From Arcobacteraceae bacterium (GTDB taxonomy: Bacteria; Campylobacterota; Campylobacteria; Campylobacterales; Arcobacteraceae), in contig JAOZJU010000002.1 in assembly GCA_029935705.1 (NCBI GenBank), positions 1 through 58,977 on the forward strand: DNA of 58,977 nucleotides, in the 5' to 3' direction. How positions within the stretch are numbered: position 1 is the stretch's first letter; each line of letters starts with the position of its first letter. The notes beneath the pieces were generated by a model. It was not told the origin of the DNA. It made no database searches and saw only the letters and a list, made by a program, of their open reading frames with translations. Positions 1 through 58,977 of this stretch are shown here, one piece after another. Made by a program: the position numbers and the translations under genes.

Positions 1-315
1 TTTTAGGTTTACATTTTGGAGTCACTTATCTTATCGCTCGTGGTTCTTTTTCAAAATCAAAAGCCTTTAAAAAATTCACAAACTCGCAAGGTTAAAACGA
101 GTTGGCTCTAAATATAACTTTCGTTCAGACAGTTTGATTTTTAGACGAAATTTATCTAAAATATCTTTTTCCTACAATAGCAAAGCAAACCTTATATGAT
201 ACGATATCACTCTCTTTGAAAAGCCTCACAATAAGACAAAAACAATATGTCACTTTAAGCAGTAGTTAAAAATCAAAAGATTCTCTTGAAAGCTATTTGA
301 ATATGCCTTTAGTTT
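1..315. other. Unassigned edge region, possible decayed coding sequence
   Basis: I recognise no gene here. On the plus strand a reading frame already open at base 3 runs about 30 codons and stops at 93-95, so it could be the C-terminus of a gene that starts before the window. On the minus strand, overlapping it, a protein-like stretch ends at about 69 (reading ...EPTRFNLASL) and is broken upstream by stops in two frames. That pattern could be a decayed gene. Only one of the two can be real, and both may be chance. Confidence 0.25.
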
Positions 316-1704
316 CTACAATCCCATTTTAAAAGGGTTTAGTATATTGTTAGGATCAAAAGCTTTTTTCACCGCACGAAAAAGCTCCATCTCCTCTTGG
401 CTAAAAGCTATACCCATATATGGAGCTTTTGATAGGCCAATACCATGCTCGCCACTTAAAGTGCCTTGCATATCTACAACAAGTTGAAATATCTCCTCAA
501 TTGCTTTGTGTCCATTTGAAACTTGTATCTTGTCATTTTTGTCTGGCACCATCAAATTTACATGTATATTTCCATCTCCACTATGTCCAAAACAAGGCAC
601 TTTAAAATTGTATTTTTCACCAATTTTATATATAGCTTCCAATGCTTCAGGCAGACAACTTCTTGGCACTGATATATCTTCATTTAGCTTTAACTCTCCA
701 TATACCATAACACTAGGCGAAGCATCTCGTCTTGCTTGCCAGAGGTTGTTTGATTGTTCTTCATCTTTTGCTACTACAAAATCCAAAGATCCATTTTCCT
801 TAAAAGAGTTTTTTAATATCTCTAACTCCATATCCATCTCATCTTCACTCTTGCCATCTACATCGCCTATAAGCACCGCTCCTGCTTTACTACTTAATAA
901 ACTTTTGTATCCTTTTTCTCTTAAAGCTTGTATGACTAAACTATCCAAAAACTCCATAGCCACAGGCGAAGCACCACTGCTTAGTGACTTAAATACAGCA
1001 TTCATAGCTTTTGAAACATCTGGAAACACTCCCATATATGTTTTTTTCATTTTTGGCTTTGGTATTAGTTTTAAGATTATTTTAGTAATAACCGCCAAAG
1101 TGCCTTCACTGCCTACAAGAACTCCAGCGATATTGTATCCTGCTACATCTTTTATGGTTTTTTTGCCAGCTCTTATTAGTTTGCCATTTGGCAATACTGC
1201 TTCAACTGCCATCACATAATCTTTGGTGATACCATATTTAGCAGCTCTCATACCTCCTGCATTTTCAGCGACATTGCCACCTATTGTAGAGTAGTTCTCA
1301 CTCGCAGGGTCAGGTGGATAAAACAGTCCCACCTCTTCTACTTTTTGTTGTAGTTGCATATTTATAAGACCCGGTTGCACTATTGCTATCATATTGTTTT
1401 TATCTATTTCAAGAAGTTTGTTCATATGTTTTTCAAAACTTATCAACACTCCACCACTACTTGGCAAAGCACCACCAGTAAATCCACTACCAGCTCCCCT
1501 TGGGACTACAATTATTCTTTTTTCGTTGCAATATCTTAAAATATCTTGAACATCTTTTTCATCTCGTGGAAATATCACAGCATCTGGTTCAAACCTTTCT
1601 CTAGTAGCATCATAACAATATGCTATAAGATGAGCTTTGTCTGTTTTTATGTTTTCTTTTGTTACTATATCTTGCAGTTTTTTTATATCTTTTTTATCTA
1701 ACAT
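316..1704 (-). CDS. glcD: FAD-linked oxidase, GlcD-like (glycolate or D-lactate dehydrogenase subunit)
   Basis: 462 residues, the usual length of the GlcD family. The N-terminal PCMH-type FAD-binding domain (about 35-215) contains VVPRGAGSGFTGGALP and ENYSTIGGNVAENAGG, the flavin-pyrophosphate loops. The C-terminal FAD-oxidase domain carries HSGDGNIH and ends in SGEHGIG and NPNNILNPFK-type signatures. Such enzymes oxidise a 2-hydroxy acid and pass electrons to quinone or a partner Fe-S subunit. No glcE or glcF partner is in the window, so the substrate is open. The start overlaps the end of the upstream gene by 11 bases and the gene is the last of a pnp-pgbA-glcD series, the same neighbour pair known from Helicobacter. 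Confidence 0.88.
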   Translation of the reverse strand: MLDKKDIKKLQDIVTKENIKTDKAHLIAYCYDATRERFEPDAVIFPRDEKDVQDILRYCNEKRIIVVPRGAGSGFTGGALPSSGGVLISFEKHMNKLLEIDKNNMIAIVQPGLINMQLQQKVEEVGLFYPPDPASENYSTIGGNVAENAGGMRAAKYGITKDYVMAVEAVLPNGKLIRAGKKTIKDVAGYNIAGVLVGSEGTLAVITKIILKLIPKPKMKKTYMGVFPDVSKAMNAVFKSLSSGASPVAMEFLDSLVIQALREKGYKSLLSSKAGAVLIGDVDGKSEDEMDMELEILKNSFKENGSLDFVVAKDEEQSNNLWQARRDASPSVMVYGELKLNEDISVPRSCLPEALEAIYKIGEKYNFKVPCFGHSGDGNIHVNLMVPDKNDKIQVSNGHKAIEEIFQLVVDMQGTLSGEHGIGLSKAPYMGIAFSQEEMELFRAVKKAFDPNNILNPFKMGL

Positions 1705-2419
1705 TTGAGATTCCTAATAGTTTTGTATAATACTCATCATATTTGCCTATACCACTTTGACCAAACAGTTTAAGTGGATTTTTCTCTATATTTTCTACCA
1801 AAGAGTAAAAAGGTTTTTGTTTCTCTTTTGCATCTATAGCTATCTTTATTTGTTTAATAGTTTTGAAACTTTTTGTATCAACTATATAAAGCCTATCTTT
1901 TATATAAACAAACAACAAACCAATAAAATTGAAACGACAAAAATCCTGAAAATCTTTTTTTGTAGGAGTTGGGTTGTTATTTGCTTTTAAAATTGAGGCA
2001 AAAATATCACTCGATAAAAAAACTTGTTTTTTAAATTTTGCTTTAATTGTATTGTAAGTTTTTAAATTCGGAGCTATGATAAGAACATTTTTATATAGAT
2101 GATTTAGTATAAATTTATCTTGATTTTGTGGTTTTAAATTGGTTGTGGCATATGTATATTGTTTGCTATCTTTTAGTTTGATAAACTCTATTTTAGAACT
2201 ATTGTTGTTTGAAGCAATCACTTTTGCATCACACAATATAATGCTATTGTTGTTTTTATATTTGTGGACTATTATGCCAGTTTGACCTATACTTAAGTTG
2301 CCTTGATCTATAGTAGCTGTTTTATTTGTAGTGCTGATTATATCAACTGTTTTGGTTTCAAATATAGCAAACAGACTATTATAAAACAAGAGTAAAACAA
2401 ATAAAAATTTTATCATCAT
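1694..2419 (-). CDS. PgbA_N-family exported protein (plasminogen-binding-like)
   Basis: 241 residues with an N-terminal signal-like segment (FLFVLLLFYNSLFA), so probably exported. The body resembles the N-terminal domain of Helicobacter PgbA, which sits next to glcD in that genus. This supports the family call, but plasminogen binding is unlikely to be the native role in a free-living relative. It lacks the long charged C-terminal tail of PgbA. The start overlaps the pnp stop by four bases, so it is probably translationally coupled. The true function is unknown. Confidence 0.6.
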   Translation of the reverse strand: MMIKFLFVLLLFYNSLFAIFETKTVDIISTTNKTATIDQGNLSIGQTGIIVHKYKNNNSIILCDAKVIASNNNSSKIEFIKLKDSKQYTYATTNLKPQNQDKFILNHLYKNVLIIAPNLKTYNTIKAKFKKQVFLSSDIFASILKANNNPTPTKKDFQDFCRFNFIGLLFVYIKDRLYIVDTKSFKTIKQIKIAIDAKEKQKPFYSLVENIEKNPLKLFGQSGIGKYDEYYTKLLGISNVR

Positions 2420-4584
2420 ATACCTTTTTTGCTTAATTCTATTCTATCTTTGGATGTTTTTATTGGCAATACATCTACTATATCGCCTACTTTTATAGCA
2501 TCGTGGATATTGTTGATACGATGTGAAGCTATTTTTGATATATGCAACAACCCTTCACCACCTTTTGGCAAGGAGATAAATGCACCAAAATCAACCACTC
2601 GTTCAACTTTGCCACTATAAACTTCACCTATGTTGTAAGTTGTTTCAAAGTTTATATTTGGCCTTCTGTCGCTATTGTTGCTTATAGATACGATATGGTC
2701 TTTTGCTTTATCTAGTTTGTTTTGATCATCACCTTTTAGTTTGACTAGACCACTTTCTCTATCTATATCTATAGATATATCAAACTCTTCTATAATCTTT
2801 TTGATAGTTGCCCCTGCTTTTCCTATGACTACCATAATTTTAGATGGATCTATTTTAAACTGTTCAAAAAGTGGCAAAGCTTCGCTTGGGACTATATCTT
2901 TGGTTGATTTTTCCATAATATCTAGTATGGTTAATTTTGCTTTTGAAGCTTGATATATAGCAGTTTTTAGGTGTTCTATCTTGATACCACCTAACTTTAT
3001 ATCCATCTGCATAGCTGTTATGCCATCTTTTGTGCCTGCTATTTTAAAGTCAATATCTCCATCATGATCTTCAAGTCCAGTTATATCTGTGAGGATTTTG
3101 ACCTGATCATCTTGTACAACTGCACCCATGGCAACACCTGCTACAAGTGAAGATATAGGCATACCAGCTAATTTAAGACAGATAGAGCTAGCACACACAG
3201 TTGCCATAGATGAGCTTCCATTTGATTCGAGTATCTCTGATACCAATCTTATTGTGCCGTTGTGTTCTTTGTCAAGTGTCGGATATAGTGCTTTTTTTGC
3301 TAAGTTGCCATGTCCTAACTCTCGTCGGCTTACTCCCATGATTGGTTTAGCTTCACCTACACAAAATCCAGCAAAATTATAATGCAACATAAAATTTTCT
3401 ATCTTAGTTGTTTTGTTTGCCAACATCTCATACATCTGCCCATCTTTATTTTCACCAAGAGTAATTGTAGACAAACTTTGTGTTTGTCCTCTTGTAAAAA
3501 GACAACTCCCATGAACAGATGGCAAGATATTTGTCTCTATTGATATAGGTCTTATGTCGGTTAAGCCTCTACCGTCTGCTCTTATGTTCTCGTTTATTAT
3601 CATATCTCTTACAATATCTCTTTTTATATGTATCACCATACTTCTTATCATTTCAACTTCTATTGCATCTTGTTGAATTTTATCATCTGTTAGAACTTCA
3701 TCTATTATATGATTTAGCTTATTTGACCTCTCGTTTTTTGATAGATACGATACTGCTTCTTTGATCTTATCGTGGTATTTTTCTTTGATATATATAAGTA
3801 AATCTTTATCTAACTTCTCTTCTATTAGCTTAACTTCTCTTACATCTTTAGCTACAGTTTGCCAAGCATCTTTGTATATTTTTGATTTTGTTTCTATGCC
3901 ATCTATACCAAACTTTATAACCTCTATCAAACTATCATCATCTATCTCGTTTGTATTGTGAATCTTGACAAAATTTTCTATATCTGCTTCTATAAAATCA
4001 ACAGATGAGTTGGACATCATCTCTATCATAAGTAGTTCATCATCTACACCAGATAAAAACAGATCAATAGTGGAGGTTTTTAATTGACTATTAGTAGGGT
4101 TTAAAACTAATTTGTCGTTTATTTTGCCAACTCTTATAGCACAAACTGCTTTGTTTATAGGGATATCAGATTGAAATAGTGAAGCACTCGCACAATTTAC
4201 TGCCATAGTTTGCAAGTCAACTTCATCGTCTACACTAAGCACCATCACTGTAATAGTAGTAGGGTGGCTGTATCCATCTGGAAATAGTGGTCTTAAACTT
4301 CTATCAATCACTCTTGATGTCAAGGTCTCAAAATCACTAGGTTTGCCCTCTCTTTTGAGATATCCTCCATTGATTTTGGCATTTGCATATGTTTTTTCAA
4401 TATACTGCACCGTAAGTGGTGTCCATCTTTCATTTTGACTATTGTCAAGTTCGCTTACAACCGCTCCTAACATCACACAGTTTTTTAAACTAAATAGCAC
4501 TGAACCGTTTGTTTGTTTTGCTACTTTGTCAAACTTAAATATCTCTTGTGAGTCGTCAAACTTCAAATTACATGTTTTTGGCAT
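2416..4584 (-). CDS. pnp: Polyribonucleotide nucleotidyltransferase
   Basis: 722 residues, full length for PNPase. Two RNase PH-like domains are visible: the first begins near residue 10 and the second near 335 with ENIRADGRGLTDIRPI and later GDIDFKIAGTKDGITAMQMD. A KH domain (VVIGKAGATIKKI, about 580) and a C-terminal S1 domain (GEVYSGKVERVVDFGAFISL, about 650) follow. It degrades RNA 3' to 5' with phosphate. The gene leads a three-gene minus-strand series. The upstream gap (4585-4678) is AT-rich and holds TATTAT/TATAAA-like promoter boxes but no clear single -10. Confidence 0.97.
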   Translation of the reverse strand: MPKTCNLKFDDSQEIFKFDKVAKQTNGSVLFSLKNCVMLGAVVSELDNSQNERWTPLTVQYIEKTYANAKINGGYLKREGKPSDFETLTSRVIDRSLRPLFPDGYSHPTTITVMVLSVDDEVDLQTMAVNCASASLFQSDIPINKAVCAIRVGKINDKLVLNPTNSQLKTSTIDLFLSGVDDELLMIEMMSNSSVDFIEADIENFVKIHNTNEIDDDSLIEVIKFGIDGIETKSKIYKDAWQTVAKDVREVKLIEEKLDKDLLIYIKEKYHDKIKEAVSYLSKNERSNKLNHIIDEVLTDDKIQQDAIEVEMIRSMVIHIKRDIVRDMIINENIRADGRGLTDIRPISIETNILPSVHGSCLFTRGQTQSLSTITLGENKDGQMYEMLANKTTKIENFMLHYNFAGFCVGEAKPIMGVSRRELGHGNLAKKALYPTLDKEHNGTIRLVSEILESNGSSSMATVCASSICLKLAGMPISSLVAGVAMGAVVQDDQVKILTDITGLEDHDGDIDFKIAGTKDGITAMQMDIKLGGIKIEHLKTAIYQASKAKLTILDIMEKSTKDIVPSEALPLFEQFKIDPSKIMVVIGKAGATIKKIIEEFDISIDIDRESGLVKLKGDDQNKLDKAKDHIVSISNNSDRRPNINFETTYNIGEVYSGKVERVVDFGAFISLPKGGEGLLHISKIASHRINNIHDAIKVGDIVDVLPIKTSKDRIELSKKGI

Positions 4585-4678
4585 ATAGAACCTTTTTATA
4601 ATACTATCATAATATTCTTAAAAATAGTTATAAAATCGACACAAGAGAGCTTTATCGATAGTTTTTATAAAGAGTCTT

Positions 4679-5017
4679 TTAAAGTTCAACTCTCATAAGA
4701 TACATATCTTGACCATCTATTGGTTTCACTTTTTCGCTTTTGCACAAAGGACAAATATATTCAAACTTTTTAATTTCACTCTCTTTTTGACAGTTTTGGC
4801 ATAGCACTTTGATATTTTGAATATCTATTTTTAAAGCTGCATCACTACACATAGTATCTGCTTTGAAAGTATCAAAAGCAGTTTGTAAAAGTTGTGGCTC
4901 CACACCAGAAGCCACCCCTACTTTGATAGTGATTTTTGATACTTTGTTTTTTTTGTTTGAGATAGCTATCTCTTCACAACTATCAAGTAACGATTGGACT
5001 ATACTGTATTCGTGCAA
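4679..5017 (-). CDS. hypA: Hydrogenase nickel incorporation protein HypA
   Basis: 112 residues. It starts MHEYS, and His2 is the nickel ligand in this family. A zinc ribbon is formed by C73-x2-C76 and C89-x2-C92. HypA delivers nickel to NiFe hydrogenase together with HypB, and in Helicobacter also to urease. No other hyp or hydrogenase gene is in the window. The gene starts three bases after the ccoG stop, so the two are likely cotranscribed. Confidence 0.95.
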   Translation of the reverse strand: MHEYSIVQSLLDSCEEIAISNKKNKVSKITIKVGVASGVEPQLLQTAFDTFKADTMCSDAALKIDIQNIKVLCQNCQKESEIKKFEYICPLCKSEKVKPIDGQDMYLMRVEL

Positions 5018-5020
5018 AAT

Positions 5021-6424
5021 TTACTCTTGTGTTGTTTTATCTTTTTTTTGTGGTTTAAACAACTCGCCATCAATTTTAACTTTATCTGCTCTAGGATAGA
5101 CAAATACAGCTTTTCTGTATACTACTACTTTTGGATCTTCTGTTGCATATGCTTTTAGCTCTATAGTTATAGGGGTGCTATTGTTGTTGTTGTCGCTTAG
5201 CTTTGTTTTGGTCGATAGTCTTATAACTTTTTTGCTAAGTTTGCCAGCACTTAATTTAAATGGTGAAAATCGTTCTATAGTTACAACATCTTTATAATCT
5301 CCTATAACTTCAAGATTGTATGTGAGTTTTTGTTTTTGAGTATTTTGAAATAGTAGTACAAAATTGTTTATTACTCTTTTGCCATCATCTTTTATTTTGT
5401 ATGTTTGTGTAGTTTTGTTGATATTTAAAAGCATATACTCTTTTGTGCCACCCATAACAAACAGCATACCAACAATCAAGCCTAGTGCTATAAGATACAT
5501 TATAGTTTTTTTTCTAAAAAGTTTAACTTTTGTTCCAGTATCTATATGACTACTGCTACTCCATTGCACTAAACTCTCTTTGCCAAGTTTGCCCATAACA
5601 ACAGTACAGGCATCTACACACTCAAGGCAGTTTATACACTCAAGTTGCATACCTTGTCGTATATCTATACCAGTAGGACATACAGTAACACAGCTTTGAC
5701 AAGTGGTGCACTCTTGTGATTGTTCTAAATCTTTTATATCAAATACAACCTTTTTGCCATCTTTATATATATCTCCACCTCTATGATTGTGATATATTGC
5801 TTGAAAGGTATCATCATCATACAATACAGACTGAACTCTTGAGTATGGACAGATATATATACAAAAATCCTCTTTAAGCCACACAACATCATATACTAAA
5901 AATAAAGCTATAGCTACTATAAATCCTAACAATACAGTATGCTCCATAGGATTGCTCATATAAGCAAAAAAGTCAGCTGGTGGCACAAAATACCACATAA
6001 AATCAGAAGCCGCCAACAAAGACAAACCACTCCACAACACTATAGCAACTGCTCGTTTTATGGCATTTTTTGGTTCTTTCCAGTTTGGTTCTTTTTGTTT
6101 GTTTTTTATTCGTCTAAGACCCAACAGTTTTGTCTCTATTAGGTCTCTGTATAGCACTCTAAATATAGTTTGAGGACAAGCCCAGCCACACCAAGCTCGA
6201 CCACCTATAGCTGTCATAGCAAATATACCTATAAAAAGTATCATCAATAAAAACGGCATCATATACAACTCTTGCATATCAAATGCCACCCCCATAAGAT
6301 GAAGCTGTTTTTTGTCAAATGACAACAAAAACAGTTGATTGCCACCTATTTGAACAAATGGCACTACAAGTGCTACAACGGTTGCTACTATATATGCCCA
6401 ATATCTTTTTATTCTAAAATTCAT
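5021..6424 (-). CDS. ccoG: Cytochrome c oxidase accessory protein CcoG (FixG-like)
   Basis: 467 residues. The N-terminal part has several membrane helices and the family motif GGRAWCGWACPQTIF. A twin 4Fe-4S ferredoxin domain follows in the middle (CTTCQSCVTVC, then CINCLECVDAC). After another helix comes an Ig-like C-terminal domain. CcoG takes part in copper handling during assembly of cbb3-type oxidase. The oxidase genes are not in the window. A ribosome binding site (AAAAGGAG) precedes the start. Confidence 0.95.
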   Translation of the reverse strand: MNFRIKRYWAYIVATVVALVVPFVQIGGNQLFLLSFDKKQLHLMGVAFDMQELYMMPFLLMILFIGIFAMTAIGGRAWCGWACPQTIFRVLYRDLIETKLLGLRRIKNKQKEPNWKEPKNAIKRAVAIVLWSGLSLLAASDFMWYFVPPADFFAYMSNPMEHTVLLGFIVAIALFLVYDVVWLKEDFCIYICPYSRVQSVLYDDDTFQAIYHNHRGGDIYKDGKKVVFDIKDLEQSQECTTCQSCVTVCPTGIDIRQGMQLECINCLECVDACTVVMGKLGKESLVQWSSSSHIDTGTKVKLFRKKTIMYLIALGLIVGMLFVMGGTKEYMLLNINKTTQTYKIKDDGKRVINNFVLLFQNTQKQKLTYNLEVIGDYKDVVTIERFSPFKLSAGKLSKKVIRLSTKTKLSDNNNNSTPITIELKAYATEDPKVVVYRKAVFVYPRADKVKIDGELFKPQKKDKTTQE

Positions 6425-6481
6425 TTTTTCTCCTTTTAAGTAGAACTCTTGTGTTAGCTATTTTGTTGTTGCTTGATGGTT

Positions 6482-7042
6482 CTATTTTATATGTCCTATT
6501 GTCAAAAAAGATTTAATTGTGCATACAATTCTATCTTCTATATCTTTACCTTTTTTATCGTTAAAATCAGTTTGTATTTTATATATTGTTTTGTTGTTTA
6601 ACTTAAACTCAAACACTAAATATCCTGCATACTGCTTGCTTTTTTTTGTTTTTTTGCCAGGGTCATCTGGGTCATTTTCTCTTGTGTAATACGACACTAA
6701 GAGTTTTTTCTCTTTGTCTGTTTGGTTCTCTACATACTCATCTATTTGTTTTTTTGTTATCATCTGTATATCCTCTTTTGATATATTGTCAAACAAAGTA
6801 GACTTACTATAAGTTGATTTTTCAATCTCGCTTTTTATTATATAGTTGCCAGTTGTCAATAACTCTTGAGCCTCTATTGTCAAGTTTTTATCATAAACTT
6901 TTTCAAAAGTTGTGCTTTTGCTTTGACAGTCCAATCTTTTTGATTTTGGTGAAACTGTTTTGTTTGTTGTTTGATTAAACAACCATATTAAAACCAAACT
7001 AGCCAAAAAAACTATCAACATCACTTTTATATATCTCATCAT
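6482..7042 (-). CDS. Membrane-anchored periplasmic protein of unknown function
   Basis: 186 residues with one N-terminal membrane helix (VMLIVFLASLVLIWLF) and a charged, probably periplasmic domain rich in Lys, Asp and Thr. I do not recognise a family. The start overlaps the stop of the SLAC1-type channel gene by four bases (ATGATGA), so it is likely translationally coupled and may work with that channel. Confidence 0.7.
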   Translation of the reverse strand: MMRYIKVMLIVFLASLVLIWLFNQTTNKTVSPKSKRLDCQSKSTTFEKVYDKNLTIEAQELLTTGNYIIKSEIEKSTYSKSTLFDNISKEDIQMITKKQIDEYVENQTDKEKKLLVSYYTRENDPDDPGKKTKKSKQYAGYLVFEFKLNNKTIYKIQTDFNDKKGKDIEDRIVCTIKSFLTIGHIK

Positions 7043-7989
7043 CTCTCCTCAATACAGATATTTTTCTTAAATATATTTTTGATGGTATTGTACAAAACTA
7101 TAAAAAACATTATATTTAATAAACTTATTAAAAAGTTTGCCATATAGTATATAACATCAAAATCGGTAAGTTTATAAAACAACAAAGATGCAATAGTCAT
7201 AGATGCAAGCGGAAATATATAAGCCCACCAAGATAAAGCATACTTGATACCAATAAATTGTTTATACATAAAAATCACCAAAATAGTAAAAAATATACCT
7301 ATATCAAACAAAAATAAAGCTAGCATATCTATAGTTCCATAGAGCTTGACATAAGCTATAAAACCTATAGAAGGTGGAGCTATAAGGATAAACAAAGTAG
7401 GTAAAAACTTTTGAGCTAATTGATGGTGAAATATGATTCTGTTTAAAATAAAAGCAAAAAGTATAATCCAAAAAAATATACCAATAGAAAAATAAAACAT
7501 CAAAATATAGTTTGATACAACACCTACACCAGCAACTGGCACCAATACATTTCCAACTATTGGTATAAACCAAGCAGGATTTGTGTGTGTTATGTCTTGA
7601 TTTTTACCTATCCAAAATGATATTGTCCTAAGAGTTAAAAATAGATGCAAAACTGCCCCTATATAAAAAAACCAAGCAGAGACTACTGTGTTTATATCGT
7701 GATATATGATAGCAAACAGTAGCAATGAGATAGAAAATGTAGCAAAAAAATTGATACGAATTGGATGGTTGTATTCCCACAAAGCTTGTGAAGTATAAAA
7801 TATTGTTTTAGATATATAGATAAACGATATAATCAAAAAAAGCACTGAAGTTACGATAACTAAAAAAGATGATATGATATGAGGATAGTTTAATAACTCA
7901 TAAGCCTTTTGATATGTGATAGTCAAACCACTAAACCCCATGATAACAGTAAACATCATCACAGGAAAATTTTCCAATCTATTTTGCAT
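7039..7989 (-). CDS. SLAC1/TDT-family anion channel or transporter
   Basis: 316 residues with about ten membrane helices. It shows family-typical segments: NPAWFIPIVGN near the middle, then APPSIGFIAY, then YALSWWAYIFPLASMTIA. The family includes the tellurite/dicarboxylate transporter TehA and the plant SLAC1 anion channel, so an anion or small-acid substrate is likely but cannot be fixed. A TATAAT box lies only 14 bases upstream of the ATG, giving a predicted leader of a few bases. Confidence 0.82.
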   Translation of the reverse strand: MQNRLENFPVMMFTVIMGFSGLTITYQKAYELLNYPHIISSFLVIVTSVLFLIISFIYISKTIFYTSQALWEYNHPIRINFFATFSISLLLFAIIYHDINTVVSAWFFYIGAVLHLFLTLRTISFWIGKNQDITHTNPAWFIPIVGNVLVPVAGVGVVSNYILMFYFSIGIFFWIILFAFILNRIIFHHQLAQKFLPTLFILIAPPSIGFIAYVKLYGTIDMLALFLFDIGIFFTILVIFMYKQFIGIKYALSWWAYIFPLASMTIASLLFYKLTDFDVIYYMANFLISLLNIMFFIVLYNTIKNIFKKNICIEER

Positions 7990-8003
7990 TTTTAGCCTTT
8001 TTT

Positions 8004-8009
8004 ATTATA
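8004..8009 (-). promoter_or_regulatory. Predicted -10 box for the SLAC1-type gene
   Basis: TATAAT on the minus strand, followed by 14 bases (AAAAAAGGCTAAAA) and the ATG. The predicted transcript would start about eight bases before the start codon. No clear -35 element, which is usual for Campylobacterota vegetative promoters. Confidence 0.55.
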
Positions 8010-8034
8010 ATAGCATAATAAACTTAAAGTTATG

Positions 8035-8571
8035 TTAATTATCACTATATCTTATGATATTGTATACTTTTGATAGATCATACTCCCTATATCTTGCTGG
8101 TTTTCTTTTGTTTTCACCAGGATAACTTATCATAAGGGCTATTTTTTTATCAATATCTACCCATCTGACAAATATGGCACTATGTTGAACATTGTGATAA
8201 GAAAGGTTGATAAAATATAGCCAATCACCTGGTTGAAATTCAGAAACTAAAGCATATGGACCACGAGGTTTTGACTCAAAAACAGTGGTTTTTTTGCCTC
8301 CTGTTTTTAAAGATTTGTCAAACACATTATTTATATAATCCCAACATCCTCCACGATAAATTACTCTATCTTTTATCATCTTTGAAGCGATATTTAGCAC
8401 TTTGCTATTTTTGACTACTTTTGTTGTTGTTGTTATATCCTTGTTGATATTAACTTTTTTAGGTTTTGTTATTGGCTTGTCTATCTTGTGTGTATGGATA
8501 ATCTCTTGATCTTTTATCAAAGTGCAACCAACAAACAAAAACAGATAAAAAAACAAAAGCAAAAATTGCAT
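8035..8571 (-). CDS. Lipoprotein with NlpC/P60- or CHAP-like fold (tentative)
   Basis: 178 residues. The N-terminus has a lipoprotein signal with the lipobox FVGC, Cys16 being the lipidated residue. A linker rich in Lys, Thr and Val (about 30-58) precedes a compact domain with RGGCWDYINNVF (Cys76) and NVQHSAIFVRW (His130). The spacing Cys, then PGDWLYF, then His resembles papain-like NlpC/P60 or CHAP peptidases that act on peptidoglycan. This is a fold-level guess. It is the last gene of the proC-to-maeB series, five bases after maeB. Confidence 0.6.
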   Translation of the reverse strand: MQFLLLFFYLFLFVGCTLIKDQEIIHTHKIDKPITKPKKVNINKDITTTTKVVKNSKVLNIASKMIKDRVIYRGGCWDYINNVFDKSLKTGGKKTTVFESKPRGPYALVSEFQPGDWLYFINLSYHNVQHSAIFVRWVDIDKKIALMISYPGENKRKPARYREYDLSKVYNIIRYSDN

Positions 8572-8576
8572 AAACT

Positions 8577-9833
8577 CTACTTTATAGAATCCAAAAGTTC
8601 TTTTTTGTATTGTGCTATATCAAACCCATCTGTACCGCTAACTCCATCTTCAATAGCCGCTTGTGCAACTGCTGTAGATACCCATACTTTTACACTTTTA
8701 TTAAATGGTGTTGGTATAATATGATTTTTCCCATATTTAAGATCTGGGTTGTTGTATGCATCTTTGATATATTGTGGCACTGGTTGTTTTGCAAGAGCAG
8801 CTAAAGCTAATGCTGCTGATTTTTTCATATGTTCGGTAATCTTTTTAGCACGAACATCTATAGCACCTCTGAAGATAAAAGGAAAGCCCAACACATTGTT
8901 TACTTGATTTGGATAATCACTTCTACCTGTAGCTATGATAGCATCATCTCTGACCTCTTTTATCTCTTCTGGCATTATCTCTGGAGTTGGATTTGATAAA
9001 ACAAATATGATAGGGTCTTTTGCCATATCTTTTATCATATCTTTAGAAATACTTCTAGCTACACTTAAACCCAAAAGCATATCAGCACCTTTTATTGCTT
9101 GTGCTACTGTATTTGCATCTGTTTGGACGACAAACTCTTTTTTTAGTTCGTTTATATCCTCTCTTTTGTGATTTAATACACCTTTGCTATCACACATAAT
9201 TATATGTTTTACACCCATATCTTTATACATCCTAGCACAACTAATAGCAGCCGCTCCAGCACCAGATACTACTATTTTGATAGTTTCAAGTTTTCTGTTT
9301 GTTAATGAACAAGCATTTAGCAAAGCCGCTGTTGTTATGATAGCAGTGCCGTGTTGGTCATCATGCATCACTGGTATATCAACTTGTTTTTGTAGCTCTT
9401 GTTCTATCTTAAAACATTTTGGTGAGTTTATATCCTCAAGATTTATACCACCAAAACTAGGAGCGATCGCTTTACAGATTTTGATTATCTCATCTGGGTC
9501 ATGTTCATCTAACACTATATCTATACCATCAAGTCCTGCAAATTTTTTAAACAATACCACTTTGCCTTCCATCACTGGCTTTGAAGCAAGGGGGCCTATA
9601 TCGCCCAAACCAAGAACCGCTGTGCCATCAGATATCACTGCGACTGTGTTTGATTTGGCTGTGTATTTATATGCCAAGCTTTTATCTTCTGCTATTGCTT
9701 TACAAGGTACTGCTACACCAGGAGTATATGCCATAGACAAATCCTCTTGTGTTTCGCACTTTTTTGTAATCTTTGTTCCTATTTTGCCACCTATGTGATA
9801 ATCCAATGCTTGTTTGTCTGTTATTTTTTTCAT
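8577..9833 (-). CDS. maeB: Malic enzyme, short form (NADP-type MaeB-like without PTA domain)
   Basis: 418 residues. It shows the malic-enzyme N-terminal domain (SMAYTPGVAVPC, then SDGTAVLGLGDIGPLASKPVMEGK), the divalent metal region (FGGINLEDI and HDDQHGTA) and a Rossmann domain (VVSGAGAAAISCARMY). The phosphotransacetylase-like C-terminal domain of long MaeB is absent, as in many bacteria. It converts malate to pyruvate and CO2 with reduction of NAD(P). The cofactor cannot be settled by eye. The start overlaps pyrF by four bases. Confidence 0.93.
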   Translation of the reverse strand: MKKITDKQALDYHIGGKIGTKITKKCETQEDLSMAYTPGVAVPCKAIAEDKSLAYKYTAKSNTVAVISDGTAVLGLGDIGPLASKPVMEGKVVLFKKFAGLDGIDIVLDEHDPDEIIKICKAIAPSFGGINLEDINSPKCFKIEQELQKQVDIPVMHDDQHGTAIITTAALLNACSLTNRKLETIKIVVSGAGAAAISCARMYKDMGVKHIIMCDSKGVLNHKREDINELKKEFVVQTDANTVAQAIKGADMLLGLSVARSISKDMIKDMAKDPIIFVLSNPTPEIMPEEIKEVRDDAIIATGRSDYPNQVNNVLGFPFIFRGAIDVRAKKITEHMKKSAALALAALAKQPVPQYIKDAYNNPDLKYGKNHIIPTPFNKSVKVWVSTAVAQAAIEDGVSGTDGFDIAQYKKELLDSIK

Positions 9834-10540
9834 ATAATCTCTCTTGTTTTTTTAGAGATATTGTTTAATATCTCTCTTGTTTTCTCTGGTGGATTTTTGT
9901 CTTCATATATAGGTCTGCCTACGACTATCATATCTACCATCTCATCTTTTGCAGCTTTTATATTGCCAACTCTAAACTGATCGTTTGAAACTTCATCAAA
10001 TGGTCGTATGCCAGGAGTTACAGTCATAAACTTATCGTTTGTTGTGTTTTTGATAGTTTTGCTTTCAAATACAGAACAAACAACACCATCTAGTCCTGCT
10101 TCATATGCTTGTATAGCAAACTGCTTGGCTTTTGTTTGGATATTTTGATGATATATATCTTCAAACAGTTTGTTATCAAAACTTGTAAGTGCGGTTACTG
10201 CTATGATTTTTGGACGATTTTTTATATCTTTTAAAACATCCATCACCTGTTTCATAGCTATTTTGCCACTTGATGCATGGATATTGAACATATCTATATC
10301 CAGTTTTGCTAACTCCAAAGCAGTAGAAGCCATAGTATTTGGTATATCATACAGCTTAAGGTCTAAAAATATTTTAAAATTGTTGTCTATATTTTTTATA
10401 TCTTTTATAAACTCTGTCCCATCTCTTACAAATGCTCTTAACCCAACTTTTAGCCATATATCAAGACCTTTTAACTGGTAAACCAATTTTAGATTTTGAG
10501 TTTTGCTTGGCATATCAAGTGCTACACATAATTCTATCAT
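9830..10540 (-). CDS. pyrF: Orotidine 5'-phosphate decarboxylase
   Basis: 236 residues, a typical single-domain PyrF. The catalytic signature DLKLYDIPNT (about residues 60-69) holds the Asp-Lys-Asp set, with a further Lys in the HASSGKIAM segment. The C-terminal phosphate-binding part reads VTPGIRP...VGRPIYE. It makes UMP from OMP. It overlaps nusB and maeB by four bases on each side. pyrE, the preceding enzyme, lies separately at 33708. Confidence 0.96.
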   Translation of the reverse strand: MIELCVALDMPSKTQNLKLVYQLKGLDIWLKVGLRAFVRDGTEFIKDIKNIDNNFKIFLDLKLYDIPNTMASTALELAKLDIDMFNIHASSGKIAMKQVMDVLKDIKNRPKIIAVTALTSFDNKLFEDIYHQNIQTKAKQFAIQAYEAGLDGVVCSVFESKTIKNTTNDKFMTVTPGIRPFDEVSNDQFRVGNIKAAKDEMVDMIVVGRPIYEDKNPPEKTREILNNISKKTREII

Positions 10541-10929
10541 CTGTTTATCTTATCCAATACTGCATTTATAAATTTTGGAGAACTATCACTTGCTAATATC
10601 TTAGAAAGCTCTATAGCTTCGTTTATGATAACAGCTTTTTGGGTATCGCTAAAGAGCATCTCATAAACAGACAATCTTAAAATTGCTTTCTCTACGGCTC
10701 CTATGTCACCTATGCCTCTTTTGATCAGTTTTGATGATATCTCTTCATCACAAAGCTTTAGATTTTGTAAAACACCATCAAAAAGCTCTACAGTAAACCT
10801 TTTTTGTTTGTTTCGTATCTTTTTCTCTTCAAGTATTAGATCAATCTGTTTGACGATATCTTTGTTGCCTATCTCATAAGCATAAAGCATACCTACGACT
10901 GCTTCCCTTGCATGTGTCCTTGTTGCCAT
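10537..10929 (-). CDS. nusB: Transcription antitermination protein NusB
   Basis: 130 residues, all-helical. It starts ATRTHAREAVVGMLYAYE and ends EAIELSKILASDSSPKFINAVLDKI, both strong NusB signatures. It binds boxA RNA with NusE/S10 during rRNA transcription. Placement directly after ribH is the common ribH-nusB order. It shares one base with the ribH end. Confidence 0.97.
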   Translation of the reverse strand: MATRTHAREAVVGMLYAYEIGNKDIVKQIDLILEEKKIRNKQKRFTVELFDGVLQNLKLCDEEISSKLIKRGIGDIGAVEKAILRLSVYEMLFSDTQKAVIINEAIELSKILASDSSPKFINAVLDKINR

Positions 10930-11393
10930 TAGATTTTATTGTAAAGGCTTAACATCTCAATAATTGTACTCATAGCTTCAGCACCTTTGTTGCCTGCTTT
11001 ACTGCCAGCTCTTTCTATAGCTTGTTCTATCGTATCGGTGGTTAATACACCATTTGAAACAGGTTTGCCATATCTCATAGTAGCAGTAGCTATCCCTTTG
11101 GTAGCTTCAGCTGATATATAATCAAAATGCGGTGTTGCTCCTCGTATTACTGCACCCACACAACATATAGCATCATATCTATTTGTCTCTAAAAGTTTTG
11201 TTAATACAAAAGGTATCTCAAAAGCACCTGGCACTAATACAAGATCAAGATTTTTTTCATCTCCACCATGTCTTATAAATGTATCTTTTGCCCCTTCTAC
11301 TAATCTATCTGTGATGATATGATTAAATCTTCCATTGATTATGGCTATCTTCTCTTTGCCTGTTAAGGTCATATTTCCTTCTATTGTTTTCAT
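10929..11393 (-). CDS. ribH: 6,7-dimethyl-8-ribityllumazine synthase
   Basis: 154 residues from the ATG at 11393. This start was chosen because AAAGGA lies seven bases upstream and because an earlier in-frame start (11450) would run 19 residues into the proC tail. Motifs include [37 protein letters not shown] and [12 protein letters not shown], giving the substrate pocket and icosahedral contacts. It condenses the pyrimidine and butanone phosphate precursors in riboflavin synthesis. No other rib gene is nearby. Confidence 0.97.
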
Positions 11394-11406
11394 ATTGGTT
11401 CCTTTG

Positions 11407-12159
11407 TTATCTCTTTGTAACTGCTTGATTGTATCCAGCTTTGACAGCATCTGTCATGGTAGCTCTGATACTAGCACTCTCCATTACTTCACACCCTTTT
11501 ATTGTAGTGCCATTTGGGCTTGTAACTTCATCTTTGATAAGTTCTGGATGATTATATCCTAAAACCCTTGTAAAACCCTTAAACAGACCCTCGACCAATT
11601 TTTTGCCATACTCTCTTTTAAGCCCACAACTAACAGCCCCATCTATCAAACCACTTGCTATGATAGACAAATATGCAGGACCACTTCCAGCAACAGCTGT
11701 AGCTATATCAAGCTCATCTTCACTTGACAACCACAAAACATCGCCAATATTTTCAAATAGCTCTATAGTGTTTTGCTTGTTTGTTCTATCTCCTGTGATA
11801 GTTGTCATAGAGTTTTGGTATATAGCTGCTATGTTTGGCATCACTCTTATATATTTGTCTGCTAATATATTTTGCTTGAGTTTATCAATCGATGTACCTG
11901 CGAGTATAGAGTATAGAGTATCTGCTTTGCCTTTTAGTTTGAGTTTGTCCAAACTATCTGGTTTGGTTGACAAGATTATATTTTTGTTTGTTATATCTGT
12001 ATTTTGGTCAAGCAAGATTGTCTTTATGTCACAATAGTTCTTTTTCATCTCTTTTAGAACTTTTTCATCTCTTGCTATCACCTCTATGTTGTATTTTTTT
12101 ATAAGTGGTTTTATCATAGCTTTTGCCATAGTGCCACAGCCTACAAATGTTATAGTCAT
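11407..12159 (-). CDS. proC: Pyrroline-5-carboxylate reductase
   Basis: 250 residues. The N-terminal Rossmann domain starts [14 protein letters not shown]. The C-terminal domain contains [12 protein letters not shown] and the signature [18 protein letters not shown], where Asn replaces the more usual Gly of SPGGTT. It catalyses the last step of proline synthesis. It heads the proC-ribH-nusB-pyrF-maeB-lipoprotein run. A ribosome binding site, TAGGAGAAAAAT, precedes the ATG. Confidence 0.95.
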
Positions 12160-12298
12160 ATTTTTCTCCTATTTTTTTAAGCAAATATTACAAGAAATGA
12201 TTTTGATATATTGTTTCTTGAATACTCCTTATAGTATATCATAAGCAACTTAATGGCACATATCAAAATATAAACTCTCTTACAGAAGTTTTATAAAA

Positions 12299-13777
12299 TT
12301 AAATTTGATCCAAATCATCAAATATATCTATGATCGCTTTTTTGTCAATTTTAAATTTGCCTTTTTTATAGATATTGTTTTCAAGTTGTTTTAAAACAGT
12401 CGAGAGTTTTTCTATATTGCTATATGCTAACAATATACGATATAGCTCTTTGTCTGTTTTTGCTTTTTTTATTTTATCCTCTATAGGTTTTTTTATCTTA
12501 TTCTCTTTTATCTTTTCTTTTAAGATATAAACAACTGATAAAACTATCATACCTATAACAAAACCAATCATCAAGTAGATATATTTTAGATATATATCTT
12601 CATGTTTTGGTTTTGGTTTTTTATTTTGCTTTTTTGTCAGTATGGTTGATTTTTGTTTTATGTTGTTGTTTGAAGCTACTTTTATTGATATATTTTTTGT
12701 TCTTAACTCTTTTATCTCTTTTGTTTTGCTATCAAAATATCTAAATATTATTGGTTTTATATCATAATCATCTTGAGAAGTTATAGAAAACTTTTGTTCA
12801 AATACCCCATATAGTTTGCCATCTTTTAAACTTTTTTTGATAGTAGCTTTGTCACTAAAAACAGTTTGTTTTGGTTGATTTAATTTAAACTCTTTTATCT
12901 CATCTATATTTCCATAACCCTCAATTTTTAGACTCATATTTATAGGTTTGTTTGAAGTAGTTTTGTTTTTATCAATATCTAAAGATATGTTAAAATCGCC
13001 CACTATATCAACACCTTGTGGCAAAGGCAATACCTCTATATCTATTTTGTTTGAAAAGATATTTTTCCATTTTATGTTTGACAAACCAAAAAATCCAAAC
13101 TCATCAGTATCGTTGTGTTGTAAACCTATCGATGCTTTTTGGTTTTGAATCGTTAATCTCCCATCTACTAAAGCAGTCAATAGGTAACTTTTGATATATA
13201 TATTAAACCCATCTTTTACTATTGGTTGTTTTGAACTTTTTAACTCTTGGATATTGAACTCTTGTTGTTCAAACGATGGCAACCTAATTCGTCTTAATGA
13301 TATATTTTGATTGTATTTAAATATCACATCAAGTTTTATATCTTCACCTACATAAACTTTTTGTTTGTCTGTTTGTATCTGTAGGATAAAATCATCGTTT
13401 TGTTGGCTTGGTTGAATGTCGGTTACATCTAACTTGATAGCTTTTGTCATAAATGTAACTCCATCTACGACCACTTTGTACGGACCTATAGTGGCACTTT
13501 TATTTACTACAAATTGATAGTTTTGTGTTTTTGTTTTGGTTGTTTTGCCATTTATAAAAGTGATTTGCATATTGTTAGACCTGCTTATTATACCGCTATT
13601 TGCGATTTGTTTTATATCTGGAAAAGTTATATCACTTCCATTTGCTTGTAACTGTAATGTTACTCTATCGCCTTTGACAGCAGTAGTTTTATCTAAGCTT
13701 ATTGTTACATTTGAATATAATAAGATAGGCAAAACCAATAAAAATATAGCCTTACCAAGCTTTATTTTGAAGTTCAT
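12299..13777 (-). CDS. batD: BatD-like oxygen-tolerance protein
   Basis: 492 residues. A signal peptide (about 1-22) leads into a long beta-rich periplasmic region with the BatD opening VTISLDKTTAVKGDRVTLQLQ and a second repeat near 140 (KVYVGEDIKLDVIF). One membrane helix (IYLMIGFVIGMIVLSVVYIL, about 400-420) precedes a cytoplasmic C-terminus. BatD proteins belong to Bat operons linked to stress and envelope function. The gene is last in a four-gene set. AAGGAGATAAAG precedes the ATG, which lies 26 bases inside the upstream gene. Confidence 0.85.
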   Translation of the reverse strand: MNFKIKLGKAIFLLVLPILLYSNVTISLDKTTAVKGDRVTLQLQANGSDITFPDIKQIANSGIISRSNNMQITFINGKTTKTKTQNYQFVVNKSATIGPYKVVVDGVTFMTKAIKLDVTDIQPSQQNDDFILQIQTDKQKVYVGEDIKLDVIFKYNQNISLRRIRLPSFEQQEFNIQELKSSKQPIVKDGFNIYIKSYLLTALVDGRLTIQNQKASIGLQHNDTDEFGFFGLSNIKWKNIFSNKIDIEVLPLPQGVDIVGDFNISLDIDKNKTTSNKPINMSLKIEGYGNIDEIKEFKLNQPKQTVFSDKATIKKSLKDGKLYGVFEQKFSITSQDDYDIKPIIFRYFDSKTKEIKELRTKNISIKVASNNNIKQKSTILTKKQNKKPKPKHEDIYLKYIYLMIGFVIGMIVLSVVYILKEKIKENKIKKPIEDKIKKAKTDKELYRILLAYSNIEKLSTVLKQLENNIYKKGKFKIDKKAIIDIFDDLDQI

Positions 13778-14498
13778 CTTTATCTCCTTTTTGCTCTAGT
13801 GGTATCATAAGGGTATTTAACTTTTTGTTTGCTAATCTTTTTTGCCATATTTTACTTTTTTGTTTTGATATTTTACTTTTTTTATCAATATCTCTTTTGT
13901 TTTTATCTTTTGTATTGTTTGTTTTGTTTTTATCTTGTTTGTTTTTATTCTCTTTGTTTTTGCTCTTTTTTTTATCTTTATTCTCTTGCTTGTCTTTATT
14001 CTCTTTATTCTCTTTATTCTCTTTATTCTCTTGCTTTTGTTTATTATCTTTTTTATCTTTTTCTTTATTTTTCTCTTGCTTTTGTTTATTTTCTTTATCT
14101 TTTTGCTTTTTCTCTTGCTTTTGTTTTTTCTCCAATAGTTTTAGATTGTATCTTGTATCTTTGTCATCTTTTATGCTTAAAGCCTTTTTGTATGATTTTA
14201 TGGCATTGTCTATATCGCCAGCTTGTGCAAAACTATTTCCAAGATTATGATACTTCTCTATGCTATCTTTTGAAATAGTTTTATACATCTTTATTGCTTT
14301 TTGATACTCTTTGTTTTTATAATATATATTAGCTTGATTGTATTTTGTTTGGTCATTTTGTTTTAACTTTTTTATACTATTTTGAGCTTTTTCAAGCTCG
14401 CCGTTTTTTATATATCTATTTGCATTAAATTTTTGAATATCGTTTATGATATTTGAATAGAGATAAGTAGTAGTCAATATGATCAAAAAAATTTTCAT
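13752..14498 (-). CDS. TPR protein of the Bat operon with Lys/Glu/Asn-rich tail
   Basis: 248 residues. It has a signal-like N-terminus, then tetratricopeptide-type helices (about 35-105: YNQANIYYKNKEYQKAIKMY, then YHNLGNSFAQAGDIDNAIKSY). A low-complexity tail (about 110-220) is made of Lys, Glu, Asn, Asp and Gln, including four Lys-Glu-Asn units in a row encoded by a 9-bp tandem repeat near 13992-14031. It corresponds to the BatB/BatC TPR partner in other Bat operons. The start overlaps the VWA gene by four bases. The 9-bp repeat may vary in copy number. Confidence 0.8.
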   Translation of the reverse strand: MKIFLIILTTTYLYSNIINDIQKFNANRYIKNGELEKAQNSIKKLKQNDQTKYNQANIYYKNKEYQKAIKMYKTISKDSIEKYHNLGNSFAQAGDIDNAIKSYKKALSIKDDKDTRYNLKLLEKKQKQEKKQKDKENKQKQEKNKEKDKKDNKQKQENKENKENKENKDKQENKDKKKSKNKENKNKQDKNKTNNTKDKNKRDIDKKSKISKQKSKIWQKRLANKKLNTLMIPLEQKGDKDELQNKAW

Positions 14499-15442
14499 CG
14501 AAATCTGCCAAAATAGAGTGCCATAAAAGAGCCTAAACTAAAAAGTAAAAATATCCAAAAGAGTTCATAATTGTTTTTGATGATTGTTTCTTTGGTTTTA
14601 TTGTAGTTTGCTTTTTTTCTTATCTCATAAAGAAGTTGCTCTATATCATTTGGTTGTAAACTATACTTTAAATATGCACCATCTGTATCAAGTGCTAGCT
14701 GTTTTATATTTTCATTTAACTTGCTTATGACTATGTTGTTATCTTTATCTTTTTGTTTAAAACCATCTTTTAAAGCGATTGTGCCACCCTCTTTTGTGCC
14801 TATGTTGTATATATATGTTTTGATATTTTTTTTATTTGCATATTTTATTGTTTTGTCAAAATTTGTATATTCTGTGCCATCTGTAAAGATAAGAAGTTGT
14901 TTTTCACTCTTGTTTTTTTGTAGTTCGTTTGCATATACTATCGCTTCATATACAGATGAACCCTCTGTATCTACCATAGATGTATCTATATTTTTTACAA
15001 GATATTTTAAACTTTCATAATCATAAGTTGAAGCGGACAAAAGATAAGCTCTATTTGAAAAAGCTATCACCGCTATAGACTCATCTTTGCAAACATTTAG
15101 AAACTCTTGAAACTTTTGTTGGGCAAATTTTAGCCTATTTGGAAAGATATCATCTGATTTCATAGAGTTTGATATATCAAAAGCTACTACGATATTTGTA
15201 GTTGTTTGTGGGAGTTTAGTGCTGATACCCTCTACTACAGGCCGAGCCAAAGCGAGTATAAGAAAAAATAAGCTCAAAGCAAACAATACTCTTTTGAGCT
15301 TAACTCTATTTTTGCCTACTATAATTTTGTCAAGTATATCTTTGTCAAACTTTTGTTCAAAGTTTGTAGATATCCTTGTCAATACAAATGGTAAAAACGA
15401 AAGAAAAACAAAGAGTAAAACCCAGCTATTTTCAAATGCCAT
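14495..15442 (-). CDS. VWA-domain membrane protein, BatA/BatB-like
   Basis: 315 residues. Two N-terminal helices (about 7-22 and 52-68, the second ending LALARPVVEG) anchor a von Willebrand A domain. The metal-binding MIDAS motif is D89-x-S91-x-S93, with the later Thr (VDTEGSS) and Asp (LIFTDGTE) elements present. A C-terminal helix lies near 290-310. It is the only VWA gene here. Many Bat operons have two VWA genes plus MoxR and a DUF58 protein, none of which are adjacent. Confidence 0.88.
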   Translation of the reverse strand: MAFENSWVLLFVFLSFLPFVLTRISTNFEQKFDKDILDKIIVGKNRVKLKRVLFALSLFFLILALARPVVEGISTKLPQTTTNIVVAFDISNSMKSDDIFPNRLKFAQQKFQEFLNVCKDESIAVIAFSNRAYLLSASTYDYESLKYLVKNIDTSMVDTEGSSVYEAIVYANELQKNKSEKQLLIFTDGTEYTNFDKTIKYANKKNIKTYIYNIGTKEGGTIALKDGFKQKDKDNNIVISKLNENIKQLALDTDGAYLKYSLQPNDIEQLLYEIRKKANYNKTKETIIKNNYELFWIFLLFSLGSFMALYFGRFR

Positions 15443-15451
15443 CTATGTGAA

Positions 15452-16117
15452 TTATTGTTTTAGTTTTCCTGTGATATCTCCATAAAGCATCACATCTTTA
15501 AGAACCGCTTTTTCCCATATTCCGCTTTTTTGTATATCTACTACAAGCTCACCTTTTTTACTGCTAAATATATCTTGGTTTATAACTACAGCAAATTTTC
15601 CATCGCCTCTTTTTTGTACAGTAATTAAACCATCGTTTTTACTAGAACCAATAGCATAAAATCTAAGCAAATTGCCTTTTGGTGAGTTTATGATTGTTTC
15701 GCTTGAGTTTACAAACAGAGTTAATATATCATTTGATGCATAAAAATCATATCTTTTTTCACTTTTGTTTAATTTTTTTCTATAAACAATTTTGTTTGTA
15801 TGATCAAACCTAAATACTCTTTTCTTTTCTATTTTGCTTGATTTTTTCTCTTTAATAAAAATCTCAGGCACCAATTTTCCATTTACTATACTGCCTTTGC
15901 TTTTGTATTTTTCTACCATACCGCCACTTAATCTACTCGCTAAACCAGTGGTTCGTATCACTGCTTCAATCTCATATCTATTGCCTGTTTGTTTATAATA
16001 TGAGGTGATATTTCCTATCGTTGAAAATATTCCGAAACTCACATCGTATTTGAGTGTATGTTGTTTAGCAAAAATTATGGTAGACAACAAGCTCAATAAA
16101 ATTAGTTTTTTTATCAT
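15452..16117 (-). CDS. DUF3108-family exported protein
   Basis: 221 residues with a signal peptide (LILLSLLSTIIFA) and a beta-rich body. It starts HTLKYDVSFGIFSTIGNITS and has the typical conversion of a repeat to a lipocalin-like pattern seen in DUF3108 proteins. It is probably periplasmic and of unknown function. It is first in the same-strand run with the VWA gene nine bases downstream, so it may be part of the Bat unit. TAAGGAAAAAA precedes the ATG. Confidence 0.65.
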   Translation of the reverse strand: MIKKLILLSLLSTIIFAKQHTLKYDVSFGIFSTIGNITSYYKQTGNRYEIEAVIRTTGLASRLSGGMVEKYKSKGSIVNGKLVPEIFIKEKKSSKIEKKRVFRFDHTNKIVYRKKLNKSEKRYDFYASNDILTLFVNSSETIINSPKGNLLRFYAIGSSKNDGLITVQKRGDGKFAVVINQDIFSSKKGELVVDIQKSGIWEKAVLKDVMLYGDITGKLKQ

Positions 16118-16334
16118 TTTTTTCCTTATTTGTTTTGTATCTCTTCATAAGCATAAGAGAGTTTGGACAGATCTGTTTATATTATACCATATATTACTTA
16201 TATATGCCCCTATGCGATACTAAGATTATCTGTCTTAGATTAAAACTCAACCGCTATAGTAAAAAAATACCACAAATGCAAAAAAACTTTAGCACAAGAT
16301 TAAAATATAAAAATTTTAAAGAAAAAAGTGGCTC
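16118..16334. other. Intergenic region with promoter and short palindromes
   Basis: No gene was seen in these 217 bases. They hold the -10 box of the DUF3108 unit, a perfect palindrome ACAGATCTGT (16167-16176) just downstream of that box on the minus strand, and an inverted repeat CTAAGA/TCTTAG (16220-16238). The inverted repeat could close the transcript of the radical SAM gene. These are small matches and individually weak. Confidence 0.4.
16181..16186 (-). promoter_or_regulatory. Predicted -10 box for the DUF3108/Bat unit
   Basis: TATAAT on the minus strand, preceded by TGG. It lies 64 bases upstream of the DUF3108 ATG. Confidence 0.55.
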
Positions 16335-17285
16335 TTAATAGACAAAACCATTTTTATACAATATCTGTCTTAAACTGTTTAGCTGTTTTTGTTTGTCGCT
16401 ACACCAAATAGGTGCTACTACATCATAAGTTCCAGCAGTGATTCTTTGGGTTATTAGATTTTTTGGATGTTGTTTTATCGCATATATTATCATATCTATA
16501 TAATCCTTTTCGCTTATAGGTTTAAACTTGTCAGCTTTATAATCAAGATATAGTTTGGTATTTTTGGTCACATACAAAGGGTGGTATTTGATACTATCTA
16601 CACCCAATTTTATAGTTTCATCAACTGTTTTTTTCATCATATCAATAGTTTCATCTGGCAAACCAAATATGATATGAGCACACACATCAAGACCTTTTTG
16701 TTTGGTTTTTAAAATCCACTCTTTTATATTTTGAAAGTTATGTCCTCTGTTGATTTTTTCTAAAGTTTCATCGTATATGCTTTGCACTCCATACTCTATG
16801 GTGATATCTATTTTTTTATTTAACAAAACTAAAAAATCCAACACCTCATCAGTTATACTATCTGTTCTCGTGCCTATACTTAACCCCACTACATCATCAA
16901 GCTTTATTGCTTCTTTGTATAAAGTTTTGATAGTATCTATAGGTGCATAGGTGTTTGTAAAAGACTGAAAATATATTATAAACTTAGTTGCACCGAACTT
17001 TTTTTCTAACCTTATTTTGGTTTTGTTATATTGTTCTTTTAGTTGTATTATCTGTTTTTCCAACATAGGGTTTGTTTGTGATGATGGTTTTAGTTTAAAA
17101 GATGGTGAATCTGTTTTAGATAAGTTTGGAGAAAATGAATCATTTTGACAAAAGGTGCATCCACCTTTGGCTACGGTGCCATCTATATTTGGACAAGTAA
17201 ATCCAGATATGCTAATAGGTATCTTATAGACATTTTGTCCATATTTTTTCCTATTGTGCCTGCCTATTGTGTTGATTTGTTGCAC
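16335..17285 (-). CDS. Radical SAM protein, YhcC/TIGR01212-like
   Basis: 316 residues. The family's spread-out cysteine motif is present: C31-PNIDGTVAKGG-C43-TF-C46, binding the 4Fe-4S cluster. Next come YFQSFTNTYAP and VGLSIGTRTDSI. The C-terminal part reads HIIFGLPDET and KYHPLYV. The reaction of this family is not established; it is widely conserved and near-ubiquitous in proteobacteria. The gene starts nine bases after the purF stop. Confidence 0.92.
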   Translation of the reverse strand: MQQINTIGRHNRKKYGQNVYKIPISISGFTCPNIDGTVAKGGCTFCQNDSFSPNLSKTDSPSFKLKPSSQTNPMLEKQIIQLKEQYNKTKIRLEKKFGATKFIIYFQSFTNTYAPIDTIKTLYKEAIKLDDVVGLSIGTRTDSITDEVLDFLVLLNKKIDITIEYGVQSIYDETLEKINRGHNFQNIKEWILKTKQKGLDVCAHIIFGLPDETIDMMKKTVDETIKLGVDSIKYHPLYVTKNTKLYLDYKADKFKPISEKDYIDMIIYAIKQHPKNLITQRITAGTYDVVAPIWCSDKQKQLNSLRQILYKNGFVY

Positions 17286-17294
17286 TATTTTTAA

Positions 17295-18641
17295 CTATTT
17301 TATAAAATAATCGCCATCAAAACTGACCAAAGAGTAGTTTCTATCTTCTCCTATGGCCTCTTTTAGCTCATCTATAGTTAGGTATGACAAACTATTGGCT
17401 CCTATGTAGCTGCAAACCTCATCTTGGGTTTTTGTGGCATTTATCAACTCCTCTTTTGTAGGAGTATCTATACCATAAAAACATGGGTATTTGATCATAG
17501 GGGATGCTACTTTAAAGTGAATCTCTTTTGCTCCAGCACATCTTAGCATCGCTATAATAGTTTTGCTCGTGGTGCCTCTGACTATACTGTCATCTACTAC
17601 TATTATTGATTTGCCCTCTATTAAAGATTTCATAGGACTTAACTTCATCTTGACTTTGATATTTCGCATATGTTGAGTCGGTTCTATAAATGTCCTGCCT
17701 ATGTAGTGGTTTCGTATGATACCCAACTCAAATGGTATCCCACTTTCTTTGGAGTATCCCAAAGCAGATGGCACTCCACTATCAGGTACTGGCACTACCA
17801 TATCTGCTTTTATATTATCTTTTTTAGCCAACAATCTGCCCATAGCTTCTCTTGTTTTGTATACGGATTTGCCATCAATTATACTATCTGGTCTAGAAAA
17901 ATATATATACTCAAAAGCACAAGGTCTATAATCTATATCAGAAAAAAGTTGCACTGATTCTATATTCTCCTTTTTGTTACTAAATATCAACATCTCACCA
18001 GGTCGAACTTCACGGATAAATGTGGCATCTACTATATCAAAACAGCATGTTTCACTCGCTATTATATATCCACCAGTTTTTAGTTTGCCCAAACTAAGTG
18101 GTCTTATACCATATTTGTCACGAACTACAAAAAGTTTGCTTCTGCTTTGGATTATGAAGTTATAAGCACCTTTTAGTTTTTTTGTGGATTTGGTTATCCT
18201 ATCTTTTAGTTTATTTTCGCTTGATTTTGCTATAAGATGTATCAAGTTTTCAGTATCCATAGAGGTTTGAAATATAGAACCCTCCTCTATGAGTCTTTGT
18301 CTTACATACTCTTTGTTTGTTAAGTTGCCGTTATGAACGACAGATATCTCACCTAGTTTGTATTTTGCATGTATTGGTTGTGTATCTGCTATAGAGTCTT
18401 TGCCTGCTGTTGAGTATCGGTTGTGTCCTATAGCTATGTTGCCTTTTAGTATCTCAAATGACTTTTCACTAAAAACATCTCTTACATATCCACGACCCTT
18501 TATGGTGTATATCTCTTTACCATCAACACCGCCACTGCTTATACCACTAGCTTCATGACCTCTATGTTGCATAGCAAAAAGTGCCATAGAGGAGAGTTTA
18601 GCTGCATCATCATTGCCATATATACCTACAATAGCACACAT
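17295..18641 (-). CDS. purF: Amidophosphoribosyltransferase
   Basis: 448 residues. After Met removal, Cys2 (MCAIVGIYG) is the glutaminase nucleophile. The N-terminal Ntn domain shows HRGHEASGI, GHNRYSTAG and VVHNGNL. The C-terminal PRTase domain has the PRPP loop SIIVVDDSIVRGTTS (about 350-364). It catalyses the first committed step of purine synthesis. It lies three bases after dapB and upstream of the radical SAM gene, forming an apparent operon. Confidence 0.97.
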   Translation of the reverse strand: MCAIVGIYGNDDAAKLSSMALFAMQHRGHEASGISSGGVDGKEIYTIKGRGYVRDVFSEKSFEILKGNIAIGHNRYSTAGKDSIADTQPIHAKYKLGEISVVHNGNLTNKEYVRQRLIEEGSIFQTSMDTENLIHLIAKSSENKLKDRITKSTKKLKGAYNFIIQSRSKLFVVRDKYGIRPLSLGKLKTGGYIIASETCCFDIVDATFIREVRPGEMLIFSNKKENIESVQLFSDIDYRPCAFEYIYFSRPDSIIDGKSVYKTREAMGRLLAKKDNIKADMVVPVPDSGVPSALGYSKESGIPFELGIIRNHYIGRTFIEPTQHMRNIKVKMKLSPMKSLIEGKSIIVVDDSIVRGTTSKTIIAMLRCAGAKEIHFKVASPMIKYPCFYGIDTPTKEELINATKTQDEVCSYIGANSLSYLTIDELKEAIGEDRNYSLVSFDGDYFIK

Positions 18642-18644
18642 ATA

Positions 18645-19418
18645 TTAAAGACCCAAACAATCATTTATGCTATACAATCCAATATTTTGAGAGCTTAACC
18701 ATTTTGCTACTCTTATAGCACCTTTGCTAAAAGTATGCCTTGATGTGGCAGTATGATTTAGCTCTATATACTCTCCATCGTTGTAAAATCCAGCAGTGTG
18801 TCTGCCTACTATATCGCCACCTCTTAAGCTCATCACTGCTATCTCATCTTTAGTTCTTGCTCCTATATCGCCATCTCTACCTGAAACTCTTACCTTATCA
18901 AGGCTCAAACCCCTAGCAGCCGCAGCCGTTTCACCCATAGTCAAAGCAGTGCCACTGGGACTATCTACTTTGTATCTATGATGTTGCTCTACTATCTCAC
19001 AATCAAAGCCATCAAGAGTTTTAGATGCTATGGATACAAGTTTGTTTAATACAGCAACTCCCAAACTCATATTAGATGCATATAATACAGGTGCTATCTT
19101 TGAAGCTTCTATCAAAAGATTTTTTTGATGTTCATCAAAACCAGTTGTAGCAATTACAAGTGGTATTTTTGTTTTTTGTTTTATTGTTTCTTCAAGCAAA
19201 GAAGCAGTTGCTTTTGGGCTTGAAAAATCTATGATAATATCACTACAAGACAAAAGGGTGCTTATCTCATTTGTGACTACCACACCAGAGGGTAACTCTT
19301 TTTTAAGGTCGTCATATACATGAACACAACCTAACTTCATATCAAGCTCTTCTTGAATATCATCTATAAGCAAACTACCAACTCTACCAGTACTTCCTAA
19401 CAAACCAACTTTTAACAT
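18645..19418 (-). CDS. dapB: 4-hydroxy-tetrahydrodipicolinate reductase
   Basis: 257 residues. The Rossmann N-terminus is VGLLGSTGRVGSLL. The DapB signature EQHHRYKVDSPSGTAL (catalytic His and Lys) is near residue 143. It works in lysine and diaminopimelate synthesis. It heads dapB-purF-radical SAM. AAAAAGGATAAAA precedes the ATG, and a TATAAT box lies 23 bases upstream. Confidence 0.97.
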   Translation of the reverse strand: MLKVGLLGSTGRVGSLLIDDIQEELDMKLGCVHVYDDLKKELPSGVVVTNEISTLLSCSDIIIDFSSPKATASLLEETIKQKTKIPLVIATTGFDEHQKNLLIEASKIAPVLYASNMSLGVAVLNKLVSIASKTLDGFDCEIVEQHHRYKVDSPSGTALTMGETAAAARGLSLDKVRVSGRDGDIGARTKDEIAVMSLRGGDIVGRHTAGFYNDGEYIELNHTATSRHTFSKGAIRVAKWLSSQNIGLYSINDCLGL

Positions 19419-19441
19419 TTTTATCCTTTTTATAGTTGCTT

Positions 19442-19447
19442 ATTATA
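19442..19447 (-). promoter_or_regulatory. Predicted -10 box for dapB
   Basis: TATAAT on the minus strand, 23 bases before the dapB ATG, with a normal ribosome binding site between. It shares a 57-base divergent intergenic region with the bioB promoter. Confidence 0.55.
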
Positions 19448-19464
19448 GCTTAATATTCTTTAGA

Positions 19465-19470
19465 TATAAT
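19465..19470 (+). promoter_or_regulatory. Predicted -10 box for bioB
   Basis: TATAAT, followed by only five bases (ACAAT) and the bioB ATG at 19476. A start site six to seven bases past the box would fall on the ATG itself, so the transcript may be leaderless. No ribosome binding site is visible. Confidence 0.5.
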
Positions 19471-19475
19471 ACAAT

Positions 19476-20321
19476 ATGGAAAAAAAATTGATATATTTAT
19501 GTGCTATTAATAATATTGAAAGTGGAATATGCCCCGAAGATTGTAGCTTTTGTACTCAATCAACCAAACATAAAGCCAATATCACAAGATATAGCAAAAA
19601 ATCAATACAAGCAGTAGTTCAAGAAGCCAAAATAGCTAAGAAAAACAAAGCTGTAGGATATTGTCTCGTAACAGCAGGGGCAAGAATGGACGATGAAAAA
19701 GTAGAATATATAAGCAAAATAGCAAGAGAGATTAAAAAAACAATTGATATCAACCTAATAGCTTGTAACGGTATGGCGACATACGAACAGTTAAAGCAGA
19801 TAAAAAAAGCAGGAGTAGATAGCTATAATCACAACTTAGAGTCATCAAGGAGTTATTATCAAAATATATGCACCACACACAGTTGGGAGGAGAGATTTCA
19901 AACTTGTCTATATATCAAAAAAGCTGGTCTAAACTTATGCACAGGTGGGATATTTGGTATGGGGGAAGATATAAAAGATAGAGATGAGCTGATACAAAAT
20001 ATAAAAGAGCTTGAACCAAAAAGCACTGCTATTAACTTTTTTCATCCAAACGATGCTTTGCCAATACCAAAAAATAGTTTATCAATAGATGAAGCATTTG
20101 GTATCATCAAAACTATAAAAGATAGTTTAAAAAAAGGAACAAAGATTATGGTAGCTGGTGGTAGAGAGTATATGTTTAAAGACAAACAGTATCAAATCTT
20201 TGATTATGGTGCTAACTCTATAGTAATAGGTGATTATCTTACAACTTTGGGCACAACTGTATCAAAAGAGTTGTCAACTATAGAAAAGTTGGGGTTTGAT
20301 ATCTCACAAGATTGTCACTAA
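19476..20321 (+). CDS. bioB: Biotin synthase
   Basis: 281 residues, the short form typical of Campylobacterota. The radical SAM motif is C19-PED-C23-SF-C26. YNHNLESSRSYY and GMGEDIKDRDE are further BioB signatures, and GGREYMFKDKQ marks the C-terminal barrel. It inserts sulfur into dethiobiotin. The start is the ATG at 19476, with no Shine-Dalgarno and a -10 box only five bases upstream. No other bio gene is nearby. Confidence 0.95.
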   Translation: MEKKLIYLCAINNIESGICPEDCSFCTQSTKHKANITRYSKKSIQAVVQEAKIAKKNKAVGYCLVTAGARMDDEKVEYISKIAREIKKTIDINLIACNGMATYEQLKQIKKAGVDSYNHNLESSRSYYQNICTTHSWEERFQTCLYIKKAGLNLCTGGIFGMGEDIKDRDELIQNIKELEPKSTAINFFHPNDALPIPKNSLSIDEAFGIIKTIKDSLKKGTKIMVAGGREYMFKDKQYQIFDYGANSIVIGDYLTTLGTTVSKELSTIEKLGFDISQDCH

Positions 20322-21481
20322 TGTCTCAAGATATTTTACTCATACTTACTGTATCTGTTATCATATTTATATCTACAATTATATCAAAAATCACAAGGAT
20401 ACATATAGTTCCTATAGAGATATTGTTGGGTTCTTTTAGTTTTAGTTTTGGTCTCATAGAAGAGAATCAGATATTTAAACTCATAGCAGAACTTGGGTTT
20501 TTGTATCTTATGTTTATGTCTGGTTTGGAGATAAACTTAAGGGATCTGTCTAAAATACCATCAAAAATACTCAAACTTTCATTTGTATATATGTTTTTGT
20601 TGTATCTATTTGCAGTAATTATAGTGCTTCTTTTCTCTTTGCCAAAGATGCTTATGGTTGGTTTTCCACTTATATCTATAGGCTTGTTGCCTATACTCAA
20701 AAGAGAGCATATAGATAAAAAGTGGTTAGATCATGCATTTGTTATAGGTCTTGTAGGAGAGATACTATCAATCATCGTGCTTACAGTCGTAGGTGCTACT
20801 ATTGAGTTTGGCACAAGCTGGGAGCTCTATAAGATATTGTCAATACTTAGTTTTGTTTTGTTTATCTTTTATCTATTTTACAAAACAGTTAATCTTATTT
20901 TGTGGTGGTTTCCAGAGGTTCGAGAGTATATTATGCCAAAAGTTGATACACTTGATCAAGATATACGATTTTCTATGATGGTATTTTTTGCTATGTTGTC
21001 TATCATGTTGTATCTTCATCTTGAACTTGCACTTGGAGCTTTTGCTGCTGGGATATTTCTTGCGACATTTTTTCATCAAAAGCATCATGAGCTTCACAAA
21101 AAGCTAAACTACCTTGGTTTTGGTTGGTTGATACCTATATTTTTTATACATATTGGCACAACATTTGATATTAAGTTTTTGTTGGTGGAAAATCTTATTT
21201 TGATGTCTATATTTATCACTATGGTTATGATCGTTATTAGAGTTTTGTCATCTCTTGTGTTTCATAGATATTATGGTATCAAAGATAGTATAATGCTCGG
21301 ACTCTCACACTCTATGCCATTGGCTCTTTTGATTGCTGTAGCATCTTTAGCATACGAACATAACTATATTACGATATTTTATTATCTATCTTTTGTATTG
21401 TCTTCTATACTTGCTATTCCAATTGTTATGGGTATTTTAAAGATTATGAATATCTCAAATAAGAAAAATAAAAATTTTTAA
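20321..21481 (+). CDS. Kef/CPA2-type cation:proton antiporter
   Basis: 386 residues from the ATG at 20321, which overlaps the bioB stop (TAATG). A TTG nine bases earlier is the other option. About 11-12 membrane helices are visible, with CPA2-like segments LGFLYLMFMSGLEINL near 60 and LALGAFAAGIFLAT near 240. The cytoplasmic nucleotide-binding domain of KefB/KefC is missing, so this is a bare exchanger of K+ or Na+ for H+. The ion is not decidable from sequence. Confidence 0.85.
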   Translation: MSQDILLILTVSVIIFISTIISKITRIHIVPIEILLGSFSFSFGLIEENQIFKLIAELGFLYLMFMSGLEINLRDLSKIPSKILKLSFVYMFLLYLFAVIIVLLFSLPKMLMVGFPLISIGLLPILKREHIDKKWLDHAFVIGLVGEILSIIVLTVVGATIEFGTSWELYKILSILSFVLFIFYLFYKTVNLILWWFPEVREYIMPKVDTLDQDIRFSMMVFFAMLSIMLYLHLELALGAFAAGIFLATFFHQKHHELHKKLNYLGFGWLIPIFFIHIGTTFDIKFLLVENLILMSIFITMVMIVIRVLSSLVFHRYYGIKDSIMLGLSHSMPLALLIAVASLAYEHNYITIFYYLSFVLSSILAIPIVMGILKIMNISNKKNKNF

Positions 21482-21482
21482 C

Positions 21483-21510
21483 CTAAAGCTACTACAAACT
21501 AGAAGCTTAG
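21483..21510. terminator. Possible bidirectional terminator between convergent genes
   Basis: CTAAAGCT and AAGCTTAG form an imperfect inverted repeat with one bulge around a 12-base loop, between the antiporter and the Rrf2 gene, which converge here. There is no strong T run, so the call is weak. Confidence 0.3.
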
Positions 21511-21511
21511 T

Positions 21512-21931
21512 TTAACTATCTGTTTCTATTAGCTTTGGGTCGTCTATTAGTTCCAAAAGTGTTGTTTTTGTAAAAAAATTATCTATAGCACACCTTGGTT
21601 TTTCCCATTTTTCATGCACTATACATTTTTTTTCAAAGTCACATTTGATATCTGCTATGACACACCTTTTGTCATTTATATCATCAAACACTATAACTAT
21701 ATCAATAATTTTTATATCTTTTATATCTTTAGATATATATACTCCACCATATTTGCCTCTTGTTGTGGAGAGTATATCACTTTTTGTAAGTTTTGTTACT
21801 ATTTTTGTCAGATATTTATATGGTATATCCAAATCAGCAGATAGTTGTTTTGCTGTAAATTTATCTGCACTATTTTTCGCCATCATTCCCAATATCCGAA
21901 TCGCATATTTTGTAGTAGTGCTCAATTGCAT
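21512..21931 (-). CDS. Rrf2-family transcriptional regulator with Fe-S-type cysteines
   Basis: 139 residues from the ATG at 21931; AAAGGT lies seven bases upstream, and the TTG one codon earlier is less likely. The N-terminal winged helix is LSTTTKYAIRILGMMA, with recognition helix IPYKYLTKIVTKL and wing TTRGKYGGVYI. Three cysteines follow (90, 97 and 103 on this start: C-x6-C-x5-C), as in the Fe-S sensors IscR and NsrR. It lies ten bases after nrdG on the same strand, which suggests it may sense redox state, nitric oxide or iron and act on the anaerobic ribonucleotide reductase genes. That link is inference. Confidence 0.88.
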   Translation of the reverse strand: MQLSTTTKYAIRILGMMAKNSADKFTAKQLSADLDIPYKYLTKIVTKLTKSDILSTTRGKYGGVYISKDIKDIKIIDIVIVFDDINDKRCVIADIKCDFEKKCIVHEKWEKPRCAIDNFFTKTTLLELIDDPKLIETDS

Positions 21932-21941
21932 CAAATAACCT

Positions 21942-22664
21942 TTAAAAATTTCTGTATTTTACAGTGATTATACTATTTTTTTCTTTTATTAGTTCATAAT
22001 CAAAATTTGCCTTTGGTTTTTTTAACATCCCTATGTTGGTCTCTGTATGAAAATAGTTTTGCAAAAAATAATCACCACAATATCCTCTGCTTGATAAATC
22101 ATCTAAAATATAGTTAATATCATCTTCATCTAAAATATCTTTGTGTATAGTTGTGCGAACCTCAAAATCAAAATTTTGTTTGATTAGATACTCAAGTGTC
22201 AAAATAAAATTATCAAACTTCAAGATTGAACAGTGTGTTATATTTGCAAACTTATATTTTGGAGCTTTATAATCAAGCGCAATATAATCAATAAGTTTTA
22301 AATCAATTAGCTCTTTTATTTGTTTAAAATTTATACCATTTGTGTCTAATTTAATTTTAAAATCTCTTTTTTTAACCTCTTTGCAAAACTCTAAAAGATT
22401 TTGATTTGTAGCTTCACCTCCGCTTATTACTACACTATCTAAAAGACCAATTCTTGTATCTAAAAATGACAAAACATCTACAAAACTCATAGATGGTTCT
22501 TTGCAAAATACAATATCTTTATTGTAACAATAATCACATCTCATATTGCAACCAGCTATCCACACTATAGATGAAAGGTGATCTTTATAATCCAAATGAG
22601 TAAAAGGTGTTATATCATAAACAACTTGTTTATTCAGAAAACTGGAGTCGCTGTTTATGCTCAC
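21942..22664 (-). CDS. nrdG: Anaerobic ribonucleotide reductase activating protein (radical SAM)
   Basis: 240 residues, longer than E. coli NrdG and closer to the NrdG2/pflA-like form. The radical SAM cluster motif is C39-NMR-C43-DY-C46, followed by SGGEAT and KLDTNG. It generates the glycyl radical on NrdD. The apparent start is a GTG at 22664 that lies 35 bases inside the small glycyl-radical gene, so the two are probably translationally coupled. A later start is possible because the first 15 residues are not clearly conserved. Confidence 0.9.
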   Translation of the reverse strand: MSINSDSSFLNKQVVYDITPFTHLDYKDHLSSIVWIAGCNMRCDYCYNKDIVFCKEPSMSFVDVLSFLDTRIGLLDSVVISGGEATNQNLLEFCKEVKKRDFKIKLDTNGINFKQIKELIDLKLIDYIALDYKAPKYKFANITHCSILKFDNFILTLEYLIKQNFDFEVRTTIHKDILDEDDINYILDDLSSRGYCGDYFLQNYFHTETNIGMLKKPKANFDYELIKEKNSIITVKYRNF

Positions 22665-22782
22665 CTGTTTTGCCTATATTAAAACTTTCAACTGGTCTAT
22701 GGTAGCCCATAACTCTTGTATATACGATACATTTTTGTCTTTTGTCTTTTAGCAATTTCAATTTTTCTTCTTTCTTTTTCAT
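22630..22782 (-). CDS. Separate glycyl-radical segment of anaerobic ribonucleotide reductase
   Basis: 50 residues, from ATG at 22782 with AAAAAGGA six bases upstream. After a charged leader (about 1-17) it reads KCIVYTRVMGYHRPVESFN, then GK-TGEHKQR. This matches the C-terminal glycyl-radical loop of class III NrdD, R-x-x-G-Y, with Gly26 as the radical site. The upstream nrdD product ends at its zinc motif and lacks this loop. The gene sits 20 bases after the nrdD stop in a different frame with an in-frame TAA just before its own start. Frameshifting from nrdD is therefore ruled out and the two chains must assemble. Confidence 0.85.
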   Translation of the reverse strand: MKKKEEKLKLLKDKRQKCIVYTRVMGYHRPVESFNIGKTGEHKQRLQFSE

Positions 22783-22802
22783 ACTTTTCCTTTTTTAAAT
22801 AT

Positions 22803-24926
22803 CTAACTATTCTCTTTTTTCAACAGCTCATCATCACACTTGGGACAATACTCAAACTCACCTGATAGATAACCATGTTTTGGACATATTGAAAAAAGCG
22901 GAGTTATTGTAATATATGGCAATTTATAGTTTGAGATTACATTTTTGACCAATTTTCTACAAGCTTCAGTTGAACTTATCTGCTCTTTCATATAAAGATG
23001 CAAAACAGTTCCACCAGTATATTTACACTGCAACTCATCTTGCAAATCAAGTGCAAAAAATGGGTCAGATGTTAAATCAACTGGAATTTGAGATGAGTTT
23101 GTATAATAGATATTGTCATCTATACCAGATTGTAAGATGTTGTTTGCATATCTTTTTTTGTCCTCTTTTGCAAACCTATATGTGGTTCCTTCCGCTGGAG
23201 TTGCTTCAAGATTGTATAGATTGCCAGTCTCTTTTTGGTAGGCAACCATTTTGTTTCTCATATGCTCTAGTATCTGTAGAGCAAACTTCTCACCCCTTTT
23301 GTCACTTATGTCATATTTGTTGTTTGTAAAGTTTTTTATCATCTCATTTATGCCATTTACTCCAATAGTGGAAAAATGATTGTTAAATCCAGGTAGATAT
23401 CTTGCTGTATATGGATACAAGCCTCTATCATACATATTTTGTATAAATACTCTCTTTTTTTCAAGTGTGGATTTTGCCATATCCATAAGCTGGTCCAATC
23501 TGTTTAGTAGTGCTTCTTTGTCGTTTTTGTATAAAAATCCTAACCTTGCCATATTTATAGTAACTACACCGATACTACCTGTCATCTCAGCACTTCCAAA
23601 CAACCCACCACCTCTTTTTAGCAACTCTCTTAAATCCAATTGGAGCCTACAACACATACTTCGCACATGTCCTGGTTTGTATGCTTCTTCATTTGGAATT
23701 AGTTTGCCATCTTTATCTCTTTTGTATTGACTGCCTATAAAGTTTTGAAAATAGGAACTTCCTATTTTTGCACTATTTTCAAATAACAAATCTGTATTCT
23801 CGCCATACCAATCAAAATCTTCAGTGATATTTACTGTTGGTATTGGAAATGTAAAAGGTTGACCAGTCTTGTCTCCTTGGGTCATTATCTCATAATAAGC
23901 TTTGTTGATTTGATTCATCTCTTTTTGAAAATGTTTATAAGTCATATTTTCAAATGAACTACAGTTTCTATTTTTAAGCTCTTTTAAAAGCTCTTCATCT
24001 TTACAATCTTTCAAAAGATGAACCTGTTTTCTTGTTGGAATTTGATCTTGTAAATCTTGTGGCACTGTCCAGTCTATAGTAATATTTGTAAATGGACTTT
24101 GCCCCCATCGTGCTGGAACATTTAAGTTGTATATAAAACTTCTAACAGCCTTTTTTACTTCATTGTCGTTTAACTTATCTTTAAAAACATAAGGGGCAAG
24201 ATATGTATCAAAGCTACTAAATGCTTGAGCTCCAGCCCATTCGCTTTGTAAAATTCCTAAGAAATTTGCCATTTGGCCAAGTGCTTCACGAAAATGTTTT
24301 GGAGCATCGCTTTCGACTCTTCCACGAACTCCATTGAAACCTTCATCAAGCAAAGCTCTCAAGCTCCACCCAGCACAATAGCCAGTCAAACAGTCTAAAT
24401 CGTGAATATGATAATCCCCATCTCTGTGAGCATATCCTTCATCTTTTGAATAAACTTTATCTAACCAATAGTTTGCAATAACTTTGCCAGCAGTATTGTT
24501 GATAAGTCCAGCACTACTGTAACCTGTATTTGAGTTTGCTTTTATTCTCCAGTCGCTTCCGTTGATATACTCTTCAATCGTCTGTGTAGAGTTTATGTAA
24601 GTTGTATCAGTCTTTAAAAATTTTTCTCTTTGCATCTTATGCAGATGCCTATAGAGCATAAACGATCGCATAATTTTAAAATATCCAAGTGAAAATAGTT
24701 CTCGTTCTATCAAATCTTGTATATTTTCAACATCTACTATTTTTTGATTTTTGATTTTTTTGATTACATTTGTAAAAACTCTATCGTCGTAGGGGCTATT
24801 TTCACTTTTAAAAGCTTTTTTTATGGCATCTGTTATCTTAAATGACAAAAACTCTTGAAGTTTGCCATCTCTTTTTTGTATCTTGTTGATAGTATCTCTC
24901 TTTGTGTTTAGTGGTGTTTTAATCAT
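22803..24926 (-). CDS. nrdD: Anaerobic (class III) ribonucleoside-triphosphate reductase, large chain
   Basis: 707 residues. An ATP-cone domain occupies about 12-95. The ten-stranded barrel carries the active-site cysteines in GYCAGWSLR and SMCCRLQLD, plus GGGLFGSAEMTGSIGVVTINM-type finger-loop sequence. The C-terminus holds a zinc site: C681-x2-H684 and C694-x2-C697, then ends KKENS. The glycyl-radical loop expected after the zinc site is absent and is encoded by the next small gene. It reduces ribonucleotides to deoxyribonucleotides without oxygen. The ATG has no Shine-Dalgarno and lies in the arm of a 12-bp inverted repeat. Confidence 0.96.
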   Translation of the reverse strand: MIKTPLNTKRDTINKIQKRDGKLQEFLSFKITDAIKKAFKSENSPYDDRVFTNVIKKIKNQKIVDVENIQDLIERELFSLGYFKIMRSFMLYRHLHKMQREKFLKTDTTYINSTQTIEEYINGSDWRIKANSNTGYSSAGLINNTAGKVIANYWLDKVYSKDEGYAHRDGDYHIHDLDCLTGYCAGWSLRALLDEGFNGVRGRVESDAPKHFREALGQMANFLGILQSEWAGAQAFSSFDTYLAPYVFKDKLNDNEVKKAVRSFIYNLNVPARWGQSPFTNITIDWTVPQDLQDQIPTRKQVHLLKDCKDEELLKELKNRNCSSFENMTYKHFQKEMNQINKAYYEIMTQGDKTGQPFTFPIPTVNITEDFDWYGENTDLLFENSAKIGSSYFQNFIGSQYKRDKDGKLIPNEEAYKPGHVRSMCCRLQLDLRELLKRGGGLFGSAEMTGSIGVVTINMARLGFLYKNDKEALLNRLDQLMDMAKSTLEKKRVFIQNMYDRGLYPYTARYLPGFNNHFSTIGVNGINEMIKNFTNNKYDISDKRGEKFALQILEHMRNKMVAYQKETGNLYNLEATPAEGTTYRFAKEDKKRYANNILQSGIDDNIYYTNSSQIPVDLTSDPFFALDLQDELQCKYTGGTVLHLYMKEQISSTEACRKLVKNVISNYKLPYITITPLFSICPKHGYLSGEFEYCPKCDDELLKKENS

Positions 24927-24982
24927 GGTGTATTTTATACTATTTATTTTAGGAGGACAAATAGAGCAGAAAAATACACCAT
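24925..24982 (-). promoter_or_regulatory. nrdD leader hairpin covering the start codon
   Basis: Perfect 12-base inverted repeat: ATGGTGTATTTT in the leader (24982-24971) and AAAATACACCAT (24936-24925), whose last two bases are the first two of the nrdD ATG. A smaller CTATTT/AAATAG stem nests inside, and its loop carries CCTCC. Folded in the mRNA, this would hide the start codon. As DNA, the same arms could be a pair of operator half sites, and ATATGGTGT partly fits an NrdR box. Both readings are inference. Confidence 0.5.
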
Positions 24983-25006
24983 ATAATTGCTACCTTCAGG
25001 TCGCAT
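24944..25006 (-). CDS. Possible 20-residue leader peptide upstream of nrdD
   Basis: An ATG at 25006, four bases after the predicted -10 box, opens a 20-codon frame ending in TAA at 24946-24944, 17 bases before the nrdD start. Its product would read MRPEGSNYMVYFSALFVLLK. Its codons run through the left arm of the start-codon hairpin, so translating it would open that hairpin. It has no ribosome binding site and would need leaderless initiation. It could be chance. Confidence 0.25.
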   Translation of the reverse strand: MRPEGSNYMVYFSALFVLLK

Positions 25007-25010
25007 TTGA

Positions 25011-25016
25011 AGTATA
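25011..25016 (-). promoter_or_regulatory. Predicted extended -10 box for the nrd unit
   Basis: TGTTATACT on the minus strand (TGn plus TATACT). It predicts a leader of about 80 bases containing the hairpin at 24925-24982. Confidence 0.45.
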
Positions 25017-25052
25017 ACATTTTTAGCTTAAAATAATAGAACAAAAAAATTA

Positions 25053-25083
25053 AATTTTTGAAATTTTTTGAAATTTTTTGAAA
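25053..25083. repeat. Tandem repeat, three copies of a 10-base AT-rich unit
   Basis: The unit AAATTTTTTG is repeated about three times (first copy one T short). It lies upstream of the nrdD promoter. The 10-base period equals one DNA turn and could give curved DNA. Confidence 0.7.
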
Positions 25084-25261
25084 TATAGTTTTTGAAAAAC
25101 TATTATCTTTGTAGTAGGACTCTTGTGGATAAATAGTAGCAACAAATCTGTCGCTCTTTTTTTGTGAAACTTCTAGTTATAGCTTAAGATGATAAAACTC
25201 TCAAAGTTTGATAGTGTAAAATCTGCTATTAAAAATATTGAAACTTAATGTAGCAAGATGG

Positions 25262-25316
25262 GGTTGATCTTTAAAAAGAGTACTTGGTTTATAAAATCAC
25301 CAAAACAAGATCAACC
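25262..25316. repeat. Nested inverted repeat downstream of rplS
   Basis: Outer arms GGTTGATCTT (25262-25271) and AAGATCAACC (25307-25316) are perfect 10-base complements. Inner arms TTGGT (25284-25288) and ACCAA (25299-25303) nest between them. It lies about 70 bases past the rplS stop on that gene's strand. It has no T run typical of a terminator, so it may be an RNA structure or a remnant of a small mobile repeat. Confidence 0.6.
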
Positions 25317-25383
25317 ACAGATGGTTAAGCTAAAAACTAGCTCTTAAAATATACATAAGCACTAGTATATCTTGAAGCAAACT

Positions 25384-25740
25384 CTAAGATCTAAGTTCTT
25401 TAATCCTTGCTTTTTTACCTGTTCGTTCTCTTAAGTAGTGTAGTTTCGCTCGTCTAACTCGTCCTCGTCTTATGAGTTCTATAGTTTTTAGACTATCTGA
25501 GTATAGTGGAAATATTCTCTCTACACCTATTTTGTTTGCACCTATTTTTCGTATAGTAAAAGTATTTGATACTCCTTCACCTTTTAAAGCAATCACTACA
25601 CCTTCAAAGTTTTGAACTCTTGTCTTGTTTCCCTCTTTTATCTCAACTCCCAATCTTATAGTATCGCCTACTTTAAATTGTGGTATCTCTTTGCCTTTGA
25701 TTTGTGTCTCTTCAAAGTTTTGAATATATTTGTTTTTCAT
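25384..25740 (-). CDS. rplS: 50S ribosomal protein L19
   Basis: 118 residues, full length. It contains [46 protein letters not shown] and [16 protein letters not shown], the core L19 signatures. It lies alone on the minus strand, without the usual rpsP-rimM-trmD neighbours. The leader from the predicted promoter is about 120 bases and contains two hairpins. AAGGAAAAAAA precedes the ATG. Confidence 0.98.
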
Positions 25741-25758
25741 TTTTTTTCCTTAAATTTC

Positions 25759-25780
25759 GGGGTTGAAGCTTCAGTGCCCC
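25759..25780 (-). promoter_or_regulatory. GC-rich hairpin before the rplS ribosome binding site
   Basis: On the minus strand GGGG-CAC-TGAAGCTTCA-A-CCCC can fold into a hairpin with a GGGG/CCCC base, about 20 bases upstream of the rplS start. Ribosomal protein genes often carry leader structures for autoregulation. Here this is only a structural observation. Confidence 0.35.
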
Positions 25781-25801
25781 TATGTTGGTTTTTGTTATGA
25801 T

Positions 25802-25849
25802 GGCACATCTAAAAATCGCTATAACTCGTAGAAACTTTTAGATGTGTCC
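25802..25849. repeat. Palindromic repeat, copy A (in the rplS leader)
   Basis: Arms CACATCTAAAA and TTTTAGATGTG are perfect 11-base complements around a central TCGCTATAACTCGTAGAAAC. The layout matches copy B at 40013-40063 (CACCTCTAAAA ... CTATAACTCATAG ... TTTTAGAGGTG), so this is a diverged member of the same family. The change in one arm is compensated in the other, which suggests that pairing is maintained. Confidence 0.65.
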
Positions 25850-25867
25850 CAAAATCCAATTTTGGTT

Positions 25868-25873
25868 TATTAT
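25868..25873 (-). promoter_or_regulatory. Predicted -10 box for rplS
   Basis: TATAAT on the minus strand within GGTATAATAAACC. It predicts a leader of about 120 bases that includes repeat copy A. Confidence 0.55.
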
Positions 25874-25900
25874 ACCATATGATGCTTAAGAAACTTTAGC

Positions 25901-25906
25901 TATAAT
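25901..25906 (+). promoter_or_regulatory. Predicted -10 box for the PHP phosphatase gene
   Basis: TATAAT with only nine bases to the ATG at 25916 and no ribosome binding site, so the transcript would have a leader of about three bases or none. Confidence 0.5.
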
Positions 25907-25915
25907 AAAAAAATT

Positions 25916-26740
25916 ATGAAATTAGACCTACACAACCACACAAGCAGATGCAATCATGCTACAGGAACACTTGAAGAATATATATCTAAAGCTATAGAGC
26001 ATACCATAGATATATATGGATTTAGCTGTCATGCCCCTATAAAACAAGGTATAGACCCAAACAACAGAATGGCTTTGGAGGATATAAGTAGCTATATTGA
26101 AGATATCAAAAATATCAAAAAAAAATATCAAAAAAAAATAAAAATACTCGCAGGTTTTGAGGTGGATTATCTAAAAGGTGATTATATATACGATGAGGTG
26201 TTGGATCAAAATATTGATTATCTTATAGGTTCTGTGCATTTTATCCCACAAAACAATTCCAAATTCTCAATTTTTAATCCTAAGTTTTGGGGATTTGACA
26301 ACCCTGAGTTTATAGACCAATATGAAAAAAAAGATATAGATAAGATATGGGTGGATTATTTTGATAGTATAAAAGATATGGCAAAAAGCAAAAAGTTTGA
26401 CATAGTAGGGCATCTTGACCTTATCAAGATATTTGGTTTTAAACCAAAACGAGAGATAATCGACATAGCTACACCAGCTATACAGGAGATAAAAAACTCA
26501 AATATGACAGTAGAGATAAATAGTGCAGGACTTAGAAAACCAGCATGCGAACAGTATCCAAGCAAAGAGTTGTTGAAGTTGTGTTTTAAATATGATATAG
26601 ATATTACATTTGGTAGTGATGCCCATAAAACAGATGATATATCAAAAAATTTTGAAATATGTTTAAAATTAGCAAAAGATGTAGGATATAAAAAAGCTGT
26701 ATATTTTGAAAATAGAGTTAAAAAGGTGGTTAGTATATGA
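25916..26740 (+). CDS. hisK: Histidinol-phosphatase, PHP family
   Basis: 274 residues. The PHP metal-binding motifs are present: LDLHNHTSRCNHA at the start, YGFSCHAP near 38, AGFEVDYLKG near 78, GSVHFI near 106, VGHLDLIK near 163 and FGSDAHKTDD near 238. This is the HisK/HisJ-type arrangement for histidinol phosphate hydrolysis in histidine synthesis; other PHP phosphoesterase roles are possible. It overlaps glmU by four bases. It appears to be translated from a nearly leaderless transcript. Confidence 0.8.
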   Translation: MKLDLHNHTSRCNHATGTLEEYISKAIEHTIDIYGFSCHAPIKQGIDPNNRMALEDISSYIEDIKNIKKKYQKKIKILAGFEVDYLKGDYIYDEVLDQNIDYLIGSVHFIPQNNSKFSIFNPKFWGFDNPEFIDQYEKKDIDKIWVDYFDSIKDMAKSKKFDIVGHLDLIKIFGFKPKREIIDIATPAIQEIKNSNMTVEINSAGLRKPACEQYPSKELLKLCFKYDIDITFGSDAHKTDDISKNFEICLKLAKDVGYKKAVYFENRVKKVVSI

Positions 26741-28047
26741 AAAAAGATATATCAATAGTGATATTGTCAGCAGGTGCAGGGAGCAGAATGTTATCAAAAA
26801 AAGCAAAAGTGCTTCACGAGATATCTGGCAAACCTATGTTGTATTATTCTATTTTTGAAGCTTTGAAAATATCAGATGATATAACTGTAGTGCTTTTTCA
26901 TCAAGCAAATAGAATAAAAGAAAAGATAGATGAGTATTTTAAAAATAACAATATAAAATATATCACTCAAGACCACAAAAACTATCCAGGAACTGGTGGT
27001 GCTATGATGAATTTGAAGTTTCAAACAAAAAAGTGTTTGGTATTAAATGGCGATATGCCATTGGTTCAATATAGTGAATTGGAAAAACTTATCTCAACCC
27101 AAAATGAAGTTATGACTATGTCAATATTTAAACTAAAAGATGCAAGTGGATATGGTAGAGTTAAGATAGAAGATGGAAAAGTAGTCAAGATAATAGAACA
27201 AAAAGATTGCACAAAAGAGGAGCTTGAGATAAAAGAAGCAAATGCTGGGGTATATTGTTTTGATGTAGAATTTTTAGCTCAAAATCTACCAAAACTAAAC
27301 AACAAAAATGCCCAAAAAGAGTATTATATCACAGATTTGGTAACTCTGGCGATAAAAGAAGAAAAAAATATAAAAGTAGTTGTAGTAGATGAGCAAAACT
27401 TTAAAGGAGTAAACAACAAATTGGACTTGAGTTTTGCTGAGGTTTTACACCAAAACAGAATCAAAAAGCAGTTTATGTTGCAAGGTGTAGTTATGAGACT
27501 GCCTGATACTATCTATATAGAAGATGGAGTCAAAATCATAGGTGAGTGTGTGATAGAAAATTGTGTCACAATAAAAGGCAACACAACTATACAAAACAGT
27601 CATATAGTTTCAAATAGTATTATAGAAAACTCTATTATAAAAGATAGCACCATAGGACCATATGCAAGGATAAGACCACAAAGCGATATAACAAACACTC
27701 ACATAGGAAACTTCGTGGAGATAAAAAAATCCACTTTGACAGGCACAAAAGCAGGACATCTAAGCTACATAGGCGATACAAATATAGCTCAAGGCTCAAA
27801 TATAGGAGCAGGAACTATCACATGCAACTACGATGGTTTAAACAAACACAAAACAACCATAGGGCAAAATGTATTTATAGGTAGTGGCACACAACTAATA
27901 GCACCGTTAAAGATAGAAGATGATTCTATTGTAGGAGCAGGAAGCACGATAACCAAAGATATCAAATCTGGAGAACTAGTGCTCACAAGAGCAAAAACTA
28001 AAATAGTCAAAAATTATTTTTTCAAGTTTTTTGGCAAAAAAAAGTGA
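26737..28047 (+). CDS. glmU: Bifunctional UDP-GlcNAc pyrophosphorylase / glucosamine-1-phosphate acetyltransferase
   Basis: 436 residues. The N-terminal nucleotidyltransferase has [19 protein letters not shown] and LNGDMPLV. The C-terminal left-handed beta helix (about 245-436) shows hexapeptide repeats and [33 protein letters not shown] and KHKTTIG. It makes UDP-GlcNAc for peptidoglycan and LPS. It overlaps its neighbours by four bases on both sides. Confidence 0.97.
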
Positions 28048-29183
28048 AGTTTGATATAGATAATATATGTGGCAGTGCAAGAGCTGGCACAATTGTTACT
28101 AAACATAGCACCATAACAACTCCAGTATTTATGCCTGTAGGCACACAAGCTACAGTGAAGGCACTTGATGGTATAGATATGACCAATTTAGGAGCAAAAA
28201 TCATTTTGGCAAATACATACCACTTATACCTTCGTCCAAAATCTACTACGATTCGTAAAGCTGGAGGCATTCATAAGTTTGCTAACTATCCTTATAGTTT
28301 TTTAACCGATAGTGGTGGTTTTCAAGCTTTTAGTCTGGGCAAATTGCAAAAAAACTCAGTCAAACAAAATGAGCACGGCATAGAGTTTCGCTCTCATATA
28401 GATGGTAGCAAACATATCTTTACTCCTACATCTGTCTTAGATACCCAATACGACATACGAAGCGATATTATGATGGTGCTTGATGATTTAGTAGCTTTAC
28501 CAAACAGCAAAAAGAGGATAGAACTATCTGTAAATAGAACTACAAAATGGGCGAAGCAGTCTATATTGTATCACCAACAACAGCAAAAAAAAGGAATAGG
28601 GTTAGATCAAAATATATTTGCAATAATTCAAGGTGGCACAGATAAAAGTTTAAGAACCAAAAGTGCGAAAGAGCTTTGTAGTTTAGATGGTTTTGATGGT
28701 TTTGCAATAGGCGGGCTTAGTGTAGGGGAAGCAAACGATATTATGTATGATATTGTTTCTCATACTACACAATATATGCCATCAAATAAACCAAGATACC
28801 TCATGGGTGTAGGCACTCCTGCTGATTTGATATCTTGTATAGATAGAGGAGTTGATATGTTTGATTGTGTTATGCCCACAAGAAATGCAAGAAATGGCAC
28901 ATTGTTTACAAAATATGGCAGGATAAATATAAGAAACTCAACATATATTGATGATTTTACTGCTATTGAAGATGATTGTTCGTGTTATTGTTGTGTCAAT
29001 TTCACAAAAGCATACTTAAACCATCTATACAAAACAAAGGAACTTATATATTTTAGGTTAGCAACTATTCACAATATCCACTATTATCTACAGCTTATGC
29101 GACAAGCAAGATCAGCTATCATAGAAGATAGATGGCAGGAGTTTAAGCAGAAGTTTTTTTATGATATAAACTTAAGAAAATAA
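28044..29183 (+). CDS. tgt: Queuine/preQ1 tRNA-ribosyltransferase
   Basis: 379 residues. It starts at GTG 28044 inside the glmU stop (GTGA). Motifs include the catalytic Asp89 in [34 protein letters not shown] (second catalytic Asp) and the zinc site CSCYCC...H near 313-340. It exchanges guanine 34 for preQ1 in GUN-anticodon tRNAs. Confidence 0.97.
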
Positions 29184-29214
29184 CAAACTTTTTGTATCAA
29201 GATATAGGTTTTGT

Positions 29215-29246
29215 AAGCTTTACTTAACTACTACTTAGTGAAGCTT
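29215..29246. terminator. Hairpin between convergent tgt and AsmA-like gene
   Basis: AAGCTTTACTTA (29215-29226) pairs with TTAGTGAAGCTT (29235-29246) with one G-T pair and one mismatch. The right arm includes the last codons of the minus-strand gene. It likely ends transcription of one or both converging genes. Confidence 0.45.
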
Positions 29247-31705
29247 ATGTTAGGGTTGTCAAGTTTGCCTTTGATATATGTCTTTAGAAATATCTCTTGA
29301 GTTTCACCTAAAAATATCTTGTTTATGATTGGCAAACTAGATATAATATTTGATATATCTTTCAAAAATATTACTCTAATATCTCCATCTATTTTTCTCT
29401 TTTGAAAGTCTAGGTCCATTTTGCCTTTAAAGTTAAAATCTCCACCTCTTGTGTATATTTGTGGCAAACTAAGATACTCTTTTTTTAGATCATATTTGAA
29501 CTTGATTTTGCCATAACTTGCTTTGTAGCCATTAAATACTGTATCACCTTGAATTATATTAAACACAGTTGGAATAGCGAGTAAAGGATTGATAAGATAT
29601 ACAGAACTATTTACAAGAGACATAAGGCTACTTAAAGTAGCAAAATCCACAAATATAGTATCTTTTACTATCACATCGCCTGTAAATATAGAGATATTTT
29701 TATCTATACTCTGTCCATATATATCTATTCGACCCTCTTCTATAAAATTGCCAATACCTACTATGGTGTTGACAAAAACATCACTGCCGTTGTTTAGATT
29801 AAATACAACTTTGTTATCTTTTTTGACAAAGTTGACTATATTTCGAAAAAACTTTGACCTAAAACTAAAACTATCTTTATCTATGATGATAAGATAATCA
29901 GTCGATAAAAATGCCTTTTTTTCATCAAAAATTATGTTTGAATACTCCCCGGTGATTGTTATCTTTTTTGTCACTTTGCCATCGCCACCTGTTTGAATTC
30001 GCCTTTTATCTATATCTACATTTTTTATTTTGATATCTATATTTTTCTCATCTATATCTATAGATATATTTTTGTTTTTACTATTTATGGTTATTTTGTC
30101 GCCTTTTATCTTGCCAAATAGTCTTAAGCTGTTTATCATCAATGGGCTTTCGTGTTTGTAGATATCTAAACTAAACTTCATATCTGTAGCAGATTTAAAC
30201 TCCAATAACATATCCCCTTCTTGGATACCATACTGCTTTAGAAGGTCGCTGTTGTTTTTAAATTTATTTAGATTTTTTATATATATATTTGCCACTCCAT
30301 CTTTAAGATGAAGATCTGTATATAGTTTATCAAGCGATATCTTAAGATCATTTTTAAAATCTATCTTTATACCTGTAGGCCAATTGTAAATATCCAGCAG
30401 ATATCCATCGCCACTTTTTAACACAAAGCTATCTATATATAATTTGCCTGTTATTTTTTTTGTTTTTGTATCTATGGTAATATTGTCAATATCAAATAGT
30501 AGTTTTTTGTCAAACAGTTTGCTATCTTTTGTTTTTATACTTATAAGGTTATTTTCCAAAACAACAGTCCCATTTGTTATAAACATATCCATACCAGATA
30601 GATTAAAGTTTGAATTTGTTATTTTAAATTTGCCTTTTGTGTTTATCTTGCTTGTTTTTAAGTTGATATCTAAAACAAGAGTTGATATAGTTTTTCCATC
30701 TTTTTGAATTAGAGGCAGTTTGATATCGTAAGATGCCAATATGCGGTTTATATTTTTATCCAACAGTGATGTGGAGTTTAGATAAAGTGTAAGTTTTATA
30801 GGTTTTTTATTTGATAAGTTGCTTATATATAACTTGGATTTGTATAGTGGGTTTGATCCATATTTAGCTTTCCCCAAAGCAAACCTAAGCTCACCATCGC
30901 TATAATACAATATAGCTTTTGGTGAGTTTATAGAGTCAAGATCGTTTTTAAATTTGATTTTGATATCTTTTATATCTATCTTTGCTTTTAAGCTCTCTAT
31001 TATAAATTGATTGTCAGGAACATAATATTTAAAAGTCAATGTGTTAGCTTTGTATTTTCCTTTGATATTTTTATAGATCCAGACCTCTATGCTCTCATCT
31101 AGTTTGACAAAATCTTGCACAAACTTTAAGTCTCGTAAATCACCGCTTGTTATATTGAAAGTTGCATAATCATCTAAATAATCCATATTGATGAAAAATA
31201 GATAATCTTTGTAGTTTATATCTAAAATAGTATTTATCTTATTTTTAGAACTATCATACTCAATGAGACCTGATATTTGTAGATGCTGTTTTGGAACTTT
31301 AAGATTTTTTATATCTATTGTATATTTTTTTTCTCTCTTTTTTGTGATTGTATCTACTTCAAACTGCTCTGACTTGATAGATATCTTATTTTTTGATACA
31401 TCTATATTGAACTTTTGTTCGTTTATAGTTAGCTCGTTTAAAGTTATGTATTGAATATAATCAAACCAATGAAGCTGTGGTAAAAGTTTGTGATTTATTA
31501 GATCAAATGTTTCTTTTAGATTAAACTTTTTGTTGTCGTCGTTGGTTTTTATTTTGAGCTTATCTATTTGTATAATGAGTTTCTTATCAAGTTTTAGATA
31601 TAATCCTTCTATATTTATATTTTGATTCTCATATGAGTTGATTGAGATACCAAAAAACACAATATAGACATAAACAAACAGGAGAGTAAAAACAGTGACA
31701 GACAA
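29231..31705 (-). CDS. AsmA/YhdP-like (DUF3971) large envelope protein
   Basis: 824 residues. One N-terminal membrane helix (TVFTLLFVYVYIVFFGI) leads into a very long beta-rich region. The C-terminal segment FATLSSLMSLVNSSVYLINPLLAIPTVF...KIKFKYDLKKEYLSL...GDFNFKGKMDLDFQKRKIDGDI is typical of the AsmA-like C-terminal domain. Such proteins are thought to move phospholipid between membranes. The apparent start is a TTG at 31705 with a weak TAAG upstream; it overlaps the divergent mltG start. Confidence 0.75.
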   Translation of the reverse strand: MSVTVFTLLFVYVYIVFFGISINSYENQNINIEGLYLKLDKKLIIQIDKLKIKTNDDNKKFNLKETFDLINHKLLPQLHWFDYIQYITLNELTINEQKFNIDVSKNKISIKSEQFEVDTITKKREKKYTIDIKNLKVPKQHLQISGLIEYDSSKNKINTILDINYKDYLFFINMDYLDDYATFNITSGDLRDLKFVQDFVKLDESIEVWIYKNIKGKYKANTLTFKYYVPDNQFIIESLKAKIDIKDIKIKFKNDLDSINSPKAILYYSDGELRFALGKAKYGSNPLYKSKLYISNLSNKKPIKLTLYLNSTSLLDKNINRILASYDIKLPLIQKDGKTISTLVLDINLKTSKINTKGKFKITNSNFNLSGMDMFITNGTVVLENNLISIKTKDSKLFDKKLLFDIDNITIDTKTKKITGKLYIDSFVLKSGDGYLLDIYNWPTGIKIDFKNDLKISLDKLYTDLHLKDGVANIYIKNLNKFKNNSDLLKQYGIQEGDMLLEFKSATDMKFSLDIYKHESPLMINSLRLFGKIKGDKITINSKNKNISIDIDEKNIDIKIKNVDIDKRRIQTGGDGKVTKKITITGEYSNIIFDEKKAFLSTDYLIIIDKDSFSFRSKFFRNIVNFVKKDNKVVFNLNNGSDVFVNTIVGIGNFIEEGRIDIYGQSIDKNISIFTGDVIVKDTIFVDFATLSSLMSLVNSSVYLINPLLAIPTVFNIIQGDTVFNGYKASYGKIKFKYDLKKEYLSLPQIYTRGGDFNFKGKMDLDFQKRKIDGDIRVIFLKDISNIISSLPIINKIFLGETQEIFLKTYIKGKLDNPNISFTK

Positions 31706-32666
31706 ACTTAAAATTAGTTTTTTGATACAAGAGTTCCTTTACATAGTCATAGTTACGGTACTTTTTTATTTTTCATCTGTTATTTACACAAACAAAGTGA
31801 TACAGATACCATCTGGTTCTGTCAATTATATCATATCTTATTTAACCCAAAAGCAACAACCATTAAATTTATTGGATAATATCGCCTTAAGGTTGATGGG
31901 TTCTCCTCAAAAAGGATGGATAGATATAGGAGCTTATGAGTTATCAAGACTTGATTATCTTCATAAGCTCACTACATCAAAAGCACCTACAACAACAGTA
32001 ACACTTATTCCAGGAGAAACATACTACTTTTTTTTAAAAGAGATAGCATCTAAGCTTAATTTGTCGTTTGAGAAACTAAAATTAGCTTACGATAAACAAA
32101 AAATTGCAAAAGATGGAAATATATTAGCAGATAGTTACAACATACCACACGGTGCTAGTGAAGATAGAGTTATCTTTTTTTTGATAGAACACTCAAAAAA
32201 AAGATATGAAAAATTTAGCCAAAAGATATTTAGTGATTTTAACCAAAAAAATTGGTACAGATACATAACCATAGCCTCTATCATTCAAAAAGAGTCTGCA
32301 TCTATAAAAGAGATGCCAATAGTATCAAGTGTGATACACAATAGGCTAAAAATAGGTATGCCACTACAGATGGACGGCACTTTAAACTATGGTGAGTTTT
32401 CACATAAAGTAATAACCCCACATATGATAAGGACAGATAGTTCAAGCTACAATACCTATAAAAACAAAGGCATACCAACTGATCCTATATGTGCTGTAAG
32501 TTTAGAAGCGATAAAAGCAGCGATCAAACCAGCAAACACAAAGTTTTTGTATTTTGTCAAGATAAAAAATCAAAACAAACACAAATTTACAACAACTCAC
32601 AAACAGCACAAACAAAGAATAGAAAAAAACAGAAAAATAAAAGATCTGTATAAAAATATCAAATAA
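31695..32666 (+). CDS. mltG: Endolytic murein transglycosylase MltG
   Basis: 323 residues, starting at GTG 31695 with AGGAGAG eight bases upstream. One N-terminal helix (about 15-33) is followed by a LysM-like region (LIPGETYYFFLKEIASKL) and the YceG catalytic domain with IASIIQKESAS (Glu catalytic), VSSVIHNRL, MPLQMDGTLNY and YNTYKNKGIPTDPICAVSLEAI. It cuts nascent peptidoglycan at the membrane. The start overlaps the divergent AsmA-like gene by 11 bases. Confidence 0.96.
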   Translation: MTDKLKISFLIQEFLYIVIVTVLFYFSSVIYTNKVIQIPSGSVNYIISYLTQKQQPLNLLDNIALRLMGSPQKGWIDIGAYELSRLDYLHKLTTSKAPTTTVTLIPGETYYFFLKEIASKLNLSFEKLKLAYDKQKIAKDGNILADSYNIPHGASEDRVIFFLIEHSKKRYEKFSQKIFSDFNQKNWYRYITIASIIQKESASIKEMPIVSSVIHNRLKIGMPLQMDGTLNYGEFSHKVITPHMIRTDSSSYNTYKNKGIPTDPICAVSLEAIKAAIKPANTKFLYFVKIKNQNKHKFTTTHKQHKQRIEKNRKIKDLYKNIK

Positions 32667-32749
32667 TTCAAAGTGACAACAAATATACAAGCAAATATAT
32701 AGAAAATACCCAAAATAGATTCGATGAGGTTCCCTTAAGCAAAATAAGA

Positions 32750-32755
32750 TATAAT
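32750..32755 (+). promoter_or_regulatory. Predicted -10 box for secG
   Basis: TATAAT 28 bases upstream of the secG ATG, with CAAGGAATAAA as ribosome binding site. It probably drives secG-frr-pyrE and the downstream genes. Confidence 0.55.
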
Positions 32756-32783
32756 AAGAAAAATAATTTCAACAAGGAATAAA

Positions 32784-33143
32784 ATGATATCTACACTTTT
32801 TATCATGCAGTTTGTATTAACAGTGGTTTTAACAATAGCAGTTTTGCTTCAAAAAAGTTCAAGCATAGGTTTGGGAGCTTATAGCGGAAGCAACGAATCT
32901 GTATTTGGAGCAAAAGGCCCTGCTAGTTTTTTGACAAAGTTTACATTTGTCATAGGTATATTGTTTGTAGTTAATACTATAACACTGGGCTATCTGTACA
33001 ATCAACAAACACTTCAAAGTGCTGTTGATACATTGGATGAAAAAAGCCTAATACCACAAACAAATGAACAACCAAGCCCGACAAAAGCTCCACAAGCTCC
33101 AAAGAGTGAGACAACTGTTCCTGTGACACCACCAGCAAAATAA
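32784..33143 (+). CDS. secG: Preprotein translocase subunit SecG
   Basis: 119 residues with two membrane helices (about 4-22 and 51-71) and the SecG-type loop QKSSSIGLGAYSGSNESVFGAKGPASFL between them. A Pro/Thr/Ala-rich tail follows. It is part of the SecYEG channel. Good ribosome binding site (AAGGA). Confidence 0.95.
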   Translation: MISTLFIMQFVLTVVLTIAVLLQKSSSIGLGAYSGSNESVFGAKGPASFLTKFTFVIGILFVVNTITLGYLYNQQTLQSAVDTLDEKSLIPQTNEQPSPTKAPQAPKSETTVPVTPPAK

Positions 33144-33153
33144 GGAGTAAGTG

Positions 33154-33711
33154 ATGTTAGATGATATATATGATGACACAAAACAACATATGGATGGTTC
33201 AATTGAAGCACTCAAAAGAGAGTATCGCTCACTAAGAACTGGTAAAGTAGAGCCAAGTGTATTGGACAATATCACTATAGATTATTATGGTACAGATACT
33301 AAACTATCGCAAGTGGCTACTATATTGTCAAGCGATGCTACTACTATCAATATCTCTCCTTGGGAGAAAAACCTGCTTAAAGATATAGAACAAGCAATAT
33401 CAGCTGGCAACATAGGTGTAACACCAAACAACAATGGCGAGTCTATTCAGCTGTTTTTTCCACCTATGACAGTAGAACAAAGACAAATATCAGCTAAAGA
33501 AGCTAAAGCTATGACAGATGGTGCTAAAGTCTCTATAAGAAATATAAGAAAACACTCAAATGATATGATAAAAAAACTTTTAAAAGATAAAGATATCACA
33601 GAAGATGAATCAAAAAAAGCACATGATGAGATACAAAAAATCACAGATAGTTACTCACATAAAGTAGATGAGATGCTCAAAACAAAAGAGACAGAGATAC
33701 TAAAAGTTTGA
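33154..33711 (+). CDS. frr: Ribosome recycling factor
   Basis: 185 residues, the family's standard length, from the ATG at 33154. AAGGAG lies six bases upstream, which favours this ATG over the GTG one codon before. Motifs include [27 protein letters not shown], then [15 protein letters not shown] and [16 protein letters not shown]. It splits post-termination ribosomes with EF-G. Confidence 0.97.
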
Positions 33712-34322
33712 TAGATATTAGACAAATATACCAACAGAACAATGCTCTACTTCAAGGACATTTTCTTTTAAGCAGTGGCAAGCATTCAAGAGTCTATTTG
33801 CAAAGTGCAAAGGTGTTAGAGGATCCAAAAACTGCCACTTTGTTAGCAAATAGACTATCCAAACAGATCACAGATAGCGGGTTGGTTGTTGATACAGTTT
33901 GTTCGCCAGCTTTGGGTGGAATTATAGCTGGATATGCCTTGTCTGTAGCTCTTGGAGTGCGATTTATCTTTGCTGAACGAGTAGATAAAAAGATGACAAT
34001 AAGACGAGGGTTTGATATAAAACAAAACGAACGAGTGCTTATATGTGAAGATATTATCACAACTGGTGGTTCTGCTATGGAAGCTGCAGATGAAGTTATA
34101 AAAATGGGAGGCAAAATCGTAGGGTTTGGGGCATTGGCAAATCGTGGATTTTGTCAAAGAGTCAACAGCAATCACAAAGCTCAAAAAAACTGCGCTTTGC
34201 CTCAAGATATCCCATTGTTTGCATTGGAGGATTTTGTATTTGAGATATATGACAAAGATGATTGCCCTATGTGCAAAGAGGGCAAAACAAAAGCGATAAA
34301 GCCAGGAAGTAGAGGAAACTAA
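33708..34322 (+). CDS. pyrE: Orotate phosphoribosyltransferase
   Basis: 204 residues, starting at TTG 33708 inside the frr stop (TTGA). It has [14 protein letters not shown] near the N-terminus, [14 protein letters not shown] and the PRPP-binding loop [19 protein letters not shown]. The C-terminus has two Cys (DCPMC) as in the longer PyrE type. It converts orotate and PRPP to OMP. Confidence 0.96.
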
Positions 34323-34323
34323 T

Positions 34324-34740
34324 TTGGAACCTACAAAACCAAAGGTTCTCGTGACTACTCGCATAAAAGCATTTGTCACTGATATGTTTATGATTATGAT
34401 GCCTATTATGTATATCACCACATATATAATCCTCTCTGGTAAAGATGAGTTCCAAACAAGTCAATTATCAAGATGGCTTACTGCTTTGGTTTTTGGTGCA
34501 ATAGTGGTGATATTTTTAAAACTAAAAGGTCAAACTCCTGGTCTAAAAGCTTATGATATAAAAGTGGTCAACACCAAAACACAAAAAAATCCTACTTATA
34601 TCCAAGCTACAAATCGATATCTTGTATTTATTATTTGTGCGGCACTTATAGCTCCACTATTTTATATATTTTTCAACAAAAACAACTTAACTATATGGGA
34701 TATATTATCAAACACAGTCGTGATAAAATACCCAAATTAG
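34324..34740 (+). CDS. RDD-family membrane protein
   Basis: 138 residues, starting at TTG 34324 just after pyrE. RIKAFVTDMFMIMMPIMYITTY is the RDD signature with Arg-Asp. A second helix (ALVFGAIVVIFLKLKGQTPGLKAYDIKVV) and a third complete the domain. Some RDD proteins are implicated in ion exchange. The gene overlaps the next one by about 46 bases. Confidence 0.8.
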   Translation: MEPTKPKVLVTTRIKAFVTDMFMIMMPIMYITTYIILSGKDEFQTSQLSRWLTALVFGAIVVIFLKLKGQTPGLKAYDIKVVNTKTQKNPTYIQATNRYLVFIICAALIAPLFYIFFNKNNLTIWDILSNTVVIKYPN

Positions 34741-35825
34741 GTTTTATAAACTTAAGCGGGTTTTATTTTTGGTATTTTGCAGCTATTGGGGTCTATGTCA
34801 TATTTTTCCCAAAACTACTCTTTGATATAGGATACAAACCAGTTCAAATAGGTGTCATCATGGCGACAGCTCCACTTATGAGGTTTATCTCTCCTTTTTT
34901 CTTTTTAAAACATATTAAATTGGATAAAACTATATTTAAACTCTCACTATATACGACGGTTCTCTCTTTGGTGTTGTTTTATATCACTATAGATCATTTT
35001 TGGTTTTTAGTATTGAACAATGTCTTGCTTGGATTGGCATTTAGCTTGACTTTGCCATATGTGGAGGTGATAGCTATATCGTATCTGGGCAAACAAAGAT
35101 ATGGCAAAAGTAGGCTTTATGGTTCTGTTGGATTTTTGTCGGTTGCTCTTATATTGCCAAAACTATCAAATATAAGTTATATTAGTTTAGACTTTTTTCT
35201 TTTGAGTGGTTTTTGGACACTTGTTTTTGGATTGTTTGTGATAAAACTTGAAAACACAAATAAAAATTCAAACGATACTATCACAGAAACTTTTTCTATG
35301 AGACGATATATTTGGTTTTGGATTAGTCTCTTTTTTATGCAAATAAGTATGGGAGGGTTTTATAACTTTTTTACCATATATGAGACAAATGCTGGTTTTT
35401 CTTTGGAAATAGTCAGCTATCTTTGGGCATTTGGGGTGTTTTGTGAGATGATTATGTTGTATTTTCAAGCACCAATACTCAAAAACAATCTTGTGCTTAT
35501 CATCAAGATATCTATCTTTGTGACTATATTAAGATGGCTAATACTTTATATCTACCCACAAAATCTTACACTATTGTACCTATCTCAAGCTATTCATGCT
35601 TTTAGTTTTAGTTTGTATCATACTGCTGTGGTGATATTTTTGTATCAAATATACAAAAATAAAAAATTGGCTCAGCAGTTTATGTTTGGTGTTGCTTATG
35701 GTTTGGGTGGATTTGTAGGAGCTATTACATCTGGGTGGTTTTATGGTGAATATCTATTTTTGTATTGTGCTGTTGTAGCTATGGTGGCATTGGTGTTATT
35801 GTATCAAAATGGTGGTCACGATTAG
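34695..35825 (+). CDS. MFS transporter (MFS_1-like)
   Basis: About 376 residues from ATG 34695. An earlier ATG at 34635 would overlap RDD by 106 bases and add 20 residues unlike the family. About 11-12 membrane helices; it starts GFINLSGFYFWYFAAIGVYVIFFPKLLFDIGY, close to the 3-phenylpropionate-permease-like MFS group. Substrate unknown. The last 16 bases, including the stop, lie within the antisense tRNA-Val gene. Confidence 0.82.
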   Translation: MGYIIKHSRDKIPKLGFINLSGFYFWYFAAIGVYVIFFPKLLFDIGYKPVQIGVIMATAPLMRFISPFFFLKHIKLDKTIFKLSLYTTVLSLVLFYITIDHFWFLVLNNVLLGLAFSLTLPYVEVIAISYLGKQRYGKSRLYGSVGFLSVALILPKLSNISYISLDFFLLSGFWTLVFGLFVIKLENTNKNSNDTITETFSMRRYIWFWISLFFMQISMGGFYNFFTIYETNAGFSLEIVSYLWAFGVFCEMIMLYFQAPILKNNLVLIIKISIFVTILRWLILYIYPQNLTLLYLSQAIHAFSFSLYHTAVVIFLYQIYKNKKLAQQFMFGVAYGLGGFVGAITSGWFYGEYLFLYCAVVAMVALVLLYQNGGHD

Positions 35826-35884
35826 AGTTGAACTAACGACTTCTACAATGTCAATGTAGCACTCTACCACTGAGTTACGCGACC
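35810..35884 (-). tRNA. tRNA-Val (anticodon GAC)
   Basis: 75 bases including an encoded CCA. The acceptor stem GGTCGCG pairs with CGTGACC (one G-T). The D arm is ACTC...GAGT, the anticodon arm CTACA-TTGACAT-TGTAG with anticodon GAC, and the T arm GTTAG-TTCAACT-CTAAT. Its 3' end overlaps the stop codon of the opposite-strand MFS gene by 16 bases. Confidence 0.95.
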
Positions 35885-35961
35885 GTTGAGCTATTTTATC
35901 ATATTATCCTTAAGCATAAGTGTAAAATAGTATTGAAAAGTTAAGAGTTCAGTCCTTGTTT

Positions 35962-36054
35962 TTATATTTTATCACTCTTTGCTATTTTATTACTACACCC
36001 AATTGTTATAAAAGATAAAATAACTATTAAAAATAGTTTTAATGGTTTGTTCAT
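35962..36054 (-). CDS. Very small lipoprotein (30 residues)
   Basis: 30 residues from ATG 36054 with AAAGGA seven bases upstream. It reads MNKPLKLFLIVILSFITIGC then NKIAKSDKI after Ser21. A basic start, a hydrophobic stretch and Cys20 in a lipobox-like ITIGC make a complete lipoprotein signal, leaving a mature peptide of about 11 residues. It lies between polA and tRNA-Val on the same strand. Small lipoproteins of this size act as envelope assembly factors in other bacteria (for example LptM), but no family is recognised. Confidence 0.55.
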   Translation of the reverse strand: MNKPLKLFLIVILSFITIGCSNKIAKSDKI

Positions 36055-36112
36055 ATATTATTCCTTTGAATTAGATTATCATATGAATCTTAAAAGCATC
36101 TCAAAACAAAAG

Positions 36113-38797
36113 CTATTTTAACTCAGCCCAGTTTTTTCCCACAAACGAAGAGCATCGTAGTGGCACTTCTAACTTGTATATATTTTCCATGATATGAACG
36201 ATTTTTTCTTTTATCTCATCTATAGAGTTTTCTTCAACTTCAAATATAAGCTCATCGTGGATCTGTAAAAGCATCTTAACATCGTCGTTGTTTTTAAACT
36301 CTTCTTCTATTTTGATCATAGATAGCTTGATGATATCTGAAGCAGTGCCTTGAAATACTGTATTTACAGCCTCTCTTAAAAAACCAGCTTTTTGCATACC
36401 ATTTGCCCTATCAAAATCAAAAAATCTTTTTCTACCAAGGATAGTCTCAACATAACCATGAGTTAAAACAAACTTTTCTATATTTTGTAGATATTGTTTG
36501 ACAGTTTTAAACTTATCAAAATAACTATCAATATAATTTTTTGCTTCTTTTGTAGTGGTGTTTATAGTTTGTGAGAGTTTTTTAGCACCCATACCATATA
36601 TAAGCCCAAAGTTTATCGATTTTGCTATTGGTCTGTATTCATCTGCTTTTGTTTCACCAAAAATGATTGAAGCTGTTTCTCTATGAATATCCATACCATC
36701 TACAAATGCCTTGACAAGTGCTTCATCTTTGCTAAAGTGTGCTAGAACTCTTAACTCTATTTGTGAATAATCCACACTTAAAAGAAGTTTGCCAGCAGAA
36801 GCTACAAATGCCTCTCTTATCTCTTTGCCACGAGTTGATCTTACTGGTATATTTTGTAGGTTTGGATTTTTGCTACTTAGTCGCCCAGTTGCCGTGCCTG
36901 TATGTGTAAAAGAGCTATATACTCTTGCTTGTTTGTCATCTTGTGACAACTCAATAAGAGGCAATATATAAGTGGATAGTAGCTTGTTTAACTGTCTATA
37001 TTTGATGATATATGAAACTATAATATGGGATGATTTGATAGTTTCCAATACAGATTCATCGGTGCTATATCCTGTTTTTGTTTTTTTGGTTGCTTTAAGA
37101 GATAGTTTGTCAAAAAGCACGACACTCAACTGTTGGGTTGATTTGATATTAAACCTATCTCCTGCTATATCGTATATCTGCTCTTGTATTTGTTTGATAT
37201 CTGTCTCATATCTTTTTTGTAAATTTATCAAAAAACCTCTATCTACCTTTATGCCGTGTCGTTCCATAGTTATAAGAACAGACACAAAAGCAAACTCTAT
37301 ATCAAAAGCTATCTTTTTAAAGTTTTGGTATTTGTCTATCTTAAATTGTTGCATAAAAAAATCAAAAAGCTTTTTGGTATATATAGCATCTTCACTTGCA
37401 TACAAAGAGGCTTTTTCTATATCAAGAGTTGAAAAATCCTGCCCTTTTTTGACTACATCTTTAAATGCAATCATCTTATGAGAAAGATATCTTAAAGACA
37501 ATTTGTCTAACCCTACAGGCGAACTACTATCAAGTAGCCATGCCATGATCATAGTATCAGCATATAACTTAAGCTCTATATCAAAGTTTCGTTTGATAAT
37601 CTCAAAATCATATTTGAAGTTTTGGACTACTAGTTTAAAGTTGTTTAGTATATTTATAGCTTCAAAAGCAGTTTGTTTTGAGATCTGTTTTCCTACTCCC
37701 AAATAGTTGTGATCTATAGGACAATAGTATCCAATATCGTTTTCAAAAGAGAATGAAAAGCCAACTATCTTTGCTGTTTTGGAATCTTTGCTTGTAGTTT
37801 CAGTATCAAATGCTACTATATTTTCCTCTTTTATCTGTTTAAGAACTTCAAAAAGTTTGTTTTCATCATCTAAAACTATAGTTTGAAACTCTTGTTTTTT
37901 CTCTTTTTGCGGTTGTTTGGTTTTGTAGCTTAGGCCATTTGAGTTTACTCTTTGAAGGATTTTGTTCATATCAAACTCTATTAAAGCATCTTCTATCTTT
38001 AAGATAGGATTTTCTACAGGAAGTTTCATATCATCTTCTAACTTAAAATCAAAACAATCATCATGCAAAGTTACAAGTTTTTTACTCATAAAAGCATTTT
38101 GTTTGTTTGCTTTAAGTAGTGTTTGCCATCTTGGTTTTTGGATATTTTCAATATTGTCATATATAGCTTGCAAGGTGTTAAATTCAGACACAAGTGCTTG
38201 TGCTGTTTTGTCTCCTACACCTTTTACACCAGGTATATTGTCTACACTATCGCCAACCAATGCTTGATAATCAGCAAAATTTTGTGGATAGACTTGGTAT
38301 TTTTCAAAACAATAATTTTCGTCTATCTTCTCTTTTTTTATAGGGTTGAAAAGATATATATCGCTTTTGTCGTCTATAAGTTGATAGAGGTCTTTATCGT
38401 GGCTTACAACTATGGTGCTAATATCAAGCTGTTTTGTATTTTTGCATATAGTAGCTATGATATCATCAGCTTCAAAACCAGATATCTCTATAGTTTTAAA
38501 GCCCATATCTTTTATCCACGATATAGCAAGTGGAAGTTGTCTTAGTAGGTCATCTGGTGCTTGTGTTCTGTTTGCTTTGTATTGTGGATATATATCGTGG
38601 CGAAATGTTTCTCCTTTGCTATCAAGAGCAAATACTATATAGTCAGTCTTAAAATCCTTGCCTATATTTGCAATAAAATTCATAAACCCAGTAAGCAAAC
38701 CAGTAGGAAAACCATTTGTTGCCCTAAGTGGGGGTAGGGCATAATAGCTTCTAAAAAGAAACCCAAATGTATCTATGACGGTGATAGTTTTTCTCAT
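36113..38797 (-). CDS. polA: DNA polymerase I
   Basis: 894 residues. The 5' nuclease domain (about 1-285) shows VIDTFGFLFRSYYA, SGFEADDIIAT, SHDKDLYQL and GVKGVGDKTA. The 3'-5' exonuclease domain (about 310-490) retains D331-T-E333, so proofreading is likely intact. The polymerase domain has motif A (LLSVDYSQIELRVLAHFS), motif B (RPIAKSINFGLIYGMG) and motif C (LLQIHDELIFEV). It carries out repair and Okazaki fragment processing. GGTAAAAT precedes the ATG. Confidence 0.97.
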   Translation of the reverse strand: MRKTITVIDTFGFLFRSYYALPPLRATNGFPTGLLTGFMNFIANIGKDFKTDYIVFALDSKGETFRHDIYPQYKANRTQAPDDLLRQLPLAISWIKDMGFKTIEISGFEADDIIATICKNTKQLDISTIVVSHDKDLYQLIDDKSDIYLFNPIKKEKIDENYCFEKYQVYPQNFADYQALVGDSVDNIPGVKGVGDKTAQALVSEFNTLQAIYDNIENIQKPRWQTLLKANKQNAFMSKKLVTLHDDCFDFKLEDDMKLPVENPILKIEDALIEFDMNKILQRVNSNGLSYKTKQPQKEKKQEFQTIVLDDENKLFEVLKQIKEENIVAFDTETTSKDSKTAKIVGFSFSFENDIGYYCPIDHNYLGVGKQISKQTAFEAINILNNFKLVVQNFKYDFEIIKRNFDIELKLYADTMIMAWLLDSSSPVGLDKLSLRYLSHKMIAFKDVVKKGQDFSTLDIEKASLYASEDAIYTKKLFDFFMQQFKIDKYQNFKKIAFDIEFAFVSVLITMERHGIKVDRGFLINLQKRYETDIKQIQEQIYDIAGDRFNIKSTQQLSVVLFDKLSLKATKKTKTGYSTDESVLETIKSSHIIVSYIIKYRQLNKLLSTYILPLIELSQDDKQARVYSSFTHTGTATGRLSSKNPNLQNIPVRSTRGKEIREAFVASAGKLLLSVDYSQIELRVLAHFSKDEALVKAFVDGMDIHRETASIIFGETKADEYRPIAKSINFGLIYGMGAKKLSQTINTTTKEAKNYIDSYFDKFKTVKQYLQNIEKFVLTHGYVETILGRKRFFDFDRANGMQKAGFLREAVNTVFQGTASDIIKLSMIKIEEEFKNNDDVKMLLQIHDELIFEVEENSIDEIKEKIVHIMENIYKLEVPLRCSSFVGKNWAELK

Positions 38798-38835
38798 ATT
38801 TTACCTTTTGTGATATAATTGTATCTAAAAAAGTT

Positions 38836-38878
38836 AAAACTGTTTACTAAGTGGGTTTATAAACTATTTGACAGTTTT
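38836..38878 (-). terminator. Terminator-like hairpin after the rhodanese gene
   Basis: AAAACTGT (38836-38843) and ACAGTTTT (38871-38878) form an 8-base stem with a 27-base loop that itself contains the palindrome GTTTATAAAC. On the minus strand the stem begins in the last codons of the rhodanese gene and is followed by AACTTTTTT. Confidence 0.5.
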
Positions 38879-39262
38879 TTTGCCCTTATCAATCCAACCG
38901 TAGTTTATGCCTCCGTCTAACTCTTGGACATTTGTGTATCCATTTTCGTTCAAAAATCTACCTACTGCTTTTGTCCTATTTGCATGAGCACATACCAATA
39001 CAAATGGAGTATCTTTGGTTTTTACTATTTTTGTAAATTTTGCCATCCATTTTTGGATATCATATGCACCTTTGCTGTCAAAAAATGTAAGCTTGTGACT
39101 ACCTTTTATAGTGCCATATTGTTTAAATTCGTCAGCTCTTCTTATGTCTATGATAGCTATTTTGCCATCTTTTACTATCTGTTCTACATCGCTTGTACTT
39201 ATCGTTTTAAATTGCGCCATTAGTGATACTCCTATCATCATAATAAAAATTATTTTTTTCAT
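38864..39262 (-). CDS. Periplasmic rhodanese-like protein
   Basis: 132 residues with a signal-like N-terminus (IIFIMMIGVSLMA). A single rhodanese domain has AIIDIRRADEFKQYGTIKGS and the active-site loop C91-AHANRT. It probably handles sulfane sulfur in the periplasm. The start overlaps the DUF302 gene by four bases. It is the last gene of the unit that begins at 39944. Confidence 0.88.
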   Translation of the reverse strand: MKKIIFIMMIGVSLMAQFKTISTSDVEQIVKDGKIAIIDIRRADEFKQYGTIKGSHKLTFFDSKGAYDIQKWMAKFTKIVKTKDTPFVLVCAHANRTKAVGRFLNENGYTNVQELDGGINYGWIDKGKKTVK

Positions 39263-39684
39263 TTTGTCGCTCCTTTTATCATATTGTTTATTTTGTTTGA
39301 TATACTATCTAATATCACACAATTTTTTACTTTATAACTATTTTTAAGATCACTATATTTGTCATATTTTACTATAACTTCATCATCTAAATTTTCATAT
39401 ATCATAACTTTTTGCGGTAAAGCATATGCGACCTTGCTGTCGTGCATCATCACTCTTGCAGTATCTTTTGGGTTGTCAAATATCACTACAACTGAGTTGT
39501 TGCTGTATGCACCTTTTGTTTTTGCATTTTTTTTGTGATCTATCGTGGCATATATTGTATAGCCATTTTTTTTGATAGATTGTTTTATATTTTTCACGGT
39601 TTTTTCAAACTTAAAACTGCTTTTAAGTTCAACTGCATGGATAGATAAAGCTATACATACTAAAACCAAAACTACTCTTTTCAT
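39259..39684 (-). CDS. DUF302-family exported protein
   Basis: 141 residues with a signal peptide (VVLVLVCIALSIHA). The DUF302 domain shows FEKTVKNIKQSIKKNGYTIYATIDH, then VVVIFDNPKDTARVMMHDSKVAYALPQKVMIYE. Biochemical function is unknown. Proteins of this family often sit near sulfur or heavy-metal genes. It is coupled to the rhodanese gene by a four-base overlap. Confidence 0.85.
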   Translation of the reverse strand: MKRVVLVLVCIALSIHAVELKSSFKFEKTVKNIKQSIKKNGYTIYATIDHKKNAKTKGAYSNNSVVVIFDNPKDTARVMMHDSKVAYALPQKVMIYENLDDEVIVKYDKYSDLKNSYKVKNCVILDSISNKINNMIKGATK

Positions 39685-39708
39685 AAATCGCTCCTTTTGA
39701 GTATTTTA

Positions 39709-39739
39709 AAATCTTTATACAACTATTGTGTAAAGATTT
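39709..39739 (-). terminator. Hairpin between DUF2892 and DUF302 genes
   Basis: AAATCTTTA and TAAAGATTT are perfect 9-base complements around a 13-base loop, starting just past the DUF2892 stop. The following T run is short, so it may reduce rather than end transcription into DUF302-rhodanese. Confidence 0.4.
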
Positions 39740-39740
39740 G

Positions 39741-39944
39741 TTATTTTTTATCTGCCGAGTCGCTCTTGCAAACAGTAGTTATGCCACATACTGGATACAA
39801 CGGACACCAACCTATAAGTGCAGTGCCTAGTGGTATGAGACCTATAAGTCCCAATAAACTTTGAGTATATACTCCATATCCAATGATCGCTAGACCCAAA
39901 ACTATCCTAATAGTTTTATCTGTTTTTCCTACATTTTTATTCAT
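39741..39944 (-). CDS. DUF2892 (YgaP-like) membrane protein
   Basis: 67 residues. MNKNVGKTDKTIRIVLGLAI is the DUF2892 opening. Two hydrophobic helices follow, with the family's GWCPLYPVCGI motif. In E. coli such a domain is fused to a rhodanese (YgaP); here the rhodanese is a separate gene two positions downstream. It is first in a unit driven by the promoter at 39971-40014. Ribosome binding site AAAAGGAAACAAA. Confidence 0.9.
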   Translation of the reverse strand: MNKNVGKTDKTIRIVLGLAIIGYGVYTQSLLGLIGLIPLGTALIGWCPLYPVCGITTVCKSDSADKK

Positions 39945-39970
39945 TTTGTTTCCTTTTATTTTTGTATGAT

Positions 39971-40014
39971 ATTATACCATAATATATCTTAAGTTGCTGT
40001 AACATATGTTACAG
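39971..40014 (-). promoter_or_regulatory. Predicted Crp/Fnr-type operator and promoter for DUF2892 unit
   Basis: The 18-base perfect palindrome CTGTAACATATGTTACAG (39997-40014) is centred 29.5 bases upstream of a TATAAT box (39976-39971). Counting TATAAT as -12 to -7, the centre falls at -41.5, the position used by Crp/Fnr activators that touch RNA polymerase directly. The same arrangement occurs at 41806-41848. Confidence 0.75.
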
Positions 40015-40063
40015 GGCACCTCTAAAAACCTCTATAACTCATAGAGGTTTTTAGAGGTGCCCT
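40013..40063. repeat. Palindromic repeat, copy B (complete)
   Basis: AGGGCACCTCTAAAAACCTC at one end is the exact complement of the other end, around the centre TATAACTCATA, making a near-perfect 51-base hairpin. It starts in the last two bases of the operator at 39997-40014 and ends within the stop codon of the Crp/Fnr gene, so it may also act as that gene's terminator. Confidence 0.85.
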
Positions 40064-40676
40064 ACAGTAACTCTATTTTGCCCCTATGAATTTTAAGCTT
40101 CTTTTTGTTTTCAAGTTCTTTTAAAACTCTGCTTACTACTACTCTTGAAGTGCTTAATTTTTCAGCTATTTGTTCATGAGTTGTAGTAATTGTGGTGCTA
40201 TTTTTGGACAACAAATATGCCAAAATCCTAGCATCTAATTTTTTATATTTTATATCTTCTATGAGGGTAGTAAGTGAATTAAACTTGATAGAAAAAAGTG
40301 AAAATATAAAATCCTGATATTTTTCATTTTGTTTCATAAGTTGTTTTGTTATATCATAAGATATCAAACATCCTTTTATATCTGTTGAGGCAGTAGCAGT
40401 GGCTATCACTTTTGTTTGTGATATAGCACTTGCTGTGTTTATGATACATTGCTCACCAGCACCTATCGTATATAACTCAATTGGTTCAATTTTGTCATCA
40501 CTATATATACTCAAACTTACATTACCATCAGATAAGAGTAAAATATCATTGCATATATCCTCTTGATAAAAAAGCACAGTGTTTTTATTTATAGATATTG
40601 GTCTTAAGTTTGATGACAAAAACTCTTTTTGTTTATCATCAAAAAAATCTACAAACGAAAACTTACTTATATCCAT
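40062..40676 (-). CDS. Crp/Fnr-family transcriptional regulator
   Basis: 204 residues. The N-terminal cyclic-nucleotide-binding-like domain (about 25-125) has VLFYQEDICNDILLLSDGNV and IGAGEQCIINTASAIS. A long dimer helix follows, and the C-terminal winged helix reads THEQIAEKLSTSRVVVSRVLKELE. Fnr's N-terminal cysteine cluster is absent; three Cys lie inside the sensor domain. It is the third gene of the DsrE-TlpA-regulator unit. The palindromes at 39997 and 41833 are its likely targets. Confidence 0.92.
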   Translation of the reverse strand: MDISKFSFVDFFDDKQKEFLSSNLRPISINKNTVLFYQEDICNDILLLSDGNVSLSIYSDDKIEPIELYTIGAGEQCIINTASAISQTKVIATATASTDIKGCLISYDITKQLMKQNEKYQDFIFSLFSIKFNSLTTLIEDIKYKKLDARILAYLLSKNSTTITTTHEQIAEKLSTSRVVVSRVLKELENKKKLKIHRGKIELL

Positions 40677-40677
40677 A

Positions 40678-41196
40678 CTATTTTTTTAACCTGTTTATCA
40701 AAGATACGGCCTCACCTACAGATAGATGAAAGTTACTAAATCTTATGATACCTTGTTTATCTACTATGATAGTCCAAGGTGTTCCACCTGTTTGGTAGTT
40801 ACTCATAAACTTTGACCTTAAACCATTTACACCGCTATGACCTACTGGCATAGTTAGTTTGTATTTTTTGACTATCTCTCTCGCTGCTTGTTCATCATTT
40901 GAGCTAAAACCTTCAAATGTAGTTTGTATCGCTACAAAAGCTACATCTTTGTCATCTTTGTATATCTTTGACAATCTGCTCAAAGTTGGAAATCCATGAC
41001 TGTGACAACCAGGACACCAACTTTGAAAACCATAGAGATATAGAACTTTGCCTTTAAAATCATCTATATCCAAATCTTTTTTATAAGTTTGTATCCAACT
41101 ATCAACTTCAAACTGTTTTGCTTTTTGTCCTATTAGCCTATCTGCACTATATACACTTGATACAACCAACAAAACCGATAAAAAAAACTTCAACAT
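40678..41196 (-). CDS. Periplasmic TlpA/redoxin-like thiol-disulfide protein
   Basis: 172 residues with a signal peptide (FFLSVLLVVSSVYSA). The thioredoxin fold has active site C61-PG-C64 in GFQSWCPGCHSHGFPTL and the cis-Pro loop GGTPWTIIVDKQG. It probably reduces or exchanges disulfides in the periplasm. It ends one base before the regulator start. A strong hairpin and then AAAAAGGAGAAT precede its start. Confidence 0.9.
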   Translation of the reverse strand: MLKFFLSVLLVVSSVYSADRLIGQKAKQFEVDSWIQTYKKDLDIDDFKGKVLYLYGFQSWCPGCHSHGFPTLSRLSKIYKDDKDVAFVAIQTTFEGFSSNDEQAAREIVKKYKLTMPVGHSGVNGLRSKFMSNYQTGGTPWTIIVDKQGIIRFSNFHLSVGEAVSLINRLKK

Positions 41197-41210
41197 ATAT
41201 TCTCCTTTTT

Positions 41211-41235
41211 TGTTATAGGGAAAATCCCTATAACA
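41211..41235 (-). promoter_or_regulatory. Perfect hairpin between DsrE-like and TlpA-like genes
   Basis: TGTTATAGGGA-AAA-TCCCTATAACA, an 11-base perfect stem with a 3-base loop, ends a few bases before the ribosome binding site of the TlpA-like gene. There is no T run after it on the minus strand. It may protect or separate the mRNA segments rather than end transcription. Confidence 0.55.
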
Positions 41236-41277
41236 TATTATCTAAAAATAATAAATCTACTAATTAATCAGAGTGTT

Positions 41278-41709
41278 CTAATACTCAAAAGTTTTAGCAT
41301 CTTTATCTAACATAGCTTTTAAAATTGGAGGTGGCATAGATATTTTTGCACCTTTTATGAAGTCGCTCTGTTTTAGACCATTTACTTTTGCACACATACC
41401 ACACACAAGTATATCTGCACCTGATTCAACCATCTTTTTCAATATCTCTTTGATAGTTTTTTTCTTTGCTGGAAACTTTGGAGCCCAACCATCTTTTGTA
41501 ACATATTTTAACGAGTTGGCACCTATAACTACAGTTACTTTTGCACCCTCTTTAGATGCACCCCAAGCTAAAGCTGTCCCAAGTCCAGATGACATCAAAT
41601 CTCCACTAGCAAGTGTTACTACCATCTTTTTCCCACTAAATGGTTTTGCAATACCGGCAACCCCAACAATCAACAACATAACTATCGCTATTTTTAAAAT
41701 ATTTTTCAT
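41278..41709 (-). CDS. DsrE-like exported or membrane-anchored protein
   Basis: 143 residues from ATG 41709, chosen because GGATAAAT precedes it; an upstream ATG at 41757 would begin inside a repeat. An N-terminal helix (ILKIAIVMLLIVGVAGIA) is followed by a DsrE/YchN-type fold: VVTLASGDLMSSGLGTALAWG, VTVVIGANSLKYV, and the C-terminal ADILVCGMCAKVNGL with Cys103 and Cys106 in CGMC. DsrE proteins carry sulfur as persulfide. It is first in the DsrE-TlpA-regulator unit. Confidence 0.82.
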   Translation of the reverse strand: MKNILKIAIVMLLIVGVAGIAKPFSGKKMVVTLASGDLMSSGLGTALAWGASKEGAKVTVVIGANSLKYVTKDGWAPKFPAKKKTIKEILKKMVESGADILVCGMCAKVNGLKQSDFIKGAKISMPPPILKAMLDKDAKTFEY

Positions 41710-41758
41710 ATTTATCCTTTTTTTTGTTTTCACACTTATTTTAGGCAAAATTGCCACT

Positions 41759-41790
41759 TCTATGAACTATAGAGTTTTTAGAGGTGCCCT
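41759..41790. repeat. Palindromic repeat, copy C (partial)
   Basis: About 32 bases, TCTATGAACTATAGAGTTTT then TAGAGGTGCCCT, match one half and the centre of copy B; the other arm is lost or replaced by GGCAAAATTGCC. It lies in the predicted leader of the DsrE-like gene, between its promoter and start codon. Confidence 0.7.
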
Positions 41791-41805
41791 TTAGTATGAA
41801 ATAGC

Positions 41806-41848
41806 ATTATAACATATTTTGTTATGTTTGTCTGTAACTTGTGTTACA
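41806..41848 (-). promoter_or_regulatory. Predicted Crp/Fnr-type operator and promoter for DsrE unit
   Basis: TGTAACTTGTGTTACA (41833-41848) is centred 29.5 bases upstream of TATAAT (41811-41806), exactly the spacing seen at 39971-40014. The half sites TGTAAC and GTTACA are identical to those of the other operator; only the 4-base centre differs. Confidence 0.72.
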
Positions 41849-42064
41849 CTATTTTTTTAGCGAAACCAATTGACCAAGTGCCGAATAATACACAAGTTTT
41901 AAAGTGCTTCTAATCAAACATATCTTAAATTTATCAAATTAGATTATATAGATTATGCAACTATTTACTTTAAGTGATTTTTTAAGTTCTATATAATATG
42001 AATTAGAGGGTTCACAATAAAGAAAATTTAGATAAAATAGTAACAAACAAACAAAAGGAAACAA
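41849..42064. other. Divergent intergenic region upstream of mqo
   Basis: No gene was seen. For mqo, TATAAT at 41992-41997 or TAAAAT at 42033-42038 could be the -10 box. AAAAGGAAACAA is the ribosome binding site just before the ATG at 42065. Confidence 0.45.
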
Positions 42065-43417
42065 ATGACAAAAAACGATAAAGTCTATGAACTACTGATA
42101 GTAGGTGGAGGAGTCTCTGGTTCAGCACTTTTTTATGAAGTGGCAACCTATACAGATATAAAATCAGTATGTTTACTTGAAAAGTATGACGAACTTTCAC
42201 TTTTGAACTCAAATGCCACTGCAAATTCTCAAACAATACATTGTGGCGATATAGAGACAAACTATACTTTAGAAAAAGCAAAAAAAGTCAAAATAACAGC
42301 AAATATGATTGAAAAATATTGTCTCCAACACAACTATCAAGATAAAATTATGTTCAAACATCAAAAGATGGCTATAGGTATAGGATACGAAGAGTGCAAA
42401 TTTATGCTCAAACGATACGAAGAGTTTAAAGAGCTTTATCCATATCTTGAAGTGTATGATAAACAAAAACTTGAACAAATCGAGCCATCGCTTATATTTG
42501 ACAAAAACGGCAACGGCAGAGATGAAGAGATAGTAGGAGTTGGAGTAAAAGATGAATATACCACAGTAAATTTTAAAGCCCTAAGCCAATCATTTATAGA
42601 CAATGCAAAGAAAAACAAAGATGTGCAAGCTGATATATTTTTCAATTCTCAAGTAAAAAAGATGACAAAAAAAGATGATATATATATGGTAAAAACAAAA
42701 AACAAAACCTATAAAGCAAAGATGGTCATAGTAAATGCTGGAGCACATAGTCTATTTTTAGCTCATAGTATGGGATATGGAAAGCATTTTGGTCAAATAC
42801 CAATAGCTGGTAGTTTTTATAAAGCCAACAAGCACATACTAAAAGGCAAGGTCTATATGGTGCAAAATCCCAAACTTCCCTTTGCAGCACTTCACGGCGA
42901 CCCAGATGTGACACTTGATGACAATACAAGGTTTGGTCCTACTGCTTTGGTACTTCCAAAATTGGAGAGATTTAGAAGTGGAACTTATATGGACTTTTTT
43001 AAGACATTGCAACTTGATATAAATATACTAAAGATATTTTACAATCTTTTCAAAGATAGTCAAATACGAAACTATATTTTGCGAAACTTTTTGTTTGAGG
43101 TGCCATATTTTGGAAAATTGGCATTTTTAAAAGATGCCAGAAAGATAGTGCCATCTTTAACAGCAAAAGATATATCATATGCGAAAGGTTTTGGCGGGGT
43201 AAGAGGTCAAATACTTGACAAGAAAAATCAAAAACTTATGTTAGGTGAAGCATCGATAGATACAGGTGAGGGAATTTTGTTTAATATGACACCATCGCCT
43301 GGAGCAACTTCATGTTTGGGCAATGCTAAACGAGATGTGCAAATAGCATGTGATTATTTAGGCAAAAAATTTGACAAAAAAAAGTTTGAAGCAGAATTAG
43401 AAGAGGAACAAAAATGA
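42065..43417 (+). CDS. mqo: Malate:quinone oxidoreductase (FAD)
   Basis: 450 residues, the length of the Campylobacterota Mqo type. The FAD-binding start is LLIVGGGVSGSALFYEVA. Further segments are NSQTIHCGDIETNY, NAGAHSLFLAHSMG, LHGDPDVTLDDNTRFGPTALVLPKLERFR and GEGILFNMTPSPGATSCLGNA. It oxidises malate to oxaloacetate and reduces quinone at the inner membrane, in place of NAD malate dehydrogenase. Its stop overlaps the next start by four bases. Confidence 0.92.
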   Translation: MTKNDKVYELLIVGGGVSGSALFYEVATYTDIKSVCLLEKYDELSLLNSNATANSQTIHCGDIETNYTLEKAKKVKITANMIEKYCLQHNYQDKIMFKHQKMAIGIGYEECKFMLKRYEEFKELYPYLEVYDKQKLEQIEPSLIFDKNGNGRDEEIVGVGVKDEYTTVNFKALSQSFIDNAKKNKDVQADIFFNSQVKKMTKKDDIYMVKTKNKTYKAKMVIVNAGAHSLFLAHSMGYGKHFGQIPIAGSFYKANKHILKGKVYMVQNPKLPFAALHGDPDVTLDDNTRFGPTALVLPKLERFRSGTYMDFFKTLQLDINILKIFYNLFKDSQIRNYILRNFLFEVPYFGKLAFLKDARKIVPSLTAKDISYAKGFGGVRGQILDKKNQKLMLGEASIDTGEGILFNMTPSPGATSCLGNAKRDVQIACDYLGKKFDKKKFEAELEEEQK

Positions 43418-44529
43418 AAAAATTATTATTGATTACAAACCAAGCAGAGTATAGCGAACACGGCACAATTACTCCACTGTTTGATAACTATTTAAAAGAG
43501 TTTTATGAAGTAGATATAGTGTTTATAACCAACTTTAAAGATAGTTTTCAAGAAAAAGGCAATCACTTTATAGTGCCACAAGCTTATGAAAATAATATTT
43601 TAGAGTATTTGACAAGAAAAAATATTGATATAAGCTTGTACCATTTTGTTATGGTGCGAAATGAGAAAAATTTACTTAAAAATGTCTTAGACAACAAAGA
43701 TAAATATAACTATAAAGTAGGATTTCGTATATCGTTTCCTTATAAAAATTTTGCTCATGATTTTGAAAATAGTTTTTTTCCGCTTTCAATGGTGCGAAAA
43801 TTTTTGCACAAACAAAAGATTAAAGATAGAGACAATATGATAAACCAATGTGATCTGTTTTTGCCTATATCTTTTGAGATGAAAGATGAATTTTATAGTC
43901 ATATTGATATAGATACATTTCCAATATTTACAGGGTTGGATCCAGAAAATTTAAATGAACATATAGTATCAAAAGATGATATAACAAAATTTATATATGT
44001 AGGAACTATAGATGAAAATAGACAATTTGAAGTTATCTTAGATAGTTTTGATAAACTAAAAGATGATAAATGGTCTTTAACCATATCAACAACAGACAAA
44101 ACATATATCACCAACTTGTTGAAAAATTACCCAAAACTAAAAAACCATATCAAAATCACAAATGCAATATCTCTTGATATGCTAAGAAAACAAGTAAACG
44201 AGCACGATATAGGTTTGGCCTTGATGCCACGAAATAGATATTTTGATACAATAATACTTAAAAAAGTGTTGGATTATTATACTTGTTCTATACCTGCTAT
44301 TGTTACAGAAAATGAAAAAAATCGTAGCATATTTGAAAAAGATGAAGCATTTTTCTGTGAGTTTGAATTAGATAAAATCACAAACAAACTTCAAGAACTT
44401 ATCGACAGTCCAAGTGCCCAAGATGCAAAAGTAGGAAACAAAGGTCAGAAAAAACTGTTAAGCTTAAAACGAAACTATAAGATATTGGCATATAATTTAT
44501 CAAAAAAATTAGATGAAATTACGGAATAG
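43414..44529 (+). CDS. GT4-like glycosyltransferase
   Basis: 371 residues. It has the two-domain Rossmann pattern of GT-B enzymes: N-terminal LLLITNQAEYSEHGTITPLFD, linker DLFLPISFEMKDEF, and C-terminal KFIYVGTIDENRQFEVILDSFDKL, then DIGLALMPRNRYFDTIILKKVLDYYTCSIPAIVTENE, where the nucleotide-sugar glutamate is expected. Acceptor unknown. It is coupled to mqo by a four-base overlap and sits three bases before gap, an unusual place for a surface-sugar gene. Confidence 0.75.
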   Translation: MKKLLLITNQAEYSEHGTITPLFDNYLKEFYEVDIVFITNFKDSFQEKGNHFIVPQAYENNILEYLTRKNIDISLYHFVMVRNEKNLLKNVLDNKDKYNYKVGFRISFPYKNFAHDFENSFFPLSMVRKFLHKQKIKDRDNMINQCDLFLPISFEMKDEFYSHIDIDTFPIFTGLDPENLNEHIVSKDDITKFIYVGTIDENRQFEVILDSFDKLKDDKWSLTISTTDKTYITNLLKNYPKLKNHIKITNAISLDMLRKQVNEHDIGLALMPRNRYFDTIILKKVLDYYTCSIPAIVTENEKNRSIFEKDEAFFCEFELDKITNKLQELIDSPSAQDAKVGNKGQKKLLSLKRNYKILAYNLSKKLDEITE

Positions 44530-44532
44530 AGT

Positions 44533-45552
44533 TTGAATATAGTTCTAAATGGTATTGGCAGAATCGGCAAAGCAATTTTGCGAATATCACACGATATTGA
44601 AAATATAAATATAGTAGCGATAAATGATATAAACTCAAATATCCAAAATATAGCTTATGCTATAAACTATGATTCAACTTATGGTATCATAAAAGATAAA
44701 TACAAAGTAGATGGTAGCTATATACAAAACAGCAAAACAAAACACGAAGTTCTAAACCATCGACGACTTCAAGATATTGATTTGTCAAATATAGATATAA
44801 TCATAGACTCAAGTGGAGCTAAAGTTGATACAAAAATTTTAAAAACACTTGATGTGAGATATATATTTTTAACTCACCCAAACAGCAGTGCTGATATAAA
44901 TGTAGTGCTTGGCATAAACCATGATAAGATAGATACCACCACAGATAAAATAGTATCTACAAGTTCGTGCAATGCCACTGCTATCTTGCCAGCATTAAAA
45001 TCTTTAGATGAAAAGTTTGGTATAGTTTGTGGCGATATAGTAACAGTTCATCCACTACTAAATCATCAAAAAACTCTCGATGCAAAATGTATCGGTAGTG
45101 ACGATAGAGATATCAAATGCAACTTTGAGTTTGGTAGAGGTGCTATGCAAAATATCATACCAAGCGGAACTACTACAATAGATGCTTGCAGTTTAGTTTT
45201 GCAACAAATAAATAGTGATATATTTTCATCTAACTCTTTTAGGGTTCCTACTGATGTAGTAGGAGCTATAAATATATCTGTATACACAAAACAATCATGC
45301 AATAAAGATGAGGTGATACAATTGTTTGAAAATATAGCCAAAAATCAAAAGTTTGATATATTTTTAAACAACCATGAGCCTCTTGTATCAAAAGATTTTC
45401 AACAACAAAGATTTACTACAATTGTAGACCACAGATGGACAGATGTTAAAAATGACCATATGATAAAGTTGGTGCTTTGGTATGACAACGAATGGGGATA
45501 TGCTTCAAGGGTGTTGGATATAGTAGGAGAGTTTTTAAATCAAAACAACTGA
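44533..45552 (+). CDS. gap: Glyceraldehyde-3-phosphate dehydrogenase, divergent
   Basis: 339 residues from a TTG at 44533. The N-terminal NAD fold is VLNGIGRIGKAILRI. The catalytic Cys146 is in STSSCNATAILPAL, where the near-universal SCTTN is SCNAT. His173 in VTVHPLLNHQ is kept, as are FGRGAMQNIIPSGTTT, RVPTDVVGAINISVY and WYDNEWGYASRV. It oxidises glyceraldehyde-3-phosphate. The altered loop could mean changed substrate or cofactor use. tpiA follows. Confidence 0.9.
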   Translation: MNIVLNGIGRIGKAILRISHDIENINIVAINDINSNIQNIAYAINYDSTYGIIKDKYKVDGSYIQNSKTKHEVLNHRRLQDIDLSNIDIIIDSSGAKVDTKILKTLDVRYIFLTHPNSSADINVVLGINHDKIDTTTDKIVSTSSCNATAILPALKSLDEKFGIVCGDIVTVHPLLNHQKTLDAKCIGSDDRDIKCNFEFGRGAMQNIIPSGTTTIDACSLVLQQINSDIFSSNSFRVPTDVVGAINISVYTKQSCNKDEVIQLFENIAKNQKFDIFLNNHEPLVSKDFQQQRFTTIVDHRWTDVKNDHMIKLVLWYDNEWGYASRVLDIVGEFLNQNN

Positions 45553-45606
45553 CCATAAGTTTTTTTGGATACAATGATATACAATAACACTTCTAAAAGG
45601 AAAAAT

Positions 45607-47156
<1,550 letters not shown>

Positions 47157-47166
47157 TATATAAAAA

Positions 47167-49020
47167 ATGAAAAATAACAGAAACAAGAAACTTCTGATTC
47201 TGATATTTTTTATTTTATTTTTGACTCTATTGTTGATGCTCTCAGTATCAAATACTATCAAAAACAAAAGAAAACCACCAAGTCAAACAGTAACACACAA
47301 AGAGTTGTCGATTCGTGGTAGTATCATAAGCAAAGATGGCTTTAATATCAGTGTATCTAAAAAACTTTTCAAAGCTACTATATTTCTAAGCTCTCTTGAT
47401 ATGGACAAAAAAGAACTTTTTGTCAAACTTTTTTCAATATATAGTGATATACCAGAAAAGAAAATTATGCAAGTTATAGATAAAAATATTCGACAAAAAA
47501 AATTAGGCACAATAATTTTATCTCATAATATAGATGCCAAAACAGCCAAAAACCTAAAACAGCTTTCAAGAAAACTACTCAAACTTAAGGTATTTAAAAC
47601 TATCAATATAGATGGCAACGACTTAGTCATAGGTTTGGATATCATACCTACTGGCGAAAAAAGAGTATATCAATATGATGATTCGTTTTCTACTGTGGTA
47701 GGTTATGTCAAAAAGTTTGAAAACAAACAAAACATCACAAGGGTCAAAGGTATAAATGGTATAGAAAAATTTTATGATAAATCTCTAAACAATTATAAAA
47801 ATTTTACAATAAAAGGCAAAAGAGATGTGTTGTCAAATATCATTTTAAATGCAAATGCTGAAAAAATAGATAGTTATGATGGAGCTAAACTTTATATAAA
47901 TATACCACTAAAACTACAAAAAAATATGGAAAAAATAGTTGATCATTTTCAGATAAAACTTAAAGCTAAGGAGATAATAGCTTCTGTCATGAGAAGTGAT
48001 ACTGGTGAAGTTTTGGCTCTTGTGTCATCAAATAGATTTGATCCACAAAATATAACCACAAAAGATATCTTAAATGGACACACAAATATCAATGCCATCT
48101 CATATGCTTTTGAACCAGGCTCTGTGATAAAACCTTTGTCTATATCTTTGGTGCTTCAAAATGGTTTGGTCAAAACAGATGAAACTATAAATGCACACAA
48201 TCGTTCAGTAAAAAATCTTTTTTCAAACTATGGTTATGGAAGTTACAAGATAGGCAAACATACCATAAAAGATGCTCATAGATTTAAAAAAAATAGACTT
48301 ACATTAAACGATATACTGATATATTCAAGCAATATAGGAACACTCAAATTAGCCCAACGACTAACAGGCAAACAGTTTTATGATGGTTTTAAAAGTTTTG
48401 GTTTGTCAAAAAAAACAGGTATAGATATATATAGCGAAAAAACAGGCATAATACACACAAAAAAACAGTACAGCATAGGCGACAAAGATGGCAAAGACAA
48501 CATATACAAAGCTACAGATTCATATGGCCATGGAATTACAGCTACATTTATGCAGGTGCTTAAAGCTTATACAGTATTCAACAACAATGGCTTGATGGTC
48601 ACACCAAGAGTTGTAAACTATATAAAATTTCAAGATAATATAATCAAACCAAAATTTTTTAAACCTAAAAAAGTTTTGGATAAAAATGTAGCAAACTATA
48701 TAAAATCTATCTTAATAGATGTGGTAGAAAAAGGAACAGGAAGAAACACAAAGATAAAAAATCTTGAAGTTGGTGGCAAAACAGGAACAGCAAGCATAGC
48801 AAGAGGTGGCAAGTATCTGAAAAAATACAATAGCTCATTTTTTGGTTTTGCAAACGACAAAAACAACAAATACACAATAGGTGTAACTATAAGAGAGCCA
48901 TCATCTACAAATATAAGATCACAAAACTACTATGCATCAAGTTCTGCTGTGCCAGTATTTAAAAAGATAGTCAAAGCTCTTGTGGTGTTGGATTATCTAA
49001 AAATAGGTGAATATAGATGA
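47167..49020 (+). CDS. ftsI: Penicillin-binding protein, FtsI-type transpeptidase
   Basis: 617 residues. One N-terminal helix (about 8-27) and a dimerisation-type domain (RGSIISKDGFNIS) lead into the transpeptidase. Active-site motifs are S319-VI-K322, S387-S-N389 and K538-T-G540. It crosslinks septal peptidoglycan. It is directly followed by the type II secretion-like genes with a four-base overlap. Confidence 0.94.
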   Translation: MKNNRNKKLLILIFFILFLTLLLMLSVSNTIKNKRKPPSQTVTHKELSIRGSIISKDGFNISVSKKLFKATIFLSSLDMDKKELFVKLFSIYSDIPEKKIMQVIDKNIRQKKLGTIILSHNIDAKTAKNLKQLSRKLLKLKVFKTINIDGNDLVIGLDIIPTGEKRVYQYDDSFSTVVGYVKKFENKQNITRVKGINGIEKFYDKSLNNYKNFTIKGKRDVLSNIILNANAEKIDSYDGAKLYINIPLKLQKNMEKIVDHFQIKLKAKEIIASVMRSDTGEVLALVSSNRFDPQNITTKDILNGHTNINAISYAFEPGSVIKPLSISLVLQNGLVKTDETINAHNRSVKNLFSNYGYGSYKIGKHTIKDAHRFKKNRLTLNDILIYSSNIGTLKLAQRLTGKQFYDGFKSFGLSKKTGIDIYSEKTGIIHTKKQYSIGDKDGKDNIYKATDSYGHGITATFMQVLKAYTVFNNNGLMVTPRVVNYIKFQDNIIKPKFFKPKKVLDKNVANYIKSILIDVVEKGTGRNTKIKNLEVGGKTGTASIARGGKYLKKYNSSFFGFANDKNNKYTIGVTIREPSSTNIRSQNYYASSSAVPVFKKIVKALVVLDYLKIGEYR

Positions 49021-49895
49021 AAAAAGCAGTGATTATGCCATTTGTTCTTATGTTTATAACTGCTTTGTCAATTTTAGTCATAAACTTTGTATCTGATAGT
49101 CAATATGTTCTTAAAAACAATACATACAAAGATATTATCGAAACAAACACTGCCATGCAAGCTATAGATAGTAGCATAAACAATACATTTAAAAACTACA
49201 AAAAAGTGCCAAGCGATGAGATACTCGCAGTCTTAAACTCCATAGAGATAAAAGAGAAAAAAAGCAACATAGAGATAAAGATGAATGTAGCAAGACGAAA
49301 ATCCCTCATAAGCATAAACTCTATGTTTGAATATGATACTCATTTTGTAAGCTGGAGATTAAAACCAAAAATAAAAAACTGGATCTTTGATATGTTAACC
49401 ATAAGATATGAGATATCTCAACCATCATATCTATTTGACTTGATAATCCAAACGCTGAACACTGATAGTGAGATAGGATTAAGAAACATTAGATATAATC
49501 AAGGTAAAATATATACAAAAGAACATTTTAATCAAATTTTGGATTATTATTATGAGATAACAGAAGATGAAAAGATATTTTCAGTGCCATTTGATAAGAT
49601 ATTTTGTTTTGATAAAGATTGTGAAGAAAAATTATATTGTGAAAAAACAACACAAGAGGTTCGTAAATTGATTTTTGAAGATTTTGAAAAAGATGGTTTT
49701 GAATTGGATTGTCTAAATCTTTTACCAAACGATAAAATAAAACTCAGCAGTCTAAATACAATATATGAAAGCAACGATACATTTGAAAAAATAGATGGCG
49801 AGATAACTTTTACTACACCATCAAATACTAAAGTGGCTGATTTTGTATATGATTTTAATAAAAAAGGGTTGGTTTATTTTGATATTAAATTATAG
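49017..49895 (+). CDS. GspK-like protein of a type II secretion-like cluster (tentative)
   Basis: 292 residues. The N-terminus KKAVIMPFVLMFITALSILVINF resembles a GspK or PilX-type minor pseudopilin, with Ala before the hydrophobic run and no Glu at position five, as in GspK. The rest is mixed and I do not recognise a domain. The call rests on position before L-, M-, N- and C-like genes. Confidence 0.5.
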   Translation: MKKAVIMPFVLMFITALSILVINFVSDSQYVLKNNTYKDIIETNTAMQAIDSSINNTFKNYKKVPSDEILAVLNSIEIKEKKSNIEIKMNVARRKSLISINSMFEYDTHFVSWRLKPKIKNWIFDMLTIRYEISQPSYLFDLIIQTLNTDSEIGLRNIRYNQGKIYTKEHFNQILDYYYEITEDEKIFSVPFDKIFCFDKDCEEKLYCEKTTQEVRKLIFEDFEKDGFELDCLNLLPNDKIKLSSLNTIYESNDTFEKIDGEITFTTPSNTKVADFVYDFNKKGLVYFDIKL

Positions 49896-50730
49896 TGAAG
49901 AGAAGATAGAAACAATATTTTTAACCAACAACACCACACAAATTCCAAAACAAGATTTTAATATCATTCTCTCCCCTTCGTTTTATTGGACAAAAATAAA
50001 AAAGATACCAGTATATACAACTTACCAAGCAAAAGAGTATGCAAAATCATTGTTTGAAGGACAACTTTTACAAGATGATTATAACTATTTTGTTAAAAAA
50101 ATAAGAAACAATGAGTTTAGATTTTTTGCTTATTCGCCTACTAAAATAAAAGAGTTGATAAAAAACAAAGATGCAGAGATAAAAAATATACAAAAGATAT
50201 ATTTTGCACAAAATGAGTTTGAATCTTGGTTTAACGAAACAACACATAAAGCGATAGACACAAACGATGGTTCATATCTTACAACAATCAAAAACAATAT
50301 CGTGCTTGTGCCAAGTTTGATAGAGAAAAATATCATAAAGATTGATGAAGTTATCGATCAAATACAATTGTCTAAAAACTATATAACATTTGGTTCAGGT
50401 TTTGGGATAAACAAAATAGGCAAAAAAGGTTTAGCAATTGCAGTGGTTGCGAGTATTGTATTGATGATTGGTATGACTATAAATATCATAAGCAACATAA
50501 CCAAAATAAATAAAATATCAAATAGTTTAGAAAAAAAGTTAAATAAATTGAACTTACCAAAAACATCATTTGAGTTAAAAGCAATGGCAAATGAGAGCAA
50601 ACAAAAAGTAGAAAAACAGTTAAAAATAAGAGAAAATATCAAAAAATTAAGCTCGCTTGATAGAACCCAATATGGTAAAATAGAAAAAATAACCATAACA
50701 AGCAAAGAGGTGTTGGTATATGACAAATAA
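49879..50730 (+). CDS. GspL-like assembly protein (tentative)
   Basis: About 283 residues from TTG 49879 (with AAAGGG ten bases before); ATG 49843 is the alternative and would overlap the previous gene by 53 bases. A cytoplasmic domain (about 1-195) precedes one membrane helix (LAIAVVASIVLMIGMTINII) and a periplasmic coiled-coil-like end, the layout of GspL/PilM-PilN-type proteins. No ATPase motif is visible. Confidence 0.5.
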   Translation: MILNYSEEKIETIFLTNNTTQIPKQDFNIILSPSFYWTKIKKIPVYTTYQAKEYAKSLFEGQLLQDDYNYFVKKIRNNEFRFFAYSPTKIKELIKNKDAEIKNIQKIYFAQNEFESWFNETTHKAIDTNDGSYLTTIKNNIVLVPSLIEKNIIKIDEVIDQIQLSKNYITFGSGFGINKIGKKGLAIAVVASIVLMIGMTINIISNITKINKISNSLEKKLNKLNLPKTSFELKAMANESKQKVEKQLKIRENIKKLSSLDRTQYGKIEKITITSKEVLVYDK

Positions 50731-51100
50731 AACAAAATATATCTTAGTGGGATTTTTTCTATTTATGCTTATAGTTGCAATTGTTATGAAGATAAGCTCA
50801 AATCGCTTAAAAGAAGAATCAAAAAAATATGAACAACTTTTTGATATGATATCAAAAATTGAACACAACAGAGCTTTGTTTGATATGAAAAATAATATAA
50901 AAATATACAATACAAAAAGATATAAAAATAGTATAAAAATATCAGAGAATAAAAAAGAGCATATAATAATATTTAAAGACAGTTTAGCAAATGCAAACAG
51001 TTTCATACGAAAACTAGCAAACAGCAACACAGTATTGGGCGATATTGAGATAAAAGAGATAAACAATAAAATAGAGATAACAATGAGGATAAAAAAGTGA
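50720..51100 (+). CDS. GspM-like small membrane protein (tentative)
   Basis: 126 residues with one N-terminal helix (YILVGFFLFMLIVAIVM), a coiled-coil-like segment and a small alpha-beta end ending VLGDIEIKEINNKIEITMRI, the GspM/PilO layout. It overlaps its neighbours by 4-11 bases. Confidence 0.5.
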   Translation: MTNKTKYILVGFFLFMLIVAIVMKISSNRLKEESKKYEQLFDMISKIEHNRALFDMKNNIKIYNTKRYKNSIKISENKKEHIIIFKDSLANANSFIRKLANSNTVLGDIEIKEINNKIEITMRIKK

Positions 51101-51669
51101 TAAATATATCAAAAATCAAAGACAAATTTGAAGAGTTTCACTATATGGAGGTTGGATTTTTGTTTAAGTTTATATTTTATAGTTTAGTAGTAGTAAGTTG
51201 CTTGATTATATTTTCACCAAAAAAACAGATATATTATTATGTAGAAACAATAGCAAAAAAACAAAACATAATCATATCTGATGAAAATATAACCAATGAA
51301 ACATTTGGGGTCAAACTATCAAATGGCAAACTTTATTACGATGAGATAGTTGTGGGTAGTTTTGAAAATATCTCAATAGAAAGTTTTTTGTTTGTATCAA
51401 CAATAAAAATAAAAAATTTCACCATAGATGATTTGTATAAACATTTTTTGCCAACAAAAATTGACAATATCACTATATCGCACAACATATTTAAGCCATT
51501 TACTCTAAATTTAAACTCAAAAGGAGAGTTTGGAGTGATAGAAGGAGATTTTGATATAAAAACCAAAAAACAATATATAAAACTTGTGCCAAGCAAAAAG
51601 ATGAAAAATAGTCAGTTGTTATCGATGATGAAAAAAACTCAAAACGGGTATATCTATGAGAGCAAATAA
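51097..51669 (+). CDS. GspN-like membrane protein (tentative)
   Basis: 190 residues with one N-terminal helix (FIFYSLVVVSCLIIF) and a beta-rich periplasmic part (EFGVIEGDFDIKTKKQYIKLVPS) as in GspN. Assigned mainly from size, layout and position between M- and C-like genes. Confidence 0.5.
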   Translation: MINISKIKDKFEEFHYMEVGFLFKFIFYSLVVVSCLIIFSPKKQIYYYVETIAKKQNIIISDENITNETFGVKLSNGKLYYDEIVVGSFENISIESFLFVSTIKIKNFTIDDLYKHFLPTKIDNITISHNIFKPFTLNLNSKGEFGVIEGDFDIKTKKQYIKLVPSKKMKNSQLLSMMKKTQNGYIYESK

Positions 51670-52414
51670 TAGTTTATTTAAAAACAGTTTTTTTATAGCT
51701 GTATCAATATATATTTTATCTGCCTTGATTGGACTGTTTTTGCCTACAAGCACGATAAGTAAAACAAAACAACCTGTCATAAACTTTAAATACAACTATA
51801 GTTTATCAAATATATTTCAAGACCAAAAAACCAAACAACCAAAAAATATAGATTTGAAAAAACTCAATTTTATTTTAATTGCGGTATATGTCGATGCTAA
51901 AAATAGTGTAGCAGTTGTGGAGAAAAACAACAAAACAGATGTTTTAAGTATAGGAGATATTTTTGATGGATATAAGTTTGTAGAGGCTACAAGCTACCAA
52001 GCGATATTTGAAAAAAATGGCAAAAAATACAAAATAGAACTAAAAAATTCAAAATTATCAAAACTACAACAAGATAGAATACAAAGCAAACAAACTAACA
52101 CTGATACTAAAACAAAAGATATAGAATACAACGATATAGATTATTATCAAAAAAATCAAGATAAGATATGGCAAGAGATATCTATATATAAAATAGATGG
52201 AAACTATCAAATCCAAAGAATAAAAAAAGGCAGCAAAATGGAAAAACTAGGACTAAAATCTGGAGATATAATAAAATCAGTAAATGGCAAAGAGGTAAAA
52301 AAAGACAGTGATGCTATCAAGTTGTATCAAGAGGTAAACAAACAAGAGTTTGTGACTTTAACAATCTTACGAGATGGCGAGATGTTTGATATAGAGTATA
52401 ATATAAAAAGGTAA
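51656..52414 (+). CDS. GspC-like protein with PDZ domain
   Basis: 252 residues. An N-terminal helix (FIAVSIYILSALIGLFL) is followed by an HR-like domain (about 60-125: FILIAVYVDAKNSVAVVEKN, then SIGDIFDGYKFVEA). A C-terminal PDZ domain (about 175-250) reads IQRIKKGSKMEKLGLKSGDI and SVNGKEVKKDSDAI. GspC links inner-membrane parts to the secretin. It ends three bases before the secretin gene. Confidence 0.75.
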   Translation: MRANNSLFKNSFFIAVSIYILSALIGLFLPTSTISKTKQPVINFKYNYSLSNIFQDQKTKQPKNIDLKKLNFILIAVYVDAKNSVAVVEKNNKTDVLSIGDIFDGYKFVEATSYQAIFEKNGKKYKIELKNSKLSKLQQDRIQSKQTNTDTKTKDIEYNDIDYYQKNQDKIWQEISIYKIDGNYQIQRIKKGSKMEKLGLKSGDIIKSVNGKEVKKDSDAIKLYQEVNKQEFVTLTILRDGEMFDIEYNIKR

Positions 52415-52417
52415 AAT

Positions 52418-54595
52418 ATGAGAAAATTAGTTTTAATAATCACATTGTGTAGTATATTTTTGGCAAATGATACAATAAGCATAAACTTCAAAGGTCTTGA
52501 TATTCGTGATTTTGTAAAGATGGTAGCAAAGATAAAAGATGAAAACATACTCATGGATAGTGGTTTAAATGGTAAAGTAAATTTTATATCAGTAAAACCA
52601 ATACCTAAAAAATCTTTGATGGTGCTTTTAAATCATGTGCTTGAAACCAAGGGTTATACCTTGGTTAGAACTCATTTTGGATATTTAAAAGTGGTAAAAA
52701 TTATAGATGCAGGAAGATCAGGTCTGCCTGTAAATAGTTCAAAAGATACATTTCAAATAGTTACAGAGATTATAGAAGTAGAAAATATGAATGTAGATAT
52801 ACTTGTATCCAAACTAAGGCACTTGGTGACTAAAAATTCTAAAATTACAACATCTAAAGATACAAATGCTATAATAGTCACAGATTATCCACAAAAGATA
52901 AAATCTATAAAAAGAATCATCAAACTTTTGTCAAACAAAAGTCAAAAAAAGATAAGAGTGATTAAACTAAAACACATAAAAGCAAATGTAATAGGTGCAG
53001 ATATAACAAAAATATCAAAAAATCTTTTTGATGCAAAGATCGCTACAAACAAATTGGAGATCATCACAAATACCAAAACAAACACCATAACTCTTGTAGG
53101 CAAAAAATCACAAGTTGAAAAATTAACAAAAATCATAAACAAAGCAGATAGCGTAGATGATCAATCATCTATAGTGATGGAAGTAATTCGTGTAAACAAC
53201 AGCGATGCAAAGGATATCATAAAGATACTAAATAAGTTTTATGCCAAAAAAGGCAAAAATATCCTATATCAACCATCATTTACAAATGACACAGAGTTAA
53301 ATGCAGTGATAGTTAGAGCAAGACAAAGTGATGTAGAAGAGGTTCGCAAAATAGTCACCAAACTTGATGTGCCAAAACCACAAGTATATGTCAAAGCAAA
53401 AATCATAGAAGTATCAAACAACAAAGCAAGTGATGTAGGTATAAAATATGGTTTATCTGGTGGTAGAGTTACATCAGAATCGTTAGTAACCATGAGTGCC
53501 AATTTGGGTGGAAGTGCTGTTGCGATTGATACAACACTATTGGGTTATATAGAAGCACCATCAAATGTGCGAGAGATATTTTCACTGGGGGCTACTTTGT
53601 CGCTACTTGAAACTGAAGGAGCAGCAGAAGTATTAAGCGAACCATCACTTTTGTGTCTTAACAATAAAGAATCAGAAATATATGTAGGAAATACCCAATC
53701 TGTTGTAACATCATCATCAAAAGCAAATACAAGCACCGCTGATACTACAAATCAATACAAAAGAGAAGATATAGGTCTAACACTCAAAATCAAACCACGA
53801 CTTTCAAGTGACAATAAAGTAACACTTGAGATAGAAACAGTCATAGAAGATGTATTGGGGACAGATGCAAATGGCCAACCAATTACAACCAAACGAACCA
53901 TAAAAACAACAGCAATAGTCAAAGACACAGAGCTTGTAATGCTTGGAGGTTTAAACAAAGTTAAAGATACTACTACCATATCCAAAGTGCCATTTTTGGG
54001 TGATATCCCACTTCTTGGTGCACTTTTTACCAACACAACCAAAACAAAATCAAAAGCATCTTTGTCTATTATGTTAATACCATATATCATAGATGAAAAC
54101 AGAAGTATGCAAAAACTAAAAAATGAGCTAAGCAAAATGGCAATAGCACAAGATAAATATACAGCACAAGTGATCGATATCTTAAAAGATGGCAAACTAA
54201 TAAAAAATGAAACTTTAAACAAAGATGAAAATGATAGTTTTGAAGATGATATAGAGCAAGAGCTTGACCAAGAAGTTGAAAAAGAGATTCAAAGAGATAA
54301 AGCTAAAATAGAAGCAAAAAAAGTAACAAAAAAAGAAATAAGCCCAAAACAAAAGATCAACAAATCAAAATATTTTTATGTAAATATAGGGTTTCACAAA
54401 AATAAAAAATTTATCAAAAAAATCAAAAACGACAAAAATCTAAACTTAAAAATATCGCAGATTATAAGCCCACGAGGCGATAAGTTTAGAAGCATAATAG
54501 CAGGACCATATGACACAAAAGCAAAAGCACAAGCAAAGTTGTCGTATATATATGACAACTACACAGAAGATGTATATATCCAACAAGGTCTATAA
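52418..54595 (+). CDS. gspD: Type II secretion secretin GspD with C-terminal SPOR-like domain
   Basis: 725 residues. A signal peptide (LVLIITLCSIFLA) precedes N0 (SINFKGLDIRDFVKMVA) and N1-N3 domains with RVIKLKHIKANVIGADI and VMEVIRVNNSDAKDIIKIL. The secretin core (about 310-580) has VYVKAKIIEVSNNKASDVGI, AAEVLSEPSLLCLNNKE, IGLTLKIKPRLS and VPFLGDIPLLGALFTN. A charged linker (about 600-645) leads to about 74 residues (652-725) starting YFYVNIGFHKNKKFIKKI and containing RSIIAGPYDTKAKAQAKL, which look like a SPOR domain. That fusion is unusual. Confidence 0.92.
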   Translation: MRKLVLIITLCSIFLANDTISINFKGLDIRDFVKMVAKIKDENILMDSGLNGKVNFISVKPIPKKSLMVLLNHVLETKGYTLVRTHFGYLKVVKIIDAGRSGLPVNSSKDTFQIVTEIIEVENMNVDILVSKLRHLVTKNSKITTSKDTNAIIVTDYPQKIKSIKRIIKLLSNKSQKKIRVIKLKHIKANVIGADITKISKNLFDAKIATNKLEIITNTKTNTITLVGKKSQVEKLTKIINKADSVDDQSSIVMEVIRVNNSDAKDIIKILNKFYAKKGKNILYQPSFTNDTELNAVIVRARQSDVEEVRKIVTKLDVPKPQVYVKAKIIEVSNNKASDVGIKYGLSGGRVTSESLVTMSANLGGSAVAIDTTLLGYIEAPSNVREIFSLGATLSLLETEGAAEVLSEPSLLCLNNKESEIYVGNTQSVVTSSSKANTSTADTTNQYKREDIGLTLKIKPRLSSDNKVTLEIETVIEDVLGTDANGQPITTKRTIKTTAIVKDTELVMLGGLNKVKDTTTISKVPFLGDIPLLGALFTNTTKTKSKASLSIMLIPYIIDENRSMQKLKNELSKMAIAQDKYTAQVIDILKDGKLIKNETLNKDENDSFEDDIEQELDQEVEKEIQRDKAKIEAKKVTKKEISPKQKINKSKYFYVNIGFHKNKKFIKKIKNDKNLNLKISQIISPRGDKFRSIIAGPYDTKAKAQAKLSYIYDNYTEDVYIQQGL

Positions 54596-54597
54596 GG

Positions 54598-55821
54598 GTG
54601 CTTTTTAGATACAAGGGTTTTGATAAAAACTCAAACAAGATATCATCTACAATAGAAGCAGGCAGTATAGAAGAAGCTAAAAAATTGCTGACACAAAGTA
54701 ATATATTGTTTAGTTCAGTGAGAAAAACAAAAAACAAAAATTTTGGCTTTTTGTCAAATCTATTTAAAAAAGAGTTTACCAAAAAAGAGTTATCTATCTT
54801 AAGTAGAGATATAGGTTTTTATATCAAATCAGGTGTCACTATATCACAAGCATTGAAGTTGGCTAGTTCGCAATACAGCGGTGATAAAAAAATCAAATTT
54901 TTTCTCCAAAGTGTAGGTGTGACAGTAGATGAAGGTAAAGATTTTGCTACTGCTTTATCATCACAAAATCAAATCAAACTTCCGGATTTTTATGTCAAAT
55001 CAATAAAAGCATCACAAAATGGAGGAATGCTTGATAAAGTTTTGCTTGAGTTGTCGCAGTTTATATCCCAACAAGACAAAATCCAAAAAAAAATATCAAA
55101 TGCATTAGCTTACCCTATATTTATAATCATCAGTGCTATTGTGATGGTGGCATTTATGTTGAGTTTTGTTGTGCCAAAAGTTATAGGTATATTTGAAGCA
55201 AACAAACAAGAGTTGCCAACTATTACTAAATATGTTTTAAATTCAAGTGATTTTTTAGGAGATTATTATATCATAATTATATTTATAATAGTAGCTTTAG
55301 TTTTAACTACAAAATATCTAAATAAAATATCATCAAAGTTTAGATACAATTATGACAAATACAAACTAAAACTTCCTCTTTTTGGTGATATAATACTTTT
55401 AAGTGAGTTGTCAAGATTTAGTTATATGTCTGCTTTGCTTATAAGGTCTGGCATGACACTAGTAGAGACTATCAAGATGTCTTCACACTTGATAGACAAT
55501 AAAGTATTAGCTAAGATTTTTGACAACTCATCAAAATTTATCGTCCAAGGTGGAAAACTTTCATCATCTTTGTTCAATGAAAAGATAAATGTATTGCCAA
55601 AAAGTTTCATACAAGCTATAGCTTTGGGAGAAGAGACAAGTATGTTAGAAACTGTATTGTCAACTCAAGCGATGAGGTACAATGAAGAAAATGGCGACAA
55701 GATTGACTTTATGTTGTCGCTTCTTGAACCTATTATGATGTTGGTTGTAGGCTCTGTCATAGCTATAATTGTGCTTGCTATGATGTTGCCGATATTTTCT
55801 ATAAATATAGGTGCGATATGA
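54598..55821 (+). CDS. gspF: Type II secretion inner-membrane protein GspF
   Basis: 407 residues from GTG 54598. It has two repeats of the GspF domain: LSRDIGFYIKSGVTISQALKLA near 70 and LSRFSYMSALLIRSGMTLVETIKM near 270, and three membrane helices. LPDFYVKSIKASQNGGMLDKVLLELSQFI is typical. It forms the platform that the GspE ATPase drives. Confidence 0.93.
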   Translation: MLFRYKGFDKNSNKISSTIEAGSIEEAKKLLTQSNILFSSVRKTKNKNFGFLSNLFKKEFTKKELSILSRDIGFYIKSGVTISQALKLASSQYSGDKKIKFFLQSVGVTVDEGKDFATALSSQNQIKLPDFYVKSIKASQNGGMLDKVLLELSQFISQQDKIQKKISNALAYPIFIIISAIVMVAFMLSFVVPKVIGIFEANKQELPTITKYVLNSSDFLGDYYIIIIFIIVALVLTTKYLNKISSKFRYNYDKYKLKLPLFGDIILLSELSRFSYMSALLIRSGMTLVETIKMSSHLIDNKVLAKIFDNSSKFIVQGGKLSSSLFNEKINVLPKSFIQAIALGEETSMLETVLSTQAMRYNEENGDKIDFMLSLLEPIMMLVVGSVIAIIVLAMMLPIFSINIGAI

Positions 55822-56216
55822 AAAAAGAATCATTTTTACTTATAGAAGCAATTATAGCTATCATGTTGCTCTCTTTTTCTATCATCGCTTTGCTTAAACT
55901 AAATGGCAATATCATAAATGTTCTAACACATCTTCAAACCAAAGAGCAAATCTATCAGGATAGTTCTGCTATTGTATCATTGTTGACAAAAGATTATAAC
56001 AAAAAAACAAAATCTGTATATGATATATTGAAAAAACGATACAATATAGACAATCTTGATATTAAACACAACCTACAAGATACAAAATATAGTTTTAAAA
56101 TTGAAAACTTTGCACATATAACTTTTGGCGATTTTTTCGATATAGATATTCAAAAAGTGACCATAAAAGAGCAAAACAATCAAATAATTATATATAAGTT
56201 AAATGCCGATGGTTAA
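55818..56216 (+). CDS. Pseudopilin, GspI-like
   Basis: 132 residues. The type IV prepilin-like start is KKES-FLLIEAIIAIMLLSF, with Glu at position +5 of the mature chain but Ser, not Gly, before the cleavage site. A short variable C-terminal domain follows. Called GspI-like from size and order; the minor-pseudopilin class cannot be fixed by eye. Confidence 0.65.
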   Translation: MKKESFLLIEAIIAIMLLSFSIIALLKLNGNIINVLTHLQTKEQIYQDSSAIVSLLTKDYNKKTKSVYDILKKRYNIDNLDIKHNLQDTKYSFKIENFAHITFGDFFDIDIQKVTIKEQNNQIIIYKLNADG

Positions 56217-56709
56217 GAACTCATTTTCACTTATGGAACTGCTTGTCTCTGTGCTGATTATTGGTATGATATTTATCTTTTCGTATCAAGTGTTTAACAA
56301 CACAGCTACAAATCAAAAAAATATAAAAACTGTGATTTTGAAAAAAGATGGAGAAAATATAAAAAGCAAACTAATATATCTTGATATATTAAAATATGAT
56401 AAAGATATAAAGATAAACAACAAAACAGACGATGACAAAGATATAGTTTCTATGTGGAGCAGACACTCTATATATGGTAGGGTTTATAGTCATATAACAT
56501 ACAAAGTGGATGAAAATAAGCTTTATAGGATAGAATCAACTTATCAAGAGAATAACAAAATAGAGACAAAAAAGGATATAGATATGCTTTATGAAGATGT
56601 AACACATTTTAAAATCTATAAAAATATGGATAAAAAACTCAAAACAATCTTTGTCTATATTAAGACAAAAAACAAAACAATAAACTTTGAAGTAGGTAAA
56701 ATATGGTAG
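56203..56709 (+). CDS. Pseudopilin, GspJ-like
   Basis: 168 residues (162 + leader, depending on whether ATG 56203 or 56209 is used). The prepilin start is VKNS-FSLMELLVSVLIIGMIF, again with Ser before the cleavage site and Glu at +5. The larger C-terminal domain (SIYGRVYSHITYKVDENKLYR) fits a GspJ-type minor pseudopilin. Confidence 0.65.
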   Translation: MPMVKNSFSLMELLVSVLIIGMIFIFSYQVFNNTATNQKNIKTVILKKDGENIKSKLIYLDILKYDKDIKINNKTDDDKDIVSMWSRHSIYGRVYSHITYKVDENKLYRIESTYQENNKIETKKDIDMLYEDVTHFKIYKNMDKKLKTIFVYIKTKNKTINFEVGKIW

Positions 56710-58214
56710 ATATTCCACAACTAAACAACATAGACTTTGAACCTGTATGGATAGATGAGTTAGATATAAATCTTGCTATTAAGTATTTTGTATTGTTTAG
56801 CAAAAAAGATGATAAAACAATTGTAGTGTTAAATGGATCTCACATAGTAGAAGCTTTGGAGTATCTATCTAAGATAGAAAATGTTTACGAAATATTTTTA
56901 ACAGACGAGGTGAGCTTCGAGAGATTGCACAACAAATTTTTAGAACTAAAAACAGAAAAATCAATGTCAGCACAGAAAAATCAAGAACTCAAAATAGACA
57001 CAGATGAAGAGGAGATGGAGCTAAAAGAGTTTTTGCAAACAAATCAAGACCTTCTTAATAGCGAAGATGCTGCCCCTGTGATTAAACTTGTGAACTCAAT
57101 ATTTTATCAAGCTATCAAAAAAGATTCAAGCGATATTCATATAGAGATGCATGAAAACAAAGGGGAGATTAGATTTAGGATAGATGGTGCTTTAAACAAA
57201 TATATGGATATAGACAAAAAGATAACTATGTTAGCAATTAGCCGTATTAAAGTTATATCAAACCTCGATATAGCTGAAAAAAGAGTGCCACAAGATGGCA
57301 GGACGCAAGTTACTATAGCCAACAAAAAACTTGATATAAGAGTATCTATACTACCTACATATTATGGTGAACGAGTGGTGATGCGGATACTGATGGAAAG
57401 TGGCGATATACCATCTATGAATCAACTTGGATTTAGAAAAGATTTGATGGATAGAGTCTATCCTATACTTGAACACTCACATGGTATGATATTGGTAACT
57501 GGTCCAACAGGAAGCGGAAAATCAACCACTTTGCACTCATTTTTACAACAGATAAGCTCCCCAAACCTAAATGTAATAACTGTTGAAGATCCTGTGGAGT
57601 ATAATGCTGAAAATATAAATCAAGTGCAAACAAACTCCAAAGTTGATTTGACTTTTGCAACTGCACTTAGATCAATACTAAGGCAAGACCCAGATGTAGT
57701 GATGATAGGAGAGATGAGAGATAAAGAGACAGCTCATATAGGTATCCAAGCCGCACTTACAGGGCATATGGTGCTTTCTACTTTACATACAAATACATCA
57801 ACTGGTGCGATTACTAGGTTGATTGATATGGGAATAGAAGAGTTCCTAATCTCAAGTGCTTTATTGGCAGTATTAAGCCAAAGATTGGTTCGTAAACTTT
57901 GTATTCATTGCAAAAAGGTAGATGAAGATAGTTTTACATATAAAAAAAGATTAAATTTAAAAAGTAAAGTTCTATACAAACACGAAGGTTGCAACAAATG
58001 CCACTTTACTGGTTATCAAGGTAGAGTAGCAATAGGCGAGTTGTTTATCATGGATGATGAGGTAAAAAAGTTTATCAAACAAGATCAAGATGAGAGCAAA
58101 CTTAGGGAGTTTATGCGAAAAAGAGGTATGGTGACGATACAAGATAGACTCAGCTTTCTTATAGATGAAGGGATTACATCGTTTGGAGAAGCCCTTAGAA
58201 TCGGTATTCACTGA
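56703..58214 (+). CDS. gspE: Type II secretion ATPase GspE
   Basis: 503 residues. The N-terminal domain is shorter than in Vibrio GspE. Walker A is GPTGSGKSTT (about 267-276), the Asp box VITVEDPVEY, Walker B DPDVVMIGEMRD and the His box GHMVLSTLHTN. A zinc-binding tetracysteine lies at C400-IH-C403 and C430-NK-C433. It powers pseudopilus assembly. Its stop overlaps the xseA ATG. Confidence 0.95.
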   Translation: MVDIPQLNNIDFEPVWIDELDINLAIKYFVLFSKKDDKTIVVLNGSHIVEALEYLSKIENVYEIFLTDEVSFERLHNKFLELKTEKSMSAQKNQELKIDTDEEEMELKEFLQTNQDLLNSEDAAPVIKLVNSIFYQAIKKDSSDIHIEMHENKGEIRFRIDGALNKYMDIDKKITMLAISRIKVISNLDIAEKRVPQDGRTQVTIANKKLDIRVSILPTYYGERVVMRILMESGDIPSMNQLGFRKDLMDRVYPILEHSHGMILVTGPTGSGKSTTLHSFLQQISSPNLNVITVEDPVEYNAENINQVQTNSKVDLTFATALRSILRQDPDVVMIGEMRDKETAHIGIQAALTGHMVLSTLHTNTSTGAITRLIDMGIEEFLISSALLAVLSQRLVRKLCIHCKKVDEDSFTYKKRLNLKSKVLYKHEGCNKCHFTGYQGRVAIGELFIMDDEVKKFIKQDQDESKLREFMRKRGMVTIQDRLSFLIDEGITSFGEALRIGIH

Positions 58215-58977
58215 TGAACACAATCACTGTAAGTGAATTAAACAATCAAATCAAAGCTACAATTGAGAGCACTTTTTCCTCTGTATCCATTGTAGGCGAG
58301 ATTTCAAACTTGACATATGCTTCAAGCGGACATATATATTTTAGTATAAAAGATGAAAATTCAGCAGTTAGTTGTGTGATGTTTAGAAGTGATGCTATAA
58401 AACTAAAGTTCAAGCTTGAACTTGGAATAAAAATTTTGATATATGGCAATATCACTGTATATGTTCCTCGCGGTTCATACCAGATAATATGCAAAAATAT
58501 AGAACCAGATGGCATAGGGGCACTAAGCTTGGCATATGAACAGCTCAAAACCAAACTTCAAGCTTTGGGATATTTTGATCCCATTCATAAAAAACCAATA
58601 CCACGATATATAGATAGATTGTATCTAATCACATCTTCAACAGGTGCGGTGATTGAAGATATGAAAAAAGTAGCATCTGCAAGATGGCCACTTGTAGAAC
58701 TTCATCTTATACCTACTTTAGTGCAAGGCCAAACAGCCAAAGATGAAATATCCAAAAATATAATATATGCCGATAGATTAGCACAAAAAGATAAAACACA
58801 AGGTATAATATCAGTTATAGTAATAGCAAGAGGTGGCGGTAGTATAGAGGATTTGTGGAGCTTTAACGAAGAGATAGTAGCAAATAGCATATATGAGTGC
58901 AAAACAATAATAGTAAGTGCCATAGGACACGAAAGCGACTTTCCAATAAGCGATATGGTAGCAGACAAAAGAGCATT
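58214..58977 (+). CDS. xseA: Exodeoxyribonuclease VII large subunit (truncated by window end)
   Basis: 254 residues are visible from ATG 58214, and the frame is still open at the window edge. It starts TITVSELNNQIKATIEST, then VGEISNLTYASSGHIYFSIKD (OB-fold) and ALGYFDPIHKKPIPRYIDRL, then ITSSTGAVIEDM, IIVSAIGHESD and IARGGGSIEDLWSFNEE of the catalytic domain. It degrades single-stranded DNA with XseB. Confidence 0.95.
   Translation, partial: MNTITVSELNNQIKATIESTFSSVSIVGEISNLTYASSGHIYFSIKDENSAVSCVMFRSDAIKLKFKLELGIKILIYGNITVYVPRGSYQIICKNIEPDGIGALSLAYEQLKTKLQALGYFDPIHKKPIPRYIDRLYLITSSTGAVIEDMKKVASARWPLVELHLIPTLVQGQTAKDEISKNIIYADRLAQKDKTQGIISVIVIARGGGSIEDLWSFNEEIVANSIYECKTIIVSAIGHESDFPISDMVADKRA

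Follow-up and report, generated by a model that had tools for sequence, protein, structure and literature searches.

The window analysed here is the whole 58,977-nucleotide stretch comprising positions 1 to 58,977 of contig JAOZJU010000002.1 of an Arcobacteraceae bacterium [GenBank assembly GCA_029935705.1]. It includes a module of two transcription units, both on the minus strand. Unit 1, dsrE-redoxin-crp, begins with a gene predicting a DsrE/DsrF-like protein with a signal-like N-terminal stretch (positions 41278 to 41709; PF02635), which is missing from the sister genomes G037, G038 and G039. It is followed by a gene for an exported redoxin, a TlpA-ResA-like thioredoxin-fold protein with a WCPGC motif (40678 to 41196; PF08534, ResA-like), and by crp (40062 to 40676), which predicts a 204 aa Crp/Fnr-type regulator. 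Unit 2 is composed of ygaP-TM (39741 to 39944; PF11127), the predicted core conserved target, which encodes a small YgaP-type membrane protein (YgaP-like_TM, annotated as DUF2892 in relatives), a gene for a DUF302 protein with an exported-like N terminus (39259 to 39684; PF03625), and a gene for a single-domain rhodanese with a signal-like N terminus (38864 to 39262; PF00581).

Each unit is preceded by an exact match to the palindrome TGTAAC-N4-GTTACA. Upstream of unit 1 it is located at 41833 to 41848, reading TGTAACTTGTGTTACA on the forward strand and TGTAACACAAGTTACA on the transcribed minus strand, with a TATAAT -10 hexamer at 41806 to 41811 (minus strand) and TG ahead of it at -15/-14. 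Upstream of unit 2 it is TGTAACATATGTTACA at 39998 to 40013, with TATAAT at 39971 to 39976, again on the minus strand. The distance from the operator centre to the first base of TATAAT is 29.5 bases at both units, and if transcription starts approximately 7 bases past the -10 hexamer, as predicted, both operators would be centred near -41.5. A first-pass annotation made from the sequence had reported these palindromes, their spacing and a regulator gene lying between them, and all three were reproduced, crp being the last gene of unit 1. Its description of the operators as identical holds for the half sites and the spacing but not for the central four bases, which are ATAT in one and ACAA in the other.

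The genome-wide scan proposed in that annotation was conducted on the whole genome (1,278,886 bases, 99.6% complete) and found the exact palindrome only twice, at the two sites in the module, both with promoter spacing. Allowing one mismatch raises the count to 10 sites, compared with 2 for a reversed control pattern; of the eight additional sites, a single one has a -10 hexamer at 29.5 bases. This site (L010; G000:C67:37353), with TACAAT, is directly upstream of a gene for a DUF255 thioredoxin-domain protein. The orthologue of this gene in sister genome G037 has a weaker variant of the site, CGTAACATATATTACA, with TATTAT at 29.5 bases, and G038, a sister genome with no match to the regulator, has no DUF255 match either. 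A match upstream of psd (G000:C58), which has two mismatches and is followed by TACAAT at 29.5 bases, was considered as a fourth target and set aside because it is not kept in two regulator-bearing sister species and a partial match precedes psd in a regulator-free sister species.

Orthologues of the regulator (41–75% identity) occur in Arcobacteraceae and in other families of the order, including Sulfurospirillaceae and Sulfurimonas MAGs. In the tree, these orthologues and a small number of divergent members make up a single supported group (38 rows; 98/91) separate from the paralogues; the position of E. coli CRP, on a very long branch, was disregarded. The commonest gene companion of the orthologues is ygaP-TM, and all 29 ygaP-TM genes counted in regulator-bearing genomes (28 loci near the regulator and the G039 copy) are preceded by the site with a -10-like hexamer at 29.5 bases or, in several families, 30.5 bases. 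These sites match 10 to 12 of the 12 bases, and their centres lie 56 to 91 bases ahead of the start of the protein match. In G039, the site is retained although the ygaP-TM operon and the regulator are on separate contigs. In contrast, none of 20 ygaP-TM homologues (11 close and 9 remote) in same-family genomes that lack the regulator has the site, the best matches being 7 to 8 of 12 bases. A naive Fisher test of 29/29 against 0/20 gives p = 3.5e-14, a value computed over lineages that are not independent. Excluded from the 29 were L128, which has no site and a regulator outside the group, and a second copy in G037 (9 of 12 bases). This second copy (L187; G037:C20) adjoins a short fragment of the regulator gene and, with its degraded site, resembles a decaying duplicate.

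A loose pattern (two mismatches and TANNNT) applied to 104 genomes returned too many chance matches and was replaced by a strict operator-plus-minus-10 pattern, which was found in 27 of 31 regulator-bearing genomes versus 5 of 31 without the regulator; in these five, the matches fall within coding sequence. In G086 and G087, a TGTAAC site with a -10 hexamer precedes a cupin-crp unit, not a sulfur gene. In a sub-branch of the regulator (L109, L111, L112, L119 and L129), the gene is beside a ChrR-type cupin gene (Cupin_7 in L109) and/or a gene for a protein of ∼95 aa. The sites, their spacing and conservation, and their co-occurrence with the regulator are features of the sequences compared, and the two palindromes are almost certainly operators of the embedded Crp/Fnr protein. 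The regulon and class II geometry proposed in the first-pass annotation thus have strong comparative support in the predicted spacing, the sites in relatives and the co-occurrence with the regulator.

The predicted recognition helix, SRVVVSR, aligns with SRETVGR of E. coli CRP; it retains R180 and R185 and has Val in place of E181 (the regulator has R178 and V179, and V179 corresponds to CRP position 181). In CRP numbering, R180 is found in 37, V181 in 31 and R185 in 36 of the 38 group members. CRP E181V mutants move the preference from TGTGA towards TGTAA. The R-V-R helix, compared with R-E-R in E. coli CRP, fits a predicted preference for TGTAA over TGTGA; R178 would read the G of TGT, and V179 would pair with A:T where the Glu of CRP goes with G:C. 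Positions 180 and 181 are known to correlate with the contacted half-site bases in Crp/Fnr proteins (Rodionov et al., PMC1274295). E181 is present in every one of the 26 Campylobacterota paralogues and in four proteobacterial relatives, and most of the inspected putative sites of E181 relatives have a TGTGA- or GGTGA-type half. In Arcobacteraceae, TGTAACATTGCTCACA is located upstream of a two-gene unit with crp last that encodes E181 paralogues, and TGTGATTCCGTCACA, TGTGACTTTGTTACA, GGTGATCTTGTCACC and GGTGACTTAGTCACC precede plasmid-borne DUF2892 genes, with 21 bases from each palindrome to a -10-like hexamer identified by eye, which is poor in the Azospirillum case.

A strict rule for residue 181 is contradicted by two group members, L095 and L096, which have E181 and K185 yet retain TGTAAC sites, and the rule is therefore given as a tendency. 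No TGTAAC-type site was seen near the regulator in five members whose residue 181 is T, A or N, and the neighbours of four of them include the ∼95-residue protein family and/or cupin-like genes. Paralogous Arcobacteraceae regulators with E181 (L032, 2171–2710; L045, 2164–2702) are associated with TGTAACAT-NN-CTCACA sites and TATAGT at 29.5 bases, upstream of a unit that encodes the regulator together with a small exported protein; the latter contains GYDAVSYH and by eye is YHS-like.

The regulator has both domains of the Crp/Fnr superfamily, PF00027 (29.2 bits, cut-off 27.5) and PF13545 (34.3 bits, cut-off 27). Its only cysteines are C42, C77 and C103, none of which is near the N terminus, which argues against an FNR-type Fe-S oxygen sensor, where a cluster of cysteines at the N terminus and a fourth cysteine hold the Fe-S cluster. 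The GELGL...RS pocket stretch of E. coli CRP aligns with GEQCIINTASAISQTKV (GEQC...), which argues against a cAMP-CRP. It shares with E. coli CRP the class II geometry near -41.5 and the helix residues R180 and R185, but CRP has a TGTGA site, E181 and cAMP as ligand, as opposed to TGTAAC and Val here. The operator of HcpR2 from Clostridia, Thermotogales and Bacteroides, GTAACnnnnGTTAC (PMC1274295), is contained in both operators, and the FNR-type cysteine motif is missing in HcpR2 as it is here. However, HcpR2 has Pro at 181 and hcp as a target, whereas the present regulator has Val at 181 and is encoded in a genome without Hcp. NssR of Campylobacter jejuni is likewise a Crp/Fnr protein from the same phylum with an N4-spacer palindrome, but it has A180/Q181, reads TTAAC (PMC1274295) and has a globin target, in contrast to TGTAAC, R/V and sulfur/thiol targets here; neither TTAAC-N4-GTTAA with A180/Q181 nor globin targets (searched as PF00042) were found. 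By these tests on sequence and gene content, the regulator is therefore not NssR, HcpR2, FNR or cAMP-CRP, and looks like an autoregulated class II Crp/Fnr activator.

Both C42 and C77 are present in all 38 group members. Among the relatives counted, C77 is invariant (68 of 68), 23 of the 26 paralogues have C42, and both residues align with cysteines of PDB 3dv8. A conserved cysteine pair is necessary, though not sufficient, for a persulfide-responsive regulator. An AlphaFold model built with six sequences has a mean pLDDT of 74.6, falling to <50 at residues 79–91, and hence no claim is made on the distance between the cysteines. That C42 and C77 carry out sensing has a little under an even chance; the conserved cysteines could equally perform disulfide, metal or cluster chemistry.

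The predicted targets are of a sulfur/thiol type, namely the rhodanese, the DsrE-family protein, the redoxin, DUF302, YgaP-TM and DUF255, of which YgaP-TM, DUF302 and DUF255 have no settled function, limiting the sulfur reading. Regulators ∼26–31% identical to this one are encoded directly beside the YgaP-type membrane gene, DUF2892, on plasmids of Azospirillum, Thiothrix, Paracoccus and Pseudosulfitobacter, pairs known from annotation only. These differ in having E181, TGTGA/GGTGA half sites and a 5-base centre, and C42 is missing in 2 of the 4. In Pseudosulfitobacter, DUF2892 is followed by genes for YeeE/YedE, DUF6691, an MBL-fold hydrolase and a BLH-phosphatase/pyridine-nucleotide oxidoreductase fusion, a run that by analogy resembles known sulfide-detoxification operons. 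YgaV, which responds to sulfide, controls ygaP in E. coli (PMC9774250). BigR, SqrR and YgaV are ArsR-type sulfide/persulfide-responsive repressors of rhodanese/YgaP and YeeE-PDO-type operons (PMC7315123, PMC9774250); they resemble the present regulator in functional setting and in the two-cysteine sensing proposed, but combine an ArsR fold with repression, as opposed to a Crp/Fnr fold with predicted activation. Because of the sulfur/thiol targets, the loci of relatives, the link between YgaV and ygaP, and the conserved C42 and C77, a thiol-based sensor of reactive sulfur is favoured. Provided that both sites are operators of the regulator, reactive sulfur is a reasonably probable signal, a view that rests on the neighbouring genes.

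The proposed mechanism is that the Crp/Fnr protein would bind two class II activator sites centred near -41.5, activating its own operon, dsrE-redoxin-crp, as well as the ygaP-TM/DUF302/rhodanese operon and the distant DUF255 thioredoxin-domain gene. The inducer would most likely be sulfide, persulfide or polysulfide, sensed via C42/C77 in a sensor domain that no longer resembles the cAMP pocket, and the targets would then move or detoxify sulfane sulfur. In this scheme, we infer binding, activation, the signal and what the cysteines do; as a whole, it is the best explanation and somewhat likely to be correct.

The sites could instead be chance palindromes, or belong to another Crp/Fnr regulator in the cell, and the five regulator-free genomes with the strict pattern and the unconserved match upstream of psd show that such patterns do arise by chance. 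Evidence to the contrary is the fixed spacing, the presence of sites at ygaP-TM in every counted case with the regulator and in none without it, and the retention of the site in G039, where operon and regulator are not neighbours. This explanation is highly improbable.

Two further alternatives keep the regulator and its regulon but change the signal. The first-pass annotation had suggested a link to nitric oxide from the resemblance of the half site to that of NssR, and the signal could be nitrosative stress or nitric oxide itself, in the manner of Campylobacter NssR and the Nss proteins in Wolinella. The similarity to TTAAC-N4-GTTAA in a Crp/Fnr protein from the same phylum (PMC1274295), the use of the similar site GTAACnnnnGTTAC by HcpR2, the regulator of hcp, and the membership of a DUF2892 gene in the NnrR regulon of Bradyrhizobium (PMC6710368) are all in keeping with this suggestion. 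However, TGTAAC keeps a G that TTAAC lacks, the helix has R-V where NssR has A-Q, and no enzyme known to handle NO is among the predicted targets. The genome encodes neither Hcp (PF03063) nor a PF00042 globin, the search for the latter not extending to truncated globins (PF01152). Helix residues, site and gene content thus rule against a nitric oxide regulon, and the suggestion is not upheld, nitric oxide being a quite unlikely signal. A general thiol or redox stress, such as disulfide, oxygen or peroxide, or else a metal or small-molecule ligand, would suit the thioredoxin-fold targets, redoxin and DUF255, and the cysteines, which could form a disulfide or bind a metal, but the rhodanese and DsrE targets and the operon of the proteobacterial relative that resembles sulfide detoxification indicate sulfane sulfur, and such a signal is considered rather unlikely.

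In a broader and more tentative form, to which we give somewhat less than an even chance, the reactive-sulfur reading would describe an apparently unnamed, widespread Crp/Fnr branch in Campylobacterota, with relatives in Proteobacteria, that detects persulfide or polysulfide via its conserved cysteines and turns on genes for sulfane sulfur, those of the YgaP type included, its operator specificity being tuned by the residue at CRP position 181. In function, such a branch would be the activating equivalent of the ArsR-type sensors BigR, SqrR and YgaV. The phylum lives on sulfur compounds, and orthologues of FNR, ArcA and NarP are not known in it, according to a review of regulation in Campylobacterota (PMC6682613). 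With its sharply defined site, conserved core target and residue-level account of specificity, the regulator is a testable candidate for sensing reactive sulfur there, and the poorly understood YgaP-type membrane proteins would gain a regulatory partner. No description of this regulon was found in the literature, a search of open-access papers only that does not in itself prove novelty.

Further features were seen near the paralogous regulators and within the module. DsrE-like genes, recognised by eye, may also adjoin paralogous regulators (L223, L224 and L226). In L215 to L218, from another family of the order (f3), a gene of ∼793 aa lies divergently to that of a paralogous regulator; its product starts RRNFLKG and by eye has a Tat-like leader and the look of an oxidoreductase. 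A perfect 23-bp inverted repeat with a 5-nt loop (40013 to 40063, minus strand) is located at the 3′-end of crp and abuts the operator of unit 2, with no T run downstream. The 15-mer TTTTTAGAGGTGCCC has exactly three copies in the genome, all in the module, one in each arm of this hairpin and one in the leader of unit 1 (41775 to 41789). The copy in the leader might base-pair with the distal hairpin on the same transcript, or be what remains of a repeat. A perfect 11-bp hairpin, TGTTATAGGGAAAATCCCTATAACA, is found between dsrE and the redoxin gene at 41211 to 41235, where it directly precedes the ribosome-binding site of the latter; no T run accompanies it on the transcribed strand.
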